Part shown: positions 1-64,000 of the stretch, in pieces | Layout: every line of letters begins with the position of its first letter | Numbering within the stretch: position 1 is the first letter of the stretch | The notes under the pieces: model-generated | The model's database searches: none | What the model was told of the DNA's origin: nothing | The model's input: only the letters and a program-made list of their open reading frames with translations | Program-made: the position numbers and the translations under genes | Origin: Shewanella oneidensis MR-1 | GTDB lineage: Bacteria > Pseudomonadota > Gammaproteobacteria > Enterobacterales > Shewanellaceae | Reading direction: 5' to 3' | DNA: 64,000 bases | Assembly: GCF_000146165.2 (NCBI RefSeq) | Contig: NC_004347.2 | Span: 1,426,001 to 1,490,000 of the forward strand

Positions 1-850
1 CGCCTGGCTTTAACGAAATACCGCCAGAGTCGAAGGTCAATCCTTTACCAATCAATACGATAGGTTTTTCAGTGCTGTCAACAGCACCCTTGTATTCCAT
101 TACTGTCATAATGGATTCATTGGCGCTGGCGCGTCCTACTGCAAGGTAGGAGTTCATGCCGAGTTTCGCCATTTGTTCTTCACCTACAGTTGATACATGC
201 AGGTTTTCATGAATTTCAGCTAATTGGCGAGCTTGAGAGGCTAAATAGGCGGGGTTACAAATATTTGGCGGCATATTAGCCACATCGCGACATAAATGCA
301 TACCTGAAGAAACCGCCATACCATGCTCAATCGCGCGCTCACCTAAGGTCAACTCACGGCGTGTGGGTACATTAAATACCAACTTACGCAGTGGACGACG
401 GGTTTCACCTTTACGGGTTTTGAGGGCGTCGAAGCAGTATAAACTGCTATTGGTGGTTTCTACTGCTTGGCGAACTTTCCAATAGGTATCGCGACCTTTC
501 ACGTGTAACTCGGTTAAGAAGCATACGGCTTCCATTGAACCTGTTTCATTTAAGGTGTTGATGGTTTTAGTGATGATCTGCTTGTACTGGCGTTCGTCTA
601 GTTCTCGTTCTTTGCCACAACCGACTAACAGCACTCGTTCACTCAATACATTAGGAACGTGGTGCAGTAATAACATCTGCCCAGGCTTTCCTTCTAAATC
701 GCCGCGACGCAGTAGATTACTGATATAACCTTCGCTAATCTTGTCTAATTGCTCGGCGATACCGGATAGACGGCGGGGTTCATAAACACCGACAACGATG
801 CAGGCTGAGCGTTGTTTTTCGGGGCTACCGCTCTTTACGCTAAACTCCAT
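1..850 (-). CDS. pepA: Leucyl aminopeptidase (M17), N-terminal part, cut by window edge
   Basis: I translated this from the minus strand; the ATG is at 850 and the gene runs off the left edge, so about 283 residues are visible. The protein begins [14 protein letters not shown] and contains the N-terminal macro-like domain of M17 aminopeptidases. It then enters the catalytic domain at [19 protein letters not shown], the hallmark metal-site segment of PepA (the Lys and Asp are ligands). The family is a cytosolic, metal-dependent enzyme that removes N-terminal residues from peptides; in E. coli it also binds DNA. Divergence from lptF is the usual gammaproteobacterial arrangement. A GGAG-like site precedes the ATG. 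The C-terminal half lies outside the window. Confidence 0.96.
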
Positions 851-1105
851 GAGCACTCCTAGATTCTTAAAGACAAATTTTTATATTTATTGGATAATGT
901 CTGCTTGTCCCGAAAAGGGCCTAAGTTATTACTCCAAAGGTGATTTATTCTCGGCACTTGAGTCACGTTTTTGTGAAAAAGCCGTGACATTTAATGTAAG
1001 CCAGGAACCCCTGAAGTTGGTCAGAAAACTACCAAAAGTAAACAGTTTACATGAAAGTTAGTCTGTTACCAGCAAAAAGATAAGTTTAGAGACCGGATCC
1101 TACCT

Positions 1106-2218
1106 GTGATTGTATTTAGATACCTTATTCGAGAAGTTTTAAAAGCGCAAATTGCAGTACTTTTTGTACTGTTAACTATTTTTATTAGCCAGCATTTCGT
1201 GCGCATATTAGCCGATGCCTCAGACGGTGAATTTCCCGCTTCTCTGATTGCGACCTTGATAGGTCTCAACTTACCTTATCTCGTTGTTCTGGTTTTACCT
1301 TTAAGCTTATTCCTTGGGATTTTGATGGCCCATGGTCGCATGTATGCCGAGAATGAAATGGTCATTCTGCACGGTGTCGGCGTGAGTGAATGGTATGTTA
1401 CCCGAGTGACCTTAATTCTTGCCGTTATTAACATGCTGTTTACGGGGTATTTGTCCCTCTATGTCGCGCCTTGGGCGGAAGAACAGCAAAACCAAGTGCT
1501 CGAGAAAGCCCAATCTGAAGCCGGGCTTGCCGCGCTTGTGCAAGGGCGTTTTCAGGCCAGTCCCAACGGCCGTGCAGTACTGTTTGTCGAGCGCATTGGT
1601 AAGGATAACGAGCTTGAGAAAGTGTTCGTGGCCCAACTCCCCGATCCAAATGATGAAATAGGCTTAACCAATGTGGTTGTGGCTAAGGGGGGCCGCGTGA
1701 TTGAAGATCAAAACGGTTCGCAACAGCTACAACTCAATGATGGGGTGCGCTATCAGGGCAGCCCACAACAGAAAGACTACCAAATGATTGAGTTTGGTGG
1801 TTATAAGATGCAAATCAAAGAACAACAGGTTGATGAACGTCGTCGTAAGCTTTCGGCTTTACCCTTAGGCGAATTATTGAAAATTGACGGTCCAGAGGCC
1901 GTGGCCGAATTCCATTGGCGTCTTGCAATTCCGCTAGCGATTCCCATTATGACCTTAATTGCAGTACCTTTGGCTCGGGTCAATGTGCGCCAAGGGAAAT
2001 TTGCTAAAATGCTGCCGGCCGTTCTCCTCTATCTTGGTTACTTCGGCTTGATGGTTGCAGGGCGTAAAGCACTGCAAGATGGCGTTATCCCTCTGTATTT
2101 AGGCATGTGGTGGATCCATTTGTCGGCACTGATTATGGGAATTTTACTGCTCGGCAAAGACAGGCCTTTATTTACTCGTTTATCAGCGGCAATGGCGCGT
2201 AAAAAGGTGGCTGCATGA
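1106..2218 (+). CDS. lptF: LPS export permease LptF
   Basis: The 370-residue protein has two N-terminal membrane helices, a periplasmic beta-jellyroll domain (about residues 110-260) and C-terminal helices. This is the YjgP/YjgQ permease layout. LptF pairs with LptG and the LptB ATPase in the inner membrane to extract lipopolysaccharide and pass it to LptC and LptA. The start is GTG at 1106, giving MIVFRYLIREVLKAQ, the expected N-terminus. The stop overlaps the lptG start in an ATGA arrangement, so the two are translationally coupled. Divergence from pepA matches the conserved gammaproteobacterial order. Confidence 0.96.
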   Translation: MIVFRYLIREVLKAQIAVLFVLLTIFISQHFVRILADASDGEFPASLIATLIGLNLPYLVVLVLPLSLFLGILMAHGRMYAENEMVILHGVGVSEWYVTRVTLILAVINMLFTGYLSLYVAPWAEEQQNQVLEKAQSEAGLAALVQGRFQASPNGRAVLFVERIGKDNELEKVFVAQLPDPNDEIGLTNVVVAKGGRVIEDQNGSQQLQLNDGVRYQGSPQQKDYQMIEFGGYKMQIKEQQVDERRRKLSALPLGELLKIDGPEAVAEFHWRLAIPLAIPIMTLIAVPLARVNVRQGKFAKMLPAVLLYLGYFGLMVAGRKALQDGVIPLYLGMWWIHLSALIMGILLLGKDRPLFTRLSAAMARKKVAA

Positions 2219-3273
2219 AGATTTTAGACCTTTATATTGCCCGAGTTTTATTAAGCACTTCGGCATTGTGTTTACTGGTGCTAACGGGCTTGTCAGGCAT
2301 TATTAAGTGGGTGGACCAACTGCGCTTAGTGGGTCGCGGTACCTACACTATGATGGACGCGGGGATTTATGTGTTATTCCTCGTGCCCCGCGATATTGAA
2401 ATGTTTTTCCCGATGGCGGTGCTGTTAGGTGCCTTGATCGGTATGGGAATGTTAGCCTCAAACTCTGAGTTGGTGGTGATGCAGGCATCGGGTATGTCGC
2501 GTTTGCAGATCACCCTATCGGCGATGAAAACCGCAGTACCGCTGATGTTGATGGTGATGGCATTAGGGGAGTGGGGCGCCCCAATTGCGGAGCAAAAGGC
2601 CAACGAGCTACAAGCCATTAAACTCTCCGGTGGCAGTTTGATTAAGTCCCACCGAGGTATTTGGGCAAAAGATGGCGATTTGTTCGTTAATATTGGTGAA
2701 GTTGCGGATATCGATAAGCTCAACAATATCACTTTATATAAGTTTAACAGTGAGTTAAAACTCACTAATGTGGTACATGCAGAGAGTGCATTATTTAGTA
2801 AAGACAGCTGGCTGTTAACGGACGTTAAGCGAACTGACTTAAGCTATGACGAAGTAAAACTTGAACATTTAGACGAAGATGTTTGGCGCTCAAGCCTGAC
2901 GCCCGACAAACTCAGCGTGGTGTCGGTGAAACCCGAGGCCTTATCGATCCGTGGTTTGATGGGATACTTAGAGTATCTTAATAGCAATAGCCAAGACCCA
3001 AGCCGTTACGAATTAGCACTTTGGCGCAAGGTGATGCAGCCTGTTACCGTTGGGGTGATGATGCTGGTGGCTTTATCCTTTGTGTTTGGTCCGTTGCGAA
3101 CTGTGACTATGGGCGCACGGGTGTTACTCGGTGTGGTTGCTGGATTTAGTTTCTATATCAGTAATGAGATATTTGGCCCCATGAGTATTGTTTATGAGCT
3201 ACCCGCTTATGTGGGGGCGATGGCGCCAAGTCTGCTATTTACTGGCGTTGCTTTTTACTTTATTCGACGGTGA
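2215..3273 (+). CDS. lptG: LPS export permease LptG
   Basis: The 352-residue partner of LptF has the same plan: N-terminal helices, a periplasmic beta-jellyroll at about residues 120-250 and C-terminal helices. Its ATG overlaps the lptF stop by 4 bases. Together with LptF and LptB it forms the inner-membrane ABC exporter for lipopolysaccharide. The N-terminus MKILDLYIARVLL is typical for the family. A strong hairpin with a T-tract follows 15 bases after the stop, so the two genes form a complete lptFG operon. Confidence 0.96.
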   Translation: MKILDLYIARVLLSTSALCLLVLTGLSGIIKWVDQLRLVGRGTYTMMDAGIYVLFLVPRDIEMFFPMAVLLGALIGMGMLASNSELVVMQASGMSRLQITLSAMKTAVPLMLMVMALGEWGAPIAEQKANELQAIKLSGGSLIKSHRGIWAKDGDLFVNIGEVADIDKLNNITLYKFNSELKLTNVVHAESALFSKDSWLLTDVKRTDLSYDEVKLEHLDEDVWRSSLTPDKLSVVSVKPEALSIRGLMGYLEYLNSNSQDPSRYELALWRKVMQPVTVGVMMLVALSFVFGPLRTVTMGARVLLGVVAGFSFYISNEIFGPMSIVYELPAYVGAMAPSLLFTGVAFYFIRR

Positions 3274-3288
3274 TAAAATGCTGATAAT

Positions 3289-3316
3289 AAAAAACGACGC
3301 AATAGCGTCGTTTTTT
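3289..3316. terminator. Bidirectional intrinsic terminator after lptG
   Basis: AAAACGACGC, loop AATA, then GCGTCGTTTT and further Ts. The stem is flanked by A-tract and T-tract, so it can stop transcription from lptG on the plus strand and from the RDD gene on the minus strand. Confidence 0.9.
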
Positions 3317-3346
3317 ATCGGTGAAATAAAAGCTTACGGTCGAAAC

Positions 3347-3862
3347 TTAAGCGCCATGCCAATTGCGCATTTGGTTGGCTTCTTTGGACAATACCACCAC
3401 TTCAGAGCGGGTCATCATATCTTGCAAAGCAAGCTTATCGTCGTTGATAAGCACCCACAGATTGCCAATGCCAAGTAATGACCAAACAATGCGAGCGTAA
3501 GCGGTGATAAGGCTTAGGTTTTGGCCGTTAGGGTGCTGGATCTTAAGGCGCCATGCGCGCATCCCTAAGGTTTGGCCGCCTTTACTCCAAAATAGCGCAT
3601 AGAAAGTCCCTACGCAGAGTGCTAACCAAAGTTGATAAATCCCGTGGTAAATCGGTGTGCCATTGAGGGCGTCGGACACATGTTCAAAGCCATTCATGCT
3701 AACGAGGCCTGTCGTGGTGAGTCCAAAGAAAATACCAAAGCCAATGGCCCCCGAAAACATATACACAGCGACCGCAAGCAATAGGTCGTAGATTATTGCC
3801 CCTAAACGGCGGAAAAATCCGGCGCGGGGAAAGTTGGCATGTTCAGCATTTAACATCGGCAA
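3347..3862 (-). CDS. RDD family membrane protein
   Basis: The 171-residue protein begins MPMLNAEHANFPRAGFFRRLGAIIYDLLLA. The Arg-Arg-Leu-Gly...Tyr-Asp pattern in the first helix and the later Gly-Met-Arg-Ala-Trp-Arg-Leu motif mark the RDD family (PF06271). Three hydrophobic segments can be seen, at about residues 28-50, 85-105 and 135-155. RDD proteins are inner-membrane proteins; some act in Na+/H+ antiport, but most have no proven role. The gene converges on lptG across a shared terminator. It may follow the DUF2960 gene in an operon; the gap is 33 bases. Confidence 0.9.
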   Translation of the reverse strand: MPMLNAEHANFPRAGFFRRLGAIIYDLLLAVAVYMFSGAIGFGIFFGLTTTGLVSMNGFEHVSDALNGTPIYHGIYQLWLALCVGTFYALFWSKGGQTLGMRAWRLKIQHPNGQNLSLITAYARIVWSLLGIGNLWVLINDDKLALQDMMTRSEVVVLSKEANQMRNWHGA

Positions 3863-3895
3863 TCCTAATTTTAAATGGATAAATGACGATAAGGT

Positions 3896-4153
3896 TTAGG
3901 CCTCGGGTTCTTCATCACGTACAAAGTGGATATTGCTAAACCCAAAGCGCGCAAATTCGACTTTGCGATAGTCTTTTTCGGCTTTGGCGCCTTTGCGCGA
4001 GGTCATAGCAATTTGTTGTTCCATCGCCAGAAACTTGGTTAAGTCAATGCCTTCGGCCTCCGCTACGGCTTCGTATAAATCGTGGTGTTTAGCGTAACTA
4101 AAGGCAATGGTTTTTGTCTCACCTTTGAAGGTGTAAGTCACTTGACGCGCCAT
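3896..4153 (-). CDS. DUF2960 family protein
   Basis: The 85-residue soluble protein starts MARQVTYTFKGETKTIAFSYAKHHDLYEAVA. It matches my recollection of the DUF2960 family, short proteins restricted to Shewanella, Vibrio and relatives. It is charged, with a basic middle (TSRKGAKAEKDYRKVEF) and an acidic C-terminus, and has no signal peptide or membrane segment. A GGAGATC ribosome site lies just upstream of the ATG. No function is known. It sits between the DUF486 gene and the RDD gene, all on the minus strand. Confidence 0.85.
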   Translation of the reverse strand: MARQVTYTFKGETKTIAFSYAKHHDLYEAVAEAEGIDLTKFLAMEQQIAMTSRKGAKAEKDYRKVEFARFGFSNIHFVRDEEPEA

Positions 4154-4179
4154 GGAGATCTCCTGAAATAATTCTGAAA

Positions 4180-4533
4180 TTAATTAAATTCGCTTCTAAA
4201 AATAAAATATACCGCACCAAGAATGCACAGGCCCGCCCAGAGATAATCGAGTTTGAGTGGTTCCTTCATGTAAAAGTAAGCGAAGGGAACAAATAAGCTT
4301 AAGGTGATGACCTCCTGCAAGATTTTTAATTGTCCGAGATTCATCACCGTGTAGCCGATACGGTTAGCGGGCACTTGCAGTAGGTATTCAAACAGGGCGA
4401 TGCCCCAGCTGACTAAGGCGGCGATAATCCAAGGCTTTGAACCTAAAGACTTTAAATGACCGTACCAAGCAAAGGTCATAAAAATATTGCTAAGACAGAG
4501 TAAACCGATAGTCGTCAGGGTGGGGTTCATCAT
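4180..4533 (-). CDS. DMT-type small membrane protein (DUF486)
   Basis: The 117-residue protein has four predicted membrane helices and begins MMNPTLTTIGLLCLSNIFMTFAWYGHLK. This is the DUF486 signature, with FAWYGHLK and a later NRIGY motif. Members belong to the drug/metabolite transporter superfamily in small-multidrug-resistance-like form, but no substrate has been proved. Its start ATG overlaps the TGA of the upstream acetyltransferase gene, so the two are coupled. Confidence 0.9.
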   Translation of the reverse strand: MMNPTLTTIGLLCLSNIFMTFAWYGHLKSLGSKPWIIAALVSWGIALFEYLLQVPANRIGYTVMNLGQLKILQEVITLSLFVPFAYFYMKEPLKLDYLWAGLCILGAVYFIFRSEFN

Positions 4534-5024
4534 TCATCTCGATGATTAAGTTTATAAATCATGTACATGGCATCATCTGTGTAGCTGCCAAGGCATTTAT
4601 CTATTGCCTTAGGTGTAAAGCCCATTTTGCGCCAGTAGCTATCAGCACCTTGCACCGCAACTAAGGATAAGGAACCTAAGTTAAAGCGATCGGCAAGCTG
4701 CTTTAGGCGCATTAAGGCCTTGGAACCTGCGCCTAAACCTTGGGCTTTTGCCGATATGGCAATATCGTGCAGATACAGAGTATCGGCCTTAGGTAAATGG
4801 GTGATGGGCTCATAAAGTGCGGGAGGCATATTGGTGGTCCAAGGGTGGGCGAGGCAATAGCCCACCACTGATTCATTCACCTCAAACACAAAACAGGATT
4901 GAGGTGAGACGTGCCACTTGCTTTGCAATACATGCAGGGGTTCAGGATCCAGTTGAGAATAACATTCTTCCTGGATCTGTAAAATAGCATCCCAATCCTG
5001 TGGGGTGATTGCACGCAATAACAT
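4530..5024 (-). CDS. GNAT family N-acetyltransferase
   Basis: From ATG 5024 the protein has 164 residues (MLLRAITPQDWDAILQIQEECY). A longer TTG start at 5045 is possible, but AAGG sits 6 bases before the ATG, which favours 5024. The GNAT fold is shown by the N-terminal RxxTPxD beta strand and the acetyl-CoA loop near AISAKAQGLGAGSKAL (Q/R-x-x-G-x-G/A pattern). The YWRKMGF segment is the typical C-terminal strand. The acceptor substrate cannot be deduced. It is coupled to the DUF486 gene. Confidence 0.9.
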   Translation of the reverse strand: MLLRAITPQDWDAILQIQEECYSQLDPEPLHVLQSKWHVSPQSCFVFEVNESVVGYCLAHPWTTNMPPALYEPITHLPKADTLYLHDIAISAKAQGLGAGSKALMRLKQLADRFNLGSLSLVAVQGADSYWRKMGFTPKAIDKCLGSYTDDAMYMIYKLNHRDE

Positions 5025-5171
5025 GGTCGACCTTTTTCCGTCCAAAACAGTTTGAATAAAATAAGTCTGCGATTATACATCCAAATCACAGTAAAAGCTT
5101 TGAAACTCCGATAGCGATGCGATTGCGCTAAGGCAAAGTGCTAACACTTTATAGCCTAAATCCGATTGTGT

Positions 5172-6677
5172 TTAGCCCAAATAGCGTTGAGTTAAATGCT
5201 TAGCCAGATATTGGCTGTTTAATGGCTCGCCCGAGGCTTGAATGATGAGTTCATCGGTTGTGAATAATGAGCCTTTGGACCAAATATGCTTGCCAAGCCA
5301 GTCAAATACTTGGGATAACTGGCCGTTATCGATAAGGTTTTCAATGGGGCCTAAGCTTCGCTCCATTGCAAAACGGCATTGAGCAGCATACATGGCGCCT
5401 AGGGTATAGCTAGGGAAATAGCCAAGCTCACCGACTGCCCAATGGATATCCTGCATACAACCATCGCGATAGTTACCCTCGGTATTGATCCCTAGTAGTT
5501 GTTGCATCTGGCTTGACCAAAAGTCGGGTAGGTCATCCACGCTCAAGCTGCCGTCGATAAAGGCTTTTTCGGCCTCGAAGCGCAATAAAATATGGCAAGG
5601 ATAAGTGACCTCATCGGCATCGACACGGATAAGACCTGGATTGACGCGGGTGTAGTGTCTTGCTAAGTCTTGGGCGCTGAACTCGCAACCTAAGTGTTGT
5701 TTAATCAGTGGTTGCAATTGACGTAAAAAGGCGGGATTGGCACCAAGTTGCATTTCACAAAACAAGCTTTGGCTCTCATGGACGCCCATCGAGCGAGCCA
5801 GTCCAGCGGGTTGTCCACACCATTGTTTTGGCAATCCCTGTTCATAACGGGCGTGTCCTGTTTCATGCACTATGCCCATGATCGCACTGTTAAAATCGGC
5901 TTCGTTATAACGGGTGGTGATGCGAACATCACTGGGCACACCACCGCAGAATGGATGGCTACTAATATCGAGCCTGCCATGGTTAAAATCAAATCCTAAA
6001 TACGCCATCACATCGCGACCGAGGGCTTGCTGCGCCTTGATATCGAATGGGCCATTAAGCTTAAGTGTTGGCTCACAGGCTTGTTTTTCGAGTACATTTT
6101 GGATGAGCGTGGGTAGCCAAGTTTTTAAATTACCGAAGGTTTGCTCAAGTTTTGCTGTAGTCATGCCGGGCTCAAACTTATCGAGCAGGGCATCGTAGGG
6201 GAAAATGTTTTGCGCTTGGGCGCGGATCAAGGCTTCTTCCCTCGCAAGGGCGATTATCGCCTTAAGATTGGGTTTAAAGCCTTGCCAATCATTGTTTTTG
6301 CGTTGCTCGCGCCAAGCGTTTTCACACTGATAGGCCATCTTGGTTTTGGCTTGAACCAGCTCGCCGGGCACTAAGGTTGCCTGCCGATATTGATATTGCA
6401 TTTCCCTTAGGTTGGCGTGTTGTTCTGAGGTAAGCACTTCTTGCGCGGCAAGGGCGAGATTGTCACCAAGGTGAGGGGCCGTTTTAAGGGTATGGATATG
6501 CAATGCCAGTTCGGCCATGGCATCGCCACGCTCACTGCCGCCGCCCAAGGGCATCATTGCTGCCTGATCCCAATTGCCCAGCGCGCTAAAATGCTCAAAA
6601 TGTGAAATTTTCTGGAAATGAGCTGTGAGTTTGTCGTAACTTGGTGTAGGTTCTTTGGTATTCATAGCGGTATCCAT
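5172..6677 (-). CDS. Carboxypeptidase M32 (Taq family metallopeptidase)
   Basis: The 501-residue cytosolic protein has the M32 zinc signature HETGH (in GIVHETGHARYEQGLP, about residue 270) and a downstream glutamate in the GVHESQSLFCEM segment as third ligand. M32 enzymes remove C-terminal residues from peptides and have a largely helical fold. The DPF-like FDFNHGRLDISSHPFCGG and IRVDADEVTYPCHI motifs are also family hallmarks, and the length is normal for the family (about 490-510). The start could be Met1 or Met5; neither has a strong ribosome site. The gene diverges from the YqiJ-YqiK operon. Confidence 0.95.
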   Translation of the reverse strand: MDTAMNTKEPTPSYDKLTAHFQKISHFEHFSALGNWDQAAMMPLGGGSERGDAMAELALHIHTLKTAPHLGDNLALAAQEVLTSEQHANLREMQYQYRQATLVPGELVQAKTKMAYQCENAWREQRKNNDWQGFKPNLKAIIALAREEALIRAQAQNIFPYDALLDKFEPGMTTAKLEQTFGNLKTWLPTLIQNVLEKQACEPTLKLNGPFDIKAQQALGRDVMAYLGFDFNHGRLDISSHPFCGGVPSDVRITTRYNEADFNSAIMGIVHETGHARYEQGLPKQWCGQPAGLARSMGVHESQSLFCEMQLGANPAFLRQLQPLIKQHLGCEFSAQDLARHYTRVNPGLIRVDADEVTYPCHILLRFEAEKAFIDGSLSVDDLPDFWSSQMQQLLGINTEGNYRDGCMQDIHWAVGELGYFPSYTLGAMYAAQCRFAMERSLGPIENLIDNGQLSQVFDWLGKHIWSKGSLFTTDELIIQASGEPLNSQYLAKHLTQRYLG

Positions 6678-6786
6678 AGACTCAATCTCAACGTGCAGTA
6701 GTTATGTATTAGCACAAAAAATAACAATAACAGCATGATAATATCATGCAGCCAAAAGCACAGCACACTAAAACCCTTAAAGGGAG

Positions 6787-6831
6787 GACGTGTACGTCAT
6801 TAGCCAGTAATGGCTCGCGCCATTATGGCGC
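6787..6831. repeat. Three adjacent small palindromes in a divergent intergenic region
   Basis: In 45 bases there are three back-to-back inverted repeats: GACGT-GT-ACGTC (6787-6798), AGCCA-GTAA-TGGCT (6802-6815) and GCGCCAT-T-ATGGCGC (6817-6831). They lie between the divergent carboxypeptidase and YqiJ genes. They could be operators or RNA hairpins. There is no T-tract, so a terminator is unlikely. Confidence 0.5.
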
Positions 6832-6965
6832 AGCAAGGATTTTGTCAAAGTCCGTTTTAGGATAAATTTTTGTTTGGAAACCAGGCTTGCCTTGCTATGC
6901 TGTCCCACGTAAGTTGATAATTACAGTGAAATAAATGGAATGCTGTATTGTTCAAGGAGATGATT

Positions 6966-7601
6966 ATGTGGGCGTTTTTAGTTGAACAGCCTAACCTACC
7001 TTATACTATTGCCTTTGCCTGCGTGCTTGTTCTTGGTGTCTTTGAAGCCTTAGCCCTCCTCATCGGCTTGAGCATGATGAGTGCCTTAGATCAGTGGGTG
7101 CCCGCTGATGTGGAGTACGATGCTGACATCGGTGGCTCTGGACTCACAGGGATTGCTGGCTGGCTTTGTCTCAATCGTTTGCCACTACTTATCTGGTTTG
7201 TGCTAGCACTAACCAGTTTTGCCATTGCCGGCTATCTCGTTAATTACATTAGCTTAATGGTATCGGCTACCTTGCTGCCGCAACTATTTACCTTACCTAT
7301 CGCCGTAGTAGGCAGTGCATTGTCTTGTCGATATCTGGGGCGAATGCTGGCAGATCTTCTCCCAAAAAATGAATCTACCGCTATCTCCCTTGATGACTTA
7401 AGCGGTTATGTCGGCACTATCACTTTAGGTTGCGCCATTAAAGGCATGCCTTCAGAGGCGGTTGTTCGCGATAAACATCAACAAAAACATTATGTATTAG
7501 TCGAGCCTGAAACCTCAGGTATCGAGTTTGCCAGTGGTACTCAAGTGGTGCTGCTTAAAAGAGAGGGAAGAGTCTGGTCTGCGACTCGCTTTGATAATTA
7601 A
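6966..7601 (+). CDS. YqiJ-like inner-membrane OB-fold protein
   Basis: From ATG 6966 the protein has 211 residues (MWAFLVEQPNLPYT). AAGGAG lies 6 bases upstream; earlier TTG and ATG codons overlap that site and were rejected. Several N-terminal membrane helices are followed by an OB-fold/NfeD-like C-terminal domain from about residue 145 (DDLSGYVGTITLGCAIKGMPSEA). It resembles E. coli YqiJ, always found beside the flotillin YqiK. NfeD/flotillin pairs organise membrane microdomains and affect motility and membrane fluidity in some bacteria. The YqiK gene starts 32 bases downstream, so the two form an operon. Confidence 0.88.
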   Translation: MWAFLVEQPNLPYTIAFACVLVLGVFEALALLIGLSMMSALDQWVPADVEYDADIGGSGLTGIAGWLCLNRLPLLIWFVLALTSFAIAGYLVNYISLMVSATLLPQLFTLPIAVVGSALSCRYLGRMLADLLPKNESTAISLDDLSGYVGTITLGCAIKGMPSEAVVRDKHQQKHYVLVEPETSGIEFASGTQVVLLKREGRVWSATRFDN

Positions 7602-7633
7602 ATATCGAAAGCCATAACGAAAAAGGAAAGCAA

Positions 7634-9412
7634 ATGGATGTGTTAAACGAAGTCTCCAGTTCAAGCTATTTTGTGTTGTTGATTGCTGGAATGGTGTTGA
7701 TTGGCCTGATAGTGATCGGTCTGATTTTTGCCAAATTATACAAACGTGCGACCAAGGAAATGGCCTTTGTGCGTACTGGTTTTGGCGGCGAAAAAATTAT
7801 TAAAGACGGCGGCGCGATAGTCCTGCCTGTGCTGCATGAAACCATCGCAGTGAACATGAATACCCTGCGAATTGAAGTGGAGAAAACCCAAAAAGATGCG
7901 CTGATCACTAAAGATAGAATGCGTGTCGATGTTAAAGCTGACTTCTATCTGCGTGTCGCACCCAATGCCGATGGTATCTCAATGGCAGCACAAACCTTAG
8001 GTACCCGCACTACACGAGTGGAAGAGCTGAAAAAGCTGATGGAATCTAAGTTTGTTGACGTGTTGCGTGCGGTTGCGGCTGAAATGACCATGACAGAAAT
8101 GCATGAGCAGCGTGCCGATTTTGTGCAGCGGGTACAGAATAACGTCGCCAACGATCTTGAGAAAAACGGGCTCGAACTCGAATCGGTTTCATTAACGGGT
8201 TTCGATCAAACTGATTTACAGTTTTTTAATGAAAACAACGCATTCGATGCCGAGGGTCGTGCTCGTCTAGCCAAAATCATCGAAGAAAAACGTAAAGAAA
8301 CCAACGATATTCAGCAGGAAAACCGCATTAAGATTGAGCAGCGCAACTTAGAGGCTGAAAAAGAGTCGCTGGAGATTGAAAAGGCAGAGGAAGAAGCGCG
8401 CCTTATCCAGCAGCAGTCACTCGAATTTAAACGCGCCGATCAAAAAGCGGAAATCATTAAGCAGAAAGAAAACAAGGCCCGTGAAGAGCGCGAAGCCGAA
8501 ATTGCCAAAGAGCGCGCCATTGAAACCGCAGAAATCGAAAAGACCAAAGATATTGAAACCCGCGAGATTGAAAAGCATAAGTCAATTGAGCAATCACGCA
8601 TTCAGCAGCAACGTGATATTGAAGTTGCCGAGCAGGAAAAACGCATCGCGGTAGCTGCCAAATCGGAAGAAGAATCTGCCGCCCGCGCCCGCGCTGCCGA
8701 AGCGGAAAAACTGAAGGTTGAAAAAGAAGAGGCGGTAATTACAGCTCGCCAAGTGGCGGAAGCTAATCGTCGTAAAGAAATTGAAGTGATCGATGCCCGT
8801 AAGGAAGCTGAGCGCGATGCCGTCGGCGTGACAGTGCAAGCTGAAGCTGAGAAACGTGCGGCGGAAGACAGATCGAGTGCGATTTTGATTGAAGCGCGCG
8901 CCAGTGCCGATGCGAAAAAACTGCAAGCCGAGGCGGATGAAAAAGTTTATGCCGTTGAAGCGGCAGGTAAACAAGCTCTTTATGAAGCCGAAAACGTGCT
9001 GCGTGATGAGCAAATCGCCCTGCAAAAATCCCTTGCGATCTTAAAAGCCTTGCCAGAAATTGTCGCCCAAGCTGTTAAGCCGTTAGAAAACATTGAAGGT
9101 ATTAAAATTCTTCAAGGTTATGGTGCTGGTCATCAATTTGCCGCAGGTGGTGATGGCACAGCCATCAACCAAGGTGGTATCGCTGAACAAGTGACTAGCG
9201 CAGCCTTAAACTATCGCGCCAATGCGCCAGTTGTCGATGCCATGCTACGTGAATTAGGCTTAGTTCAGGCGGATTCTGGCACTTTGAACGATCTGCTCAA
9301 TGGCAATAATGCGTTGACGACCGAAGCCTTAAATGTGGTGAAATCGGCCAACACAGGGCTGAATGGTTATCGTCAGCAACAGGCCGTGATTGAGCCAAAG
9401 ATAAGTAATTAA
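7634..9412 (+). CDS. yqiK: Flotillin-like protein YqiK
   Basis: The 592-residue protein has one N-terminal membrane helix (about residues 12-32), an SPFH/band-7 domain (about 50-210), and a very long charged Glu/Lys/Arg/Ala-rich coiled coil (about 215-450). It ends in a flotillin C-terminal region with a Gly-rich patch (YGAGHQFAAGGDGTA). It is a membrane scaffold protein whose coiled coil is cytoplasmic and drives oligomerisation. An AAAAAGGAAAG ribosome site precedes the ATG. It is the second gene of the YqiJ-YqiK operon, which ends at a strong terminator. Confidence 0.94.
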   Translation: MDVLNEVSSSSYFVLLIAGMVLIGLIVIGLIFAKLYKRATKEMAFVRTGFGGEKIIKDGGAIVLPVLHETIAVNMNTLRIEVEKTQKDALITKDRMRVDVKADFYLRVAPNADGISMAAQTLGTRTTRVEELKKLMESKFVDVLRAVAAEMTMTEMHEQRADFVQRVQNNVANDLEKNGLELESVSLTGFDQTDLQFFNENNAFDAEGRARLAKIIEEKRKETNDIQQENRIKIEQRNLEAEKESLEIEKAEEEARLIQQQSLEFKRADQKAEIIKQKENKAREEREAEIAKERAIETAEIEKTKDIETREIEKHKSIEQSRIQQQRDIEVAEQEKRIAVAAKSEEESAARARAAEAEKLKVEKEEAVITARQVAEANRRKEIEVIDARKEAERDAVGVTVQAEAEKRAAEDRSSAILIEARASADAKKLQAEADEKVYAVEAAGKQALYEAENVLRDEQIALQKSLAILKALPEIVAQAVKPLENIEGIKILQGYGAGHQFAAGGDGTAINQGGIAEQVTSAALNYRANAPVVDAMLRELGLVQADSGTLNDLLNGNNALTTEALNVVKSANTGLNGYRQQQAVIEPKISN

Positions 9413-9427
9413 GAGTGGTTCATCACT

Positions 9428-9452
9428 AAAGCGCCTTCGGGCGCTTTTTTTT
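9428..9452 (+). terminator. Intrinsic terminator after yqiK
   Basis: AAAGCGCC-TTCG-GGCGCTTT followed by a run of Ts. This is a textbook tetraloop terminator 15 bases after the yqiK stop. Confidence 0.93.
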
Positions 9453-9567
9453 GTGCCATAAACCGTCATGCTGCTGTGTAGTATTCCACTGTTACCCTAA
9501 ATTTAATGGCCGGAGTAGAGTGAAATCCGCTGTAGCGTTTCCCCTTACTGAGTAAAAGGAGTTTTTC

Positions 9568-10128
9568 ATGGCCAATATTTTGATCATCGCCGGTGATTTT
9601 GTTGAAGATTATGAGTTAATGGTGCCGTTTCAAGCCTTACAAATGGTGGGACACAGTGTCACTGTCGTTTGCCCAGATAAAGTGGCGGGACAAACCATTA
9701 AAACTGCGATCCATGACTTTGAAGGCGATCAAACCTATACCGAAAAACCGGGCCACTTGTTTGCGCTTAATGGCAATTTTGCAGGCGCTAACGCGAGTGA
9801 TTTTGATGCACTGCTGCTTCCCGGTGGTAGGGCGCCTGAGTATTTACGCCTAAATCCTGCCGTGATTGCCCTTGTTGCAGATTTTTCGGCGCAGGATAAA
9901 CCGATTGCGGCTATTTGCCATGGAGCACAGTTACTGACGGCGGCCGATGTGGTTCGCGGTAAAAAAGTATCAGCTTATCCTGCTTGTGCACCTGAAGTGA
10001 AACAAGCTGGCGCCGAATATTGTGATATTGAAGTCACGGCGGCGATTACCGATGGCAAATTAGTTACCGCGCCCGCATGGCCTGCGCATCCCGCATGGTT
10101 GGCGCAGTTTAACAAGTTATTGAATTAA
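9568..10128 (+). CDS. DJ-1/PfpI family protein
   Basis: The 186-residue cytosolic protein has the DJ-1/PfpI fold. The nucleophile elbow is at [10 protein letters not shown] (Cys about residue 117, followed by His), and the acidic partner is in GDFVEDYEL (Glu about residue 12). Members act as glyoxalase/deglycase-like enzymes or chaperones, and some as peptidases; the exact reaction here is open. AAAGGAG lies upstream of the ATG. The gene appears to be monocistronic, starting 115 bases after the yqiK terminator. Confidence 0.92.
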
Positions 10129-10228
10129 AAATACTCATCCCGTGTAATTTATGGCATAACAGTTCGGGTCGGGCTTAAGTGGTTTAACACTTAAGTTGAG
10201 CGCAATAGCTTGCTAGGGGAGTCATATT

Positions 10229-10537
10229 GTGTGTGAAATTTATTCCGGTGCTGAACCTGAACTGTTTGAGCTTAAAACCCGCTCTATTCGTATCGATGGT
10301 GTGGTGACGAGCGTGCGCCTCGAGGCGATTTTTTGGCAGATTATTGAAGAGATTGCCGAGGACGCAGAACTCAGTGTGGCGGTGTTTTTAACTCGAATTT
10401 ACCGCGAGGTGTTAGCGCGCCAAGGAGAGGTGGCCAATTTTGCCTCTTTACTGCGGGTTGCCTGCACAACCCATCTTAATCAAGGCCAGCGCTTGGTGCT
10501 TAAACCTAAGATGGTTGTAAATGCTAAATCATCGTAA
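10229..10537 (+). CDS. Ribbon-helix-helix domain protein
   Basis: The 102-residue protein from a GTG start begins MCEIYSGAEPELFELKTRSIRIDGVVTSVRLEAIFW. The TRSIRIDGVVTSVRLE...W...EEIA pattern matches the ribbon-helix-helix family PF13467 (RHH_4), small proteins often annotated next to arylsulfate sulfotransferase domains. A RHH fold suggests DNA binding as a dimer, but no target is evident. There is a GGGGAG site 8-13 bases upstream. It stands alone between the PfpI gene and a convergent DUF2913 gene. Confidence 0.82.
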   Translation: MCEIYSGAEPELFELKTRSIRIDGVVTSVRLEAIFWQIIEEIAEDAELSVAVFLTRIYREVLARQGEVANFASLLRVACTTHLNQGQRLVLKPKMVVNAKSS

Positions 10538-10696
10538 AGCTAACTCCATGATTTGCAAATACGCTTAGCTCGCCAAGCTTTAAGCTCTACAATCGCTTAG
10601 GTGAGCGAGCTACGTGGTTAAAGCGCTACATCTTGCCCGGTTATTCTCAAAATAGTTGGTAGCGCCGCCTTACTCTTCAACCAGCTTTATAAGCAA

Positions 10697-11332
10697 TTAA
10701 ACCAAGAGTAGGCACAAGGCCGGTTGCTGATTGTGAGGATAAATTCGATAGGTTTTATGGTGTTTGATAAGGCTCGTTTTCTTATTGCCTTGGCTAACAA
10801 GCAATCCATGGGAAAGGGCGATTTTCGCCAATAACTGCTCATCGGCACGGACATATAAGTTGATGGGTTTGATGAGCTGCTTATCTTGAATATGCTGGGT
10901 AAATTCTTTTACATCAATGACTAAACTAGATTGACCATCGCCATCTAACTTCAGTTTTGTGTTAATTTCGGTATCGGTAAACACTAACCACTCGCGCTCA
11001 GTTAACTCGGCAATCATGGCATTTAAGGCTGAGCCTAATTCGAGTGGCGAATTCTCAACAGTTTGATATTGATAAACGATTCTCTCCAATAACCGCTTAA
11101 GTTCGGCGCCAGCCCCTTGGCTACGGGCCATACGGATCCACGCGGTCAGATCCTCGGCAACCAATTTTGAAAAGCGTTTTTCTTTTAGGGCTTCAACCAT
11201 CCAGTTGCATAAAAAATGGCTTTCCTGAGCGGGGGTGCGTTGGGCTTTTTTGGCTTGAGCTGAAGTGGTTAAATCGGCAAGCCCTGCTAGCGCGAGTTCG
11301 AGTATGGCTTGATTATAGGTTTGAGAATTCAT
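10697..11332 (-). CDS. DUF2913 family protein
   Basis: The preferred start is ATG 11332 (MNSQTYNQAILELALAGLADL), with GGAG 5-8 bases upstream, giving 211 residues. The open frame extends further upstream to 11455, but that extension is low-quality and less likely. The sequence resembles DUF2913 proteins of Vibrio and Shewanella: a helical N-terminus, an HFLCNWMVEALK motif and a C-terminal HKTYRIYP segment. It has no signal peptide, and no function is known. The peroxiredoxin-like gene lies upstream on the same strand. Confidence 0.83.
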   Translation of the reverse strand: MNSQTYNQAILELALAGLADLTTSAQAKKAQRTPAQESHFLCNWMVEALKEKRFSKLVAEDLTAWIRMARSQGAGAELKRLLERIVYQYQTVENSPLELGSALNAMIAELTEREWLVFTDTEINTKLKLDGDGQSSLVIDVKEFTQHIQDKQLIKPINLYVRADEQLLAKIALSHGLLVSQGNKKTSLIKHHKTYRIYPHNQQPALCLLLV

Positions 11333-11463
11333 TGTGGCTCCGCCGCAGGCTAAAGGGATTGATCTGATTAAACTTGGGCGATGTTCATTGCGGCGGAAGT
11401 AGTTTAGCAAAGCAGCCGCTAAATCGATAACGATTCTTACCAACTGCAATGCCATCTTGCGGT

Positions 11464-12111
11464 TTATTCTGGCGAGCCGACTAAACTTGCTGCGGTGAGA
11501 ATCAACTTAGGCGCGGGTCTAACCTTGTAGTTAGGGTTTATGTACTGAAAGTGAATTAATCCTTTTTTATCAGCAATATAAATAGCGGGCACTGGCAGCA
11601 CTAATCCTTTATCGCCTTCGGGCGTTGTCCAAAGAGGATTCTCCAGTTGTAAACGATTGGTATAGGATTCGGTGACTTGTTTGCTGGTGTAAAACGCGAG
11701 TCCAAAGGCTTGTGATGCAAGCATTTTTTCATCTGAAAGTAATAAGTATTTCAGCTCATTTTTGGCCGAAGACGCCTTAAGCTGCGCGGGCGTATCTGGA
11801 GAAATTCCTACTAACTGAAAGCCCATTTCAATGAGTTTTGGCTCGATCGCCTTTAATTGTCCCATTTGGTTATTGCAAAACGGGCACCAGCCGCCACGGT
11901 AAAAGAAGAAAATCGTTGGTTTTTGTGCCGTTAATTTAACTAAATCAACATTTTGGCCATTCATGTCTTGCAACGTGATTGCTGGGATTTGCTCGCCATT
12001 GAGTAGTGGGCTAACCGAATATTCATCTTTAGCGATAGTTTGAGCGAGCGTGCTAAAACTGCCGAGTAGTAGGCTGATGGTCAGTAAAAAGCGCTGTAGT
12101 AGGGACAGCAT
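11464..12111 (-). CDS. Exported peroxiredoxin/thioredoxin-fold protein (AhpC/TSA type)
   Basis: The 215-residue protein has a clear signal peptide (MLSLLQRFLLTISLLLGSFSTLAQ). A thioredoxin fold follows, with FFYRGGWCPFCNNQMGQL at about residues 69-86. The CPFC pair is the expected peroxidatic/resolving or thiol-redox site of the AhpC/TSA-like group; RGGWCPFC is typical of the peroxiredoxin-like subfamily. It probably acts in the periplasm on peroxides or thiols. The stop lies just inside the upstream extension of the DUF2913 frame. It is apparently transcribed from its own promoter. Confidence 0.88.
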   Translation of the reverse strand: MLSLLQRFLLTISLLLGSFSTLAQTIAKDEYSVSPLLNGEQIPAITLQDMNGQNVDLVKLTAQKPTIFFFYRGGWCPFCNNQMGQLKAIEPKLIEMGFQLVGISPDTPAQLKASSAKNELKYLLLSDEKMLASQAFGLAFYTSKQVTESYTNRLQLENPLWTTPEGDKGLVLPVPAIYIADKKGLIHFQYINPNYKVRPAPKLILTAASLVGSPE

Positions 12112-12458
12112 AAGTAATCTCTCTTTGTTATGGGTTATTCTATTAATTCAAGCGATTGGCTTTGGTTTGCACGCTTGTTGGGTCGTGAATGGGAATGACA
12201 GCTATAAGAACGGCGAATGCTGCAATTTATTGCAGTGTGTATCTAGATTTCGTTGTGTTTTTAAAGCAATGTTACTCATCACCCACGAGCTCGTTTTGAG
12301 TCTCATATGAGTCAATGGTGTGAGCCGATAACGTGGGCTAATTGAGTGAGCTAATTAACTGCGCGATGGTGGGGCGCTGAATGCGAAAGTGATAGTATTG
12401 CCACTGCCTTGAAAGGCTGAAGTGATGTTTGGTAATTTTTTCAATAGGAAAGCTGTTA
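12112..12458. other. Intergenic region without a recognisable gene
   Basis: About 350 bases between two divergent genes. A short plus-strand open frame overlaps the peroxiredoxin gene but has no ribosome site or recognisable product. No convincing operator or RNA structure was seen; promoters for both flanking genes are presumably here. Confidence 0.6.
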
Positions 12459-13385
12459 ATGGATAAGGGATTATTTAACGCATTAAAGAAAGTCTATGCT
12501 AAAAAGGTGTACCGAAAAGACGAGCATGGTTATCAACAAAGAATCGATAATGGCGATGTGTTTGATGTCGATACGGGAACTTATTTCTACTCCTATCAAG
12601 GCCTCTCTGCCGCCGAAATCGCATTGATTGAACAGAGTGGCTATCCGGTCAACGACAGGGTTAACCTGAGTCATGATGATGTGGTGCTCGGCTATAAAGC
12701 GATTCTAAAGCAGCCGAATCTTTCTCTCGAAAATTTACTGGCGGCCTATTTATGTGGTTTTTCAAGCTTCCCCCGCGGTCGACAGCCAATACTCAGCTAT
12801 CTGTTTGCGAAGGCGCTACCAGAACATTCGATGGCAACCGATAGTGACATTTGTCCTGTGTGTTCCATCAAGCGCGTTAACTGGATTGAGCAAGGGCAAG
12901 AAATCTTTTCCTGTTACACTGGCAGTGTGTGGAACGAGCGGTGGGCGCACAACCTCATAGAATTACAAGAGTTTTGTACACTATCGCCTTGTAAACCAAG
13001 CGCTGAGGATGTGGTCATCTTCAGTGCTTTAATTGAAGCTATCCGTCAGGCTCCTTTAGATGAAACACCCGGAAAACTCGAGCAAAGAGTGAAGAAAGCC
13101 AAGATTATCCCCAAATTTAATAAGTATAGTTTCCGTGGCCAACTGATGGTGTTAGCAGAGCTTGGCATCATGCCAAATTCCTATGTTGCGCCGCTTTATG
13201 AAGCATTTACGCCATTTGAAGCGATCTGCAATATCAAATATCCCGGCAGTATCCGCTCTGACATTATCTTACCACTTGCGGGCTGGTGCGGAGAAAATCC
13301 CATTGATGAACAAAGGCTTAAGCAATTATTTGGTGTTTTACGAATAAGTGATCATCCTCAGTTCCGTGGGCTAAGTATTGAGTAA
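12459..13385 (+). CDS. Protein of unknown function with a CPVC motif
   Basis: The 308-residue soluble protein starts at ATG 12459 (MDKGLFNALKKVYAKKVYRKDEHGYQQ), with AGGAAAG 7 bases upstream; an in-frame start at 12429 lacks a ribosome site. I do not recognise the family. Visible features are a basic N-terminus, a CPVC pair (ATDSDICPVCSIKRVNW, about residues 132-135) that could bind zinc or be redox active, and a Gly-Trp-Cys-Gly near the C-terminus. No membrane segment is present. It is convergent with the helicase gene and shares its terminator. Codon use looks like its neighbours. Confidence 0.75.
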   Translation: MDKGLFNALKKVYAKKVYRKDEHGYQQRIDNGDVFDVDTGTYFYSYQGLSAAEIALIEQSGYPVNDRVNLSHDDVVLGYKAILKQPNLSLENLLAAYLCGFSSFPRGRQPILSYLFAKALPEHSMATDSDICPVCSIKRVNWIEQGQEIFSCYTGSVWNERWAHNLIELQEFCTLSPCKPSAEDVVIFSALIEAIRQAPLDETPGKLEQRVKKAKIIPKFNKYSFRGQLMVLAELGIMPNSYVAPLYEAFTPFEAICNIKYPGSIRSDIILPLAGWCGENPIDEQRLKQLFGVLRISDHPQFRGLSIE

Positions 13386-13491
13386 ATGAGGCCTGCTGAT
13401 TTAGTCCGTTTAGAGGTTGGACTGAGATAAGCCATCTTTGAGAGAGTCGCTCATATAGCCTATGGCTTGTAGCTCATGAATTCGGCTCAAT

Positions 13492-13518
13492 AAAAAAGCG
13501 TCCCTTGGGACGCTTTTT
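13492..13518. terminator. Bidirectional terminator between convergent genes
   Basis: AAAAAGCGTCCC-TT-GGGACGCTTTTT. This perfect stem with flanking A and T tracts serves both the plus-strand gene ending at 13385 and the helicase gene on the minus strand. Confidence 0.92.
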
Positions 13519-13568
13519 GCTTTTATAGCGAGACTGATAGGCGAAGCGGTATCGCCTATGTCATGTGT

Positions 13569-14870
13569 TTATTTTAGCTTTTTCGCTTTGCTTGGTGCTT
13601 GGCCAACTTTCATTTTAACGCGGCGGCCCTGCATGCTTTTCTCGGCAATCATTTGCTCGCTAACATTGTCCTGTCGCTGTTGTTTCTTAGCGAAACTGCG
13701 GCGGGTTTGTAGCTGCTTTAACAGCAAGTCACGGCTACCGACCTCATATCCAGGTACGGTAATGCGGCGAATTTTTTGGCCGATGAGTTTTTCAATATCC
13801 GCAAGGGTGCGTTCTTCTTCACGGCTTACAAATGAGATTGCCACGCCACTTTTACCTGCTCGACCTGTACGGCCGATACGGTGAACATAATCTTCGGCAA
13901 GGAAGGGTAAGTCGAAGTTCACCACATACTCAAGACTGGGAATGTCTAAACCGCGGGCGGCCACTTCGGTCGCGACTAATACGCGCACTTTACCGGACAC
14001 AAACTCACGCAGCGCACGGCGACGGCTACCTTGGGCCTTTTCACCGTGTACCACTTCAGAGGGAATACCGTCTAAGTTTAATTCTTTAACCAGAGTATCC
14101 GCCGCATCGCGGGTCGCGGTAAAGACCAACACTTGTTGCCAGTTCTTTTTACCAATCAACTCAGATAACAGCTCGCGTTTACGACGCTGCTCTACCGGAT
14201 AAACCACTTGGCTTACAGTATCGGCGGTGGTGTTTTGTTTATCGGCGCTGATCACTTGGGGTTTGATCATCATCTCATTGGCCAGTTTTTTCACTGCGCT
14301 GGAGAAGGTGGCCGAAAACAGTAGGTTTTGACGCTTCTTATTGACCGCTTGGAGGATTTTTTGGATGTCGGCACTAAAGCCCATATCCAGCATGCGATCG
14401 GCTTCATCGAGGACTAAAAAGTCAACGCTAGACAGACTTAAGTTACAGGCGGTGAGGTGTTCGAGTAAACGGCCTGGGGTCGCGACAATAATATCGGCGC
14501 CGCGTTTTAACTTTTGGGCTTGAGTCTCAACCTTTACGCCGCCGTAAATCGTTAATACGCTGAAATTTAAATACTTGCTGTAGGCTTCAACGTTTTCCGC
14601 TACTTGGGCGGCCAGTTCGCGTGTTGGGGTGAGGATGAGTACCCGGGTATTAGATTTTAAGGTCTCGCTTGGGTTTTCAACCATTTTTTGCAGTATCGGC
14701 AGTGCGAAGGCGGCGGTTTTACCCGTGCCAGTTTGCGCGCTGGCGAGCACATCTTGGCCGCGGCGGATGGCGGGGATCGCTTGCTGCTGAATCGGTGTCA
14801 TTTTTTGATAACCGCAATCTGAGATAGCGCGTAAAATCTCGGGGCAAAAACTAAAAGATTCAAATCTCAT
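13569..14870 (-). CDS. DEAD-box RNA helicase, RhlE type
   Basis: The 433-residue protein has all DEAD-box motifs in order: the F/Q motif (FSFCPEILRAI...TPIQQQAIP), Walker A ASAQTGTGKT (about 46-55), PTRELA, TPGRL, DEAD (about 152-155), SAT, then the helicase C domain with ARGLDIP and HRIGRTGRAG. The C-terminus is short and basic, consistent with RNA binding. It remodels RNA in ribosome assembly or decay. RhlE and SrmB families are close; the short tail favours RhlE-like. AGGAA precedes the ATG. A 314-base leader lies upstream. Confidence 0.93.
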   Translation of the reverse strand: MRFESFSFCPEILRAISDCGYQKMTPIQQQAIPAIRRGQDVLASAQTGTGKTAAFALPILQKMVENPSETLKSNTRVLILTPTRELAAQVAENVEAYSKYLNFSVLTIYGGVKVETQAQKLKRGADIIVATPGRLLEHLTACNLSLSSVDFLVLDEADRMLDMGFSADIQKILQAVNKKRQNLLFSATFSSAVKKLANEMMIKPQVISADKQNTTADTVSQVVYPVEQRRKRELLSELIGKKNWQQVLVFTATRDAADTLVKELNLDGIPSEVVHGEKAQGSRRRALREFVSGKVRVLVATEVAARGLDIPSLEYVVNFDLPFLAEDYVHRIGRTGRAGKSGVAISFVSREEERTLADIEKLIGQKIRRITVPGYEVGSRDLLLKQLQTRRSFAKKQQRQDNVSEQMIAEKSMQGRRVKMKVGQAPSKAKKLK

Positions 14871-15184
14871 TTTGGATTCCTGTCATTCACTAATTCAATC
14901 ATTCAAGCGCCTCACCCTATTACAGATACTTTTACCGTAAAGTCTCCTGTCATGGGGGAACGTTAACGCACTTGTTTGTGCCTTTCTAACGCTTAACGGT
15001 CAGAAAAATGGCGGGCGCGGAGTATAGCAAAATTTTCGGTTAAAACCTGTACTTTTTAACCCTTTGGCGGTTTATGCCGATATTGCTGCTGTTTTGCTGA
15101 TAATCAGAGGATTAATTAAGGCGTGGATTGGCTTGGATAAAGGATACCGCGCCATTGTTTGTCGACAATAGCGCGGCATTACCG
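14871..15184. other. Intergenic region upstream of the helicase, with a hairpin near 15147-15176
   Basis: The hairpin CCGCGCCATTGT-TTGTCG-ACAATAGCGCGG has one stem mismatch and lies just beyond the stop of the chemoreceptor gene. It is a likely terminator for that gene, though it lacks a strong T-run on the minus strand. The rest of the spacer should hold the helicase promoter and leader; no further structure is supported. Confidence 0.6.
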
Positions 15185-16747
15185 TTAGCCAAAGGCTCGG
15201 CGTAGGCCAAGTGCCTTTTCTGCGTTGTGTTTTAAATGATTAGCGGCATCGCCAATCTGATGCGTTGCCGCGAGGTTTTCACTGCTACTTTGGGTGATGA
15301 AATGGATATTGTTGGTGATTTCATGCACCACTTGGCGCTGCTGATCGGCGGCCACCGCATTTTGCTGAGCAAAGGTGTGGATCTCGCTGACTTCTTGGTA
15401 AATAGTGTTAACGTTTTCGGCGGAGGTTTGAATGTCGTTAGCGCACCGCTCTGCATGTTGGCGGCTTTGCTCCATTTCCTTTGCCCACGCATTTAACATG
15501 CTGAACATCTTATCGACACTCTGCGAAATACTGTTGGTTGATAATTGAGTGCGGCTCGATAGGGCGCGCACTTCATCGGCCACCACCGCAAAGCCTCGTC
15601 CTTGTTCACCCGCCCTAGCGGCTTCAATGGCGGCATTGAGGGCAAGCAGGTTAGTTTGCTCGGCAATAGAATCGATCTCACCCATGGCACTGGCAACTCG
15701 TTCAGCTTCTTGATTAAGCAGATTGGCATTATTAGCGGCATCGGCGACGGATTTAGCCAGCTGTTCGACCTTTTGGGTATTAGCCTTCATATTCGCGCTG
15801 CTCTTTAGGCAGAGTTCATAGGCGGTATTAATGCTGGTGGAGGTTCGTTGGGTGTTTTGAGCGACTTCGGTAATCGTCGAACTCATTTCTTCCATTGCAC
15901 TTGCCAGTTGCTCGAGCTGGTTTTTCTCTTGATCTAGGCTGGCATAGGTTTGTTCTGTGGTGACCACAAGTTGATCGGCTATCGCATGCAATTGATTGGC
16001 TTGATCTTGAGTGCGGCCAAGTACGCCATTCATCTTGGCTTGTAATAAGATTAATTGAAAATCGAGAATCGATGAGGTATCGGCTCCAGCATAGATATAG
16101 CGACTAATCGAGTCGTATTTTGTTTGCATATCAATTAATTTTGCCGGAATACGAAAGGCCTCATCGTAGAAGATGGCTAAGTTAAGGCCCATTAAAATCG
16201 CGCCTGCAATAATCACACCCCAACCCCAAAAGTAACCCGCAATCAGTAATCCTGTCGAGGCGACAACGGCTGATACAGCACGTTTTTGCATCAAACTTAG
16301 TGGTTTGGGGATAGGTTTGTTGTGTAATAACCGGCGGTAAATCGCCGTGGCTTTAGATACATAGGCCGCCTGTGGCTGCAGACGCACCGACTGGTAACCA
16401 ACGATAGTACCATTCTCAAAGATAGGAGACACAAAGGCATCGACCCAATAAAAATCGCCATTTTTACAGCGATTTTTAACTATACCACGCCAAGATTGGC
16501 CCGATTTTAGCTTTTCCCACATCTCTTTAAAGGCGGCGCTGGGCATATCGGGGTGGCGTACTTTGTTGTGGGGATGCCCAATTAATTCGTCAGCACTGTA
16601 GCCTGAGACTTCTGCAAAGCGTTGGTTAACATAGGTAATAATCCCGCGAGTATTGGTTGTGGAAATTAATTCATCTTGAGGCGTTAGGCGGATTTCCTGT
16701 GCATTGCTGTGGGTAATTTTACTGCGGCTAGGGTTACTCAGGCTCAT
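15185..16747 (-). CDS. Methyl-accepting chemotaxis protein with N-terminal PAS domain (Aer-like)
   Basis: The 520-residue protein has an N-terminal PAS domain (about residues 20-135, with [16 protein letters not shown] and [14 protein letters not shown]). Two close membrane helices follow at about 155-200, then a cytoplasmic signalling domain with the hairpin tip motif [32 protein letters not shown] (about 360-390, recognised by its central residues). This is the Aer plan, in which PAS binds FAD or another cofactor and senses redox or oxygen without a periplasmic domain. It signals to CheA/CheW. It is monocistronic, with a hairpin after the stop. Confidence 0.94.
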
Positions 16748-17245
16748 TTAGTGTGTCCATTCAGGGCCGATGCTATGAATTAGGGTAAATGTAATGGTAA
16801 AGCTTGCGCCGACTCTCATTGGTGCCGGCTAGTTATGTGACAATGGTATCATTTTTGTGTGGGTGTTGGAGAGCGGTTTTTAGCGTTACCCATAAGAAAA
16901 GTAATGCATTTTTATTTTTCTAACTTTTTAAAAATATTAGTTTTTTTATTATGGTTTAAACGAGTGTTTATCCTGTCTATTGCCAAATTTAGTGTGATAT
17001 CTACTTTAGTGTTAGCGATTTTTTTCAGGAAAAATAACGCTAGATTCACAACGCGCCCTAAAATTTTTTACTAAGCTTTTTAACACATTGGGAGTATTGC
17101 TAAGTCATATGGGTTTACATGGTTTTTATTGGGCTTGCGCAAGACAAAAATGTTTTCAGATAGATAAGCTCGAGAGTTCTAAAGGTAAGACGATTAAGGG
17201 CTTTAGACCATTTACAAGGTAGTATTGGATTGCAAAAGGATTTTT
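16748..17245. other. AT-rich intergenic region
   Basis: About 500 bases between the divergent chemoreceptor and HD-GYP genes. A 71-codon open frame at 16859-17074 is AT-rich and hydrophobic, has no ribosome site or family resemblance, and is not called. No RNA gene or repeat was recognised. Confidence 0.5.
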
Positions 17246-18493
17246 ATGGCTAGAGCAGAGCCGAGAGAATTTACCCGTTATACATCCGGTCTTTCCCATT
17301 GGCGCAGATTGATTTTTAAGCGGTTATTTTGGTTTCTTGCCATTCTCTGTGTGCCTGTGTACATCACCAGTGTTTACCTTTGTATTGTTGCCAATTTATG
17401 GGGCATGGTGATTTTTGATACCATCGCGTATCTGTTTTTAATGTTATTGCTGTTGTACACGCATTTTTCAGATCGGATGCGTTTTGGCTGTGGATGCGTG
17501 CTTACCTACGCCATTGGCGTTGGGTTTCTTATTGCGATAGGACCGTCTGGGGCTGGGTTTTTCTGGTTATTTATTTTTCCTCCACTCAGTAGCATTTTTT
17601 TAGGTGCTAAGGCGAGTATCTATGCCCAAGTAATTAATGGGATAAGCTTAATTTTGATTGGTGTGGCTTATCATCTGGAGTGGCTGATGTGGCCTGTCAC
17701 TGAAGGTTATCACCTTGGTATTTGGGCTGTGGTCGCAATCAATTTTTTAGTGACCAATGCGATGGTTACCTTAACCGTGGCTTATCTGCTCGGTAAGTTA
17801 AGCTCTTCTCTTTATTCAACGTTGGCCTCTCGGCAAGCGACCGTGCTCGGCTTAGCAAAGCTTGCCGAGTATCGTGATAATGAAACTGGGGCGCATTTAT
17901 TAAGGATGCGGCAATACTCTAAAATGTTAGCGGCCCAGCGTATGTTGGCCGAAAATCCACCACCAGAGTTAGACGAAGATTTTATTCAAGACATTAGTCT
18001 CTCGGCAATTTTGCATGATATCGGCAAAGTGGGCATTGCCGATGCGATTTTGCTAAAGCCAGGTCGATTAACACCCGAAGAGTTCGAACAAATAAAAGCA
18101 CACCCCGTGATCGGTGGGCAGGTGCTAGCCAGTTTATTAGAATATGCTCCCCGATGTACGTTTATTACGATGGGGAGGGACATTGCTTCTGGCCACCATG
18201 AGAAATGGGATGGAAGTGGTTATCCACTCGGATTAAAAGAAGAAAATATCCCATTGTCGGCAAGGATAGTCGCACTTGTTGATGTGTATGATGCGTTAAC
18301 GTCACCACGCTGTTACAAGCGACCCTTTAGCCATGAAGAAGCACTCGCCTTGATCCTTGAGGGGCGTGCGAAACATTTTGACCCAGCCTTAGTCGATTGT
18401 TTTATGCAAATTCATACTGAGTTTGAGGTGTTGTCAAAAGCGTCGTTACATGATGATCCTCAGTTAACGGTGGCACAACCTAAAACGTTGTAA
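17246..18493 (+). CDS. HD-GYP domain protein with N-terminal membrane region
   Basis: Started at ATG 17246 (MARAEPREFTRYTSG) because AAAAGGA lies 6 bases upstream; a TTG 21 bases earlier is less likely. This gives 415 residues. Six or so membrane helices fill residues 25-200, and an HD-GYP domain follows. The HD motif is in AILHDIGKVGIADAIL (about 255-270) and the GYP motif in HHEKWDGSGYP (about 320-330), both intact. HD-GYP proteins hydrolyse cyclic di-GMP. The membrane part has no named domain I can place, so the input signal is unknown. Confidence 0.92.
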   Translation: MARAEPREFTRYTSGLSHWRRLIFKRLFWFLAILCVPVYITSVYLCIVANLWGMVIFDTIAYLFLMLLLLYTHFSDRMRFGCGCVLTYAIGVGFLIAIGPSGAGFFWLFIFPPLSSIFLGAKASIYAQVINGISLILIGVAYHLEWLMWPVTEGYHLGIWAVVAINFLVTNAMVTLTVAYLLGKLSSSLYSTLASRQATVLGLAKLAEYRDNETGAHLLRMRQYSKMLAAQRMLAENPPPELDEDFIQDISLSAILHDIGKVGIADAILLKPGRLTPEEFEQIKAHPVIGGQVLASLLEYAPRCTFITMGRDIASGHHEKWDGSGYPLGLKEENIPLSARIVALVDVYDALTSPRCYKRPFSHEEALALILEGRAKHFDPALVDCFMQIHTEFEVLSKASLHDDPQLTVAQPKTL

Positions 18494-18516
18494 CCTCAAT
18501 ACGCTAAAACAATAAA

Positions 18517-18537
18517 CCCAAGACTGATTGTCTTGGG
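18517..18537 (-). terminator. Terminator between convergent HD-GYP and aminopeptidase P genes
   Basis: CCCAAGAC-TGATT-GTCTTGGG. Read on the minus strand it is followed by TTTATTGTTTT, so it best serves the aminopeptidase gene, but it could act in both directions. Confidence 0.82.
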
Positions 18538-18569
18538 CTTATGTGGTTTGGGTTTTTAACGATGAGTGA

Positions 18570-20375
18570 TTAAATAGCTTTTGTCGCCTGTGTGAGCCAC
18601 TCAAGTTCAGTGCCAGACATTAAAGGCGACAGGGTATTAAACACTTTCTGATGGTAAGCATTAAACCAGTCGATTTCGCCTTGGGTTAACAAGCTCTTAT
18701 CGATAAGGCGTGCATCCATTGGGATCAGTGTTAAGGCATCAAATTCATACATTTCACGTTCGGCGTCCTTTAATGCTTCACAATGCTGCACCACCACTAG
18801 GTTTTCTAAGCGAATGCCAAAGCAGTCGGCGCGGTAATAACCGGGTTCGTTGGATAACACCATGCCAGGTATTAAGGCGATGGCATTAAGATTTTTACCA
18901 ATGCGCTGTGGACCTTCATGCACACTTAGGAAATGGCCGACGCCATGGCCTGTACCGTGGTCGTAATCAAATCCATGTTGCCACAGATATTGGCGTGCAA
19001 AGGCATCGAGCTGTTGCCCTGTCGTGCCTTTAGGATAGCGGGCTTGGTCCAAGGCGATATGGCCTTTAAGTACCAGTGTCACCATCTTTTTCTGTTCATC
19101 ACTCACTTCGCCAATGGCGATGGTGCGGGTGACGTCCGTGGTGCCATCAATATACTGAGCACCAGAATCCACTAAGTAGATGCTGTTCATCGTCATCATC
19201 GCGGGCGTGCCATTGTTATGGTTATAGTGACACATGGCCGCATTGGCGCCAGCGGCGGAGATGGTGTCGAAGCTTGGCTCGCGATACTTGGGATCTTCGA
19301 GGCGGAAACTTTCTAACTTGTCCGCAAGAGTGGCTTCATCGTGCAGACGATTAGCCGCGACTTCGGCATCGAGCCATGCAAGAAAACGACTGACCGCAAC
19401 ACCATCACGGATGTGGCTGGCACGCATACCTGCTAATTCGGCGGCATTTTTTTGGGCTTTAGGCAGAGAGACTGGGTCGATACCGGCAATCAATTTGGCG
19501 CCAGCATCGCGGGCGAGATTTTGCGCCCAAGCGTTAGCAGAGTTGGGATCGGCCAGCAGTTTCACGCCCTGCAAACTTGCCAAGGTATCGGCAAGGGCAG
19601 CTTCGCTGTTAAAGCTCACTCCTGTTCCTACATGCTCTTCAATGCCTTCAGGGAGTTTGCTTAAATCGGTAAACAGTTGCATATCACCATTGGCATGGAG
19701 CAGGGCGCAGCCGAGCACGACAGGGAGGCGAGGTACATCATTGCCACGGATATTGAGCAGCCAGCAGAAAGAATCTAATGCGGTGATCAGCGCGACATCG
19801 GCGCCCGCTTTTTTGACTAAGGCACCAATCTCGGTACGCTTTTGCAAGCTGGTTTTGCCCGCACTGTCGTCACTAAATAAGGTGATAGCTGCGCTCGACG
19901 GTGCAGGTCGATTTTGCCAGTGCTTATCAATAGGATTTTGCTCTACGGCCACTAACTCTATTTGTGCTTTGGCAAGTGTGGCTTTGGCGTTTTCAAACCA
20001 GGCTAAAGTGTGTAAACGGGCATCAAATCCAACGCGTGCACCTGCGGGTAACGTGTCGCATAGCCATTCGATTTGCGGTGTGTCGGTCAGGCTTTCATAG
20101 CTAAAGAGGTTGGCATCGACCTGTAAACGCACTTGTACCGTATAACGACCATCGGTAAAAATGGCGGCTTTGTCTTTTAGGACAATCGCCATGCCCGCCG
20201 AACCCGTAAAATCCGTCGCCCAGTAAAGACGCTCGTTGTGTTCTGGCACATATTCCCCTAAATATTCATCAGCGCGGGGGATGATAAAGGCATCTAGGTT
20301 GGCGTTTGCTAGCTCACTACGAATAGCGGCAAGACGGTTGGCAATCTTATTGTGTGACGACGATGGTAACGACAT
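18570..20375 (-). CDS. Aminopeptidase P family protein (M24B)
   Basis: Started at ATG 20375 (MSLPSSSHNKIANRLAAIR) because GGAG lies 6 bases upstream; an ATG 21 bases earlier overlaps that site. This gives 601 residues. Two creatinase N-like domains precede the pita-bread catalytic domain, with metal ligands in DSGAQYIDGTTDVTRT (Asp pair), HGTGHGVGHFLSVHEGP (His) and LSNEPGYY (Glu). The enzyme removes N-terminal residues before proline in the cytosol. The length is typical of the three-domain, eukaryote-like aminopeptidase P found in gammaproteobacteria. Confidence 0.95.
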   Translation of the reverse strand: MSLPSSSHNKIANRLAAIRSELANANLDAFIIPRADEYLGEYVPEHNERLYWATDFTGSAGMAIVLKDKAAIFTDGRYTVQVRLQVDANLFSYESLTDTPQIEWLCDTLPAGARVGFDARLHTLAWFENAKATLAKAQIELVAVEQNPIDKHWQNRPAPSSAAITLFSDDSAGKTSLQKRTEIGALVKKAGADVALITALDSFCWLLNIRGNDVPRLPVVLGCALLHANGDMQLFTDLSKLPEGIEEHVGTGVSFNSEAALADTLASLQGVKLLADPNSANAWAQNLARDAGAKLIAGIDPVSLPKAQKNAAELAGMRASHIRDGVAVSRFLAWLDAEVAANRLHDEATLADKLESFRLEDPKYREPSFDTISAAGANAAMCHYNHNNGTPAMMTMNSIYLVDSGAQYIDGTTDVTRTIAIGEVSDEQKKMVTLVLKGHIALDQARYPKGTTGQQLDAFARQYLWQHGFDYDHGTGHGVGHFLSVHEGPQRIGKNLNAIALIPGMVLSNEPGYYRADCFGIRLENLVVVQHCEALKDAEREMYEFDALTLIPMDARLIDKSLLTQGEIDWFNAYHQKVFNTLSPLMSGTELEWLTQATKAI

Positions 20376-20735
20376 AGGGGCTCCAAATGATGGCATGGGC
20401 TACACAGGTAGGCTGCCAAATTATCATGGGTAATGCTGGCAAAAAGGATGCAAATTGACGGCGATTATCGCAAGCTCAGCAACTAAGATGCAAGATATGG
20501 AATAAAGGATTTTGTATACAATTTTGTGTTTTAGCCGACATTTTGTGAGCAAAATGGCTGTGATCTTTCGCAAACAATTAAATTGAACTGTTAGCTTTAT
20601 CACTCAAAAGTTGTTACTAATTCTTACAAATTAGATACTTAACTTTTATTCAATCGCCAATATTGGCCCATTATGCTAACATTCGCCATCTCCGCTCGGG
20701 GTCAGAGGGGAGCACATGTATCAGTGGAGTTGGCG
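20376..20735. other. Divergent intergenic region
   Basis: About 360 AT-rich bases between the aminopeptidase P and ROK genes. TTGTATACAATTTTG near 20513 could be a promoter or operator element. No gene was seen. Confidence 0.4.
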
Positions 20736-21530
20736 ATGCAAACATTAACAATAGACGTGGGCGGTAGCAAAGCCCTGTTCGAACTTCAACTCAAGGGGCA
20801 TACAGAACAATATAAAATCCCCACGGGTGAAGGCTTTAAAATAGAAGACTTAAATAATCAAATCGCGGCACTAGAACGGGATTATGATTTACAGCATTAC
20901 CATTTAGCGATCGCTGTACCAGGACTTGTACAACAGAATCGTTTGGTATCCTGTAAATCCTTGCCTGGTCTGAATGGACTGAGTTTTGATACCTTGAAAA
21001 CCCAAGGTCAACTTAAGTTTATCTGCAATGATATTGACGCGGGAATGCAGGCAACCTGTGACGAAAAATATGCCTGTGAGTTGTTAGTCATGTGTGGCAC
21101 CGGTATCGGTATGTCGATTGCGTTTAACGGCAAAGCATTTACTGGTGCAACTGGGGTCGCAGGTGAATTAGGGCATTGCCGGGTGATGACTGAGTCGGGT
21201 GAGTTTAGTTTAGAGCAGCTCGCCAGTGGTGATTCTATCCGTAGTCGTAAGATTTCCACTGCCGATGATTTATACCGTTCTGGCACCTATCTCGGTATGG
21301 GATTGGCGTGGGCAGTAAATCTCTTTAATCCCAATCGGATCTGGTTAGCAGGCGGCATGATGAACAGTGCGCCCTACTATAAAGGGTGTCTGGATAGTTT
21401 AAGACGCATGGCCTTGAGTGCGCCATTAGCCGAAATGAAGATTAATCGCGTCGATGATATGGAAACCTTGGTTTGCCGTGGTTTATCAGTGATCTTGGCA
21501 AGGGATTTTTCGGATAAGGCTGATTTGTAA
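20736..21530 (+). CDS. ROK family protein (sugar kinase-like)
   Basis: Started at ATG 20736 (MQTLTIDVGGSKALFELQL), with GGAG 6 bases upstream; the longer frame from 20673 adds 21 unlikely residues. The protein has 264 residues. It has the ASKHA phosphate-binding motif DVGGSK at the N-terminus, a second ATP motif LVMCGTGIGMSIAFNG (about 120-135) and the GELGHCRVM segment. The usual ROK zinc cluster (CxCGxxGC) is absent. ROK members are sugar kinases or repressors; no DNA-binding domain is present here, so a kinase-like role is favoured with unknown substrate. The short length is notable. Confidence 0.85.
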   Translation: MQTLTIDVGGSKALFELQLKGHTEQYKIPTGEGFKIEDLNNQIAALERDYDLQHYHLAIAVPGLVQQNRLVSCKSLPGLNGLSFDTLKTQGQLKFICNDIDAGMQATCDEKYACELLVMCGTGIGMSIAFNGKAFTGATGVAGELGHCRVMTESGEFSLEQLASGDSIRSRKISTADDLYRSGTYLGMGLAWAVNLFNPNRIWLAGGMMNSAPYYKGCLDSLRRMALSAPLAEMKINRVDDMETLVCRGLSVILARDFSDKADL

Positions 21531-21552
21531 AAAGTAGAGATGGAAATAAACG

Positions 21553-21580
21553 AAAGCCCTGCAATGCAGGGCTTTGTTTT
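21553..21580. terminator. Terminator between convergent ROK and FKBP genes
   Basis: AAAGCCCTGCA-A-TGCAGGGCTTT, then GTTTTT. The stem is perfect and can act in both directions. Confidence 0.9.
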
Positions 21581-21590
21581 TAATGCAAAA

Positions 21591-22061
21591 TTAATTAATC
21601 TTCAACAGTTCCACATCAAAAATCAGCACTGAGCCGCCGCCAATTTTACCCGTGCTGCGATTGCCGTAGGCAAGATCGCTGGGAATAAAGAAGCGATACT
21701 TGTCGCCTTCAACCATCAATTGCACCCCTTCGGTCCAACCTTTAATCACCCGATTGAGCGGGAAGGCAATGGGGTCACCGCGTTCAACGGAACTATCGAA
21801 TATGGTGCCGTCGATCAAGGTGCCATGGTAATGCACAGTTACGGTATCGCTCGCCTTAGGATGAATAGTGCCAGAGCCTTGATTTAACACTTGATATTGC
21901 AAACCTGAAGCTGTGGTAACCACACCTTCTTTGGTTTTGTTTTGCGCTAAAAATTCATTACCTAAACGGATATTTTCCTGCGCTGCTTTTTGGTTGTTCA
22001 TCGTGGTAAAGAAGTAAAAAATCACCCCAGCAATCACAACAACGGCAAGTAACATTTTCAT
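21591..22061 (-). CDS. FKBP-type peptidyl-prolyl isomerase, membrane-anchored or exported
   Basis: Taken from ATG 22061 (MKMLLAVVVIAGVIFYFFTTM), 156 residues; an ATG 21 bases earlier gives MTEVLLK in front. The N-terminal hydrophobic stretch is an anchor or uncleaved signal, so the enzyme should face the periplasm. A single FKBP domain spans about residues 65-155, with the conserved VTVHYHGTLIDGTIFDSS, VIKGWTEG and FIPSDLAYGNRS segments. It catalyses cis-trans isomerisation of prolyl bonds during protein folding. The N-terminal dimerisation part seen in FkpA is short here. Confidence 0.93.
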   Translation of the reverse strand: MKMLLAVVVIAGVIFYFFTTMNNQKAAQENIRLGNEFLAQNKTKEGVVTTASGLQYQVLNQGSGTIHPKASDTVTVHYHGTLIDGTIFDSSVERGDPIAFPLNRVIKGWTEGVQLMVEGDKYRFFIPSDLAYGNRSTGKIGGGSVLIFDVELLKIN

Positions 22062-22282
22062 TTTAAGGAGCACCTCAGTCAATTTTGGCCATGTTATCAG
22101 TTTTTTAGCGTGCGAGGCTAGCTATGATCACGTACGTAGCAGTGGATGATTCGCGTTACATTTTCTCACGCTTTAAAAGCACCCAAAGGCTTTATCCCGC
22201 TTTAGAGATCGCTTAAGCTGTGACATTAGACTCTACAAAAACTCAATAAAAACAGATAAAAAGAATAAATAAGGACAGTCCT

Positions 22283-23614
22283 ATGTTAACCAAAGCAGCA
22301 AAACCTCTGGTCAAGCTGGTCGACCGTTATTTACCCGATCCCTATATCTTTGTCTTACTCCTCACGTTAGTCGTGATGATCTCGGCCGTGGTGGCCGAGC
22401 AAAAAACACCCCTGGACGTCATCAGCTACTGGGGCGATGGTTTTTGGGCACTGCTGAGTTTTTCAATGCAGATGCTATTAGTGCTGGTGGCGGGATTTAT
22501 GCTCGCCAGCTCGCCACCGATTAAAAAATTGCTTGATGCGATTGCTGGATTCGCTAAGTCTGCGCCGCAGGCGATTATCTTAGTGACGTTGGTTTCTCTG
22601 GCTGCCAGTTGGATTAACTGGGGCTTTGGTTTGGTGGTCGGCGCGTTATTTGCCAAAGCGTTAGCCCGCAAGTTACGAGTGGACTACCGTTTGTTGGTTG
22701 CCAGTGCGTACTCGGGTTTTGTGGTTTGGCACGGTGGCTTGGCGGGTTCGATTCCGTTAACCATTGCCACTGCTGGGCACTTTGCAGAAGCACAGATTGG
22801 CATTATTCCTACCAGTGATACCATTTTTGCCAGTTTTAACTTGCTGTTAGTGTTGATTTTATTTGTGGTGATGCCGCTGGTAAACCGCTTTATGTTGCCA
22901 GAAGACAAAGACAGCATCTATATCGACCCTAAGGCGCTTGAAGATGTGAGCAGTGAAGAGAGCAACACAGGGCATGCGCCAAACGCGATGATGCGTCCCG
23001 CGGATAAATTAGAAAACAGCCGTTTACTGGGCTGGAGTGTAGGCGGCGCAGGGCTGGTGTACTTAGGTTATTATTTTGCGGTGCAAGGCGGCAGCTTAAA
23101 CCTTAATTTAGTTAACTTTTTGTTTTTGTTCCTCGCGATTGTGCTGCATCAAACGCCACGCAGTTTACTGCTTAGCCTTAACGAAGCGATTAAAGGCGGC
23201 GCGGGTATTGTGATTCAGTTTCCTTTCTACGCTGGCATTATGGCGGTGATGATGCAATCGGGATTAGCCCAAAGCATCTCCGAAGGATTCGTGGCCATTG
23301 CCAGCGCTGAAAGCCTGCCATTTTGGAGTTTTATCAGCGCAGGCATCGTGAATATTTTTGTGCCTTCGGGCGGCGGACAATGGGCGGTGCAGGCCCCGAT
23401 TATGTTGCCTGCTGCCGAAGCCTTGGGCGCCGATGTGGCACGTGTTGCCATGGCTGTAGCATGGGGTGATGCGTGGACGAATCTTATTCAGCCTTTCTGG
23501 GCACTGCCTGTGCTGGCCATTGCCGGATTAAAGGCGCGGGATATTATGGGATTTTGTTTAATGCAGTTGATTATCACAGGTGTGATTATCAGTATCGCGT
23601 TGAGCTGGTTTTAA
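22283..23614 (+). CDS. Short-chain fatty acid transporter, AtoE family
   Basis: The 443-residue inner-membrane protein has about 11 hydrophobic segments and begins MLTKAAKPLVKLVDRYLPDPYIFVLLLTL. The PDPYIFV start, the SWINWGFGLVVGALFAK segment and the NIFVPSGGGQWAVQAPIM motif are hallmarks of the AtoE/short-chain fatty acid transporter family. It probably imports acetoacetate, butyrate or similar acids. No atoDAB-type genes are adjacent, so the substrate is inferred from family only. AAGGAC precedes the ATG and a strong terminator follows. Confidence 0.92.
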   Translation: MLTKAAKPLVKLVDRYLPDPYIFVLLLTLVVMISAVVAEQKTPLDVISYWGDGFWALLSFSMQMLLVLVAGFMLASSPPIKKLLDAIAGFAKSAPQAIILVTLVSLAASWINWGFGLVVGALFAKALARKLRVDYRLLVASAYSGFVVWHGGLAGSIPLTIATAGHFAEAQIGIIPTSDTIFASFNLLLVLILFVVMPLVNRFMLPEDKDSIYIDPKALEDVSSEESNTGHAPNAMMRPADKLENSRLLGWSVGGAGLVYLGYYFAVQGGSLNLNLVNFLFLFLAIVLHQTPRSLLLSLNEAIKGGAGIVIQFPFYAGIMAVMMQSGLAQSISEGFVAIASAESLPFWSFISAGIVNIFVPSGGGQWAVQAPIMLPAAEALGADVARVAMAVAWGDAWTNLIQPFWALPVLAIAGLKARDIMGFCLMQLIITGVIISIALSWF

Positions 23615-23650
23615 AGATAAACCGATAGCAGATTTTGTATTTTTGAGAAT

Positions 23651-23682
23651 AAAAGGGCAATTTAAAATTGCCCTTTTTTATT
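23651..23682. terminator. Bidirectional terminator after the AtoE-type gene
   Basis: AAAAGGGCAATTT-A-AAATTGCCCTTTT with a T-run. The perfect long stem separates the convergent AtoE and HPP genes. Confidence 0.93.
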
Positions 23683-23694
23683 GGCGATGAATGA

Positions 23695-24174
23695 TTAAAA
23701 CCACTTTTGTGGGTATTGGCGGCTGCAAAGTAAGTTGTGATACAGCCAACCAAAAGCGAGAATGAGCGCAACACCACTGGCGACGGGCATATACAGAAAA
23801 TCCCAGTGCTGCGCCGTGAGCATAACAACCAGAGGATTTGCTCCCGCGGGTGGATGTACTGTATGGGTTAGCATCATCACCGCTATGCCTAATCCGACCG
23901 CAAGCCCTAAGGTTAGCGGGGATACTCCCAAAGTATTTAAAATTATCAGTCCTACCAGACTCGTGAGTAAGTGGCCGCAGAGAATGTTTCTCGGTTGAGC
24001 GAGTGGACTTTCTGGTAAGGCAAACAGCAACACCATAGTGGCGCCAAAGGGAGCCATTAACCAAATGGTTTGCGGTGTTAGCTGTTCAAGCGCGGCTAAA
24101 CTACTGATACACAACATGGCTCCACACCCTGCGAGCAAGGCCATCTTTAGATTCTGTGGATTGATTCTTTGCAT
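23695..24174 (-). CDS. HPP family membrane protein
   Basis: The 159-residue protein has four to five hydrophobic segments. The family signature HPPAG occurs in MMLTHTVHPPAGANPLVVM (about residues 104-122), with WLMAPFGATMVLLFALPESPLAQPRN before it. HPP proteins are inner-membrane proteins; a plant homologue carries nitrite, but the bacterial role is unsettled. GGGAGGAAACG just before the ATG is a very strong ribosome site. It is divergent from the TetR gene, whose two palindromes lie in the shared spacer, so regulation by that TetR is plausible. Confidence 0.9.
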   Translation of the reverse strand: MQRINPQNLKMALLAGCGAMLCISSLAALEQLTPQTIWLMAPFGATMVLLFALPESPLAQPRNILCGHLLTSLVGLIILNTLGVSPLTLGLAVGLGIAVMMLTHTVHPPAGANPLVVMLTAQHWDFLYMPVASGVALILAFGWLYHNLLCSRQYPQKWF

Positions 24175-24320
24175 CGTTTCCTCCCATTTATGGCTGGTGT
24201 TAAGCCCTTATTTTGATAATGAATTGTGGACGTGAATGCTCAGCAAACCATCGCCGCTAACATGCTGTGGTGTTCCGTGTTCACTCGTGATTTCACTATT
24301 AACTTAATTTAGTTACCGAA

Positions 24321-24340
24321 GTAGACAGATTTGTCTGTAT
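24321..24340. promoter_or_regulatory. Palindromic operator 1 upstream of a TetR gene
   Basis: AGACA-GATT-TGTCT within the 18-base core GTAGACAGATTTGTCTGT. The same core recurs 38 bases downstream as GTAGACTGATTTGTCTAC. It lies in the spacer between the HPP gene and the TetR gene. Confidence 0.72.
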
Positions 24341-24348
24341 CTGTGAAT

Positions 24349-24386
24349 CTTCTCACGAGTAGACTGATTTGTCTACTTGTGAGAAG
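24349..24386. promoter_or_regulatory. Long palindromic operator 2 upstream of a TetR gene
   Basis: Arms CTTCTCACGAGTAGAC and GTCTACTTGTGAGAAG are 16 bases with one mismatch, separated by TGATTT. It is probably the autoregulatory site of the adjacent TetR protein and may also control the divergent HPP gene. There is no T-tract, so a terminator is unlikely. Confidence 0.75.
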
Positions 24387-24451
24387 ATAGGACTCATATT
24401 TGTTAGCTAAGATTTGCTAACGAATGTTTACCAAAGAAGAGGAATGAGTTG

Positions 24452-25066
24452 ATGCAGGGCACTGAGAGTCAGGCAGGTACGCCATCGGATAAACGGCAGC
24501 AATTGGTCACGACCGCCTTTAAACTATTTTATTTTCAAAGTGTTCATGGAGTCGGGATTAATCAGATCCTGCAAGAATCGGCGATTGCCAAGAAGACCCT
24601 GTACCACCATTTTGTCAGTAAAGATGAGTTAGTCAAAGCTGTGGTTCGTTATCGCGACGAGACTTTTTATCAATGGCTTAGCGAACGAGTGAACGCATCG
24701 CCAGCGGGACGAGAGGGCATTCGTGGGTTATTTAGGGCGCTCGATGATTGGTTTAATCAAAGGGTGCCACAGCTGTGCGAATTTCGCGGCTGTTTTTTTA
24801 TCAATGTCAGCGCCGAATTTACTGAGCCGAGTCATCCGGTGCACCAACTCTGTGCTCTGCATAAACAGCGAGTGGCGAGTTTAATTGAGCGGCAAGTGTC
24901 GGCATTGGGCTTGCCAGAAGCTAAGACCCAATATCTCGTAGCTGCGATAGGTTTACTTAAAGAGGGCGCGATAGTTTCGGCACAATTGAAGGGTGAAACT
25001 CAGTCAGCACTGTTGGCACTGGCAGTGGTTGAGCAGTTACTCGATGCTGCGACTTGTGCTGTTTAG
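24452..25066 (+). CDS. TetR/AcrR family transcriptional regulator
   Basis: The 204-residue protein has an N-terminal TetR HTH (about residues 15-60: KRQQLVTTAFKLFYFQSVHGVG, then SAIAKKTLYHHFVSKDELV). Its C-terminal ligand domain resembles the group of regulators with RGCFFINVSAEF. It is probably a repressor of its own promoter and of neighbours through the two palindromes upstream. Two ATGs stand in tandem; AAGAGGAATG lies upstream. Its TAG stop is part of the 10-base direct repeat flanking the insertion sequence, so the IS landed immediately after this gene without breaking it. Confidence 0.93.
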   Translation: MQGTESQAGTPSDKRQQLVTTAFKLFYFQSVHGVGINQILQESAIAKKTLYHHFVSKDELVKAVVRYRDETFYQWLSERVNASPAGREGIRGLFRALDDWFNQRVPQLCEFRGCFFINVSAEFTEPSHPVHQLCALHKQRVASLIERQVSALGLPEAKTQYLVAAIGLLKEGAIVSAQLKGETQSALLALAVVEQLLDAATCAV

Positions 25067-25071
25067 ATAAA
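25062..25071. repeat. Left direct repeat flanking the IS1595-type element
   Basis: TTTAGATAAA; an identical copy lies at 26110-26119 on the other side of the element. It includes the TAG stop codon of the TetR gene. IS1595 elements usually duplicate 8 bases, so two of the ten may match by chance. Confidence 0.8.
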
Positions 25072-26109
25072 AGGGCTATCCACTTAGCACGACCAACCAC
25101 TATATATTGTGGTTATCGATTTTTAATTGATTGGTACGTTATCGGCTTAGAACGCACTGCTTGCTCAAGCAACCTGTAGAATAATAATCCCCGAGAATCT
25201 GACTTTCTTCTGTTGAAGCGAAATGTAAATTCATCTAAATAATAATCAAGTTGCTTAGCCTTTACCGCACCTTGATACGTACCTAAAAGCCATCTTTTAC
25301 ATAATGATGAGACTCGATGCACCCCAGCCATTGTTTCATGTGCAGGTACAGATGAACCTAAATGCACCATCCGATTATGCTTATATCCTTTTTTGTCTAT
25401 TTGCTTGTATGCTTGAGAACCATCACTACAAATTGTGCTACCAGGCTCTATTACATCTTGAATGAATTGATGGATATGTTCTTTAGTTGCACTTTCTACT
25501 TGCCTTAAACGTATCCGCCCAAATCCAGAGGGTGATAGCAGCTCAACAGCCACCAAAACTATAGCTTTACGCTTACCCTGTTGATTTTTAATAGATGATT
25601 TTGGAATGACCCCACCTATTAATGTTTCGTCAACCTCTACGATGCCGGACAGTTTATCTCTTTCAGGGTCAACCATGGCATATCTTAACTTGTGCATTAA
25701 AGACCAAGCAGTTTGATAACTCCCAAGACCTAATAGCCTTTGGACTCCAAGAGCGCTGACCCCATTCTTTTGATTTGTAATAAACCAGACAGCTGCAAAC
25801 CAACTTTTCATGGGGGTTCTTGTTTTGTCAAAAAGTGTACTTGATGTTACTGAACACTGAAAACGGCAAGCATGACATTTTAACTTGCCATTACTTAACT
25901 GATAAGGTGATTGATGGCTCGAACAGCTTGGGCAAATGAATCCGTTTGGCCAACGAAGTGCGTAAAGGTAGCTAGTGCAAGATTGTTCATCATGAAACCA
26001 ATCAACAAATTCGTCCCAATTTGTAGGGTAATCGACGCCAGCTTTTAATAAATACGATGAAGTTTTCATTACTACATATTGACACTGGTGGCGCTAAATG
26101 GATAGCCCT
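25072..26109 (-). mobile_element. IS1595 family insertion sequence, apparently complete
   Basis: The 1038-base element is bounded by inverted repeats AGGGCTATCCACTTAGCACG (left) and, read on the minus strand, AGGGCTATCCATTTAGCGCC (right), with 17 of 20 positions matching. One intact transposase gene fills it. A perfect 10-base direct repeat TTTAGATAAA flanks both ends. The element sits exactly between two convergent genes whose stop codons are in the two repeat copies; the uninterrupted site would have had these stops almost touching. Intact ends and gene suggest a recent, possibly active insertion. Confidence 0.92.
25113..26069 (-). CDS. IS1595 family transposase
   Basis: The 318-residue protein starts MKTSSYLLKAGVDYPTNWDEFVDWF. 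An N-terminal zinc ribbon is visible (CPSCSSH...CHACRFQ, about residues 47-71), followed by the ISXO2-like DDE domain. The first Asp is in GIVEVDETLIGG (about 148), the second in STICSDGSQAYKQID (about 220), and the C-terminal segment has HRVSSLCKRWLLGTYQGA and the YYLDEFTFRFNRR motif typical of this family. It catalyses cut-and-paste-type transposition. No frameshift is seen. Confidence 0.95.
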   Translation of the reverse strand: MKTSSYLLKAGVDYPTNWDEFVDWFHDEQSCTSYLYALRWPNGFICPSCSSHQSPYQLSNGKLKCHACRFQCSVTSSTLFDKTRTPMKSWFAAVWFITNQKNGVSALGVQRLLGLGSYQTAWSLMHKLRYAMVDPERDKLSGIVEVDETLIGGVIPKSSIKNQQGKRKAIVLVAVELLSPSGFGRIRLRQVESATKEHIHQFIQDVIEPGSTICSDGSQAYKQIDKKGYKHNRMVHLGSSVPAHETMAGVHRVSSLCKRWLLGTYQGAVKAKQLDYYLDEFTFRFNRRKSDSRGLLFYRLLEQAVRSKPITYQSIKNR

Positions 26110-26119
26110 TTTAGATAAA
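26110..26119. repeat. Right direct repeat flanking the IS1595-type element
   Basis: TTTAGATAAA, identical to 25062-25071. On the minus strand it carries the TAA stop of the DUF1294 gene. Confidence 0.8.
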
Positions 26120-26632
26120 CATATCTACAGCGCCAGTTTTTATGCCATAACCCAGTACGGCTAAGTTAGCGACAACGGTGAGCCAGAAGACGTTTCTAAA
26201 TGAGGCTTTAACGGACTTGTGCCTTAACAGGTTTTGGGCAAACAGGGCGCCGGGCCAACCGCCCATGAGGGCGAGCAGATGCAAAGTGCTTTCTTTAGTG
26301 CGCCATTTACCGCGTTTTGCGGCGGATTTATCGATAGCGTAGGCGATAAAGGTCAGCAGGCTCAGTGTGAGGTACATGCCTGCAATACCGTAGGGCAACA
26401 TATGTTGCTGGGCCGCGCCGATTAAGCCAGCAATAAAAATCACCACCAATAACAGCGGCATGATGCTTGAGTCTGGAGCGGCTGAATTGGATTTTTGAGT
26501 GCGTCTACTTTGGGTGCGATGGTTCTGAGTGCGACTGTTCTGAGCGCGATGGTTTTGTGGTCGATTCTTTTGAGAACGATTTGTTTGAGGTGAAGCACTG
26601 TTGCCCGTTTTGGCAGTTTTTTTGTACGTCAT
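26111..26632 (-). CDS. DUF1294 membrane protein with a pentapeptide-repeat N-terminus
   Basis: The 173-residue protein has three to four hydrophobic segments from about residue 57. The DUF1294 core includes FIAYAIDKSAAKRGKWRTKESTLH and LMGGWPGALFAQNLLRHKS. Some relatives carry an N-terminal cold-shock domain; this one instead has a hydrophilic tail of seven consecutive five-residue units of the form xQxxR (residues 15-49), encoded by a 15-base tandem repeat. The function is unknown. The last residues are intact despite the adjacent insertion sequence. Confidence 0.9.
   Translation of the reverse strand: MTYKKTAKTGNSASPQTNRSQKNRPQNHRAQNSRTQNHRTQSRRTQKSNSAAPDSSIMPLLLVVIFIAGLIGAAQQHMLPYGIAGMYLTLSLLTFIAYAIDKSAAKRGKWRTKESTLHLLALMGGWPGALFAQNLLRHKSVKASFRNVFWLTVVANLAVLGYGIKTGAVDMFI
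26486..26590 (-). repeat. 15-base tandem repeat inside the DUF1294 gene
   Basis: Seven in-frame units encode PQTNR, SQKNR, PQNHR, AQNSR, TQNHR, TQSRR and TQKSN. The DNA copies are imperfect, so the array is diverged, but the period is exactly 15 bases. It gives a basic, disordered N-terminal tail. Confidence 0.8.
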
Positions 26633-26652
26633 TATTTGGTATCAATCTCGTG

Positions 26653-27852
26653 TCAGTATTTTGAAGCTTGCTGGCGTTCTAGTGATGCCGCGTATTTTTT
26701 AAACGCGAGGTGGCGCCAAAGTTTTTCCAATGGCCCTTGCTTGAAATAGCGTAAATACAGGCTGGCCAACAGTAATTGCACTACTGAATAAACCAGCGCT
26801 ATGGCCATGTATCCCCATCTATCTAAGCTCAATAGCAATTCGGGAGCTAAGTGTCTAAACACTAACACGCCAACGATGGATTGCAGAATATAAAGGCTAA
26901 AGGCGAGTTTGCCCACATTTTGCAGTGGTTTTAGCACGGTCGAGCGATTTTGGCAGATGCTAACGAGGATATGGATATAAATCAGCGCCATTGGAATGGC
27001 ACTCAGCATGACAATAATGTCTGAAAACATCACCAGCATGGGATTCTGGGTTAAACCTAACAGGGTATCCATGGTGGATAACACTAAGCTGGCTAAAGCG
27101 AGTTTGAGTAAGGTATTACGGTTAAATCCCTGTTCAAAGATGCCCTGTCGATAAAGTGCCATGCCCAGCAACATTAAGCCTGCCGTAAACCACATTAAGG
27201 TAAAAGGGAGCGCCAACGCCGTATAGCCCACTTGAATTAAATGCAGTAGCAGTTGATTAGGGTAGCTTGATGTCCAAGCACTGTATTGCTCGGCAAAAAA
27301 CGCGGATTCGCGGGTAAAGAGTTCGTCACTACCGCTGAGGGCGAGCAAGCAGGTAATCACTAAGGACATGAAAATAAAAATATTCGCCTTACGTTTTTGT
27401 TCAGCAATGGTGATATCGCGGTAACAGAGTGCTAAAAAACCACTGATCCCATAGGTCAGTAAAATATCACCCGACCAAATGAGAATACCGTGGATTAAGC
27501 CAAAGATAATTAACCATTTCAAACGTGAGCGCAGCAGGGGATAAGCGGCCAAGCCCTTGGCAGTAAATTTCTGATACTGGATGTAAAGTCCCACACCAAA
27601 CAGCATTGAAAACAAGCTAATAAAGCGGCCTTCAATAAAAAAATTGCTAAAGGTTTGGAGGATCTGATCCCAGAGCAAGGGAATTTGGTGAGGCGCATAG
27701 CCATAAAAACTAATGCCCATAAAGTAGATATTCATAAAAAATATCCCCAAGACGGCTAAGCCTCGAATCGCATCGAGGTTAGCATTGCGGGTACTTGGGA
27801 TGGGCTGATGGGGGGCGTTACAAACGGGTTGGTTATTCGCCAATATCTTCAT
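26653..27852 (-). CDS. DUF418 / YeiB-like membrane protein
   Basis: The 399-residue protein has about ten hydrophobic segments and begins MKILANNQPVCNAPHQPIPSTRNANLDAIRGLAVLGIFFMN. The R-x-x-x-LDAIRGxAVLGI pattern and the C-terminal DUF418 domain (GRLAFSLYILQS-type motif, here GKLAFSLYILQSIVG) identify the YeiB group. It is related to acyltransferase-3 folds, but no activity is proved. Its start overlaps the 3' end of the upstream deaminase gene by 20 bases in another frame, so translation is probably coupled. Confidence 0.92.
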   Translation of the reverse strand: MKILANNQPVCNAPHQPIPSTRNANLDAIRGLAVLGIFFMNIYFMGISFYGYAPHQIPLLWDQILQTFSNFFIEGRFISLFSMLFGVGLYIQYQKFTAKGLAAYPLLRSRLKWLIIFGLIHGILIWSGDILLTYGISGFLALCYRDITIAEQKRKANIFIFMSLVITCLLALSGSDELFTRESAFFAEQYSAWTSSYPNQLLLHLIQVGYTALALPFTLMWFTAGLMLLGMALYRQGIFEQGFNRNTLLKLALASLVLSTMDTLLGLTQNPMLVMFSDIIVMLSAIPMALIYIHILVSICQNRSTVLKPLQNVGKLAFSLYILQSIVGVLVFRHLAPELLLSLDRWGYMAIALVYSVVQLLLASLYLRYFKQGPLEKLWRHLAFKKYAASLERQQASKY

Positions 27853-28270
27853 TCCACAGTTGGGGCTTGGCGGCGATAAAATCGCGCATCAGTTGTTTAC
27901 ACTCGGGATTATCGACCACAGTCACATCAACGCCGCGGGACTGGACATAGGCTTCAGGGCCTTGGAAGGTGACATTTTCACCCACCACCACTTTGGGGAT
28001 GCCGTAGAGCAAAATGGCACCGCTACACATATCGCAGGGGGAGAGGGTTGAATAGAGCGTGGCCTTTTGATAATCGGCGGCGGTTAATCTGCCAGCGTTT
28101 TCAAGGCAATCCATTTCTGCATGGAGCACAGCGCTGCCTTGTTGAACGCGCTTATTGTGGCCACGAGCGATAATTTTACCGTCAATCACCAATACCGAGC
28201 CAATGGGAATACCCCCTTCGGCTAATCCTTGTTTGGCTTCATCAATGGCGGCCTGTAAAAATTCATCCAT
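27833..28270 (-). CDS. Nucleoside/cytosine deaminase (CDA fold)
   Basis: Taken from ATG 28270 (MDEFLQAAIDEAKQGLAEGGIPIGSVLV), 145 residues; an upstream TTG at 28282 is possible. Zinc-site motifs are intact: HAE in SAVLHAEMDCLENAGR and PCDMCSGAI, with the NKR(V/I)QQGS segment before them. This pattern fits the cytosine/guanine deaminase branch; the IPIG and C-terminal NPECKQLM segments recall yeast-type cytosine deaminase. It probably deaminates a free base in the cytosol. It forms an operon with the YeiB gene by overlap. Confidence 0.9.
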   Translation of the reverse strand: MDEFLQAAIDEAKQGLAEGGIPIGSVLVIDGKIIARGHNKRVQQGSAVLHAEMDCLENAGRLTAADYQKATLYSTLSPCDMCSGAILLYGIPKVVVGENVTFQGPEAYVQSRGVDVTVVDNPECKQLMRDFIAAKPQLWNEDIGE

Positions 28271-28403
28271 CTTGCACCCCAATGTAGGTTGTTTGGCTTA
28301 GCATAGCAGTGCGTAAGGTTTGGGCAAGACAACTTAAGTTGCTATCTTGCTTAACGATTAACCTTGGCTGCTTGACGATTAATCTTGGATCGCTGGCGTT
28401 AAC

Positions 28404-28895
28404 TTATTTTTGCGGCTTTTCTGAAATCCACAATTTGATATGTCCCTTCACGACCACGACGCCTTGGGTGTCATAGGCGGTCACGGGAACTAGCATATCG
28501 CCGAGGGTCCATTGCTCGGGCGTGACTTCGGCAACACATAAAATGTCGCTGCCCGCTTTGGCGGTTTAATCCACACTCATGCCCTTAGGGATCCAACGTA
28601 AATGGGCTGGTATCGAGGCTTCGGCCATCACGCCCATCGCCATTTCGAGACCATTACAAATCGCGATCACATGCACGGTTTTTATATGATTATGAACGGC
28701 ATGACGTTTTTTTATCAGGCAGGCGCAGCGGTTAAGCTGTAATTCAGTAATCAATGGTTTGATGCTGCCAAAATAAGGCGCCATGCGTGACACCATCATT
28801 GAGAAGATTTTCTGGCCAAAGGGTAATCCTTGGGTCTTGTGGTAAAGCGCAAGGACTTTATTTGGCTTGATGCGAGTTTCTGTATGGGTACTCAT
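28404..28895 (-). pseudogene. DUF4442 hotdog-fold thioesterase-like gene with an in-frame stop
   Basis: The frame from ATG 28895 (MSTHTETRIKPNKVLALYHK) codes 109 residues, then meets TAA at 28566-28568. The same frame continues with good coding sense (TAKAGSDILCVAEVTPEQW ... HIKLWISEKPQK) to a TAA at 28404. The total is exactly 164 codons, a normal length for DUF4442 hotdog proteins. The context MSVD-stop-TAKAGSDI fits a lost Tyr codon (TAT or TAC to TAA). So a single substitution appears to have broken an otherwise intact gene, or a sequencing error is present. The truncated product would lack part of the hotdog sheet. Confidence 0.85.
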
Positions 28896-29130
28896 GTTTA
28901 TCCTTCATCGGAGTGCAAACTTAGGGCGATAATCTTAGGCCAGCGATGATGTGAGGTCTTATGGCTGGCTTATCTTTTCTGGTCGGATGAGTGTAACATT
29001 GAGATAACAATCATTGCCAGTCGACTGGATTAAGCAAACTTCATTTCGCGGTTTTTACGCTAACACCGTATAATCGCGACAAATTTGTTATCACAGACAA
29101 ATCATATTGATTTAACAACAAGGACTCACA

Positions 29131-30045
29131 GTGAACTATTTGCTGACCTATTTTAAGGGAATGGCCATGGGCGCGGCCGACGTGGTGCCAGGCGTTTCGG
29201 GCGGCACCATCGCCTTCATTACGGGTATTCTCGATACCTTGCTTGAAAGCGTTAAGCGCATCAATCCATCCCTTTGGGGCGTGATTAAGTCGCAGGGGCT
29301 AAAAGGCGCCTTTGTGCATATTAATGGTGGATTTTTAGTGAGTTTATTGGCGGGGATCCTGACCAGTATTTTTACCTTCGCTAAGCTAATTTCTTGGTTG
29401 CTGGTGGCGCATCCTATCCCGATTTGGTCATTCTTCTTTGGCTTAATCATTATCTCCGTTGTGCATATGCTCAAGCAGGTCAGTGGCTTTACGCTGGCGC
29501 GTTTAGGTTTATTTGCGCTTGGTGTGTTAGTGGCGTGGGCGATTACTGTGCTCAATCCGGTCGCAGTTGAAGCCAGTTACCTTAATCTCTTCTTTGGCGG
29601 TGCGATTGCAATTTGTGCCATGGTGCTACCGGGGATTTCTGGCAGTTTTATCTTATTATTGTTGGGGTTATATCCTGTCGTGTTAGCGGCGGCGAAAAAT
29701 ATCCAACTCGATATTTTGGCTTGTTTCGCAGCAGGAGCGGTACTTGGCCTGTTAACTTTCAGCCATTTACTCTCGGCATTGCTGCGTAAATACCACGATG
29801 CGACCGTGATATTTTTAACCGGATTGATGCTTGGCACCTTAGGCAAAATTTGGCCTTGGAAACAAACCTTAACCTGGCAGACTAACTCCCATGGCGAACA
29901 AGTGCCGTTGCTGGAGCAAAATATTTCGCCGCTTAATTTTGAGCAAGTGACTGGCCAGCCTTCACAACTGTTGTTCGCCATTGTCTGTATGTTAGCGGCT
30001 ATCGCCTTAGTCTGGGGTTTGGAAAAGGTCGGCAGACGGGATTAG
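29131..30045 (+). CDS. DUF368 membrane protein
   Basis: The 304-residue protein from a GTG start, with AAGGACTCACA upstream, begins MNYLLTYFKGMAMGAADVVPGVSGGTIAFITGI. The MGxADVVPGVSGGT motif is repeated in related form as CAMVLPGISGSFILLLLG at about residue 165, the internal duplication typical of DUF368. About nine hydrophobic segments are present. Recent work connects DUF368 proteins to undecaprenyl phosphate (C55-P) recycling across the inner membrane; I recall this from family literature and cannot test it here. A terminator follows. Confidence 0.93.
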   Translation: MNYLLTYFKGMAMGAADVVPGVSGGTIAFITGILDTLLESVKRINPSLWGVIKSQGLKGAFVHINGGFLVSLLAGILTSIFTFAKLISWLLVAHPIPIWSFFFGLIIISVVHMLKQVSGFTLARLGLFALGVLVAWAITVLNPVAVEASYLNLFFGGAIAICAMVLPGISGSFILLLLGLYPVVLAAAKNIQLDILACFAAGAVLGLLTFSHLLSALLRKYHDATVIFLTGLMLGTLGKIWPWKQTLTWQTNSHGEQVPLLEQNISPLNFEQVTGQPSQLLFAIVCMLAAIALVWGLEKVGRRD

Positions 30046-30074
30046 CCTTTTATCATTTCACCATCAAATTCAAT

Positions 30075-30099
30075 AAAAGCAGCGAGTATCGCTGCTTTT
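30075..30099 (+). terminator. Intrinsic terminator after the DUF368 gene
   Basis: AAAAGCAGCGA-GTA-TCGCTGCTTTT followed by ATGTTTT. The stem is perfect, 11 base pairs. Confidence 0.9.
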
Positions 30100-30245
30100 A
30101 TGTTTTAAGGCCGATGGAATGTCTCGACTTTAGGGCAATGTCATTTTTGCCCCGCTTTGGTTACAATCCCCGTTTAGCGTACTCAGTCGCGTTATGTTCT
30201 AGTTAAAACTCAGTGAGAGTTTGTCGTTACGATAAGGATATAGTT

Positions 30246-31820
30246 GTGGAAAAAAAACAGGTCTCGTGGGTTGGCGTGGCGCTGGCAATTTTTGCCTTAG
30301 GGCATGTGGTTAACTTACTCATCGATAAACAGGATGCTGAAATATCTCCCGAATTAAAACAGCAAATTTCCGACACGATATTGGCTCACAGACCACCATC
30401 CGCCGCGAATAATGTATTAACCTCTACTCCGAATAATCTTCAGGTAACTGACGAGTCCCACAAAATCCCTATGCCGGCCCACTTAGCCCAAGTGAGTCAA
30501 ATCTACAGTAATCTCAGTGCATTTGCGGCACTCAAGCAAGATGGTACTGTGGTGGCATGGGGCGATCCTGACTGTGGTGGCGATATCAATAATGCCGCAG
30601 AGCCTCTAGTCAATGTAAAACAGCTATACGCGGCGGAGAATACCTGTGGTTTTGCGGCCTTAACCCGTGATGACAAACTTATCCCCTGGGGTATGGGGAT
30701 GAAGCAAGTGCTTACAGGTGTTCGTTCTTTTGTGTTGGCAGAGGGACTTTATGCGGCCATCAAACAAGATGGTAGTGTAGTGAGTTGGTCTAACCTCGAT
30801 TCAACTCCTGCCGAACTGAGCTCGGGTCAATATGCAGCGCCTGCAATGACCAATATTGACACAGTGTTGATTAATAAAGGTGCCTTTGCTGCCTTAAAGC
30901 AGGGGGGAGCAGTAGTGACCTGGGGCGATGCTGCTTATGGTGGCGATAGTCGCCACGTGGCCTCTGAGCTTAACCATGTCGATTTGCTCTATGCCAACAA
31001 TAATGCCTTTACCGCGAGGACGGCGACAGGGAAATTAGTGTCTTGGGGTGGGCTCAGCGATGATCAAAAAGGCCGCGAACAACTTGCAAAACTCAACCAG
31101 TTAGCGCCTGCCGTGAAAGTTGTCAACACGGAACATGGGTTTGCGGCGCTGCTGGCGGATGGCAGCGTATATGCGTGGGGTGAGGGGGAATTGACTGAGT
31201 ATCACGTTGCGTTTCCAGCGCGTTTGTCTACCACAAATCGCACCAATAAAGTGATTGATATTTATGCAAATCGTGGCGCGTTTGCCGCCCTAACCATCAG
31301 TCGTCAACTGTACGTATGGGGCAGTAAATTCAATGGTGCTGATACGTCTGTCCTACAAAATAAGTTGCAAGACGTGCAAAAGGTTTATCCCTTTGAGGAG
31401 GGCTTTGTCGCGCTACGCAGGGATAATACGGCCATTGCTTGGGAAGGCTGGGAATTGGTAGGCAAGCAACCACGTTATCAAGAAGTCACTCAGGTAAACA
31501 AAGTGGTGACCTATGAGCGGGAGTTTGCCTTTTTAAAGCAGGATGGCACTGTAGTCGATGGCCACTCTGGACCCAAAACTAAAATCACCCAAGCAACGGA
31601 TATTTTCCCGACAGGCTTAGGGTTTACGGCTAAACGCCAAGATGGCTCGGTTGCGGTATGGATGGGAGATAATGCTGCGGTGACCTTAGATAAACAAGCC
31701 GTTGATTTGAGCCAAATGCGCGACATTCGTAGCAATTTGCTTGATGCCATTGCGTTAATGGCCGATGGCACAGTGCAGACATGGAATATGATGGGCTTTA
31801 GCGGACAAGCTGCGCAATAA
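30246..31820 (+). CDS. Membrane-anchored RCC1-repeat-like protein
   Basis: Taken from GTG 30246 (MEKKQVSWVGVALAIFALGHVV), with AAGGA 7 bases upstream, 524 residues; an earlier GTG at 30213 is less likely. One N-terminal membrane helix is followed by a long series of units of about 45-50 residues with the pattern AFAALKQDGTVVxWGDxxYGGD. This is the RCC1/BNR-type beta-propeller repeat. At least eight units can be counted between residues 75 and 515. Such propellers mediate protein binding; no catalytic motif is visible. The protein is probably anchored with the propeller in the periplasm. Its role is unknown. Confidence 0.85.
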   Translation: MEKKQVSWVGVALAIFALGHVVNLLIDKQDAEISPELKQQISDTILAHRPPSAANNVLTSTPNNLQVTDESHKIPMPAHLAQVSQIYSNLSAFAALKQDGTVVAWGDPDCGGDINNAAEPLVNVKQLYAAENTCGFAALTRDDKLIPWGMGMKQVLTGVRSFVLAEGLYAAIKQDGSVVSWSNLDSTPAELSSGQYAAPAMTNIDTVLINKGAFAALKQGGAVVTWGDAAYGGDSRHVASELNHVDLLYANNNAFTARTATGKLVSWGGLSDDQKGREQLAKLNQLAPAVKVVNTEHGFAALLADGSVYAWGEGELTEYHVAFPARLSTTNRTNKVIDIYANRGAFAALTISRQLYVWGSKFNGADTSVLQNKLQDVQKVYPFEEGFVALRRDNTAIAWEGWELVGKQPRYQEVTQVNKVVTYEREFAFLKQDGTVVDGHSGPKTKITQATDIFPTGLGFTAKRQDGSVAVWMGDNAAVTLDKQAVDLSQMRDIRSNLLDAIALMADGTVQTWNMMGFSGQAAQ

Positions 31821-31843
31821 CCAACGCAAATACAATAAAACCA

Positions 31844-31874
31844 AAGGGCTAAGGTTATTTACACCTTAGCCCTT
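31844..31874. terminator. Bidirectional terminator between RCC1-like and YheO-like genes
   Basis: AAGGGCTAAGGT-TATTTAC-ACCTTAGCCCTT. The perfect 12-pair stem lies between convergent genes. The T-tracts are short. Confidence 0.82.
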
Positions 31875-31878
31875 CTAA

Positions 31879-32559
31879 TCAAGCGAGGCTTTTTTCGCTT
31901 TCAGCTTGATTAGCTTTGATTTCCCGCAAGTACCGATAAATCGAATGCACTGAAATCCCCAATCGAGTGGCAGCCACTTGGGCGCTGTCCTTGAGTTCGA
32001 AAATCCCTAACTCATGGAGTTGATTGACGATTTCGCGGCTCTTTTGTGAAGCTGAAATCGCGGGATTAGCACGTATCTCATGATTCACACTGTCGATGGT
32101 GCTATGGAGTGCCTCATCGATATTGCGGGCAAACACCTCGGGCGAACTGGTGAGTTCACTGCCAAGGAGTTGCTCTGGCATCATGGTGCGCAGTACTGAC
32201 TGCAGTGGCGCGTCCATATCGGTATTAATGCACAGTAGCCCAATCGGCAGGTTTTTGGGGTTACGGATCACCGTGGTGATCGATCTTAACGTCTTACCAT
32301 TGGCGCATTTTGTGAGATAAGAGTTGGAAATATCCTGACCGGTTTTGAGTTTGAGCAAGGCAAGGTTGGTAATGGGCGCACCTACTTCACGGCCTGTGAC
32401 ATGGCCATTGGCAATTTTTATTACCGAAGGATGTTTAGCATCTAAACTGTGCAGCACCACCTCAGTGTGCTCGCCATACATGGCGGCAATCCCATCGACG
32501 ATATTTTCGATGGACTTGAGTATATCCAGATCGCTTTGGGTTAGTTCTTGCAATTTCAC
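31879..32559 (-). CDS. YheO-like PAS/HTH transcriptional regulator
   Basis: The 226-residue protein from a GTG start has an N-terminal YheO-like PAS domain (PF08348; MYGEHTEVVLHSLD, then GREVGAPITNLALLKL, about residues 28-125) and a C-terminal HTH_22 (about 175-215; HELGIFELKDSAQVAATRLGISVHSIYRYLRE). The family includes DauR, which controls D-arginine catabolism in Pseudomonas. Here it follows the cysteine desulfidase-like and RidA genes on the same strand, so it probably controls amino-acid breakdown in response to a small ligand. Confidence 0.92.
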   Translation of the reverse strand: MKLQELTQSDLDILKSIENIVDGIAAMYGEHTEVVLHSLDAKHPSVIKIANGHVTGREVGAPITNLALLKLKTGQDISNSYLTKCANGKTLRSITTVIRNPKNLPIGLLCINTDMDAPLQSVLRTMMPEQLLGSELTSSPEVFARNIDEALHSTIDSVNHEIRANPAISASQKSREIVNQLHELGIFELKDSAQVAATRLGISVHSIYRYLREIKANQAESEKSLA

Positions 32560-32601
32560 TCTTTTGGCCTTTTCATCAAGCTCTTATCACGGATAAGTAC
32601 T

Positions 32602-33876
32602 TTATTCCGACATGATGTTGATAATGGTGACATCCGTAGAGGACATGCCGTTAAGGACCATTTTGCCAATGTTCTTAATGGTTTTTTCAACATGATTGGC
32701 GATGATGCCTTGTCCTGACACGTTTTGGCTACTGAGCGCCATCAAGAACGAACGTACCGCTGCACTCGAAGAGGTGCTTACCTTCATGGCGCAGGAGGCT
32801 TTGGCGCCATCGCAGACCATGCCTGAGCTATCGCTGATGACGTTTTGAATCGCAAAACAGGATTGCTCGAAGCTGCCGCCCGCTAAATACACCATCGCCA
32901 TAGAGGCCGCCGCGCTGGTGACGGTATTGCCACAAAATGCCGATAATGGCGGGTAGTGGGACTTAATATAAATCGCCCCTAAATGGCTCATAATCAGCGC
33001 GCGCGCCAGTTTTTCTTCACTGACTTTATAACACTGGGCGGTGATCACCACCGGAATCGTGGCCGCAATCCCTTGATTACCACTGCCTAAATTGCTCATG
33101 GCGGGCAGATTAGCACCGCCCATACGCGCATCCGAAGCCGCCGCAGTCAGCATCACAATTTTATTGAGTAAGTCTTCGCCAATAATCCCCGCGGCAATAC
33201 CGTTTTTCATGGTGCGGCCGACTTCTAGCCCATAGGGTTTGGACATGCCTTCATCGGATAATTTACTGTTTAATTCAGAGGCTTTAAGGATAAATTGGAT
33301 TTCTTCGAAGGGCACTTCTTCGGCGAAACGGTAAATCGATTCAATGTTGATATCTACACCATCACAGATAGACCCCGTCGCCTTCGCTTGAGCGTTATCC
33401 GCAGTGAACACTAACTCACCATTTAAGCGTTTTTCCGCAATTAAGGTATGTCCGCCACAGATTTTCACCATGGCCTCTTGCTCACCGGAGGTTAAGGTCA
33501 CGCAGCAATAAATAAATTCATCGGTCTCGGTACGCTCAACTTTTACCTTTGCAGCATCAATTAAGGCTTGAGCCTGAGCAACTTGCTCGGGGGTAACGCT
33601 GGCAAGCACTTCTAGGCCAGCATCGGCGTTGCCTGCAAGAGCGCCCGCTGCCGCGGCAATCGCTAGACCGATTTTACCCGTGCCAGGTACATACACGCCC
33701 ATTGAGTTTTTATAAAGATTATCAGAGACCTGTACCGCAATTGAATCAGGATCATCATTTAATAATGTACGTGCTACCGCGGCTGCGTAAGCCGCAGCAA
33801 TGGGCTCAGTGCAGCCTAAAGCGGGTTTAACGACTTGATTGATGATTTGAATATACTGCTGCCATTGGGGTTTCAT
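32602..33876 (-). CDS. UPF0597 / L-cysteine desulfidase (CyuA/YhaM) family protein
   Basis: The 424-residue protein carries the UPF0597 signature. The N-terminal [15 protein letters not shown] holds the first conserved Cys, and [47 protein letters not shown] and [17 protein letters not shown] follow. Conserved cysteines are expected to hold an oxygen-sensitive Fe-S cluster that breaks L-cysteine into pyruvate, ammonia and sulfide. E. coli CyuA (YhaM) is the nearest characterised type I recall. RidA, which clears the reactive enamine intermediates made by such lyases, is encoded 22 bases upstream, which supports the role. Confidence 0.92.
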
Positions 33877-33898
33877 CGGGCTACAACCTTACAGATGC

Positions 33899-34285
33899 TT
33901 AATCGTTAACGTGAGCGATGGCTTCGATTTCCACTTTGACGCCCAGTGGAAGATCTTTCACCGCAAAACAGCTGCGCGCAGGGCAGTCGGTTTTAAAATA
34001 GGTTTTATAGACTTCATTAAAAGCGGCAAAGTCACTGATTTCACTTAAATAACAAGTGGTTTTAAGCACAGTATCAAGGCTGCCGCCGCCAGCTTCCAGC
34101 ACGTATTTAAGATTCTCAAGGCATTGCACCGATTGCTCGCTAATGCCGCCATCAACAACACCACCTTTGTCTTTGCATACTGGCAACTGTCCGGAGGTAA
34201 AAATCAGGTTGCCATAACGCGTGCCGTGGGAATACGGACCGATAGCGGTAGGAGCGCGCTCTGCGTGAATAATGCTTTTCATCAT
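33899..34285 (-). CDS. ridA: RidA family reactive-intermediate deaminase
   Basis: The 128-residue protein has the YjgF/RidA signature: PTAIGPYSHGTRYGNLIFTSGQLP at the N-terminus and the catalytic Arg in CPARSCFAVKDLPLGVKVEIEAIAH (Arg about residue 105). RidA hydrolyses 2-aminoacrylate-type enamines produced by serine/cysteine lyases. It is the first gene of an apparent operon ridA - cysteine desulfidase - YheO-like regulator, which fits cysteine catabolism closely. The start could be either of two tandem ATGs. Confidence 0.92.
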   Translation of the reverse strand: MMKSIIHAERAPTAIGPYSHGTRYGNLIFTSGQLPVCKDKGGVVDGGISEQSVQCLENLKYVLEAGGGSLDTVLKTTCYLSEISDFAAFNEVYKTYFKTDCPARSCFAVKDLPLGVKVEIEAIAHVND

Positions 34286-34812
34286 GAATTACCAAAGTCT
34301 AAATTTGCAACATTATTTGCATTTTTAGTCGATAGAGCAATCGTTATTGCAAATATTTTTTAGCAAGCGGTTAGTGGCTTTGGTTTTATCTTTAATTTAT
34401 CAATTGGTTGTGCTTGTTTATGGTAATGATTGACGATTCTCCACTTGTTTTTGGACTCAAATGAATTTGCATCCGATGTTAGCGCATGTTGACTTTGGCA
34501 GATGAACAGTTGGCCGCCGCTGACTGGTGAGTACGTGGTAAGTGATAGATAAATAAGTAAAATCCCATCGACAACGTTGCTATGCGCTCATCAGAATAAC
34601 GTTATAACGAGTTAAACGGTATGCTCTCAGACTTTCCTTAAACATGATTGTGACAAAATGTCGCAATGTCGTGCGTTATTTCACGCTTTTATGTGCTTGT
34701 GAATGGATTTCTCACATCTCGATTTCATTCTCATTCTCTGTGCTCTTGAGGTCCGGATGGGAGTTTTTATAATCCTTGCCAAGTACTTTAGTTGTCTCTT
34801 TTTTGCTAATAC
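34286..34812. other. Intergenic region upstream of ridA
   Basis: About 530 bases without a credible gene. TGTGA-N9-TCACA at 34698-34716 is an inverted repeat, but its spacer is 9, not the 6 of a CRP site. The region should hold the ridA promoter. Confidence 0.5.
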
Positions 34813-34979
34813 TAGGGCGTGTTGACGTTTCAGGGTTCGTCTGGCAAGCCCTTGCTCTTACTTTCTGTCATAAGAGCAGCTCCTCATTTGAGTAGTATAA
34901 CGACACATCATTCCTCGTTTCGCGAGCACGAGCTTGCTAGAACGAACAAAATTTAATCTCGAAACGTCAACACGCCCTA
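34813..34979. mobile_element. MITE-like palindromic element, copy 1 (167 bp, internally deleted)
   Basis: The ends are TA-GGGCGTGTTGACGTTTC and its complement GAAACGTCAACACGCCC-TA. It matches copy 3 (60823-61105) in the same orientation but lacks 116 internal bases. The missing part lies exactly between two AGGGTT direct repeats present in copy 3, so it was probably lost by recombination or slippage. There is no coding capacity. The TA on both sides fits IS630/mariner-type target duplication. The right end is only 18 bases from the start of the Tat-transglutaminase gene. Confidence 0.85.
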
Positions 34980-34997
34980 ATAAGGAAGGAATACCGA

Positions 34998-36137
34998 ATG
35001 CAAAGACGTGATTTTTTAAAAGGTGCAGCAATTCTCTCGGCAGCAGGAATCGTTATGCCAGTATTGGCGGCCTCAACACAGACGAGTGCAGTGACAGATA
35101 AAGGTGTTGGCCGTCGCCGTTTTACCTTAACTAATACCTATCAATTAGCCGCGCCAGAAGGCTCATCAGGCGTGGTGAAGTTATGGGTGCCATTGCCCGA
35201 AAACACGGCCTTTCAACAGGTTGAAAAACTTAACTTTAGCGGCACTTATCAAGATGCTTATATCAGTGCCAATAACCATTATGGCGCCAAAACCCTGTTT
35301 GCCACTTGGCCCGATGCTAAAGGTAAAATGACCTTAACATTAGAATTAGTGATAGAAACCCAAGATTGGGAGCCCCTTAAAAGTGGCGAGTTAAGCCATT
35401 ATCGCGCGCCAGCAAAGCCTGAGTATCCTGCTGAAGTGGCCATCTACCTTAAGCCAACCAAGCATATGCCAGTGGACGGTATTGTGAAGCAGACCGCCGA
35501 TAAGATTGTGGGTAAGGAGACCGAACCGCTTAAACAAGCACAACTCATTTATAACTGGGTGAGTGCCAATATGTACCGTGATAACAGTGTGATAGGTTGC
35601 GGTAATGGTGATGTGGCCGCGATTCTTGAAAGTGGCAAACTCGGTGGAAAATGTACTGATATCAACTCAGTGTTTGTGGCACTGATGCGCGCAGTGGGTG
35701 TGCCCGCCCGTGAAATGTTTGGCATTCGTTTAGGCCAAGCCATCAAAATGGGTAAATACTCCAAAAAAGCCTTTGGTAGTGCCGACGAAAAAGGTGTTGC
35801 CGATGTCACTGGTGGCCAACATTGCCGTGCCATGTTCTACCTTGCTGGTTATGGCTGGTTACCCGCCGATCCTGCGGATGTGACTAAAATGCGCCTCACC
35901 GAGAACAAGGAACATAGCGATCCTGCAGTGCAAGCTGTGAATGACTACCTATTTGGTAACTGGGAAATGAATTGGATAGGCTTTAACTATGGCCGTGACT
36001 TTGACTTATTCCCCGCCGCAGAGCAGACTCCACTCAACAATTTTGGTTACCCTTACGCTGAAGTGGATGGCGACCCTGTAAATTACTATGAGCCAAAAGT
36101 ATTTGCCTATGACTACCAGTCAAGCGAGCAGCGTTAA
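34998..36137 (+). CDS. Tat-exported transglutaminase-like protein
   Basis: The 379-residue protein has a Tat-type signal (MQRRDFLKGAAILSAAGIVMPVLAAS). The transglutaminase-like core is at about residues 180-305, with Cys in GGKCTDINSVFVALMRAVGVPARE, His in GGQHCRAMFYLAGYGWLP and Asp in ADPADV, so a cysteine protease-like triad is complete. Bacterial members are peptidases or amide-processing enzymes, not proven cross-linkers. The AAGGAAGG ribosome site is strong. The next gene, MerT-like, starts inside its 3' end, so it is in an operon with metal-handling genes. Confidence 0.9.
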   Translation: MQRRDFLKGAAILSAAGIVMPVLAASTQTSAVTDKGVGRRRFTLTNTYQLAAPEGSSGVVKLWVPLPENTAFQQVEKLNFSGTYQDAYISANNHYGAKTLFATWPDAKGKMTLTLELVIETQDWEPLKSGELSHYRAPAKPEYPAEVAIYLKPTKHMPVDGIVKQTADKIVGKETEPLKQAQLIYNWVSANMYRDNSVIGCGNGDVAAILESGKLGGKCTDINSVFVALMRAVGVPAREMFGIRLGQAIKMGKYSKKAFGSADEKGVADVTGGQHCRAMFYLAGYGWLPADPADVTKMRLTENKEHSDPAVQAVNDYLFGNWEMNWIGFNYGRDFDLFPAAEQTPLNNFGYPYAEVDGDPVNYYEPKVFAYDYQSSEQR

Positions 36138-36471
36138 GCAGCTGTTTGCCACCATGGCCGCCGCAGTGATTGCGGCGGTCGCCTCCAGCCTTTGCTGTAT
36201 TGCGCCCTTAATCTATTTAGTGTTTGGCGTCTCTGCGGCGGGGCTGTCGGGGTTATCGAGTTTAGGTTGGTTACAAGTGCCCATGTTGATCCTGTCAACC
36301 GGGCTAATCTTGCTTGGGTTTTGGCGTTTGTACTTTGCCAAAAAACCGCTTTGCACAGGCAAGTTTAGCCGAGGACAAATGTTGCTCATCTACTGGCTTA
36401 GCGTGCCGATTGTGCTGGCCTTTCAGCTTTATCCTTTTGTTTTACCTTGGTTGCTTGAGGTGTTTGAATGA
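36088..36471 (+). CDS. MerT-like mercuric ion transporter
   Basis: The protein has 127 residues from ATG 36088, or 120 from ATG 36109 (MTTSQASSVKQLFATMAAAV). Both starts lie inside the 3' end of the transglutaminase gene in another frame. Three membrane helices are predicted. The first has the vicinal cysteine pair in SSLCCIAPLIYLVFGVSAAG, which in MerT takes Hg(II) from MerP. The second pair is represented only by one Cys (KKPLCTGKF, about residue 90). It is followed by a MerP-like protein with a coupled start. No merA or merR is in the window, so the metal could be another soft ion. Confidence 0.88.
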   Translation: MSQKYLPMTTSQASSVKQLFATMAAAVIAAVASSLCCIAPLIYLVFGVSAAGLSGLSSLGWLQVPMLILSTGLILLGFWRLYFAKKPLCTGKFSRGQMLLIYWLSVPIVLAFQLYPFVLPWLLEVFE

Positions 36472-36776
36472 AGCTACTATCACGTATCACACGATTGACT
36501 CTATTAGTCATCACATCATTGGGATTTACGCCCTTCACTTGGGCAGACAATCTGTTGGTCACACTCGATGTTAAAGGTATGACTTGCCCATTGTGCGTCA
36601 CCGTCGTCAATCAAGCCCTGCGCAAAACCGATGGCGTGATTAAAGCCAAAGCCAATCTGAAAACCGAGCAAGCGGTAGTGACAGTCGCTGAGGATTATAA
36701 CCTCGACAATCTGCTAAAAGCTGTTGATGCCACCGGATACAAAGGCAGCATCAACAAGGTCGAAAAGCAGAGCTGA
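36468..36776 (+). CDS. MerP-like periplasmic heavy-metal binding protein
   Basis: The 102-residue protein has a signal peptide (cleavage near WADNL, about residue 25) and one HMA domain. The metal motif GMTCPLC (about residues 38-44) and the VTVVNQALRKTDGVIKAKANLKTEQAVVTV fold pattern are clear. It should bind Hg(II), Cu(I) or a similar ion in the periplasm and pass it to the MerT-like protein. Its ATG overlaps the MerT stop (ATGA). It is the third and last gene of the transglutaminase-merT-merP operon. Confidence 0.9.
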   Translation: MKLLSRITRLTLLVITSLGFTPFTWADNLLVTLDVKGMTCPLCVTVVNQALRKTDGVIKAKANLKTEQAVVTVAEDYNLDNLLKAVDATGYKGSINKVEKQS

Positions 36777-36813
36777 GAAACTTTTATCCGTTCGAGCGAG
36801 TCGTTAGAGCAGG

Positions 36814-39777
36814 CTAATCTTGGCTTTCTAGAACGGCTTTTAAGCGCGCAAAGGTTTTCATTGAGTCCGTGGCTAACATCGTTTGATAGGCTGGATTTTG
36901 GGCGTGCAACTCATATTGATTCGGCGCTGTTTTTCTAACAACGCGGAGCAAATACTGGTTATCACCCGTATCGTCTTGGGTTTCGATTGCCATGGTCAAG
37001 TTAGAGATAGACCCTGCGCTCTCTGGCGTGACCCATTCCAGCAGCAATAAATCGCCATCTTGAATTGGATTTTTACCCCCATTCATCGAATTGCCAGACG
37101 CGGGGGCAACAAAGTGCCGTTTCGGATCAAGCAAACCGTAGCCAGAAGGGACGCAATAGTGCTCAGCATTTTGTGCTGAACCGTGCTTAAAGTGGCCACA
37201 GGCGATTTTCAGTTCAGGATAGAAGGGCAACAATGTTCCTTCTGTTGATGGCGTTGACTCAAAAGGCAACACCTGCGCCAGTGGTTTTGCTGTCGTGTTG
37301 GTATTTCTGGTGTTGTTAGTGCTGGCATTGCTCGTGTTCACCGTGGCTTTTTGCTGCGGGCGTTGCACATATTGTGCTAAACGCAAATCGACTAGCTCTT
37401 GTACCCAGTCATGCAGCAGTTCGATATCCGCTTCATCTATCGTAAATGTAGCCACAAAACGCTGCTTAGCGTCTATTTGAAACCACGGCGGTGTTTTACT
37501 ATTGGCCTTTGTAAAAGCGTTAATTGGGTTGTTTTTCCAATAAGTTAACCAGCCTTTATCCTGAGCCTTAAATTGCTTGGCGGCCTGCGTTAATTCCTGC
37601 GCCATTAAATCGGGTCTGCGACAAAATACAGCATGACTACGTTCAGCAAGTGCCGCAAGCGTGGGCGGATTGCGTAAACCATCGAGTTCGAGCAGGGCTT
37701 CGAGCAAAATGGCTTTGAAGGATTTTGTCATGGTGGTGGTTTCAACTCCATGCAGCAAAAAATCACCATAACGCGTCACCATATCCGTGAAGCACGGCTC
37801 AGCCTCTTGGCTGGCCACGAGGTGGAACCAGCTTTGTGCTTGTTGACGCACTTTATTCATCTCAACCCCGTGATGGTAAAACTCGCTGGCGGTGGGACGA
37901 TGGGCTAACTGGTTCGCAAGTTGTTGATATTCTTCTTGCACAGAAAAGCGCAACCGTTTAACTAAGTTTTGCCAAAACTCAATCAGTTCCAGATCAAAAT
38001 TGACATGACAACCTTTGGGTAGCGCGTTGACTTGATTGAGATTTCTTAATACTTCCCGCAGACTGCCAAGGTTATACAGTGTTGTCGGCCGATTTAAAAA
38101 TGACTCGTGATTACCAATAAAATCAAGCACAACCAGTTTTTGCTTTTGGGTTTGATGGCTAAGACGCAACCCTCGACCTAACTGCTGCAAAAACAGGATT
38201 TTTGACTCGGTTGGACGGATCATCAAAATCGTATCAATCGCTGGCAGATCCGTGCCTTCATTAAATAAATCGACAGAGAAAATAACCTCGATACTTCCTT
38301 GCGCTAACCATTGCAGTGCTTGATTACGGCGCACTTTTGAGTCGCTGTAAACGGCGATGGCGTTAATGCCTTTGCTGGTGAAATACTTGGCCATAAAGTC
38401 AGCATGTTTTTTGGAGACACAAAAGGCTAAGGTGCGACTTTGCTTACTCTGCTGCCAATGATGCAGAACATGGGTTGCGCGGCGTTGGGTGGCAAGGGCA
38501 TTATCCAAAGCATCGGGATCAAACTTGCCGTTTCGCCAAGGGATGTCTTGATAATTGACCGCTTGATCGTAAATGCCGTGATAATCAAACGGCACCAGTA
38601 ACTTCCCATCAATGCCATGCACTAGATTGCGTTCAAACACCAGATTGTTATCGCATAAACTAAGGATATCCGCTTGATCCGAACGCTCTGGTGTGGCGGT
38701 TAAACCAAGGAGAAATTGGGGACGAAAATAGGCCAGCAGTTGGCGATAGCTTTTGGCTGCCGCGTGATGGAATTCGTCCACCACAATATAATCGAAATGA
38801 TCGGCAGCAAAGCGCTGTAGATGCTGTAGCTTGCCAAGGGTGGCTACCGATGCAAACAGATAGTCCGTCTTTTCATCTTGATTCAAGCCATTATACGAAC
38901 CTGTTTTTGCTTCAGGCACCAATTGGTTAAAGGTCTTTTCCGCTTGAATAAGGATCTCTTCTCGGTGGGCAACAAATAGTACCTTTTTGGCTGCAGTTTG
39001 CAGGGTATCAAATGCGGCCAACCAGGTTTTGCCCATGCCCGTTGCCAGTACTACTAATCCTCTGGTGAAACCCTGTTCACGGCTCGCCTTCAGTGCTGCT
39101 AATGCCTCCATTTGTACGGCATTGGGCGTTGGCGGCTCGATATGTTCTTGTTCTTCGTAAAGACTAACGGCGGCAATCCCCCGTTGTTGCTTCGTGTGTT
39201 GGTAGCGACTAAGGTAGCTGTCGATCCACACATGGGTCAGCACCTGACTCTCAGTGTGGTTAAAAATCGCCTCAAACTGCTTACGGATATGGGCAAACTC
39301 AAGCGCTGCGGGTGAGGTGAGTGGCAGCTCAAAATCATGGCGTAAGGCCCATTCATGGCTGTGTAATAACGCGGTTTTACTGATGTTATTAGAGCCTATC
39401 CATGCGCAACCTTCGATTATTTCATCCTGCTCACTACGGATAAAAATGTACGACTTCATATGAAAGCTTTGCTGGCCGCACACAAATATTTTGCACTGGG
39501 CACCACGTTCGGCCAGTAGCATCAAACGGCGCAGGGCAACAGGATGGCTGATGCAGAGATAATCCGACGTTAGCAGTTTTAAGCTCGCACCACTTTGTAA
39601 GGCATCAAGCAGCGGATCAAACAGTAAATCGAGACCTGACGGTTGGATAAACGAGACGGAAATTTCGATTTCACTGGCGTGATTAATGGCTTGGATCAGC
39701 CTTGGTAGCAAGGGATCGTTTGCACCGCCGTAGGACAGTTTTTTGCCTGAGTAGAGTGAGGTTTGTTGTTCTATCAT
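36814..39777 (-). CDS. PLD nuclease-SF2 helicase-DUF3427 protein with LexA-like C-terminus
   Basis: The 987-residue protein has an N-terminal PLD-like nuclease domain (His106-x-Lys108, then GSN at 128-130) with one HKD-type half-site. An SF2 helicase follows, with Walker A TGMGKT (246-251), DEFH (334-337), TATPE (360-364) and helicase C with SVDLFNEGTDLP and QQLGRGLR. The DUF3427 region follows. The last 100 residues carry SGNSMNGGKNPIQDGDLLLL (894-913) and YLLRVVRK...ELHAQNPAY, which align by eye to the LexA/UmuD S24 fold with the catalytic Ser kept but the Lys position occupied by Arg945. A methyltransferase gene ends 3 bases upstream. A role in DNA defence or repair is inferred. Confidence 0.88.
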   Translation of the reverse strand: MIEQQTSLYSGKKLSYGGANDPLLPRLIQAINHASEIEISVSFIQPSGLDLLFDPLLDALQSGASLKLLTSDYLCISHPVALRRLMLLAERGAQCKIFVCGQQSFHMKSYIFIRSEQDEIIEGCAWIGSNNISKTALLHSHEWALRHDFELPLTSPAALEFAHIRKQFEAIFNHTESQVLTHVWIDSYLSRYQHTKQQRGIAAVSLYEEQEHIEPPTPNAVQMEALAALKASREQGFTRGLVVLATGMGKTWLAAFDTLQTAAKKVLFVAHREEILIQAEKTFNQLVPEAKTGSYNGLNQDEKTDYLFASVATLGKLQHLQRFAADHFDYIVVDEFHHAAAKSYRQLLAYFRPQFLLGLTATPERSDQADILSLCDNNLVFERNLVHGIDGKLLVPFDYHGIYDQAVNYQDIPWRNGKFDPDALDNALATQRRATHVLHHWQQSKQSRTLAFCVSKKHADFMAKYFTSKGINAIAVYSDSKVRRNQALQWLAQGSIEVIFSVDLFNEGTDLPAIDTILMIRPTESKILFLQQLGRGLRLSHQTQKQKLVVLDFIGNHESFLNRPTTLYNLGSLREVLRNLNQVNALPKGCHVNFDLELIEFWQNLVKRLRFSVQEEYQQLANQLAHRPTASEFYHHGVEMNKVRQQAQSWFHLVASQEAEPCFTDMVTRYGDFLLHGVETTTMTKSFKAILLEALLELDGLRNPPTLAALAERSHAVFCRRPDLMAQELTQAAKQFKAQDKGWLTYWKNNPINAFTKANSKTPPWFQIDAKQRFVATFTIDEADIELLHDWVQELVDLRLAQYVQRPQQKATVNTSNASTNNTRNTNTTAKPLAQVLPFESTPSTEGTLLPFYPELKIACGHFKHGSAQNAEHYCVPSGYGLLDPKRHFVAPASGNSMNGGKNPIQDGDLLLLEWVTPESAGSISNLTMAIETQDDTGDNQYLLRVVRKTAPNQYELHAQNPAYQTMLATDSMKTFARLKAVLESQD

Positions 39778-39780
39778 GGT

Positions 39781-40359
39781 TTACCGCTTAAGGAGTACTG
39801 CATTGAGCCACTGTTCGTTTTCACGTCCAACGCGTAAATCGGTTGTTAGCCAGACTTTATCAATCACAAGTGGCGAACCAGTTAATAGCTCGGCTAAGAG
39901 TGCTTCATCACAGTGGGTAAAGCTGCGGCCATCACGTTCGACTTCACCCTGTCCATATTTGAATGAGCAGTAAAACGCACCGCCTGATTTCAACATACTG
40001 GCAAGATGCGCGAAGGCATCTGGTAGTGAGGCTTTTGATACATGCAGCAGTGAGGCACAGGCCCAAATACCGTCATATTGCAGAGTCGATGTGAACTGCA
40101 TAAAGGTGGCAACCCTAACAGGCTTGCCGAGCAACTGCTGCGCGAGCGTGGCAAGAGCTGCACTGGCATCAAAGGCATCAACGTGAAAACCAAGTTCGAT
40201 CAATCGTTTACTGTCTCTACCTGAGCCGCAACCTGCATCAAGTACGCTGCCACCTTTCGGTAAGTAAGGGGTAAATTGTTCAAGTAGGGAGGAAGAGTCA
40301 ACTTCTACCGTCGAGGCATAAAACGAGCTGGCGTTTTGATTATAAAAATCGATGGACAT
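39781..40359 (-). CDS. Class I SAM-dependent methyltransferase
   Basis: The 192-residue protein has motif I VLDAGCGSGRDSKRLIELGF (about residues 39-58), a post-I acidic residue in VDAFDAS, and the motif IV-like YDGIWACASLLHV. This resembles the small-molecule (Tam/TehB/UbiE-like) branch; no target recognition domain or DPPY/NPPY motif of DNA methylases is seen. AAGGAGTCTTT before the ATG is a strong ribosome site. It is the first gene of a two-gene operon with the PLD-helicase, with a 3-base gap. The substrate is unknown. Confidence 0.9.
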   Translation of the reverse strand: MSIDFYNQNASSFYASTVEVDSSSLLEQFTPYLPKGGSVLDAGCGSGRDSKRLIELGFHVDAFDASAALATLAQQLLGKPVRVATFMQFTSTLQYDGIWACASLLHVSKASLPDAFAHLASMLKSGGAFYCSFKYGQGEVERDGRSFTHCDEALLAELLTGSPLVIDKVWLTTDLRVGRENEQWLNAVLLKR

Positions 40360-40485
40360 AAAGACTCCTTATCAGCCTGTCGATAGTAGCTTTTTAGTCT
40401 TTATTGTTCAATGCGTTAGAAAGTATGATGTTCAGCCTGAGTTTGAAAGGGTGAGTTGTTAAGTCTCGCGCTGGCGGGGAATGGC

Positions 40486-40515
40486 AAGGGGTTAACAGGT
40501 GAGTGTTAACCCCTT
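40486..40515. terminator. Hairpin downstream of the cupin gene
   Basis: AAGGGGTTAACA-GGTGAG-TGTTAACCCCTT, then TTTT on the plus strand. The stem is perfect, 12 pairs. It lies after the cupin stop on the minus strand, where the T-run is weak, so the direction is uncertain. Confidence 0.65.
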
Positions 40516-40545
40516 TTTTGAAGCGTTTTACTTCGGTTTTTTAAA

Positions 40546-41289
40546 TCATTTTTTGAAGAAAGCTTCGTTGGTGCCGTATGGGCCTAAGTTTAAATCGCGT
40601 TTGCGGATGGCATCTACGCGGTCAAAGGCTTCTTCGGCTACGCGTAGGTTTTTAACATCCTTACGCCAGTAGTATTTAAATCCATCAAAGTGCGCGTTGT
40701 TTGGATACCAGTAAAACACACCTAAACCTTCTTTATTGAGGATTGGGGTGTTGTGGATATGGGCACCAGGAATATAGAAGTATTGACCTTTGGCCAGTGT
40801 TTCAAATTTATTGTTCGCCAATGTTTTACTGGTGCCGTTGACCACGTAATAACACTCTGGTTGACCGTGGAAATGTGGCTCATGGTCTGATTTTAAACCA
40901 TTGGTGATACCAATTACGACAGGGCTATCTGATAGCTCTTTCCAGATATAACCCACAGGTGAGTTTTTAGGGTCGCAGTTTTTGGCTTCGAGCACGTTAC
41001 CGTGGTCATCCAAGGTTTTACAAAAACGTTGGTCTGCGGCAATGCTGTCATTGGGTTTGATAGTGTTAAAGTCGATTTTGCCAGCTTCCCAATCGGCAAT
41101 GTAGGCCTCGATTTCAGGGTTGCTGCACTGCTCTGGCATCGTGTTTTGCGGCACATAGGGCGTGCTGTCGTACGGTACTGGCGTCATTTGTTGATAGGGC
41201 AGTTGCGCGTGGTTACATTGTGGGCCTTGAGCCATAACAGCTGTTGAAGTTAGTGCCGCTAATCCGAAAAGCATTTTTAATTTCATCAT
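40546..41289 (-). CDS. Exported cupin-domain protein (possible lyase)
   Basis: The 247-residue protein has a signal peptide (MMKLKMLFGLAALTSTAVMAQG). A single cupin barrel fills about residues 110-210, with metal ligands in His139-x-His141-xxx-Glu145-x-Tyr147 and a second His near PGAHIHN (177-179). The HxHxxxExY spacing resembles the DMSP-lyase cupin superfamily, but the protein is much shorter than periplasmic DddY (about 400 residues), so this is only a hypothesis. Four Cys in the N-terminal half may form disulfides. It is the last gene of the flavoprotein-cytochrome-porin set but has its own upstream palindrome at 41414-41439. Confidence 0.8.
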   Translation of the reverse strand: MMKLKMLFGLAALTSTAVMAQGPQCNHAQLPYQQMTPVPYDSTPYVPQNTMPEQCSNPEIEAYIADWEAGKIDFNTIKPNDSIAADQRFCKTLDDHGNVLEAKNCDPKNSPVGYIWKELSDSPVVIGITNGLKSDHEPHFHGQPECYYVVNGTSKTLANNKFETLAKGQYFYIPGAHIHNTPILNKEGLGVFYWYPNNAHFDGFKYYWRKDVKNLRVAEEAFDRVDAIRKRDLNLGPYGTNEAFFKK

Positions 41290-41413
41290 TCCAATCCTAT
41301 TTTAAATCGCTTAATGGCGATATTGTGTTGGTTATTTTGTTACGTGACTAACAATAAAGTGATTGGTTAATGGTAAAGGTGAATTGGATCACGCCATGTT
41401 TTGAGTGGCAAAC

Positions 41414-41439
41414 TTATTCGTGACTTTACTCGCGAATAA
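41414..41439. promoter_or_regulatory. Palindromic operator upstream of the cupin gene
   Basis: TTATTCGTGA-CTTTAC-TCGCGAATAA: 10-base arms, one mismatch, 6-base spacer. The same left arm and spacer length recur upstream of the flavoprotein gene at 45812. It is a candidate site for the nearby TetR protein. Confidence 0.65.
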
Positions 41440-41458
41440 TCTTACCGTCCGAGCCGTT

Positions 41459-42541
41459 TTAGAGCTGCAATTGTATGCTTAACTGCGCGTAGTTGGACTT
41501 TCCCTGCTGCGCATTGGGATGGACTGAGCTGTTGTTATCCTCAATTTGATAGCGGCCAACTTCAACACCTAGGGTGAGTGCTTGGGTTAAATTGGTAAAC
41601 AGATTCACACCAAAGTGGCTGCGATCCGTTTGTTCTCTCTCAGTGCTTGTGTGTCCAAAAAAGAGTGTCGAACGGGTGTAGTCAGTCCAAAAGTGCCGGT
41701 AGGCAAACATGGCGGATGTCGTGGTTTCTAATTCTCCTTGGATGATATCGCGCGCGGCATCGGTGCCGACATAACGACCTAGGTGGCCGTAATGCAATTG
41801 CAGGCGCAGATCATCTTGGCCAAAGGTAAAGAGTTTGGCAGCAAGGGAGAGCCCGCCAGCCCATTGTGACGTGCCTGCAGGATCTAAATAACGCACTAAG
41901 CCCGAGATAGACACATTGCCCCACTCGCCGGATTGGTTGTAGCGGGCAATCATGTCTGGGATATAGTCATGACTGGTATCAATCCAGTTAGGTTTTGCTG
42001 GTGTGGCGTTGGTTATTCCATCCGTTTGAGCTTGAGTGCCGTAGGTGTAGGGATTTTCGAGGGCGAATTGCCATTGTTCGGTGCTGTATCGGATAAGTGC
42101 TTGTCTTACCATGGCTTGTCCAACTAATGGCCCACCTAAATCGGCTGTTTCGGCAAAGGTACTGGTATTGACTAAGGTTGACCAAGTTTGCCCAGCGGTG
42201 ATGCCTTGATAACTGATATAAGCATGCCTAAGTCGTGGACTGTAGGAGTTGGAGATAATCGGGTTTCCTTGGCTTGAGCCGACAAAATCGATTTCGGCAA
42301 AGGCTTTGGCTTCATCGGTGTTGAACGACAGGTTAAAGCGGCTTTCTTGGGCGCCAAATTGGGTGCGTTTGGTGTGTTCGACAACGTTGCCTCCGCCTGT
42401 CCAACTGTCTTGAAAGGCCACATTGCCTTCAACAAAGCGGGTGTTGGCCTTAATAAATCCACCTAACTGCACATCGGCGGCATACAGTGAGGATGAACAG
42501 ATAAAATAAACGGCAAGTGTAGGTAAAGATTGTAGTTTCAT
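41459..42541 (-). CDS. DcaP-like outer-membrane porin
   Basis: The 360-residue protein has a signal peptide (MKLQSLPTLAVYFICSSSLYAAD), alternating beta-strand patterns and a C-terminal hydrophobic/aromatic strand (NYAQLSIQLQL). The GGFIKANTRF start and the ITAGQTWSTLVNTSTFAETADLGGP segment are typical of DcaP-like trimeric porins, which take up dicarboxylates and other organic acids in Acinetobacter. In this locus it probably admits an organic electron acceptor. It follows a terminator after the first porin. Confidence 0.87.
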   Translation of the reverse strand: MKLQSLPTLAVYFICSSSLYAADVQLGGFIKANTRFVEGNVAFQDSWTGGGNVVEHTKRTQFGAQESRFNLSFNTDEAKAFAEIDFVGSSQGNPIISNSYSPRLRHAYISYQGITAGQTWSTLVNTSTFAETADLGGPLVGQAMVRQALIRYSTEQWQFALENPYTYGTQAQTDGITNATPAKPNWIDTSHDYIPDMIARYNQSGEWGNVSISGLVRYLDPAGTSQWAGGLSLAAKLFTFGQDDLRLQLHYGHLGRYVGTDAARDIIQGELETTTSAMFAYRHFWTDYTRSTLFFGHTSTEREQTDRSHFGVNLFTNLTQALTLGVEVGRYQIEDNNSSVHPNAQQGKSNYAQLSIQLQL

Positions 42542-42564
42542 CGTTCACTCTATGGGGAAAACGT

Positions 42565-42591
42565 AAAAAAAAAGCCCTAACGAATAGGGCC
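42565..42591 (-). terminator. Intrinsic terminator after the first porin gene
   Basis: On the minus strand GGCCCTA-TTCGT-TAGGGC is followed by nine Ts. It lies between the two porin genes and would end or attenuate transcription before the DcaP-like gene. Confidence 0.88.
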
Positions 42592-42649
42592 AAAAAAGTT
42601 GAGCAGTTTAAAACGGCAGGGAGGAGGGACGTCCTAAACTGCGCAAATA

Positions 42650-43786
42650 TTAGAAGTAGTAACCAAAGTTGATGTTGATACGTTTATCCCAATCGTTACC
42701 GACTTCAGGTAGGCCAACGTGGTCGTTATTGGCTGTTGAGAAGGTCATGTTTTTACCCATCACAAAGTCAATCATGGTGTAAGTTGGGCCAGCAGAAATC
42801 GCCATACCGGTGACGTTTTGCATGCTGTTGTCATAGCTATCGTCATCAACATCAGGCGTCATTAAACCAAAGTCGTTATAAAACTTAATGTTGCCCCAAT
42901 CTGTGTTAACGGTTTTGGCAATGTTGATGTTATAGGCTTGGCCCTTAGAGGCGATTTCATATTGCCAGCTCACCACCGATACGCCAATTTTGTTGTCGTC
43001 GATAGCATCTGCAGCATTGTATTCATACTGCATGGCTTGCATTTGTAGGTTCCAGCCGTTGTAGCTGCTGTCTAAATGCAGGGCTACAGCATAGCGGTCG
43101 CCATTATTGCCGGTTTTGCTGTTGTAGATTTGACCAACCTGTACTGAGCCGCCAACTGTCGTTGAGCCACCTTCGTATTCCGCGGTGTAGGTTTGGCGTA
43201 CGTTGAGTTGGTTGGTTTCTTCGTTGTTGTATTCAGTGCCATTGATGGTGCCGGTATACAAGTCAGTTGAATAACGCTTGTTTTCGGTTGGGCCGTATTC
43301 GGCGTTTTTATAAAACGCTAAATCGGTATGCCAGCCGTTTTTCTCATAGGTCGCTTTTAAGCCGATGTCATGGTCATCTTCAAAGCCTAAATAGTAAGGT
43401 AGGCCAAACCACCAACTGTTAGAGATAAACTCGCGGTTACCAAAGGGCACTTTGTTAATACCAAATTGCAGTTGCCAATCTGGATTGATGTCGTAATAGC
43501 CATAACCATACTTGATATAGTTTGTGCCTGAGGTAAAACGGTATTCTGCCGCGAGACCGAAATCGCCTTTTTTACCATCGAATTTAATTGCGGCCATATC
43601 GAAGTTAAAGTCACCGCCTTTATCTTTCGATTTTTCATCATAATCGCGATAGCCATAGTTAACGCGCACTGCACCGCCAACATTGATGCCATCTTCTTGC
43701 TCAGCAGCAAAAGCGCTAGCTTGGGAGAGTGCGATAGCCGTTGCCACCATGGACAACATAAACCGAGTTGATTTTTTCATCATCAT
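42650..43786 (-). CDS. Outer-membrane porin
   Basis: The 378-residue protein from the first of three tandem Met codons has a signal peptide ending near AFAAEQ. AAGGTA is best spaced for the third Met at 43780. Repeated amphipathic beta strands and the C-terminal GNDWDKRININFGYYF, ending in aromatic Phe, mark a beta-barrel. The family seems close to the porins annotated beside Shewanella flavocytochromes, but I cannot name it. The tetraheme cytochrome gene ends 36 bases upstream, so the two are probably co-transcribed with the reductase. Confidence 0.87.
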   Translation of the reverse strand: MMMKKSTRFMLSMVATAIALSQASAFAAEQEDGINVGGAVRVNYGYRDYDEKSKDKGGDFNFDMAAIKFDGKKGDFGLAAEYRFTSGTNYIKYGYGYYDINPDWQLQFGINKVPFGNREFISNSWWFGLPYYLGFEDDHDIGLKATYEKNGWHTDLAFYKNAEYGPTENKRYSTDLYTGTINGTEYNNEETNQLNVRQTYTAEYEGGSTTVGGSVQVGQIYNSKTGNNGDRYAVALHLDSSYNGWNLQMQAMQYEYNAADAIDDNKIGVSVVSWQYEIASKGQAYNINIAKTVNTDWGNIKFYNDFGLMTPDVDDDSYDNSMQNVTGMAISAGPTYTMIDFVMGKNMTFSTANNDHVGLPEVGNDWDKRININFGYYF

Positions 43787-43822
43787 TACCTTTTTTAAGT
43801 TTTTGTATTATAAAAAATTTAT

Positions 43823-44194
43823 TTACATTTCTTTGAACCAAGTACGGTGGCACTCTGCACACACTGGAGCCTTTTTCTCATGCTCGCCGTGGCAGGCTAA
43901 GCAGCTGGCGCCTTGGTTGTAGTGCAGCGATTTGTGTGGATGGGCCTCAGGGATCGCAAGCTTGGACTCATCAACCGGAATACTGTTTATTTCACCGTGA
44001 CACTCAACGCAGGCAGCATCGGTGGCATTTTGTTTACCCGAACCTTGGTGACATCCGTTACAGCCATCTTGGTAGATAAATTCGTGGTTGGTTCTGCCTT
44101 GGGTGCTGCCTTTCATCTTGACAAGATCTCCGGCATTGGCTGCGCCAGTGAACAGAGTTGCAACAACGAGTGTGAGTAGTAATGTTTTCATCAT
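43823..44194 (-). CDS. Periplasmic tetraheme cytochrome c
   Basis: The 123-residue protein has a signal peptide (cleavage near ANAGD). Four heme motifs can be counted: CNGCH, CVECH, CLACH and CAECH, with further His residues as distal ligands. The layout matches the cytochrome domain of flavocytochrome c fumarate reductases and the separate tetraheme subunits of methacrylate-type reductases. It should carry electrons from the quinol/CymA pool to the flavoprotein encoded 3 bases upstream. It is a two-protein version of what is one polypeptide in FccA. Confidence 0.94.
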   Translation of the reverse strand: MMKTLLLTLVVATLFTGAANAGDLVKMKGSTQGRTNHEFIYQDGCNGCHQGSGKQNATDAACVECHGEINSIPVDESKLAIPEAHPHKSLHYNQGASCLACHGEHEKKAPVCAECHRTWFKEM

Positions 44195-44197
44195 GAT

Positions 44198-45718
44198 TTA
44201 GGCCTGCATGTCAGATTTGATGGTTTCAGCAACGATAATTCCCATCGTTAAGCACTCTAGGCAAGCTGTTGAACTTAAACGGGTTCCACCATGTGTGCCG
44301 CCTGTCGCTTCGCCAACGGCATAGAGATTTTTCATCGGAGCTAGGGTCTGGCTATGCAGCACTCTTGCGCCTAAATCGGTTTTTAAGCCGCCCATGCAGT
44401 AGTGCACTTTTGGCCAAATCCGCGACACAATAAACGGTGCTTTAAGTTCGACAGCTGTATCCATCATGCGGCCAAACAAGGGGTCAATGCGCTGTGGCAC
44501 TTGCTTGTTATACTCGGCTACGGTTTGTTTGAGTTGTGCAAGTGGAATATTGAATTGCTTAGCTAATTGCTCAAGGCTATCGACTTTCCAAGCGATTTGG
44601 TCACGTACCGCGCGGGTGACTTCTTCTGCACCCACATGATCATCATGGTTAAAGAACACCACAGGATAGGCGGGTGAGCCGTCAGGGTTGCGGTTTTTCA
44701 TAATGGCATCGGAGCAGGTTTTTCTATCGGCGCGTTCATTCATAAAACGCTTACCGTCTAACACATTGACTGAAATACCTTTATGGAAACCAATCGAGAG
44801 CAGGGCATTTGACCAGCCAAAGCCGCCTTCATCGGGCGAGCCCCAGTGACCAGTTTGAATAAAGCTCATATGAACTGGGAACGCGCCGTGGGCCATGGCC
44901 GTTAACGTCACTTCACCGGTTGCACCTAGGGCATTGGTACAATCTAAGGTTTTATCTAATGCAGGATCAACCAGTTCACGTAGTACTAAGTTACGTGAGA
45001 AACCACCGTGGGCAAGGATAACGGCCTTATTGGCTTTGATGTAGATCGTTTTACCGGTTTTGAGATCTGGGAAGCGATAATTTTGACGTACTTTCAAGCC
45101 AACAATCTGTTGGCCATCCATGATGAAATCTTCAACATAATGCTGTAGACGGTATTCAACGCCTTCTTTTTTACCCACTTCATACAGCTTAGTGGTGATA
45201 TCGCCACCGACACCGTGTTGAGTTCGGATAGCCCGGGCTTTATTGTGGCCACCCACTTGTTGGTTAAAGCCTTCGCGGAATTTGACTCCGGCGTCGATAC
45301 ACAATTGGTAGGCATCGAGGGCGCGATTAGCCATTTGGCGTAACATGTCGGTATTTTGCATACCGCGGCCAGAGATAATTTGATCTTTCACTAGCTCTTC
45401 GGGCGAGTCGTCTTGAATACCTTGAGCCAATTGGATTGGGTTTTTAGGAATAGCTAACCAGCCACCATTGATCGCAGAGTTGCCGCCGATCACCTGCATT
45501 TTTTCTAATACTAGTATCGAGCCTAGACCTTGACGCTTAGCATTAAGTGCTGATGACAGCCCCGCAAAACCCGAACCCACGACGATAATATCGCGAGTTT
45601 CATCCCATTTAATGTTTGAGGCGCATTCAGTGGCCGATGCTGCACTTGGCAGTGCCGCTGCGATACCGCCTACCGCAGCGCCTGCACCTAGCTTTAAAAA
45701 ACTTCTTCTATCATGCAT
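44198..45718 (-). CDS. Tat-exported flavoprotein reductase (fumarate reductase-like)
   Basis: The 506-residue protein has a Tat signal (MHDRRSFLKLGAGAAVGGIAAALPSAASA). FAD-binding GxGxxG occurs in DIIVVGSGFAGLSSALNAK. Active-site positions by comparison with FccA are Arg in NERADRKTCSDAI, His in KVHYCMGG and Arg in GGTRLSSTA. The heme domain is absent and supplied by the adjacent tetraheme gene. This split organisation recalls methacrylate reductase of Geobacter-type bacteria. It should reduce an activated C=C bond in the periplasm with the cytochrome as donor. The substrate is unknown; Met/Cys near the catalytic His (YCMGG) differs from FccA (HTMGG). Confidence 0.9.
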   Translation of the reverse strand: MHDRRSFLKLGAGAAVGGIAAALPSAASATECASNIKWDETRDIIVVGSGFAGLSSALNAKRQGLGSILVLEKMQVIGGNSAINGGWLAIPKNPIQLAQGIQDDSPEELVKDQIISGRGMQNTDMLRQMANRALDAYQLCIDAGVKFREGFNQQVGGHNKARAIRTQHGVGGDITTKLYEVGKKEGVEYRLQHYVEDFIMDGQQIVGLKVRQNYRFPDLKTGKTIYIKANKAVILAHGGFSRNLVLRELVDPALDKTLDCTNALGATGEVTLTAMAHGAFPVHMSFIQTGHWGSPDEGGFGWSNALLSIGFHKGISVNVLDGKRFMNERADRKTCSDAIMKNRNPDGSPAYPVVFFNHDDHVGAEEVTRAVRDQIAWKVDSLEQLAKQFNIPLAQLKQTVAEYNKQVPQRIDPLFGRMMDTAVELKAPFIVSRIWPKVHYCMGGLKTDLGARVLHSQTLAPMKNLYAVGEATGGTHGGTRLSSTACLECLTMGIIVAETIKSDMQA

Positions 45719-45811
45719 TTTTGTTAACCCTCTATGTCAGTTACAAGCAAGATAGAGGTTATGAACCGCGTCTAAGGAGAAGTGAGTCACGACTTTTTTT
45801 CAGTGAGAAAT

Positions 45812-45837
45812 TTATTCGTGAGACGTCTCTTGAATAT
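45812..45837. promoter_or_regulatory. Palindromic operator upstream of the flavoprotein gene
   Basis: TTATTCGTGA-GACGTC-TCTTGAATAT. The left arm and the 6-base spacer match the palindrome upstream of the cupin gene (41414); the right arm is more degenerate. It lies between the flavoprotein gene and the divergent TetR gene. Confidence 0.6.
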
Positions 45838-46051
45838 TTTTTCTTTGATAATTGGGGGCGATACATGACTAAATGAACACAATTTAATTTATGACAACCT
45901 CCTGTTGATAAAATGTGTATTTGAAGTAACTCACAAAGGTTGAAATTTAAGACTTTTAGGTGTGACCTTTATCCCGATTAACTGTTTATTGGCTATGCCT
46001 CGTATTTGTGAGCAACCCATAATGTACTTTTCGGTATGCTGGAATGAATAA

Positions 46052-46834
46052 ATGAAATGTCCTTCGGACTCCCTGTCCATTTTACGTTGTAATCAAATAT
46101 TGGATGCGGCTGAAAAGCTCATTGAGTCACAAGGTGTTGTATCTTTTAAGTTTTCTCAGCTTGCGCATGAGGTGGGATGCTCTACGGGTACTTTATATAA
46201 ATTTTTTGAACGTAAAGAAGATGTGTTGGTTTGTTTATTTTTAAGAAGCGCAACCTCAAATCACTTACCGATATTTATCCATAAAAATCCAGAGTTAACT
46301 GCGCAAGAGAAGGTGCTGTTACCCATTTTATTTACCTTTGAAACCATTAAGCGCAGTAGTAGCTTTTTTACGCTGCGTTCGGTGTCGGTCAATACCATGG
46401 TGTGGAAACTGGCCAGTGACGAAAAAGTGGAGCGGTTTAAAAAACGCATTAATGCTTTTTGGAGTTGGTTTACAGACTCACTGCATTTAGCTGTTGAAAA
46501 CGGCGAATTAGTGGCAACACCATTACAAATTAAAGAATTGGTCCAAGGGATAACGTTTTATTTAACAGGGTCTTTGACACAATTTGAAAGTCAATTGATT
46601 GCCCCAGAGTTTTTGTCTGATCGCCGTGAAACCTGTTATCGACATTTAGCAAACCTGATGGAGCGATACGAGTGGAAAAAGCCTTTAACTCTTGCGCTGT
46701 TTGATTCGTTAGAGGCGAGAACTATTAAGTTTTTTGACCAACATTATCGTGACCATATGACCTGCGCGGCTTGTAGTGCGCTGTCAAATACCGACACTAA
46801 GACATCATCTCCCTGTACTCGTCAGTGTGGTTAG
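46052..46834 (+). CDS. TetR family regulator with a cysteine-rich C-terminal tail
   Basis: The 260-residue protein has an N-terminal TetR HTH (about residues 10-58: CNQILDAAEKLIESQGVVSFKF, then EVGCSTGTLYKFFERKEDVL). The C-terminal ligand domain is followed by an unusual tail with Cys at 238, 241, 255 and 259 (CAAC...CTRQC). It is divergent from the flavoprotein gene and is the natural candidate to bind the TTATTCGTGA palindromes. The Cys tail could bind a metal, heme or Fe-S cluster and make it redox-sensitive; that is inference. The start has no strong ribosome site. Confidence 0.9.
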   Translation: MKCPSDSLSILRCNQILDAAEKLIESQGVVSFKFSQLAHEVGCSTGTLYKFFERKEDVLVCLFLRSATSNHLPIFIHKNPELTAQEKVLLPILFTFETIKRSSSFFTLRSVSVNTMVWKLASDEKVERFKKRINAFWSWFTDSLHLAVENGELVATPLQIKELVQGITFYLTGSLTQFESQLIAPEFLSDRRETCYRHLANLMERYEWKKPLTLALFDSLEARTIKFFDQHYRDHMTCAACSALSNTDTKTSSPCTRQCG

Positions 46835-46890
46835 GGCGTCCTGCCATTCAGGTTTCATTTCACCCGCAGTGAGCTTGGTCTCACTGTAAC

Positions 46891-47173
46891 TAGGGCGTGT
46901 TGACGTTTCGAGATTAGATTTTGTTCGTTCTGGCAAGCACGCGCTCGCGAAACGAGGAATGATGTGTAGTTATTCTACTCAAATGACGAGCTGCTCTTAT
47001 GACAGAAAGTAAGAGCAAGGGCTTGCCAGACGAACCCTTCGGGCGGCATTTGGCTGGCTTTTCTGCCGCGTTATCGTCCGTTTATGTAGAATAACGACAC
47101 TGCACGGACTTTGCCTTGCATAAAAGCCAGCCAAATTGCTGCAAAAATAACCCTGAAACGTCAACACACCCTA
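46891..47173. mobile_element. MITE-like palindromic element, copy 2 (283 bp)
   Basis: The ends are TA-GGGCGTGTTGACGTTTC and GAAACGTCAACACACCC-TA. It is the same length as copy 3 but inverted relative to it. Two internal modules each centre on GTAGTTATTCTAC or its complement and have outer stems (for example GGCTGGCTTTT / AAAAGCCAGCC). No coding frame is present. It fills the space between the convergent TetR and response-regulator genes. Confidence 0.87.
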
Positions 47174-47205
47174 AACATTAGGCTCATTAAATCATAAGCT
47201 TAATT

Positions 47206-47805
47206 TTACTGTTTATGATTGGCGAGCAACCAAGCGAGTTCGGCGGCGTTACTCACGTGCATTTTTTGCATGACTTTTTGCCTGTGTAACTCAATGGTTC
47301 GCTGCGCGATATCTAGCTCCGCCGCAATGACTTTGTTCATTTTACCCGCCAGTATGCCTTCCATGACTTGTGTTTCACGCTGGCTGAGGGTGGCAAGCCG
47401 ATTGGCTATGTCTAATTGCAAATTTTGTTGGTGCCATTTTTGCTCAGTATGTTGTTGGGCTTGGGTCAAAAGCTGAAATAGCTTCTCGCCATCAACGGGT
47501 TTTTCAAGAAAATTAAGTGCGCCCTGTTGGATACAGTCTACGGCCATTGCAATGGTGCCGTGGCCAGTGAGCATGATGACGCTAATTGCACTTTGTGCTT
47601 GATTTAAATGGTTTAACAGTGCAACGCCATCCATGCCTGGCATTTTGATGTCCAGCAGTAGTACGGCGGGTTGCTTGATATCAACACTCTTTAAAAATGC
47701 ATCCGCAGCGTTAAAGCCTTTGCAGTTAAGCCCCATCCCTTCAAGCATCCAGCTGAGGGAATCCAGTACATCTTGATCATCATCCACGAGGTAAAGCGGT
47801 GTCAT
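47206..47805 (-). CDS. LuxR/FixJ-type response regulator
   Basis: The 199-residue protein has a receiver domain (residues 1-120). Acidic DD follows YLVDD at the start, the phospho-Asp is in VLLLDIKMPGMDG (about residue 54), Thr is in MLTGHG and Lys in FLEKPVDG. A LuxR-type HTH follows (about 140-195: LSQRETQVMEGILAG...IAQRTIELHRQKVMQKM). It belongs to the FixJ/TtrR group. Its start overlaps the 3' end of the sensor kinase gene by 26 bases, so the two form a two-component operon. It probably controls the ApbE/FMN-lipoprotein/flavocytochrome genes. Confidence 0.94.
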   Translation of the reverse strand: MTPLYLVDDDQDVLDSLSWMLEGMGLNCKGFNAADAFLKSVDIKQPAVLLLDIKMPGMDGVALLNHLNQAQSAISVIMLTGHGTIAMAVDCIQQGALNFLEKPVDGEKLFQLLTQAQQHTEQKWHQQNLQLDIANRLATLSQRETQVMEGILAGKMNKVIAAELDIAQRTIELHRQKVMQKMHVSNAAELAWLLANHKQ

Positions 47806-49585
47806 TTTGCTCTCCTAAGCCTGGCTGCGAATTGACTGGCAGGGTGACTTTAATCGTTAATCCTGGATTGGCGTGGTGGGCTTCAATTTTGCCTTTGTGT
47901 TCTTCAATAATACGTTTGCAGATCACCATGCCTAAGCCAAGTCCCTGAGGTTTAGAGGTTTCAAAGGGAAAGAATAATCGCTTTAACGCGCTATCGCTAA
48001 GGCCGCAGCCCGCATCGGTGATGTGAATATAGACGTTTTCACCTGTAATCCCCGTGTCGATAAACAGTGATTTTTGGGGGATGCTTTCCATGGCATCGAG
48101 TGCATTGCGTAATAAATTCACCAGCACTTGCTGCATCAAACTGGCGTCGGCAAATACCGGTAAGGCTTGTAAGTTGACCTTAGGGCTGAGTTTGAGCCGC
48201 TGAAATTCAGGTTGCATCAAGGTCAAGGTTTCTTCTATCACTGTGCGTAAATCGCAGGATTGGTAGTCACTGGTTTGTTGGCAAAAGGTGCGCAGCCGAT
48301 GGATGGTGGTTTGGGCTCTATCGACTTGGCTGATGACCTTATTAAGCGCGGTAGCAAGCTCGGCTTGGGTATTATCTAGCCGATATAAACAGCCTTGGGT
48401 GAGATAGCGAATACCGGCCAAGGGTTGTTTAAGCTCGTGGGCAATGCCGGAGGCCATTTCGCCCGTCAGTAGCACCCGCTGGGCGCGATAAAACTGTTGT
48501 TGTTGCTCAAGTAGGATTTTTTGGGTGTGCTGATGATGGGTTATTTCATCGGATAAAGCTTGGGTGCGTTTGACTACTAAGCGCTTAACCCTTAAGTGAT
48601 GAATATAGCCTAGCAGTAAGACAAAGATCAGGCTTGTGCCCCAAGGTAAGGCATTGTGCAGTAATCGCTGCCAGTTGGTGACAAATGGCCATTGCTCTAA
48701 TTGTTTTAACAACTCAAATACCGGGCTATCGTCCACAGGAGCTGACCAATATTGATATCTTCCTTGCTGAGCCGCTGGAGTGTCTGGGGTAATTTGCAAC
48801 AGGCTTGCGACCACTTGCGTCGCGAGTTTATGATCCGTATGGCCTAATTTTGTTAAGGCGTAGCCGGGGTATAATTGAGTCGATACTTCGCAGGCAAAAT
48901 CTGGATGCGGTTGTTTAAGCACGACTTTTAATTTATTGGCTGGAACCAGCCCTTTATCTAATGCGTTTTCTAAAACGCAGCTAGGTAATACCGCAATATC
49001 AGCTTCACCCGATAGCACCATTTGCAACAGTTTTTGCTGTGGAAAACCAATAAAGCGCAGCTTGGGGATATCGCGGTAGGCATTGATGCCTTTGGTTGCC
49101 ATCGTCGCTGCAAAAATTTGAAATCCACCAAAGGCTTGTGGGTCGCTTGATACTAACTTTTCATCTTTAAGTTGGTCCCATTGGCTTAGGTTGCTGTCAA
49201 TTCGTGCGACGATGGCTGAACCTATGCTCTGTTCTGGTGAACGAACTCGGTTATGGACAAGGGTGAGTAAGTGACTGGTGCCATAGTTTCTTTTAAAGGC
49301 GACCGTGGTAAGGGCATTGCCAATTAAAAAGTCGATACTTTGCTTAACTAATGCTTCATCTAATTGAGATGGCGTTAATGGCATGAGTTGTACTGGACGA
49401 TGTAGTTGTTGACTCAGCCAATCAGCGGTAGGCTGCCAATTGGCCATGACTTCATCAGGCTCATTAAATGCCATGATACCAATCCGCACCGGATCATTTG
49501 CATGGCTATCGGCGGCAATGACTGGCAAGTTGAAGTCGATAAAAAGGGCCAGGATAAACATTAATCGAGTGAAGAATTGAGACAT
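47780..49585 (-). CDS. TtrS-like sensor histidine kinase with periplasmic binding domain
   Basis: The 601-residue protein has a signal or anchor (residues 1-24). A PhnD-like periplasmic binding domain spans about 30-290 (DPVRIGIMAFNEPDEVMANWQP ... FGGFQIFAATMA). A membrane helix at about 314-333 is followed by a short coiled coil. The HisKA site is ASGIAHELKQPLAGIRYL (His about 380), and the HATPase has NLLRNALDAM, DAGCGLS and GLGLGMVICKR. TtrS, the tetrathionate sensor, has this same plan. The ligand here is unknown; neighbours suggest an organic acceptor reduced by the flavocytochrome. Confidence 0.93.
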   Translation of the reverse strand: MSQFFTRLMFILALFIDFNLPVIAADSHANDPVRIGIMAFNEPDEVMANWQPTADWLSQQLHRPVQLMPLTPSQLDEALVKQSIDFLIGNALTTVAFKRNYGTSHLLTLVHNRVRSPEQSIGSAIVARIDSNLSQWDQLKDEKLVSSDPQAFGGFQIFAATMATKGINAYRDIPKLRFIGFPQQKLLQMVLSGEADIAVLPSCVLENALDKGLVPANKLKVVLKQPHPDFACEVSTQLYPGYALTKLGHTDHKLATQVVASLLQITPDTPAAQQGRYQYWSAPVDDSPVFELLKQLEQWPFVTNWQRLLHNALPWGTSLIFVLLLGYIHHLRVKRLVVKRTQALSDEITHHQHTQKILLEQQQQFYRAQRVLLTGEMASGIAHELKQPLAGIRYLTQGCLYRLDNTQAELATALNKVISQVDRAQTTIHRLRTFCQQTSDYQSCDLRTVIEETLTLMQPEFQRLKLSPKVNLQALPVFADASLMQQVLVNLLRNALDAMESIPQKSLFIDTGITGENVYIHITDAGCGLSDSALKRLFFPFETSKPQGLGLGMVICKRIIEEHKGKIEAHHANPGLTIKVTLPVNSQPGLGEQNDTALPRG

Positions 49586-49757
49586 GGTTCTATCCTGACA
49601 GGGACGATTTCATCAAGTGACTAACGCTGCCAGAAGCAAGTGTTGCAATTGATTAGGTTAACAACATGCTGCGTAATGCAGAGATTATGGCCAAGAATAT
49701 TAGCCATAGTATGCCCATTAGTGATTGCTGATATATTGAGCCGCTTCACACATTAGC

Positions 49758-50885
49758 CTAAGGATTGAGCTTAGCGCGATATTGTTCAAATTGTGGCGTG
49801 GCGATTTTATGTCCTTGTTCATCCAGAAACCATACCGCTTCAATATCGCCGATACGCTTTATTAAATCTTGCGCTTCGGGCATCGGCAATAAAAATAAAC
49901 TGGTTGAAATCACATCAGCGAGAATGGGTTTATTCTTCATAATGACGGATACTGAGATACCTTGTTTTTTCGGGTAAAGTGTCGTTGGGTCAATAATATG
50001 ATGATACTCTTGACCATTCACTGCGTAATAATTGAGATAATTACCACTTGATACAATGGTAATATCTTCACCTTGAATGATTTCATGGTAAATATCACCG
50101 TTGTTAATCTCGTTAAAATCTTTATGTTCTAATTGATATTTACGGATTAATGGATTTTCGATAGCCGTAATAAATTGGCGACCATCAGGGTGTGTACCAA
50201 AGTGGCGGATATTTCCACCGGCATTAATCATGAATGCATTAATATTATCGGCTTTTAATTGGTCATACACTTTTTCAACCATCCAACCTTTGGCAATACC
50301 GCCTAAATCCAACTTCATTCCGGCCTTCATTTGAATGGTATTATTGTTCGCATCGAGTGTTATCTGTTTTATATCAATGTGTTTTGCCGCATTGGCTAAT
50401 TCGGTATCGCTGGGCAGTTCGCATGCACCACCCTGTTGGCAGCGTTTACGATAGCTTCGCCAAACCTCTAAAACGGGGGCTAGGGCAATGTTAAATCGGC
50501 CTTGGGTAATGCCATGCCATTCAATGCTGGTTGTTAATATTTCGGTCAATTTCGCATCGATATGATGTAACTTTTCAGGATTGTTATTGATGGTCTGAAT
50601 ATTAGTGTAACCAGGGTAAGTGCTAAAGTTTGATGCTAAATAGTGATATTCCTGTACCACATTAAGGGCATGGCATAATGCTAAATAGGCTTTGTCTTTA
50701 TCCGCCTCATAAATATCAATGGTAATGGATGTGCCAAAATATTTTAGCGTATTTATACTGCCTTTGCCTTGCTCATAATTAAACGTTGCATTGGTATTGC
50801 AGTCAAATGGCGAGAAAGTCGCATTTGCCGTTGTGGACATAATAAAAACATAAATTAATACAGCAAAAGACAATAAGTACTTCAT
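49758..50885 (-). CDS. apbE: ApbE family FMN transferase
   Basis: The 375-residue protein has a signal peptide (MKYLLSFAVLIYVFIMSTTANA) and the ApbE catalytic domain. Typical segments are MKLDLGGIAKGWMVEKVYDQL (about 195-215), FMINAGGNIRHFG and the metal/FAD site with DVISTSLFLLP. ApbE attaches FMN covalently to Thr/Ser of target proteins in the periplasm. The divergent next gene encodes a lipoprotein with two such target motifs, so substrate and enzyme are neighbours. It may be co-transcribed with the two-component genes downstream; the gap is 172 bases. Confidence 0.94.
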   Translation of the reverse strand: MKYLLSFAVLIYVFIMSTTANATFSPFDCNTNATFNYEQGKGSINTLKYFGTSITIDIYEADKDKAYLALCHALNVVQEYHYLASNFSTYPGYTNIQTINNNPEKLHHIDAKLTEILTTSIEWHGITQGRFNIALAPVLEVWRSYRKRCQQGGACELPSDTELANAAKHIDIKQITLDANNNTIQMKAGMKLDLGGIAKGWMVEKVYDQLKADNINAFMINAGGNIRHFGTHPDGRQFITAIENPLIRKYQLEHKDFNEINNGDIYHEIIQGEDITIVSSGNYLNYYAVNGQEYHHIIDPTTLYPKKQGISVSVIMKNKPILADVISTSLFLLPMPEAQDLIKRIGDIEAVWFLDEQGHKIATPQFEQYRAKLNP

Positions 50886-50996
50886 ACAACCTCCATCTTG
50901 ATGACGATTAAATTAGTAACATGAATTCCCGTAGATGACAGTAATCAATCGGCAAAGTGTTAGCTAACTCATAGATTTTGAATTGAGGTTGGCTTA

Positions 50997-51012
50997 TTGC
51001 GGTTTTCCGCAA
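50997..51012. promoter_or_regulatory. Small perfect palindrome in the ApbE/FMN-lipoprotein spacer
   Basis: TTGCGG-TTTT-CCGCAA. It is a candidate binding site for the nearby response regulator, placed 60 bases before the lipoprotein start. It lies in the only divergent spacer of this module. Confidence 0.55.
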
Positions 51013-51071
51013 TTGTCGAATTATTTACGAGGTCTATGCTGGCGGCAAGTTCATTAGTTGAAGAGCGTTAT

Positions 51072-52424
51072 ATGATGAAAACTGAATTACATTTCAAAAA
51101 AAGTTTGTTGGTTAGTGCAGTTGCATTGGCAACGTTTGCCTTAGCGGGTTGTGCCAATACTGCGCCACAGGGTAAATATGTTGATGGTGTCCATCATGTC
51201 AGTGGTAAGGGCAAGAAGAGCGATATCACCCTTGAGGTTAAGGTTGAGCAGGGCAATATCACCCAGGTAAAAACCCTGTCACATAAAGAAACCGAGTCAC
51301 TATACCTTAATGCTGAGCGTTTATTGCCCGAAATTGTGAGCCACAATGGCCATGAGGGTATTGATGCTATCTCAGGCGCGACTTATTCATCTAATGGTAT
51401 TTTAAAAGCCATCAATGATTTACCCCGTATAGATGGCACCAAGCCTGAGTATCAAAGTGTTGGGGCTCGTAGTCAAACAGGGGATGATGATTTTAAACTG
51501 AAATGGTCTATCCAACCGCGTTTAGGCTTAGTGAAAGGTGATTACTACTTTGAAGAGGCCCGTTTTCGCCAAGGGCATATGGGTAGCATGTTAGTGGTAG
51601 TGGATTCAAACAACCTTCAGGATGTGATCCTGGCCGAGTTTAATGAAAGTGGGCGTCCGAATTATTACACTCGCCTCTACCAAAATGTGCCTAAGCGTAT
51701 GTCTGAATACAATTTCTCCATGGGCAAAAAGAAAGGCACTGCGTGGGTACAATCCGCATTAACCATGGAAAAGTTAATGATGGAAAAAGACCAACTCACC
51801 TTTGAGTTAAATCCTAACTATGATCCAAAATTAGGTAACCAGCTAACTGAGCCTAATCGTCTTAAATATCAGGGTATTGATATTGTTGCTGGCGCCTCAA
51901 ATAGTATCCAACAATCCATGATCCCTTTGACTGCTAAGATCCATAATCGGATTCAAGCAGGGGCGAGTGATGCGCTTTTTTATCAGCAAGCTGAAAAATT
52001 ACTTGATGAAAAAGGCCGTTGGACAGGGGTTACTGCCATGCTGCGGTTAGTGGTTGATAAAAATAGCCACAAAATTACCCATGCCCATTACGATGAGATT
52101 TTTGCTGACGAGAAGAAAGATATCCAAGATGCATCCTTGAAAGCATTTTATCGCCAATCCAAATATGACTCGATTAATTATGTTGAGCCCGCGCGTATTG
52201 GATTTAACGTGATGATCGATGCCTTATCTTTGCATCTTAAAGAAGGTGGTTCGCTGTTTAATATTAACGATTTACCCGCAGCTGGAGATACCGGTAGTTA
52301 CGCACAAACTGGGTTTACTAAGCGTTCAGATGCTTGGGATAACTATCTGCGACTCGCTGGTATTTTGTACAAACAAATGCGCGCCGATGGTGTGATTAAT
52401 GAACATGCCTTACCTGCTCAGTAA
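51072..52424 (+). CDS. FMN-binding lipoprotein with two ApbE target motifs
   Basis: Started at ATG 51072 (MMKTELHFKKSLLVS), with GAAGAG upstream, 450 residues; the open frame extends upstream from a TTG but that part is unlikely. The lipobox is FALAGC, with lipidated Cys27. The first FMN-binding domain (about 33-120) ends in DAISGAT, Thr104 being the expected FMN site. A second related domain (about 150-290) has DIVAGAS with Ser276. A third related segment near the C-terminus lacks the motif. The plan recalls the Listeria PplA electron-transfer lipoprotein. It probably shuttles electrons in the periplasm or at the outer membrane. Confidence 0.88.
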   Translation: MMKTELHFKKSLLVSAVALATFALAGCANTAPQGKYVDGVHHVSGKGKKSDITLEVKVEQGNITQVKTLSHKETESLYLNAERLLPEIVSHNGHEGIDAISGATYSSNGILKAINDLPRIDGTKPEYQSVGARSQTGDDDFKLKWSIQPRLGLVKGDYYFEEARFRQGHMGSMLVVVDSNNLQDVILAEFNESGRPNYYTRLYQNVPKRMSEYNFSMGKKKGTAWVQSALTMEKLMMEKDQLTFELNPNYDPKLGNQLTEPNRLKYQGIDIVAGASNSIQQSMIPLTAKIHNRIQAGASDALFYQQAEKLLDEKGRWTGVTAMLRLVVDKNSHKITHAHYDEIFADEKKDIQDASLKAFYRQSKYDSINYVEPARIGFNVMIDALSLHLKEGGSLFNINDLPAAGDTGSYAQTGFTKRSDAWDNYLRLAGILYKQMRADGVINEHALPAQ

Positions 52425-52441
52425 TATGGATATCTAACATT

Positions 52442-53479
52442 ATGAATAAATCATTTGCTATTTCGCTGCTCACCTTGGCGCTGTGTGCTACACAGGCCGT
52501 GGCGGATGAACATAAATTTTATGGTCGTATCGATTATTCGGTAACTCATTCCGATAGTGGCAGTGCGACGCATAAAAATAAAAGCGGTACCATATTAGAG
52601 AATAACTTTTCGCGGTTTGGTATTAAAGGCTCGAGCCAATTAACTGATAGCACCTCATTATTTTACCAGATTGAAGTTGGCGTAAATGGTGAGAGTCAAG
52701 ATAGTGGCGATAAACCATTCTCAGCACGCCCAACATTTATTGGTGTTAAGCACAGCACTTATGGCGCCTTAGCCGTTGGACGGATTGATCCGGTATTTAA
52801 AATGGCTAAGGGGATGTCTGATGCAATGGACAATTACTCCTTAAAACATGACCGTTTATTTGCCGGAGACAAGCGCTGGGGTGATTCCTTTGAATACAAA
52901 TCCGCCCATTGGAATAAATTGCAATTAGGTGTGAGCTATTTATTGGAGGACAATCATTATAGTAATAATGATAACCGCCGTGATAATGGCAATTACCAAT
53001 TAGCGGTTACCTATGGTGATAAGTTCTTTAAAACCAGTGATGTATATGCCGCGGTTGCCTACAGTGATGGTGTTGAAGACATTGAAGCTTACCGTGGTGT
53101 CATCCAATATAAGTGGGATAAGTGGCAGTTTGCGACTATGTTGCAACATTCACAATTGGTGAATACGGATAAAACCGATTGGCAACAACGCGAAGGTGAT
53201 GGTGTTATCGTTAGTGCCAAATATCAATTAGGTCAATTATCGTTAAATGCCCAATATGGATTTGATAATTCCGGTACCGGATTAATCGCTAACCGTATTT
53301 ATGCCAGTAAAAATACCTTGATTGATGAGGTTCCAGAAATCTCCCAATGGGCGATTGGTGCTGAATATAAATTGAGTAAATCAACACGCCTACATACTGA
53401 AATCGGTCAGTTTGATGTGAAGCAGTATGATGATTTTGACGATACTATTGTCAGCCTTGGTATGCGTTACGACTTCTAA
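52442..53479 (+). CDS. Outer-membrane porin (IfcO-like position)
   Basis: The 345-residue protein has a signal peptide (MNKSFAISLLTLALCATQAVA). A Gram-negative porin barrel begins DEHKFYGRIDYSVTHSD and ends in aromatic MRYDF. The RFGIKGSSQLTDSTSLFYQIE and FIGVKHSTYGALAVGRID segments are family signatures of general porins. The gene follows the FMN lipoprotein by 17 bases and converges on the flavocytochrome gene, so it probably admits the acceptor used there. Loop residues that would set selectivity cannot be read. Confidence 0.9.
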   Translation: MNKSFAISLLTLALCATQAVADEHKFYGRIDYSVTHSDSGSATHKNKSGTILENNFSRFGIKGSSQLTDSTSLFYQIEVGVNGESQDSGDKPFSARPTFIGVKHSTYGALAVGRIDPVFKMAKGMSDAMDNYSLKHDRLFAGDKRWGDSFEYKSAHWNKLQLGVSYLLEDNHYSNNDNRRDNGNYQLAVTYGDKFFKTSDVYAAVAYSDGVEDIEAYRGVIQYKWDKWQFATMLQHSQLVNTDKTDWQQREGDGVIVSAKYQLGQLSLNAQYGFDNSGTGLIANRIYASKNTLIDEVPEISQWAIGAEYKLSKSTRLHTEIGQFDVKQYDDFDDTIVSLGMRYDF

Positions 53480-53492
53480 AACAGCTTTCTAG

Positions 53493-53536
53493 TTGTCACC
53501 TTGTTAAGTCATTTACTGTACTTAGCAAGGTGACAA
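53493..53536. terminator. Long hairpin between porin and flavocytochrome genes
   Basis: Arms TTGTCACCTTGTTAAGT and ACTTAGCAAGGTGACAA are 17 pairs with one mismatch and a 10-base loop. There is no clear T-run; it is nevertheless the likely shared terminator of two convergent genes. Confidence 0.7.
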
Positions 53537-53604
53537 TGCTTAAGATTAATGCAAACTAATCTAACCTTCGAGATCGATAAGGTGGCGTGACTTGATAGAA
53601 TTAG

Positions 53605-55374
53605 TTATTTAATAGAATTAGCTACTTGTTCTCCAGCAATTCGCCCAAATACGATAGTGTCAGCTATTGCATTGCCCGCCAATCTATTTGCACCATGCAC
53701 CCCTCCAGTGACTTCTCCGGCTGCAAAAAGACCTTTTATTGGTAACCCATTCTGGTCAATGACTTCTGTTTTAGTGTTAATTTTTAAGCCGCCCATAGTA
53801 TGGTGAACCGCGGGTTTAATTTTGACCGCATAAATAGGATATTGAAGATCATCGGCCATATTCTTACGAGCAAAATCTGCATCTTTGCCTTTCACTTTAA
53901 AATCGTTATAACGTTTTATCGCTTGGTCAAATTTTTGAGCATTCATCTTCGTCGCTTTAGCCATTTCATCAGCTGAATTGCCTTTGAAGATAATACCTAA
54001 ATCTAACATTCCTCGCAGTTGACCAAGCCTATCTAAGACGGTTTCATCAAACACTAACCACGCATCTTTACCTTTTTGCGCCCAGATACATTCAGAGACT
54101 TTATCCCTTGGTCCCATCTCATCGCAGAAGCGTTCTCCATCATTATTCAGCATAATAGCGCCAGCTCCCCGTGCAGTGCCTGAGATAACCATTTTACCTG
54201 CCGCCGCCGTTGGGAAGGCTTGAATTTCTTTGACGTCAACAATATCTGCACCGACTTTGGGAGCGAAAGTGAGCGCATCGCCGACGTTGCCTGGATTATT
54301 AGTGGCATCTACACCTTTTAAGTCTGGGCGATATTTAGCCACTAATTCGTTATTTCGTGCAAAGCCGCCAGAAGCGATAATGACCGCTTTAGCACCGAGT
54401 ATATGTAATTTTGAGTGCTTGCCTTGAACAAGGACACCAGTAATAACTCCTTGTTTATTTTGCACTAGCTGGATGACTTTACTGTTGGTGCGGGTTTCAA
54501 CACCGAGTTTTTGGGCGGTTTCTTTTAGGGTGTTAACAATTTCTGGACCTGATTTCGCACCACCCGTTGGTCTATGTAAACGCTCAGCATTATGTCCCCC
54601 AGCACTTGATGCCGACGTTAAATCTGCTCCCATTGCTTGCAGCCAATCAACACCAGCACTGCCGTTTTCTGTCAAGATTTTAACGAGATCAGGGTTGTTT
54701 ATGTTATGCCCACCTTTCATTGTATCTTCATACCACAGCGCCTTACTGTCAGGGTAATGCTTAAGGGCTTGTGTGACGGTTTCTGCGGCTGACATACCGC
54801 CAGCAGCTAACATGCTATTGCCACCAATGTAAGGTTGTTTTTCAAGAATGACGACATCTGCAACGCCATGTTGCCTCGCTGAAATGGCTGCCGCATGTCC
54901 TGCTGCTCCCGCACCAATGACAATCACTTGATGTTGTTCAAGTGGAGCCTTCGCAAGGGCTGTTTCAATCATTTCTTGGGTGACTTCTGGAAACTGATAG
55001 TTATCCAGTACGGGTTTATCGTTAGAAAAGGGGATTTTAAACTCATTTTTAAAAGAATCATGGCAAGTTTGGCAAACAAATACCGGCTGTTTATGACCGG
55101 AATGACAACTGGTACAAGACACATCAATAAGATGACTATGATGTGGTGATAGTTTAGATTTTGATTTGGCAGCTAATTCGCCCATAGTTCCATGGCAACT
55201 TTCACAGGACTTATTTTCATGGTTTTCTGCATCATCAACTTTTATAGGTTTTGTGTGACACGTTTGGCAGTTGTTACCCTTATCAATATGGAATTCTGAT
55301 AAAGATTGTCCATAACTAAATGTTGATATAAAAAAAGCCGACATGGCTAACGGTAATAATTTGGTATTCAACAT
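53605..55374 (-). CDS. Flavocytochrome c (FccA/IfcA-like) with a changed active-site residue
   Basis: The 589-residue periplasmic protein has a signal peptide (about 1-22), four heme motifs (CQTCH 36, CESCH 57, CTSCH 87, CQTCH 101) and a flavin domain with GAGAAGHAAA (154-163). Compared with fumarate reductase FccA, the acid-catalyst Arg (PRDKVS, Arg423), the HHTMGG pair (524-525) and GANRL Arg564 are kept. The substrate-binding His of IQAHP is Phe387 (IQAFP). That argues against fumarate as substrate. Gene order (porin, flavocytochrome, LysR) recalls ifcO-ifcA-ifcR of Shewanella. It receives electrons from CymA-type donors. Confidence 0.93.
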   Translation of the reverse strand: MLNTKLLPLAMSAFFISTFSYGQSLSEFHIDKGNNCQTCHTKPIKVDDAENHENKSCESCHGTMGELAAKSKSKLSPHHSHLIDVSCTSCHSGHKQPVFVCQTCHDSFKNEFKIPFSNDKPVLDNYQFPEVTQEMIETALAKAPLEQHQVIVIGAGAAGHAAAISARQHGVADVVILEKQPYIGGNSMLAAGGMSAAETVTQALKHYPDSKALWYEDTMKGGHNINNPDLVKILTENGSAGVDWLQAMGADLTSASSAGGHNAERLHRPTGGAKSGPEIVNTLKETAQKLGVETRTNSKVIQLVQNKQGVITGVLVQGKHSKLHILGAKAVIIASGGFARNNELVAKYRPDLKGVDATNNPGNVGDALTFAPKVGADIVDVKEIQAFPTAAAGKMVISGTARGAGAIMLNNDGERFCDEMGPRDKVSECIWAQKGKDAWLVFDETVLDRLGQLRGMLDLGIIFKGNSADEMAKATKMNAQKFDQAIKRYNDFKVKGKDADFARKNMADDLQYPIYAVKIKPAVHHTMGGLKINTKTEVIDQNGLPIKGLFAAGEVTGGVHGANRLAGNAIADTIVFGRIAGEQVANSIK

Positions 55375-55482
55375 TACTCTTACCTCTCTAGTGTTTTAAT
55401 TCATATTCATCATTGCTGCACGCTTAAAAATTGACAAAGCAAAAAAATTGATTCGTCAGAAGAGAAAAATTCACTTAACAGG

Positions 55483-56445
55483 ATGGAAAGCATGAGAGTT
55501 ATACCGCCGATAAAATCTATTATTTATTTTGAGGCCGCAGCTAGATTGCAAAGTTTTAAACTTGCCGCAATGGAACTGAATGTTACGCCAGGCGCAATTA
55601 GCCACCAGATAAGCACATTAGAAGATTTTATTGGGAAAAAGGTTTTTGAAAGAGGTAGTCGACGTGTAACGCTAACTTATTGTGGTTTAAGGTATTACTC
55701 AAGGATATCCATTATTTTGCAAAACATGGAGGAGGCTACTGTTGATCTCGGTATCGAAGGCAGCAAACCAAAAATTAAAATAGCAATTCCACCCTCATTA
55801 TTAAAAAATTGGTTACTGCCCAGATTGGTTGATGACAAACTAAAAGATCTCAATCGTAGTGTGGAATTTATTGATACATTAGATTATCTTGAATTTTCTA
55901 AGTGTGATTTAGATCTAGCAATACGTTATGGTTATGACTCGTGGGATAATCTTTACTCTGTTTTTCTATTTCATGAGGAAATGATTCCAGTATGCCATCC
56001 TAATTATTTTATTTCAGAGTTTACGGATTTTACTCAAGAGATTATCGACAACCACACGCTTATATTTACGAATAATCGCTTGGTTCAGTGGGATATTGTT
56101 ATGCAATATTTCGGTCTAGAGCGAAAATCGACCCAGAGTAAGCTCATTTTTCAAAACTCGATTCAAGCAATTGAAGCGGCTATTCAAGGCGCTGGCATTG
56201 CCTATGTGAATCGAATTCTTGTGTCAAAGGAGTTGAGTAATGGCAGGTTAATTCAACCTTTTGACATTTATATGCCAAAACATAAATCTCCTGCATATCA
56301 TCTGGTCAGTACCTATGAGCATATGCAGGACGAAGCAACCTTTAAACTTTACCAAACGATATTGGAATTCGCGAAATCAACTCCGCATCAACACATTGTA
56401 AATGCTCAAGCTAAGCAAAATGCATGGCTTGAGCATGCTGTTTAA
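55483..56445 (+). CDS. LysR family transcriptional regulator
   Basis: The 320-residue protein has an N-terminal LysR HTH (about residues 8-66: IKSIIYFEAAARLQSFKLAAMELNVTPGAISHQIS). A substrate-binding domain of the GcvA-like branch follows. The start may be Met1 or Met4; AGGATGG overlaps the first ATG and is well spaced for the second. It is divergent from the flavocytochrome gene with 108 bases between, the classic layout for a LysR activator and its target. By position it matches IfcR. The inducer may be the acceptor of the flavocytochrome. Confidence 0.92.
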   Translation: MESMRVIPPIKSIIYFEAAARLQSFKLAAMELNVTPGAISHQISTLEDFIGKKVFERGSRRVTLTYCGLRYYSRISIILQNMEEATVDLGIEGSKPKIKIAIPPSLLKNWLLPRLVDDKLKDLNRSVEFIDTLDYLEFSKCDLDLAIRYGYDSWDNLYSVFLFHEEMIPVCHPNYFISEFTDFTQEIIDNHTLIFTNNRLVQWDIVMQYFGLERKSTQSKLIFQNSIQAIEAAIQGAGIAYVNRILVSKELSNGRLIQPFDIYMPKHKSPAYHLVSTYEHMQDEATFKLYQTILEFAKSTPHQHIVNAQAKQNAWLEHAV

Positions 56446-56707
56446 CATTTTTATTACAAGAATAACTGTTCAGCCGTATTTTGCTAAACAGCATAAAAAG
56501 CATGGGAAATTTAAATTTAGCGACATCGCTGCGTTCAGTAATTGCATAAAAATAAAGTTGAGTTAGCTCTCTCAATTGTGTTGTATTCGCGCCTATTAGC
56601 ACATTCAACTTCATCCCCTTATTAAGGTAAAAATAACCTAATAATTTTGTTTATGGCTCATGAACGGGCATAATCAGCGTTTAATTATTTAGATACAAGG
56701 AATAACC

Positions 56708-58945
56708 ATGAAGTATTTGGTTAGCGTAGTGACCTGTTTTTTACTATCGGCCTGCTCTTTTGGGGATGCTGATGTTGAGTTTAATCCCCAAAAAGGTGAG
56801 GAACGCGCGTATCAGGTATATAGCAACACCAAGATCACCGTTGATAATGGTGGACGTACCGAAACGGTGAATGCAGCATCCCATCAATTGCTGCGTTATA
56901 AGGTTATCGAAACGGGCAAAAACAGCCAGTTTGAAGTGTACGTCGATTATTTGAAAATGCGTGATAGCCAAGGGAGTAATGTAAGCAGTGGCGAACGGGC
57001 TGAGCAGAATCCCGAAATGCACGCTATTTTCTCACAGGGATTTGAATTTACGTTAAATGTTGACGATGGCAGCGTTAAAGAATTTAGCGCGCTAAACAAG
57101 CCACTATGGCAAGCGCAATTAGCAAAACGCGGCATTGAGGTTGAGCAGGAACTTAAAAAGCTATTTAGCTCATCAGCCTTTATTAACACCATACCCGCTA
57201 AAGTCGGGGCAGTCGTTACGCTTCCTGCCTATCAAGGCCATACCAATGCCAAGCTTACCGTGTTGCAGGTAACTGATTCCCATGTGTTAACCCAAATTGA
57301 AAGTGTTGGTGAGCAAACCAAAATTTACGGCCAACTGCTGTTAGAACGTGAACGTGGCTGGTTAGAGCAGATGGTCTTAGTGGCAGAGGCGCCGTTTGAG
57401 CGCTATGGCTATAAAGGGACAATGCGCAGTAATGTGCTTATGGTGCCGCAACAGCGGCGGTTAGGTGATCTGACGCAACGTGTGGGTTTGGATTATGATT
57501 TCCCCGCGCTTGAGTATCAAAAAACGCCAGAAGTAGTGCTGGATGATGTTAATAAACCCTTAACTCAAGATGATGTTTTTCACTTTGATACGGGTTACTT
57601 TGAGCAACAAGATGATCTATTAAATATTAGCTATCAACATGATTTTTCGGGTTATAAGCCAGAAGGTGAGTTTCGGCTAACCGATATCACAGCCCACAGT
57701 GCCGATGGTAGTGTTTTACCGATAAAACTGAACAAGGTAGGGAGTTACAGTTACGCTGAAAAGGATGGTTTTTATCGCTCCGTTGAGCAAAACCTGCTTA
57801 TTGGTTGGAATGCGCCAGCTGAACTTTTAGCCCAGGTTGTTGAGTTTCGTGCCAAGGCCCATTATCAAGGGGCGAAACTGGTTAAATTGGAGTTAAAACC
57901 CGATCCAACCAAAACGGTGACTTTACAGTATAAAGATTTGCAGCTTGAACTTAGTCCAATCCCTGATAAACCATTGAGTTATTTGCTAAAATCGCGGGAT
58001 GCGACCAATAAATTTTGGTTGGCAGGGCGATTTGATGGCGCTGAAGGCGCAATGGTGAAGTACCAATTCGCGTTGGCTAACGGACCTGATTGGTTAACAT
58101 CAGCAGAGCAGAATATGTTGGCGCTAGTCTCATCAGTGAACTATGAATCCACCACGCTGTTTAACTTTCCTGCTGAGCCGCCGATGCTCACCATTTATGT
58201 TAATACTGCCGCGGATAGCAGTGAACTCACTAAAAATGTTCGCTTTATTCCGATAAACGATTACGCGCAAAACGCTGCATATCCCCCTGTATATCAGCAA
58301 ACACTTTACAGTGATGATATGTATGCGAGCCATGATGACCAAGCACAACCTGAGATACCCGTTGACCCCGCATTACTGGAACCACAAATGGTGGCCAAAT
58401 ACGGCGTTAGTCTGTTGTTAACAGCCGAGCAGGCTGCGGTTTGTAGGCTAAGTGTTGTGGATGCACCTAAGGTAAACGGGCACACACTGCAATGGACTCA
58501 TATAAGTTCTAACAGCAGTTTGGGTGGTGGGCTGGATAAATTAATGCTGTATCAACTGACGAGTGCTGATGGCATCCGCCGCAACTTTTACGATATCCAA
58601 GTGAGCAGTACCTTGGCTTGCTCGGGCACGCCCCAATGGCAAGCACTTGCCTATCAACCAGAACAAGGTTGGTTGATTGATATTACGCAGTTGCCAAATC
58701 TCGATACCAATCAAACCGTGGCTGACTTTATGCGGCAGTATCGTTTTTTAAATGCGCAGAATTTACCGTTAGCTCCTGCTATGCAAGTTGATAGCAGCGA
58801 CTTTTATCAGCGTCCGTTGCAGCAAGTATTACGTGAGCAGCGTTGGTTCATGCTGGCGGGACGCGCTGCAGCAATTGAGTATCTGACGATAAGTGGCGAA
58901 CCTGTTAATAAGCAGTGGGTTAGCACCTTCCCTGCGTTACCTTAA
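56708..58945 (+). CDS. Large lipoprotein of unknown function
   Basis: The 745-residue protein has a lipoprotein signal (MKYLVSVVTCFLLSAC, lipidated Cys16). The N-terminal half (about 20-260) is beta-rich and repeatedly uses Gln/Glu/Val strands. The C-terminal half contains a Trp/Tyr-rich region, and I see no catalytic motif. Family unrecognised. AAGGAATAACC before the ATG is a good ribosome site. The MORN-variant gene starts 10 bases after the stop, so the two form an operon that interrupts the respiratory genes. Confidence 0.8.
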   Translation: MKYLVSVVTCFLLSACSFGDADVEFNPQKGEERAYQVYSNTKITVDNGGRTETVNAASHQLLRYKVIETGKNSQFEVYVDYLKMRDSQGSNVSSGERAEQNPEMHAIFSQGFEFTLNVDDGSVKEFSALNKPLWQAQLAKRGIEVEQELKKLFSSSAFINTIPAKVGAVVTLPAYQGHTNAKLTVLQVTDSHVLTQIESVGEQTKIYGQLLLERERGWLEQMVLVAEAPFERYGYKGTMRSNVLMVPQQRRLGDLTQRVGLDYDFPALEYQKTPEVVLDDVNKPLTQDDVFHFDTGYFEQQDDLLNISYQHDFSGYKPEGEFRLTDITAHSADGSVLPIKLNKVGSYSYAEKDGFYRSVEQNLLIGWNAPAELLAQVVEFRAKAHYQGAKLVKLELKPDPTKTVTLQYKDLQLELSPIPDKPLSYLLKSRDATNKFWLAGRFDGAEGAMVKYQFALANGPDWLTSAEQNMLALVSSVNYESTTLFNFPAEPPMLTIYVNTAADSSELTKNVRFIPINDYAQNAAYPPVYQQTLYSDDMYASHDDQAQPEIPVDPALLEPQMVAKYGVSLLLTAEQAAVCRLSVVDAPKVNGHTLQWTHISSNSSLGGGLDKLMLYQLTSADGIRRNFYDIQVSSTLACSGTPQWQALAYQPEQGWLIDITQLPNLDTNQTVADFMRQYRFLNAQNLPLAPAMQVDSSDFYQRPLQQVLREQRWFMLAGRAAAIEYLTISGEPVNKQWVSTFPALP

Positions 58946-58955
58946 GGGGTAGAAT

Positions 58956-60698
58956 ATGAGAGTCTTATTACTATTATCTGCGCTACTTCTATCGTTTAAT
59001 CTGTCAGCTGAGCGGATCTTACTCGACGAACAATGGCGGCTTAGCGATGTGCCGGGCGAGGCTATCTACTACCAGAAACAAGCGGCAACAGAGCAAAATG
59101 GCGTTTGGCCAGTACAGTTATTTTATGTGGAGACGGATAAACCGGTCTTTAAGGGCAGCGTCAATGGACCCAATTTAGCGGAGAGTTATATCGTTGGTGA
59201 TTTCGAGTTTTTCTACCCTGACGGCCAACTGTCTCGTAAAGGGCAGAGTGATGCTAACGGGAGCTATCAGGGGACACATTTGCATTACTGGGAAGATGGA
59301 ACACTCTCGGGTGAGTACCACTATCTTAATGGCCAGTTGCATGGTGAGCAGAAAAGTTACTATACCAATGGCCAATTGCGCGATCATCAGCATCACGTGA
59401 ATGGTACAGAGTCAGGATTAGCGCAAAGTTATTTTGACAATGGCCAGTTGCAAACACGCGTAACCTATGGCGCTAACGGTATGGAAGGGCTATATGAAAG
59501 CTTCCATAACAATGGTCAGCCGGAGCAAACCGTGAATATGGTGGCGGGAAAAAGAGAAGGTGAGCGACTGTATTGGACAAAGGAAGGTTGGTTATTCACT
59601 AAAGAGTTTTACATTAAGGGGAAATTACACGGTGAAGTGTTGGTTTATCAGGCCGCAGATGTGCTACGAGAAATTAAACACTATCAGCATGATAAGCAGG
59701 TGGGAAACCAGCAGCGTTTTGATAAACAAGGACTGTTAGCAGAGCAACAACAGTACGATAAGGATGGTCGTGAAATACAACATTTTACCTATGATAATGC
59801 CAGTAACGTTGCGACCCAAACTGACACGCAATACCTCGCCCAAAGTCGGATTGTTGTGACCCAAACCGACACGCAATATCTTGCCAAAGGTCGGATTACC
59901 AATGAACAGCGCTTCGATACATCAGGGAATTTAATCTATCAATATCAGCGTGATACGGTGAAGGATTGGAGCTTACTTCAGCGTTTTACTGCAAGCGGTG
60001 AATTAATTGGACGCGAAGAACAACTCAAGGGGCAATACCAAGGTTTGTATATCGGTGATGGCTGGAATGGCTATATCAGACGGATAAACTACAGCAAAGG
60101 TAAAATGCACGGAGCATATCGCGAAGATAATGCCGTAGACGGCGGGTTTGTCACTGGGCAATATCACTTCGGTGCAAAAGTTGGCAAGTGGGTGACCAAA
60201 AACGCTGATATGACCCGTAATGAGCAGTTTAACCAACAAGGCCAGCTTAATGGCGAACAGATTGAAATCGCTGCCGATGGTACGGTGATGCTGCAAGCGT
60301 TTTATAAAAACGATAAGTTACATGGTGCGTATTTACAGCGTGACTTTGATAAGCAACTGCAGGCCCAAGGCCAGTATATTAATGGTCAACGTGAAGGCAA
60401 ATGGTTGGTTGATGAAAGTAGCTACAATCAGGTGAAGCTATGGCATGGACAGTATCGGGCTGGGCACGAAGTCGGTCAATGGCAAGCTTTTTCCGCGAAC
60501 GGCCATTTATTAGGCCAGATGCAATATGACAATAAAGGCCAATTGCAAGGTAAAAGCTACAGCTTTAATGAAGATGGCAGTCTGTTGCGAAGCGAGGAGT
60601 ATGTTGATAACCAATTGCACGGTAAATTGATTTACTACTTCAATGGTGAAGCCTCATCCGAATACCGTTATCAACATGGTGTCGATGTCGGTCAATAA
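58956..60698 (+). CDS. Exported MORN-variant (YwqK-like) repeat protein
   Basis: The 580-residue protein has a signal peptide (MRVLLLLSALLLSFNLSA). Many units of about 22-24 residues follow with the pattern YYxNGQLxxxxxYxNGxxxGxxxxY, for example EFFYPDGQLSRKGQSDANGSYQG and SYFDNGQLQTRVTYGANGMEG. This is the MORN-variant repeat named in YwqK antitoxin-type annotation; that name does not show a toxin role. A 15-residue unit, VATQTDTQYLAQSRI, is duplicated in tandem. It is operonic with the upstream lipoprotein, so a surface or periplasmic partner role is likely. Confidence 0.87.
   Translation: MRVLLLLSALLLSFNLSAERILLDEQWRLSDVPGEAIYYQKQAATEQNGVWPVQLFYVETDKPVFKGSVNGPNLAESYIVGDFEFFYPDGQLSRKGQSDANGSYQGTHLHYWEDGTLSGEYHYLNGQLHGEQKSYYTNGQLRDHQHHVNGTESGLAQSYFDNGQLQTRVTYGANGMEGLYESFHNNGQPEQTVNMVAGKREGERLYWTKEGWLFTKEFYIKGKLHGEVLVYQAADVLREIKHYQHDKQVGNQQRFDKQGLLAEQQQYDKDGREIQHFTYDNASNVATQTDTQYLAQSRIVVTQTDTQYLAKGRITNEQRFDTSGNLIYQYQRDTVKDWSLLQRFTASGELIGREEQLKGQYQGLYIGDGWNGYIRRINYSKGKMHGAYREDNAVDGGFVTGQYHFGAKVGKWVTKNADMTRNEQFNQQGQLNGEQIEIAADGTVMLQAFYKNDKLHGAYLQRDFDKQLQAQGQYINGQREGKWLVDESSYNQVKLWHGQYRAGHEVGQWQAFSANGHLLGQMQYDNKGQLQGKSYSFNEDGSLLRSEEYVDNQLHGKLIYYFNGEASSEYRYQHGVDVGQ
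59808..59897 (+). repeat. 45-base tandem duplication within the MORN-variant gene
   Basis: Two in-frame copies (59808-59852 and 59853-59897) encode VATQTDTQYLAQSRI and VVTQTDTQYLAKGRI. Most differences are at few positions, so the duplication is fairly recent. It disturbs the MORN-like periodicity locally. Confidence 0.85.
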
Positions 60699-60822
60699 CC
60701 TATGAAACCTACCTTGGGTGGTTTTTGATTGAACAGGGTGTATTAGCTCAAGTCTGAGCTAATACACCAGAGCAATTCAGTTGAATGTTTTACATCGCCA
60801 CAGCTTAATTTGCTTGATTTAC

Positions 60823-61105
60823 TAGGGCGTGTTGACGTTTCAGGGTTATTTTTGCAGCAATTTGGCTGGCTTTTATGCAAGGCAAAGTCCGTGCAGTGTA
60901 GTTATTCTACATAAACGGACGATAACGCGGCAGAAAAGCCAGCCAAATGCTGCCCGAAGGGTTCGTCTGGCAAGCCCTTGCTCTTACTTTCTGTCATAAG
61001 AGCCGCTCGTCATTTGAGTAGAATAACGACACATCATTCCTCGTTTCGCGAGCACGAACTTGCCAGAACGAACAAAATTTAATCTCGAAACGTCAACACG
61101 CCCTA
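60823..61105. mobile_element. MITE-like palindromic element, copy 3 (283 bp)
   Basis: The ends are TA-GGGCGTGTTGACGTTTC and GAAACGTCAACACGCCC-TA. The left internal module has the perfect stem ATTTGGCTGGCTTTT / AAAAGCCAGCCAAAT. The right module has TCGTCTGGCAAG / CTTGCCAGAACGA. Each module is centred near GTAGTTATTCTAC-type sequence. It is the same family as 46891-47173 (opposite orientation) and 34813-34979 (deleted form). No coding frame is present. Confidence 0.88.
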
Positions 61106-61349
61106 ACCATTCTTCGCTAACACATTCTATTGTTTAAGTTATTTCTAAGTTTTAGACTAAGCACAACGGTAATACCATTTATTCATTTGGCTGTAGCGGA
61201 GTGTAGGCGGATATCATGGATACCTTACTGCGCCTAATGTTACCAGATATCCCGAGTGTGGAATTTGGTCGGCCCAAGTGCAGTAGTCACTGGTAGCGCA
61301 ATGAGTGCCAGCACTCCTTATATCTATCACTTTTCGAAAAGGAATTATT

Positions 61350-61682
61350 ATGAATAGGAGCTGGGGATGGGGATTTGCTCTAATGCTACTCAGTTGCACT
61401 AGCATTGAAAATGGTTTTTCTGAATTAAACAGTAGCCACCCGTTCAAAAAGTGGTTGATTACATTAAAAAGTGACTATGGTGAGGGGCGGTATTATATGT
61501 TTTCCGCTGTAGATTTCACTGAAACAGGCGACCGGCAACCTAGTTTAGTAAGACTCAAAAAATTGATTCGCTTACATGCGAATATTCCTCAATATTGTAA
61601 AAAAAATATGGAAATCATCGATAGCACCAGGAATTTATATGAGGGCGGCGGGGAGAGTATTATCATCAAATGCAGTGAATAA
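61350..61682 (+). CDS. Small lipoprotein-like protein of unknown function
   Basis: Started at ATG 61350 (MNRSWGWGFALMLLSCTS), with AAAAGGAA 7 bases upstream, 110 residues; an upstream in-frame ATG at 61305 gives an unlikely extension. The N-terminus looks like a lipoprotein signal (MLLSC). The mature part is short, with three further Cys not clearly paired, and a GGGESIIIKC end. I do not recognise it. It stands alone between the MITE copy and the decaheme gene in an AT-rich area, suggesting accessory DNA. Confidence 0.6.
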   Translation: MNRSWGWGFALMLLSCTSIENGFSELNSSHPFKKWLITLKSDYGEGRYYMFSAVDFTETGDRQPSLVRLKKLIRLHANIPQYCKKNMEIIDSTRNLYEGGGESIIIKCSE

Positions 61683-62211
61683 TAGGATAAAATCACAGTT
61701 ACATGAGGAGACCTATGTTGAAACTATTTATAATCGTTTGACGCTTTTATGTTTACTCAGAGCCTGAGCTTCTGAAGCGCGGAAATTTTTGTCAAGCTAC
61801 ATTAAATTAAAGTGTATTAAATCAGAATTTTCTGAGGTAATCCCCCCTCAAGTTTACTTCGTTTTTCTTAATTACATTTCATTTAATTAATAAATTGGCA
61901 TGATTGAATTGTGAGCCGCTTAAAATTAGCGGCAACTAATATCTTTTTTCTGTGATACAATTCAAAAACATTTTATTAACCAATCTTTTTTTCTTGTTTT
62001 ATTATTATCGATAATTCAATTCCTTATGGTGTTTTTGAGAATGATTTTCTTTTATTTGATTTCGTGATTTAAAGCATGTTTCTGATGTTTTTGGGGTGTA
62101 AATAGATTTGTTGGTTATTAATTATTAACATTCGTTAACCTTTATTGTTTTATGGTTATTATGGTTGTGGATTTTTCATTGCTAAGTCATGTTAACCATA
62201 AGGCATTAAAT
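61683..62211. other. AT-rich region upstream of the decaheme cytochrome gene
   Basis: About 530 bases. A short broken frame with a good ribosome site starts at 61715 but stops after 8 codons. GCCGCT-TAAAATT-AGCGGC at 61915-61933 is a perfect 6-pair hairpin without an immediate T-tract. The rest is AT-rich and should contain the promoter of the respiratory operon at the right edge. Confidence 0.55.
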
Positions 62212-63168
62212 ATGAGATGGCGTAAAATTAAAACTCTGATAATGGGGGCGAGCCTGTTCCTTATATTATCTCCATCTGTTAAAGCTCAAGAAATTCCATC
62301 AACTCACGAAACGGGAGAACAAATAGAAAAAATACTCACAGATAAGTTTGCTGAAGGAAAATACTCTACTAAAGGTGCTGATAGTTGTTTAATGTGCCAT
62401 CGTAAAAATAACACCGTTATGGCTATTTTTGATGGAGTACATGGCGATATCAATAATAGCAAATCTCCAATGGCTGGATTGCAATGTGAGGCATGTCATG
62501 GGCCGCTTGGACAGCATAATAAAGGAGGTAAGGAGCCAATGATTAGCTTTGGTTCTGACAGTCCATTGTCAGCACCGAGCCAAAATACCGTTTGTTTAGG
62601 TTGCCATCAAAAAACTGAGCAAAGTGGCTGGCATAGCAGCTTACATAACATGGAAGAAATTGCCTGTGCTGATTGCCATAAAGTCCATGCAGCTAAAGAT
62701 CCGGTTCTACAAAAGCAGCAGGTGAGCCAAGTGTGTACTTCTTGTCATACTCGGCAGAAATCCGATATGAATAAGCGTTCATCTCATCCATTAAAGTGGA
62801 ATGACATGACCTGCATCGATTGTCATAACCCCCACGGTTCATTTAACGAGAGCGCCTTAAAAAAGACCTCGGTCAATGACACTTGCTATAGCTGTCATGC
62901 GGAAAAACGCGGTCCTTTCCTGTGGGAACATGCCCCTGTGACCGAAAACTGCTCCACTTGCCACAATCCCCACGGTAGCGTGAATGACGCCCTCGTCAAG
63001 CAGCGAGTCCCTCAGCTTTGTCAACAATGTCATGCCGATGATGGACATGCCAGTCGGGTAGTCACTCCGCCGGGTGCTGACGCGTTTGGTGCTGGTATGG
63101 GGTGTCTTAATTGTCATAGCCAAATCCATGGCTCCAACCACCCTAGCGGCAGCAATTTTGCCCGTTGA
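62212..63168 (+). CDS. dmsE: DmsE/MtrA-type periplasmic decaheme cytochrome c
   Basis: Taken from ATG 62212 ([26 protein letters not shown]), 318 residues; the open frame begins 60 bases earlier without a ribosome site. After the signal peptide, ten CxxCH heme motifs can be counted: CLMCH, CEACH, CLGCH, CADCH, CTSCH, CIDCH, CYSCH, CSTCH, CQQCH and CLNCH. This is the MtrA/DmsE/PioA family. It carries electrons across the outer membrane inside an MtrB-type barrel. The barrel gene starts 14 bases downstream, so this is the start of a dms- or mtr-type operon. The terminal reductase lies beyond the window. Confidence 0.94.
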
Positions 63169-63182
63169 TTAAGGAGTCTGCC

Positions 63183-64000
63183 ATGTCTTTTAAACTAAAT
63201 ATCATTACCTTGGGATTACTTGCTGCAACCAGTGGCGTGAGTGCTGCAGACTTTTCTGTGCACAAAGCTAATCTGCAAGGGCTAAAGTTGGATGCTTATC
63301 AGTGTAAAAGCTGCATAGGAGAGAAGCGCTACCAAGGTGAGCTGCAGTTAAGTGCAGGCTGGGCCGAGAATGATGATATTCATGCGGGGAATGCGTTTGG
63401 TGATGCCAGCGATGGGATGCGCGCGGCTATGGATGCGGACGTTCGTTATCGCAATGCGGGTTATGAAGCTAATGTTCAAGCATATCAATTGGGACTAGAG
63501 AATAGCTATGCCCACCTTGATGCGGGTCGGTCTGGACAGTATGCGCTAAACCTTGATTATCAATTATTGACTCGATACGACAGCCGAGCGCAAACGCAGT
63601 TGTGGCACAACAATGGCGTGCTTTTGCCAGACACTGCGACTCGAGATGTCGATTTACAGCTGGAACGCGAAAAGGTGGGCTTGGGATTAGCTGCGCAATA
63701 TGGCGTCATGCAGGCGTTTATTAACTACGACCACGAACAAAAAACGGGTAATCGCCGCAGTAGTTTAGTAACACCTCGTCCAGTTAACTTTGCACTGCCT
63801 GTTGATGCTAACACTGAAAATCTCAATGCTGGCCTGAATATTTCGGGCGAAAATTGGTTAAGCGAGCTGGCTTACCATGGCAGTTTTTACCGAAATAATA
63901 TTGATAACTTAAGCTTACCTTACTTGCCCGATGTTTATGCTGCTACGCCTGATAATGATGCCCATCAAGTCTCGTTATCTGGCCAATACATGCTTGGGCG
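63183..64000 (+). CDS. dmsF: MtrB/DmsF-type outer-membrane barrel, N-terminal part, cut by window edge
   Basis: Translated from ATG 63183 to the window end, about 272 residues visible. A signal peptide (MSFKLNIITLGLLAATSGVSAA) is followed by the CxxC pair (Cys41-x-x-Cys44 in DAYQCKSCIGEKRYQG) that is conserved in MtrB proteins of the decaheme-associated group. Next come long alternating beta strands (ELQLSAGWAEND, VRYRNAGYEANVQAYQLGLEN). It forms the 26-28-strand barrel around the decaheme protein. The AAGGAG site is strong. DMSO or metal reduction are both possible by homology; DmsF is favoured because the upstream protein looks DmsE-like. Confidence 0.92.
   Translation, partial: MSFKLNIITLGLLAATSGVSAADFSVHKANLQGLKLDAYQCKSCIGEKRYQGELQLSAGWAENDDIHAGNAFGDASDGMRAAMDADVRYRNAGYEANVQAYQLGLENSYAHLDAGRSGQYALNLDYQLLTRYDSRAQTQLWHNNGVLLPDTATRDVDLQLEREKVGLGLAAQYGVMQAFINYDHEQKTGNRRSSLVTPRPVNFALPVDANTENLNAGLNISGENWLSELAYHGSFYRNNIDNLSLPYLPDVYAATPDNDAHQVSLSGQYMLG

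Follow-up and report, generated by a model that had tools for sequence, protein, structure and literature searches.

A DddK-like cupin family encoded beside a split flavoprotein-tetraheme reductase in Shewanella: a candidate cassette for lyase-fed anaerobic respiration

The linkage of the lyase gene dddY to fccAB in Shewanella has already been published (PMC3338564). The authors of work on the methacrylate redox system of Geobacter sulfurreducens AM-1 pointed to these DddY loci, and the reductase was suggested to remove the acrylate made by the lyase (PMC4427408). A second reference point is DddK, the cupin DMSP lyase of Pelagibacter ubique, in which Tyr64 is described as the proposed base and Tyr122 as the carboxylate binder, while the cationic group is held by Tyr21, Trp26, Phe108, Trp110 and Phe117 (PMC10686828, PMC12582016).

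We analysed a 64,000-nucleotide stretch of the Shewanella oneidensis MR-1 genome (NC_004347.2, positions 1,426,001 to 1,490,000), referred to as the window, in which all coordinates below are given. It contains a set of six genes, termed cassette A, that are all open reading frames. Five of them lie on the minus strand and face a plus-strand TetR gene, in the order that an earlier sequence-only reading had assigned to them:

40546..41289, minus strand: A-type cupin, exported, DddK-like (PF07883, 22.4 bits, below the Pfam cut-off of 27.2)
41459..42541, minus strand: DcaP-like outer-membrane porin (PF19577, 21.3 bits, cut-off 27), present in most A cassettes
42650..43786, minus strand: porin-like protein without a Pfam match, with 62-79% identical relatives in PF00221 and DddY cassettes
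43823..44194, minus strand: exported tetraheme cytochrome c with four CxxCH motifs (PF14537, 43.5 bits), the putative electron feed of the flavoprotein
44198..45718, minus strand: flavoprotein reductase of the A clade with a Tat-type N-terminus (TIGR01813, 576.2 bits, cut-off 285.45)
45719..46051, no strand: intergenic spacer that separates the flavoprotein gene from the divergent TetR gene
46052..46834, plus strand: TetR-type regulator (PF00440, 32.7 bits), divergent to the cassette and retained beside A cassettes

The flavoprotein and tetraheme genes are separated by three bases. The second porin gene is in place as described, but its name DcaP is weak, the PF19577 score being under the cut-off. 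A one-mismatch CRP-like site at 45920-45935 was discarded as no better than chance (three matches in the window, 1.61 expected). No acuI was found in the cassette at the window locus, and a search of viral contigs gave no match. We take SO_1413 and SO_1414 of S. oneidensis to be the counterparts of the tetraheme cytochrome and the flavoprotein, respectively. Deletion of SO1414 is described as lowering growth moderately (PMC3623810).

The cupin of this cassette (cupin A) is 247 amino acids long; its N-terminus is extended and has a signal-type start. A sequence search of about 5.8 billion proteins returned 58 relatives and a profile search 69; the named ones belong to Shewanella, Ferrimonas, Paraferrimonas and a small number of others, and the cupins of S. 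xiamenensis and S. decolorationis are 98-99% identical to that of the window. The best PDB match of the cupin profile was DddK (E 1.3e-9; 32 of 95 aligned residues identical), the next kind being quercetinase (3.9e-7). With an AlphaFold model of the cupin (pLDDT 88.7), DddK filled ranks 1 to 6 of the Foldseek search and came top in VIA-align, where a functionally uncharacterised cupin shared the first place. By sequence profile and predicted fold, the closest solved relative of the family is therefore DddK, and no grouping with a well-characterised unrelated family was seen. The likeness to the DMSP-lyase superfamily that had been read from the sequence thus holds for predicted fold and active site, but the kin is DddK and not DddY. 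A view of the cupin as a short DddY was rejected, since no NCBIfam model matches it although that library has DddY models. An hhalign comparison with five DddY sequences, a weak test because of shallow profiles, aligned the signal peptides alone.

In a 27-sequence alignment of cupins, the residues W116, K117, H139, H141, E145, Y147, H179, W194 and Y206 are invariant. For a residue-by-residue comparison with DddK, we used 136 distinct family proteins, many of them near-copies, consisting of 103 A-like sequences and 33 that resemble the cupin of a paralogous cassette B (see below). The metal ligands His56, His58, Glu62 and His96 of DddK correspond to H139, H141, E145 and H179; the three histidines are kept in all 136 proteins and the glutamate in 135. 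Likewise, the counterparts of Tyr64 (Y147) and Tyr122 (Y206) and those of Trp26 (W116) and Trp110 (W194) are each present in 136 of 136 proteins. At the place of Phe117 (F201), 134 proteins have F or W. The place of Phe108 is mostly M, L or I and is not kept, and Tyr21 falls outside the alignment, so that three of the five cation-pi residues have aromatic counterparts.

The HxHxxxExY spacing noticed earlier is indeed found, at residues 139-147. To judge its weight, we compared the family with a control set of 30 Cupin_2 loci, for which 20 genomes of the class were sampled. Seventeen loci were scorable (the other 13 gave no frame match), and apart from the family's own B member, one of 16 had the motif; because it is also met in this control, HxHxxxExY alone is not diagnostic. 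The full combined DddK-type pattern, found in 134 of the 136 family proteins, occurred once among the 430 open segments of the 30 control loci, and this one case is the B cupin of S. oneidensis itself. A profile of the A cupin (A1) matched 71 of 152 genomes of the taxonomic family, a count in which strong matches are mixed with weak ones to other cupins and which does not enter the tallies given below.

We then asked how often cupin and flavoprotein occur together elsewhere. Among 97 Shewanella genomes, 38 have cupin A (36 full-length, fragments in G070 and G086) and 41 have flavoprotein A. Both are present in 37 genomes, flavoprotein A alone in four (G004, G008, G021 and G060), cupin A alone in one (the fragment in G086) and neither in 55 (Fisher p 4e-21, uncorrected for ancestry). 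In 34 of the 36 genomes with a full-length cupin A, the two genes lie in one cluster, 0.7-3.4 kb apart; the remaining two cupin genes are at contig ends. Given this clustering, the arrangement is not due to chance. That the Shewanella cupin almost never occurs without the reductase, while the reductase sometimes occurs without the cupin, is as expected of a feeder enzyme. In 54 cupin loci from named genomes, which overlap with the 97-genome set, flavoprotein and tetraheme genes adjoin the cupin in 48, two loci are cut by contig ends and four lack the pair. For one of these four, Ferrimonas senticii, a 63% identical flavoprotein is listed at a distance of more than 9 kb, on a contig with the same length as that of the cupin. 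In the four loci, whose neighbouring genes were named by eye, no consistent substrate emerged from the neighbours.

Cassette B consists of a flavoprotein, a tetraheme cytochrome, a cupin, a DUF3299 protein and a TetR regulator, and often stands in tandem with cassette A. Its cupin is 30-34% identical to cupin A. Among the 26 B flavoproteins from Shewanella in the loci fetched, 20 have this cupin downstream. The pairing of cupin and flavoprotein has thus been retained in both diverged cassettes, and the presence of A and B paralogs within one genome suggests different substrates.

The same redox unit also occurs with other lyases. Two further flavoprotein-tetraheme sets of the S. oneidensis genome carry proteins with signal-type starts that belong to PF00221, the aromatic amino-acid lyase family, which is ammonia-lyase-like. 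A PF00221 lyase is located beside the flavoprotein in all ten fetched loci of these two types, once on the other side (L166) and once split over two frames (L154); none was found at L163, the locus of a distant relative. PF00221 matches occur in at least 96 of the 97 Shewanella genomes, a number that includes ordinary histidine ammonia-lyase and on which none of our comparisons relies. Another flavoprotein type accompanies DddY (NF053571, 774.6 bits, cut-off 650; PDB DddY, E 3.5e-61). The 97 genomes hold 42 DddY genes, of which at least 39 lie within 5 kb of a flavoprotein among the matches listed; the other three are near contig starts. Of 11 fetched flavoproteins of the DddY-linked type, six have DddY beside them and five do not. 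An exported lyase-type gene next to a flavoprotein and a tetraheme cytochrome is the architecture common to cassette A and the DddY-fccAB loci, the window cupin being a putative lyase.

The flavoprotein of cassette A has arginines at the places of Arg402 and Arg545 of fumarate reductases, but His365 and His504 of these enzymes are both absent, replaced by Gly and Tyr. The latter exchange lies in the motif VHYCMGG, at the position of VHHTMGG in fumarate reductases. All 66 non-outgroup flavoproteins of our alignment have both arginines and the Gly, and 65 of them, DddY-linked ones included, have the Tyr. Judged by sequence, this Tyr says "not fumarate", as had been proposed, but as a mark of the whole clade it does not point to a substrate peculiar to this flavoprotein, and the idea that YCMGG marks such a substrate was dropped because of its spread. 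An in-frame TAG was reported in three flavoproteins. A tree of 69 rows places the B-linked reductases together with the DddY-linked ones in a single clade (support 100/97), which is joined by the A type (99/95), with the PF00221-linked groups outside; in a trimmed set, the support for the position of A drops to 92/71, and the branches are long. The lyase labels require 18 changes on this tree, compared with a mean of 35.0 after shuffling. The A-type reductase thus probably joins the B and DddY-linked clade, although placing A elsewhere is retained by the AU test at p 0.09.

These observations lead us to favor a lyase-fed anaerobic respiration cassette: elimination on a carboxylate, catalysed by the cupin, would yield an unsaturated acid, and this acid would be what the flavoprotein respires. 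We regard this reading as fairly probable. A substituted carboxylate would enter through the porins. The periplasmic metal cupin would act like DddK, holding the carboxylate by the metal and Y206, while Y147 would remove the alpha proton and the beta leaving group would depart. The product left would be acrylate or a related alpha,beta-unsaturated acid, which the Tat-exported flavoprotein would reduce with electrons from the tetraheme cytochrome. The TetR regulator presumably senses substrate or product. If the flavoprotein reduces the product of the cupin, the lyase would make a respiratory acceptor on the spot, which suggests that the cell produces its own electron acceptor outside the inner membrane. 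A lyase-coupled respiration had been put forward from the sequence; the DddK-like site and predicted fold, the co-occurrence and the DddY and PF00221 cassettes, all computational results, agree with it in part. The lyase chemistry, substrate, product, electron route and regulation are inferred.

A wider proposal, which we offer tentatively as plausible but somewhat short of probable, is a modular respiration in Shewanella: one flavoprotein-tetraheme unit would be combined with varied exported lyases (DddK-like cupins of at least two kinds, DddY and PF00221 proteins), each making a periplasmic acceptor from a non-respirable precursor. The cupins would then form a new group of lyases that act in the periplasm on beta-substituted carboxylates, whether of the onium type or not.

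A narrower reading, in which the cupins specifically cleave DMSP or DMSOP as new periplasmic lyases and the flavoproteins reduce acrylate, as at the DddY locus, appears rather unlikely to us. It agrees with DddK as nearest structure, with W116, W194 and F201 as aromatic counterparts of cation-pi residues, with the B reductases in a clade with the DddY-linked ones, and with the distribution of DddY, which is commoner in genomes with cupin A (26 of 38) than in the others (16 of 59; uncorrected for ancestry). However, since Phe108 is not kept and Tyr21 has no mapped counterpart, a cationic leaving group is only a possibility, and the suggested difference between A and B substrates also speaks against a common one. 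DMSP is thus a possible, unproven candidate substrate of cupin A. 

Within the favored reading, the clade that B reductases form with the DddY-linked ones favors an acrylate-type product for cassette B. The product of cassette A is likely related but may differ, because the motif of flavoprotein A, TGHWGSPDEGGFGW, is unlike those of the B and DddY-linked proteins, because its branch is among the long ones of the tree, and because 12 of the 38 cupin-A genomes, S. oneidensis MR-1 among them, lack DddY. These three points also speak against the DMSP reading.

The distinct motif would also suit an A-type pair whose substrate is not acrylate-like but bulkier, or an aryl acid, which is the presumption for the PF00221-linked reductases. 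AU tests retain flavoprotein A with either PF00221-linked group (p 0.093 and 0.095), but the best trees of both the full and the trimmed set join A to the B and DddY-linked rows, and the consensus SPDEGGFG is common to these three, while the PF00221-linked rows show SPDEKG. We therefore consider a bulkier or aryl substrate unlikely.

Cupins are a diverse group, and weaker profile and fold matches of the window cupin include quercetinase, sugar isomerases and KdgF. It could therefore prepare the acceptor as an isomerase, hydratase or hydrolase and not as a lyase. This we hold to be quite unlikely, since both tyrosines that serve DddK in proton abstraction and carboxylate binding are retained throughout the family and the partners in related cassettes belong to the lyase families DddY and PF00221. 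Finally, a passenger cupin beside a flavoprotein that respires unsaturated acids from outside would account for the four flavoprotein A genomes without cupin A and the four of 54 named cupin loci without a nearby flavoprotein, but is improbable in view of the 37 of 38 cupin-A genomes with flavoprotein A (the exception being a cupin fragment), the pairing in two diverged cassettes and the conserved active site.

The common view is that anaerobically respiring cells find their acceptors and do not make them; the lyase-fed cassette would join lyase chemistry to respiration. Should this be true, it could also release volatile leaving groups, for instance dimethyl sulfide, and add to their sources in oxygen-poor settings. 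In addition, the adjoining lyase provides a testable guide to the substrates of unassigned Shewanella flavoproteins. Our literature search, mostly without subscription papers, found no account of a DddK-like cupin beside a flavoprotein. The linkage of DddY with fccAB had been described before; the present analysis adds the family of DddK-like cupins with its cassette, and the repeated change of the lyase beside the same redox unit.

Compared with described systems, flavoprotein A belongs to the flavocytochrome c superfamily like Fcc3 and UrdA and has both active-site arginines in common with them, but differs at the places of His504 (Tyr) and His365 (Gly). UrdA carries an N-terminal FMN-binding part. 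In FccA the heme part is fused, whereas flavoprotein A has a split tetraheme gene. Separate flavoprotein and tetraheme proteins are likewise described for the methacrylate redox system of G. sulfurreducens AM-1, which acts on acrylate-type acids; its reductase keeps a His (His461) where the window flavoprotein has Tyr, and the system is described without a lyase of its own (PMC4427408). The DddY-fccA-fccB locus of Shewanella likewise combines an exported cupin lyase with a flavoprotein and a tetraheme cytochrome (PMC3338564), but DddY has about 400 amino acids and no detectable sequence relation to the window cupin, and the acuI gene near DddY was not seen in cassette A. The aligned DddK entries have 136-150 amino acids and the window cupin 247; the two agree in the cupin fold, predicted for the latter, in the residues that bind the metal, in the pair of catalytic tyrosines and in two tryptophans of the active site.

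Elsewhere in the S. oneidensis MR-1 genome, two further loci (L-numbers denote fetched loci, each with its own coordinates) encode a flavoprotein and a tetraheme cytochrome together with a PF00221 ammonia-lyase-like protein:

L144:6500-11427, C1 near 3.44 Mb
L145:6896-10562, C1 near 3.17 Mb

Both ammonia-lyase-like proteins carry a signal-type start, and the L144 cassette includes a porin with 79% identity to the porin-like protein of the window (42650-43786, minus strand). Respiration of amino-acid-derived acids is possible for these two cassettes.

The same genome also contains a copy of cassette B (L039), the second cupin-flavoprotein set. This copy is listed with features of a cassette B at locus L040 and the regulators of both cassette types:

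L039:8960-14456, own genome's cassette B
L040:13290-13754, DUF3299 protein of cassette B
L040:16667-17428, TetR-type regulator of cassette B
window 46052-46834, TetR-type regulator of cassette A

In L039 a transposase gene separates TetR from the flavoprotein, whose reading frame does not have the Tat-type start present in relatives, so this copy may be non-functional. The DUF3299 gene adjoins the B cupin gene in nearly all cupin-bearing B cassettes. Both regulators have cysteine-rich C-terminal tails containing CxxC, which may act as a metal or redox switch.

Two Ferrimonas loci (L124, L125) hold a mixed cassette: its flavoprotein is closest to B (57-60%), whereas its cupin most resembles A (47-49%), a pattern that looks like an exchange of parts. 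Cupins also occur without a nearby flavoprotein:

L134:7458-10183, third cupin kind, Shewanella hanedai
L121:9001-11521, A-like-family cupin, Falsirhodobacter sp. alg1

The former (45% to B) is accompanied by TetR and a small exported protein, with no flavoprotein at this locus; surrounding genes resemble, by eye, ectoine-utilisation genes. The latter (54%) has no flavoprotein within 9 kb and adjoins an alginate lyase-like gene, likewise judged by eye.

Within the window, cassette A is adjoined by another gene set:

47206-56445, TtrR/TtrS-like two-component pair, ApbE, FMN-binding-domain protein, porin-like protein, heme-fused flavocytochrome, LysR gene

These genes look like another flavin-based respiratory set.
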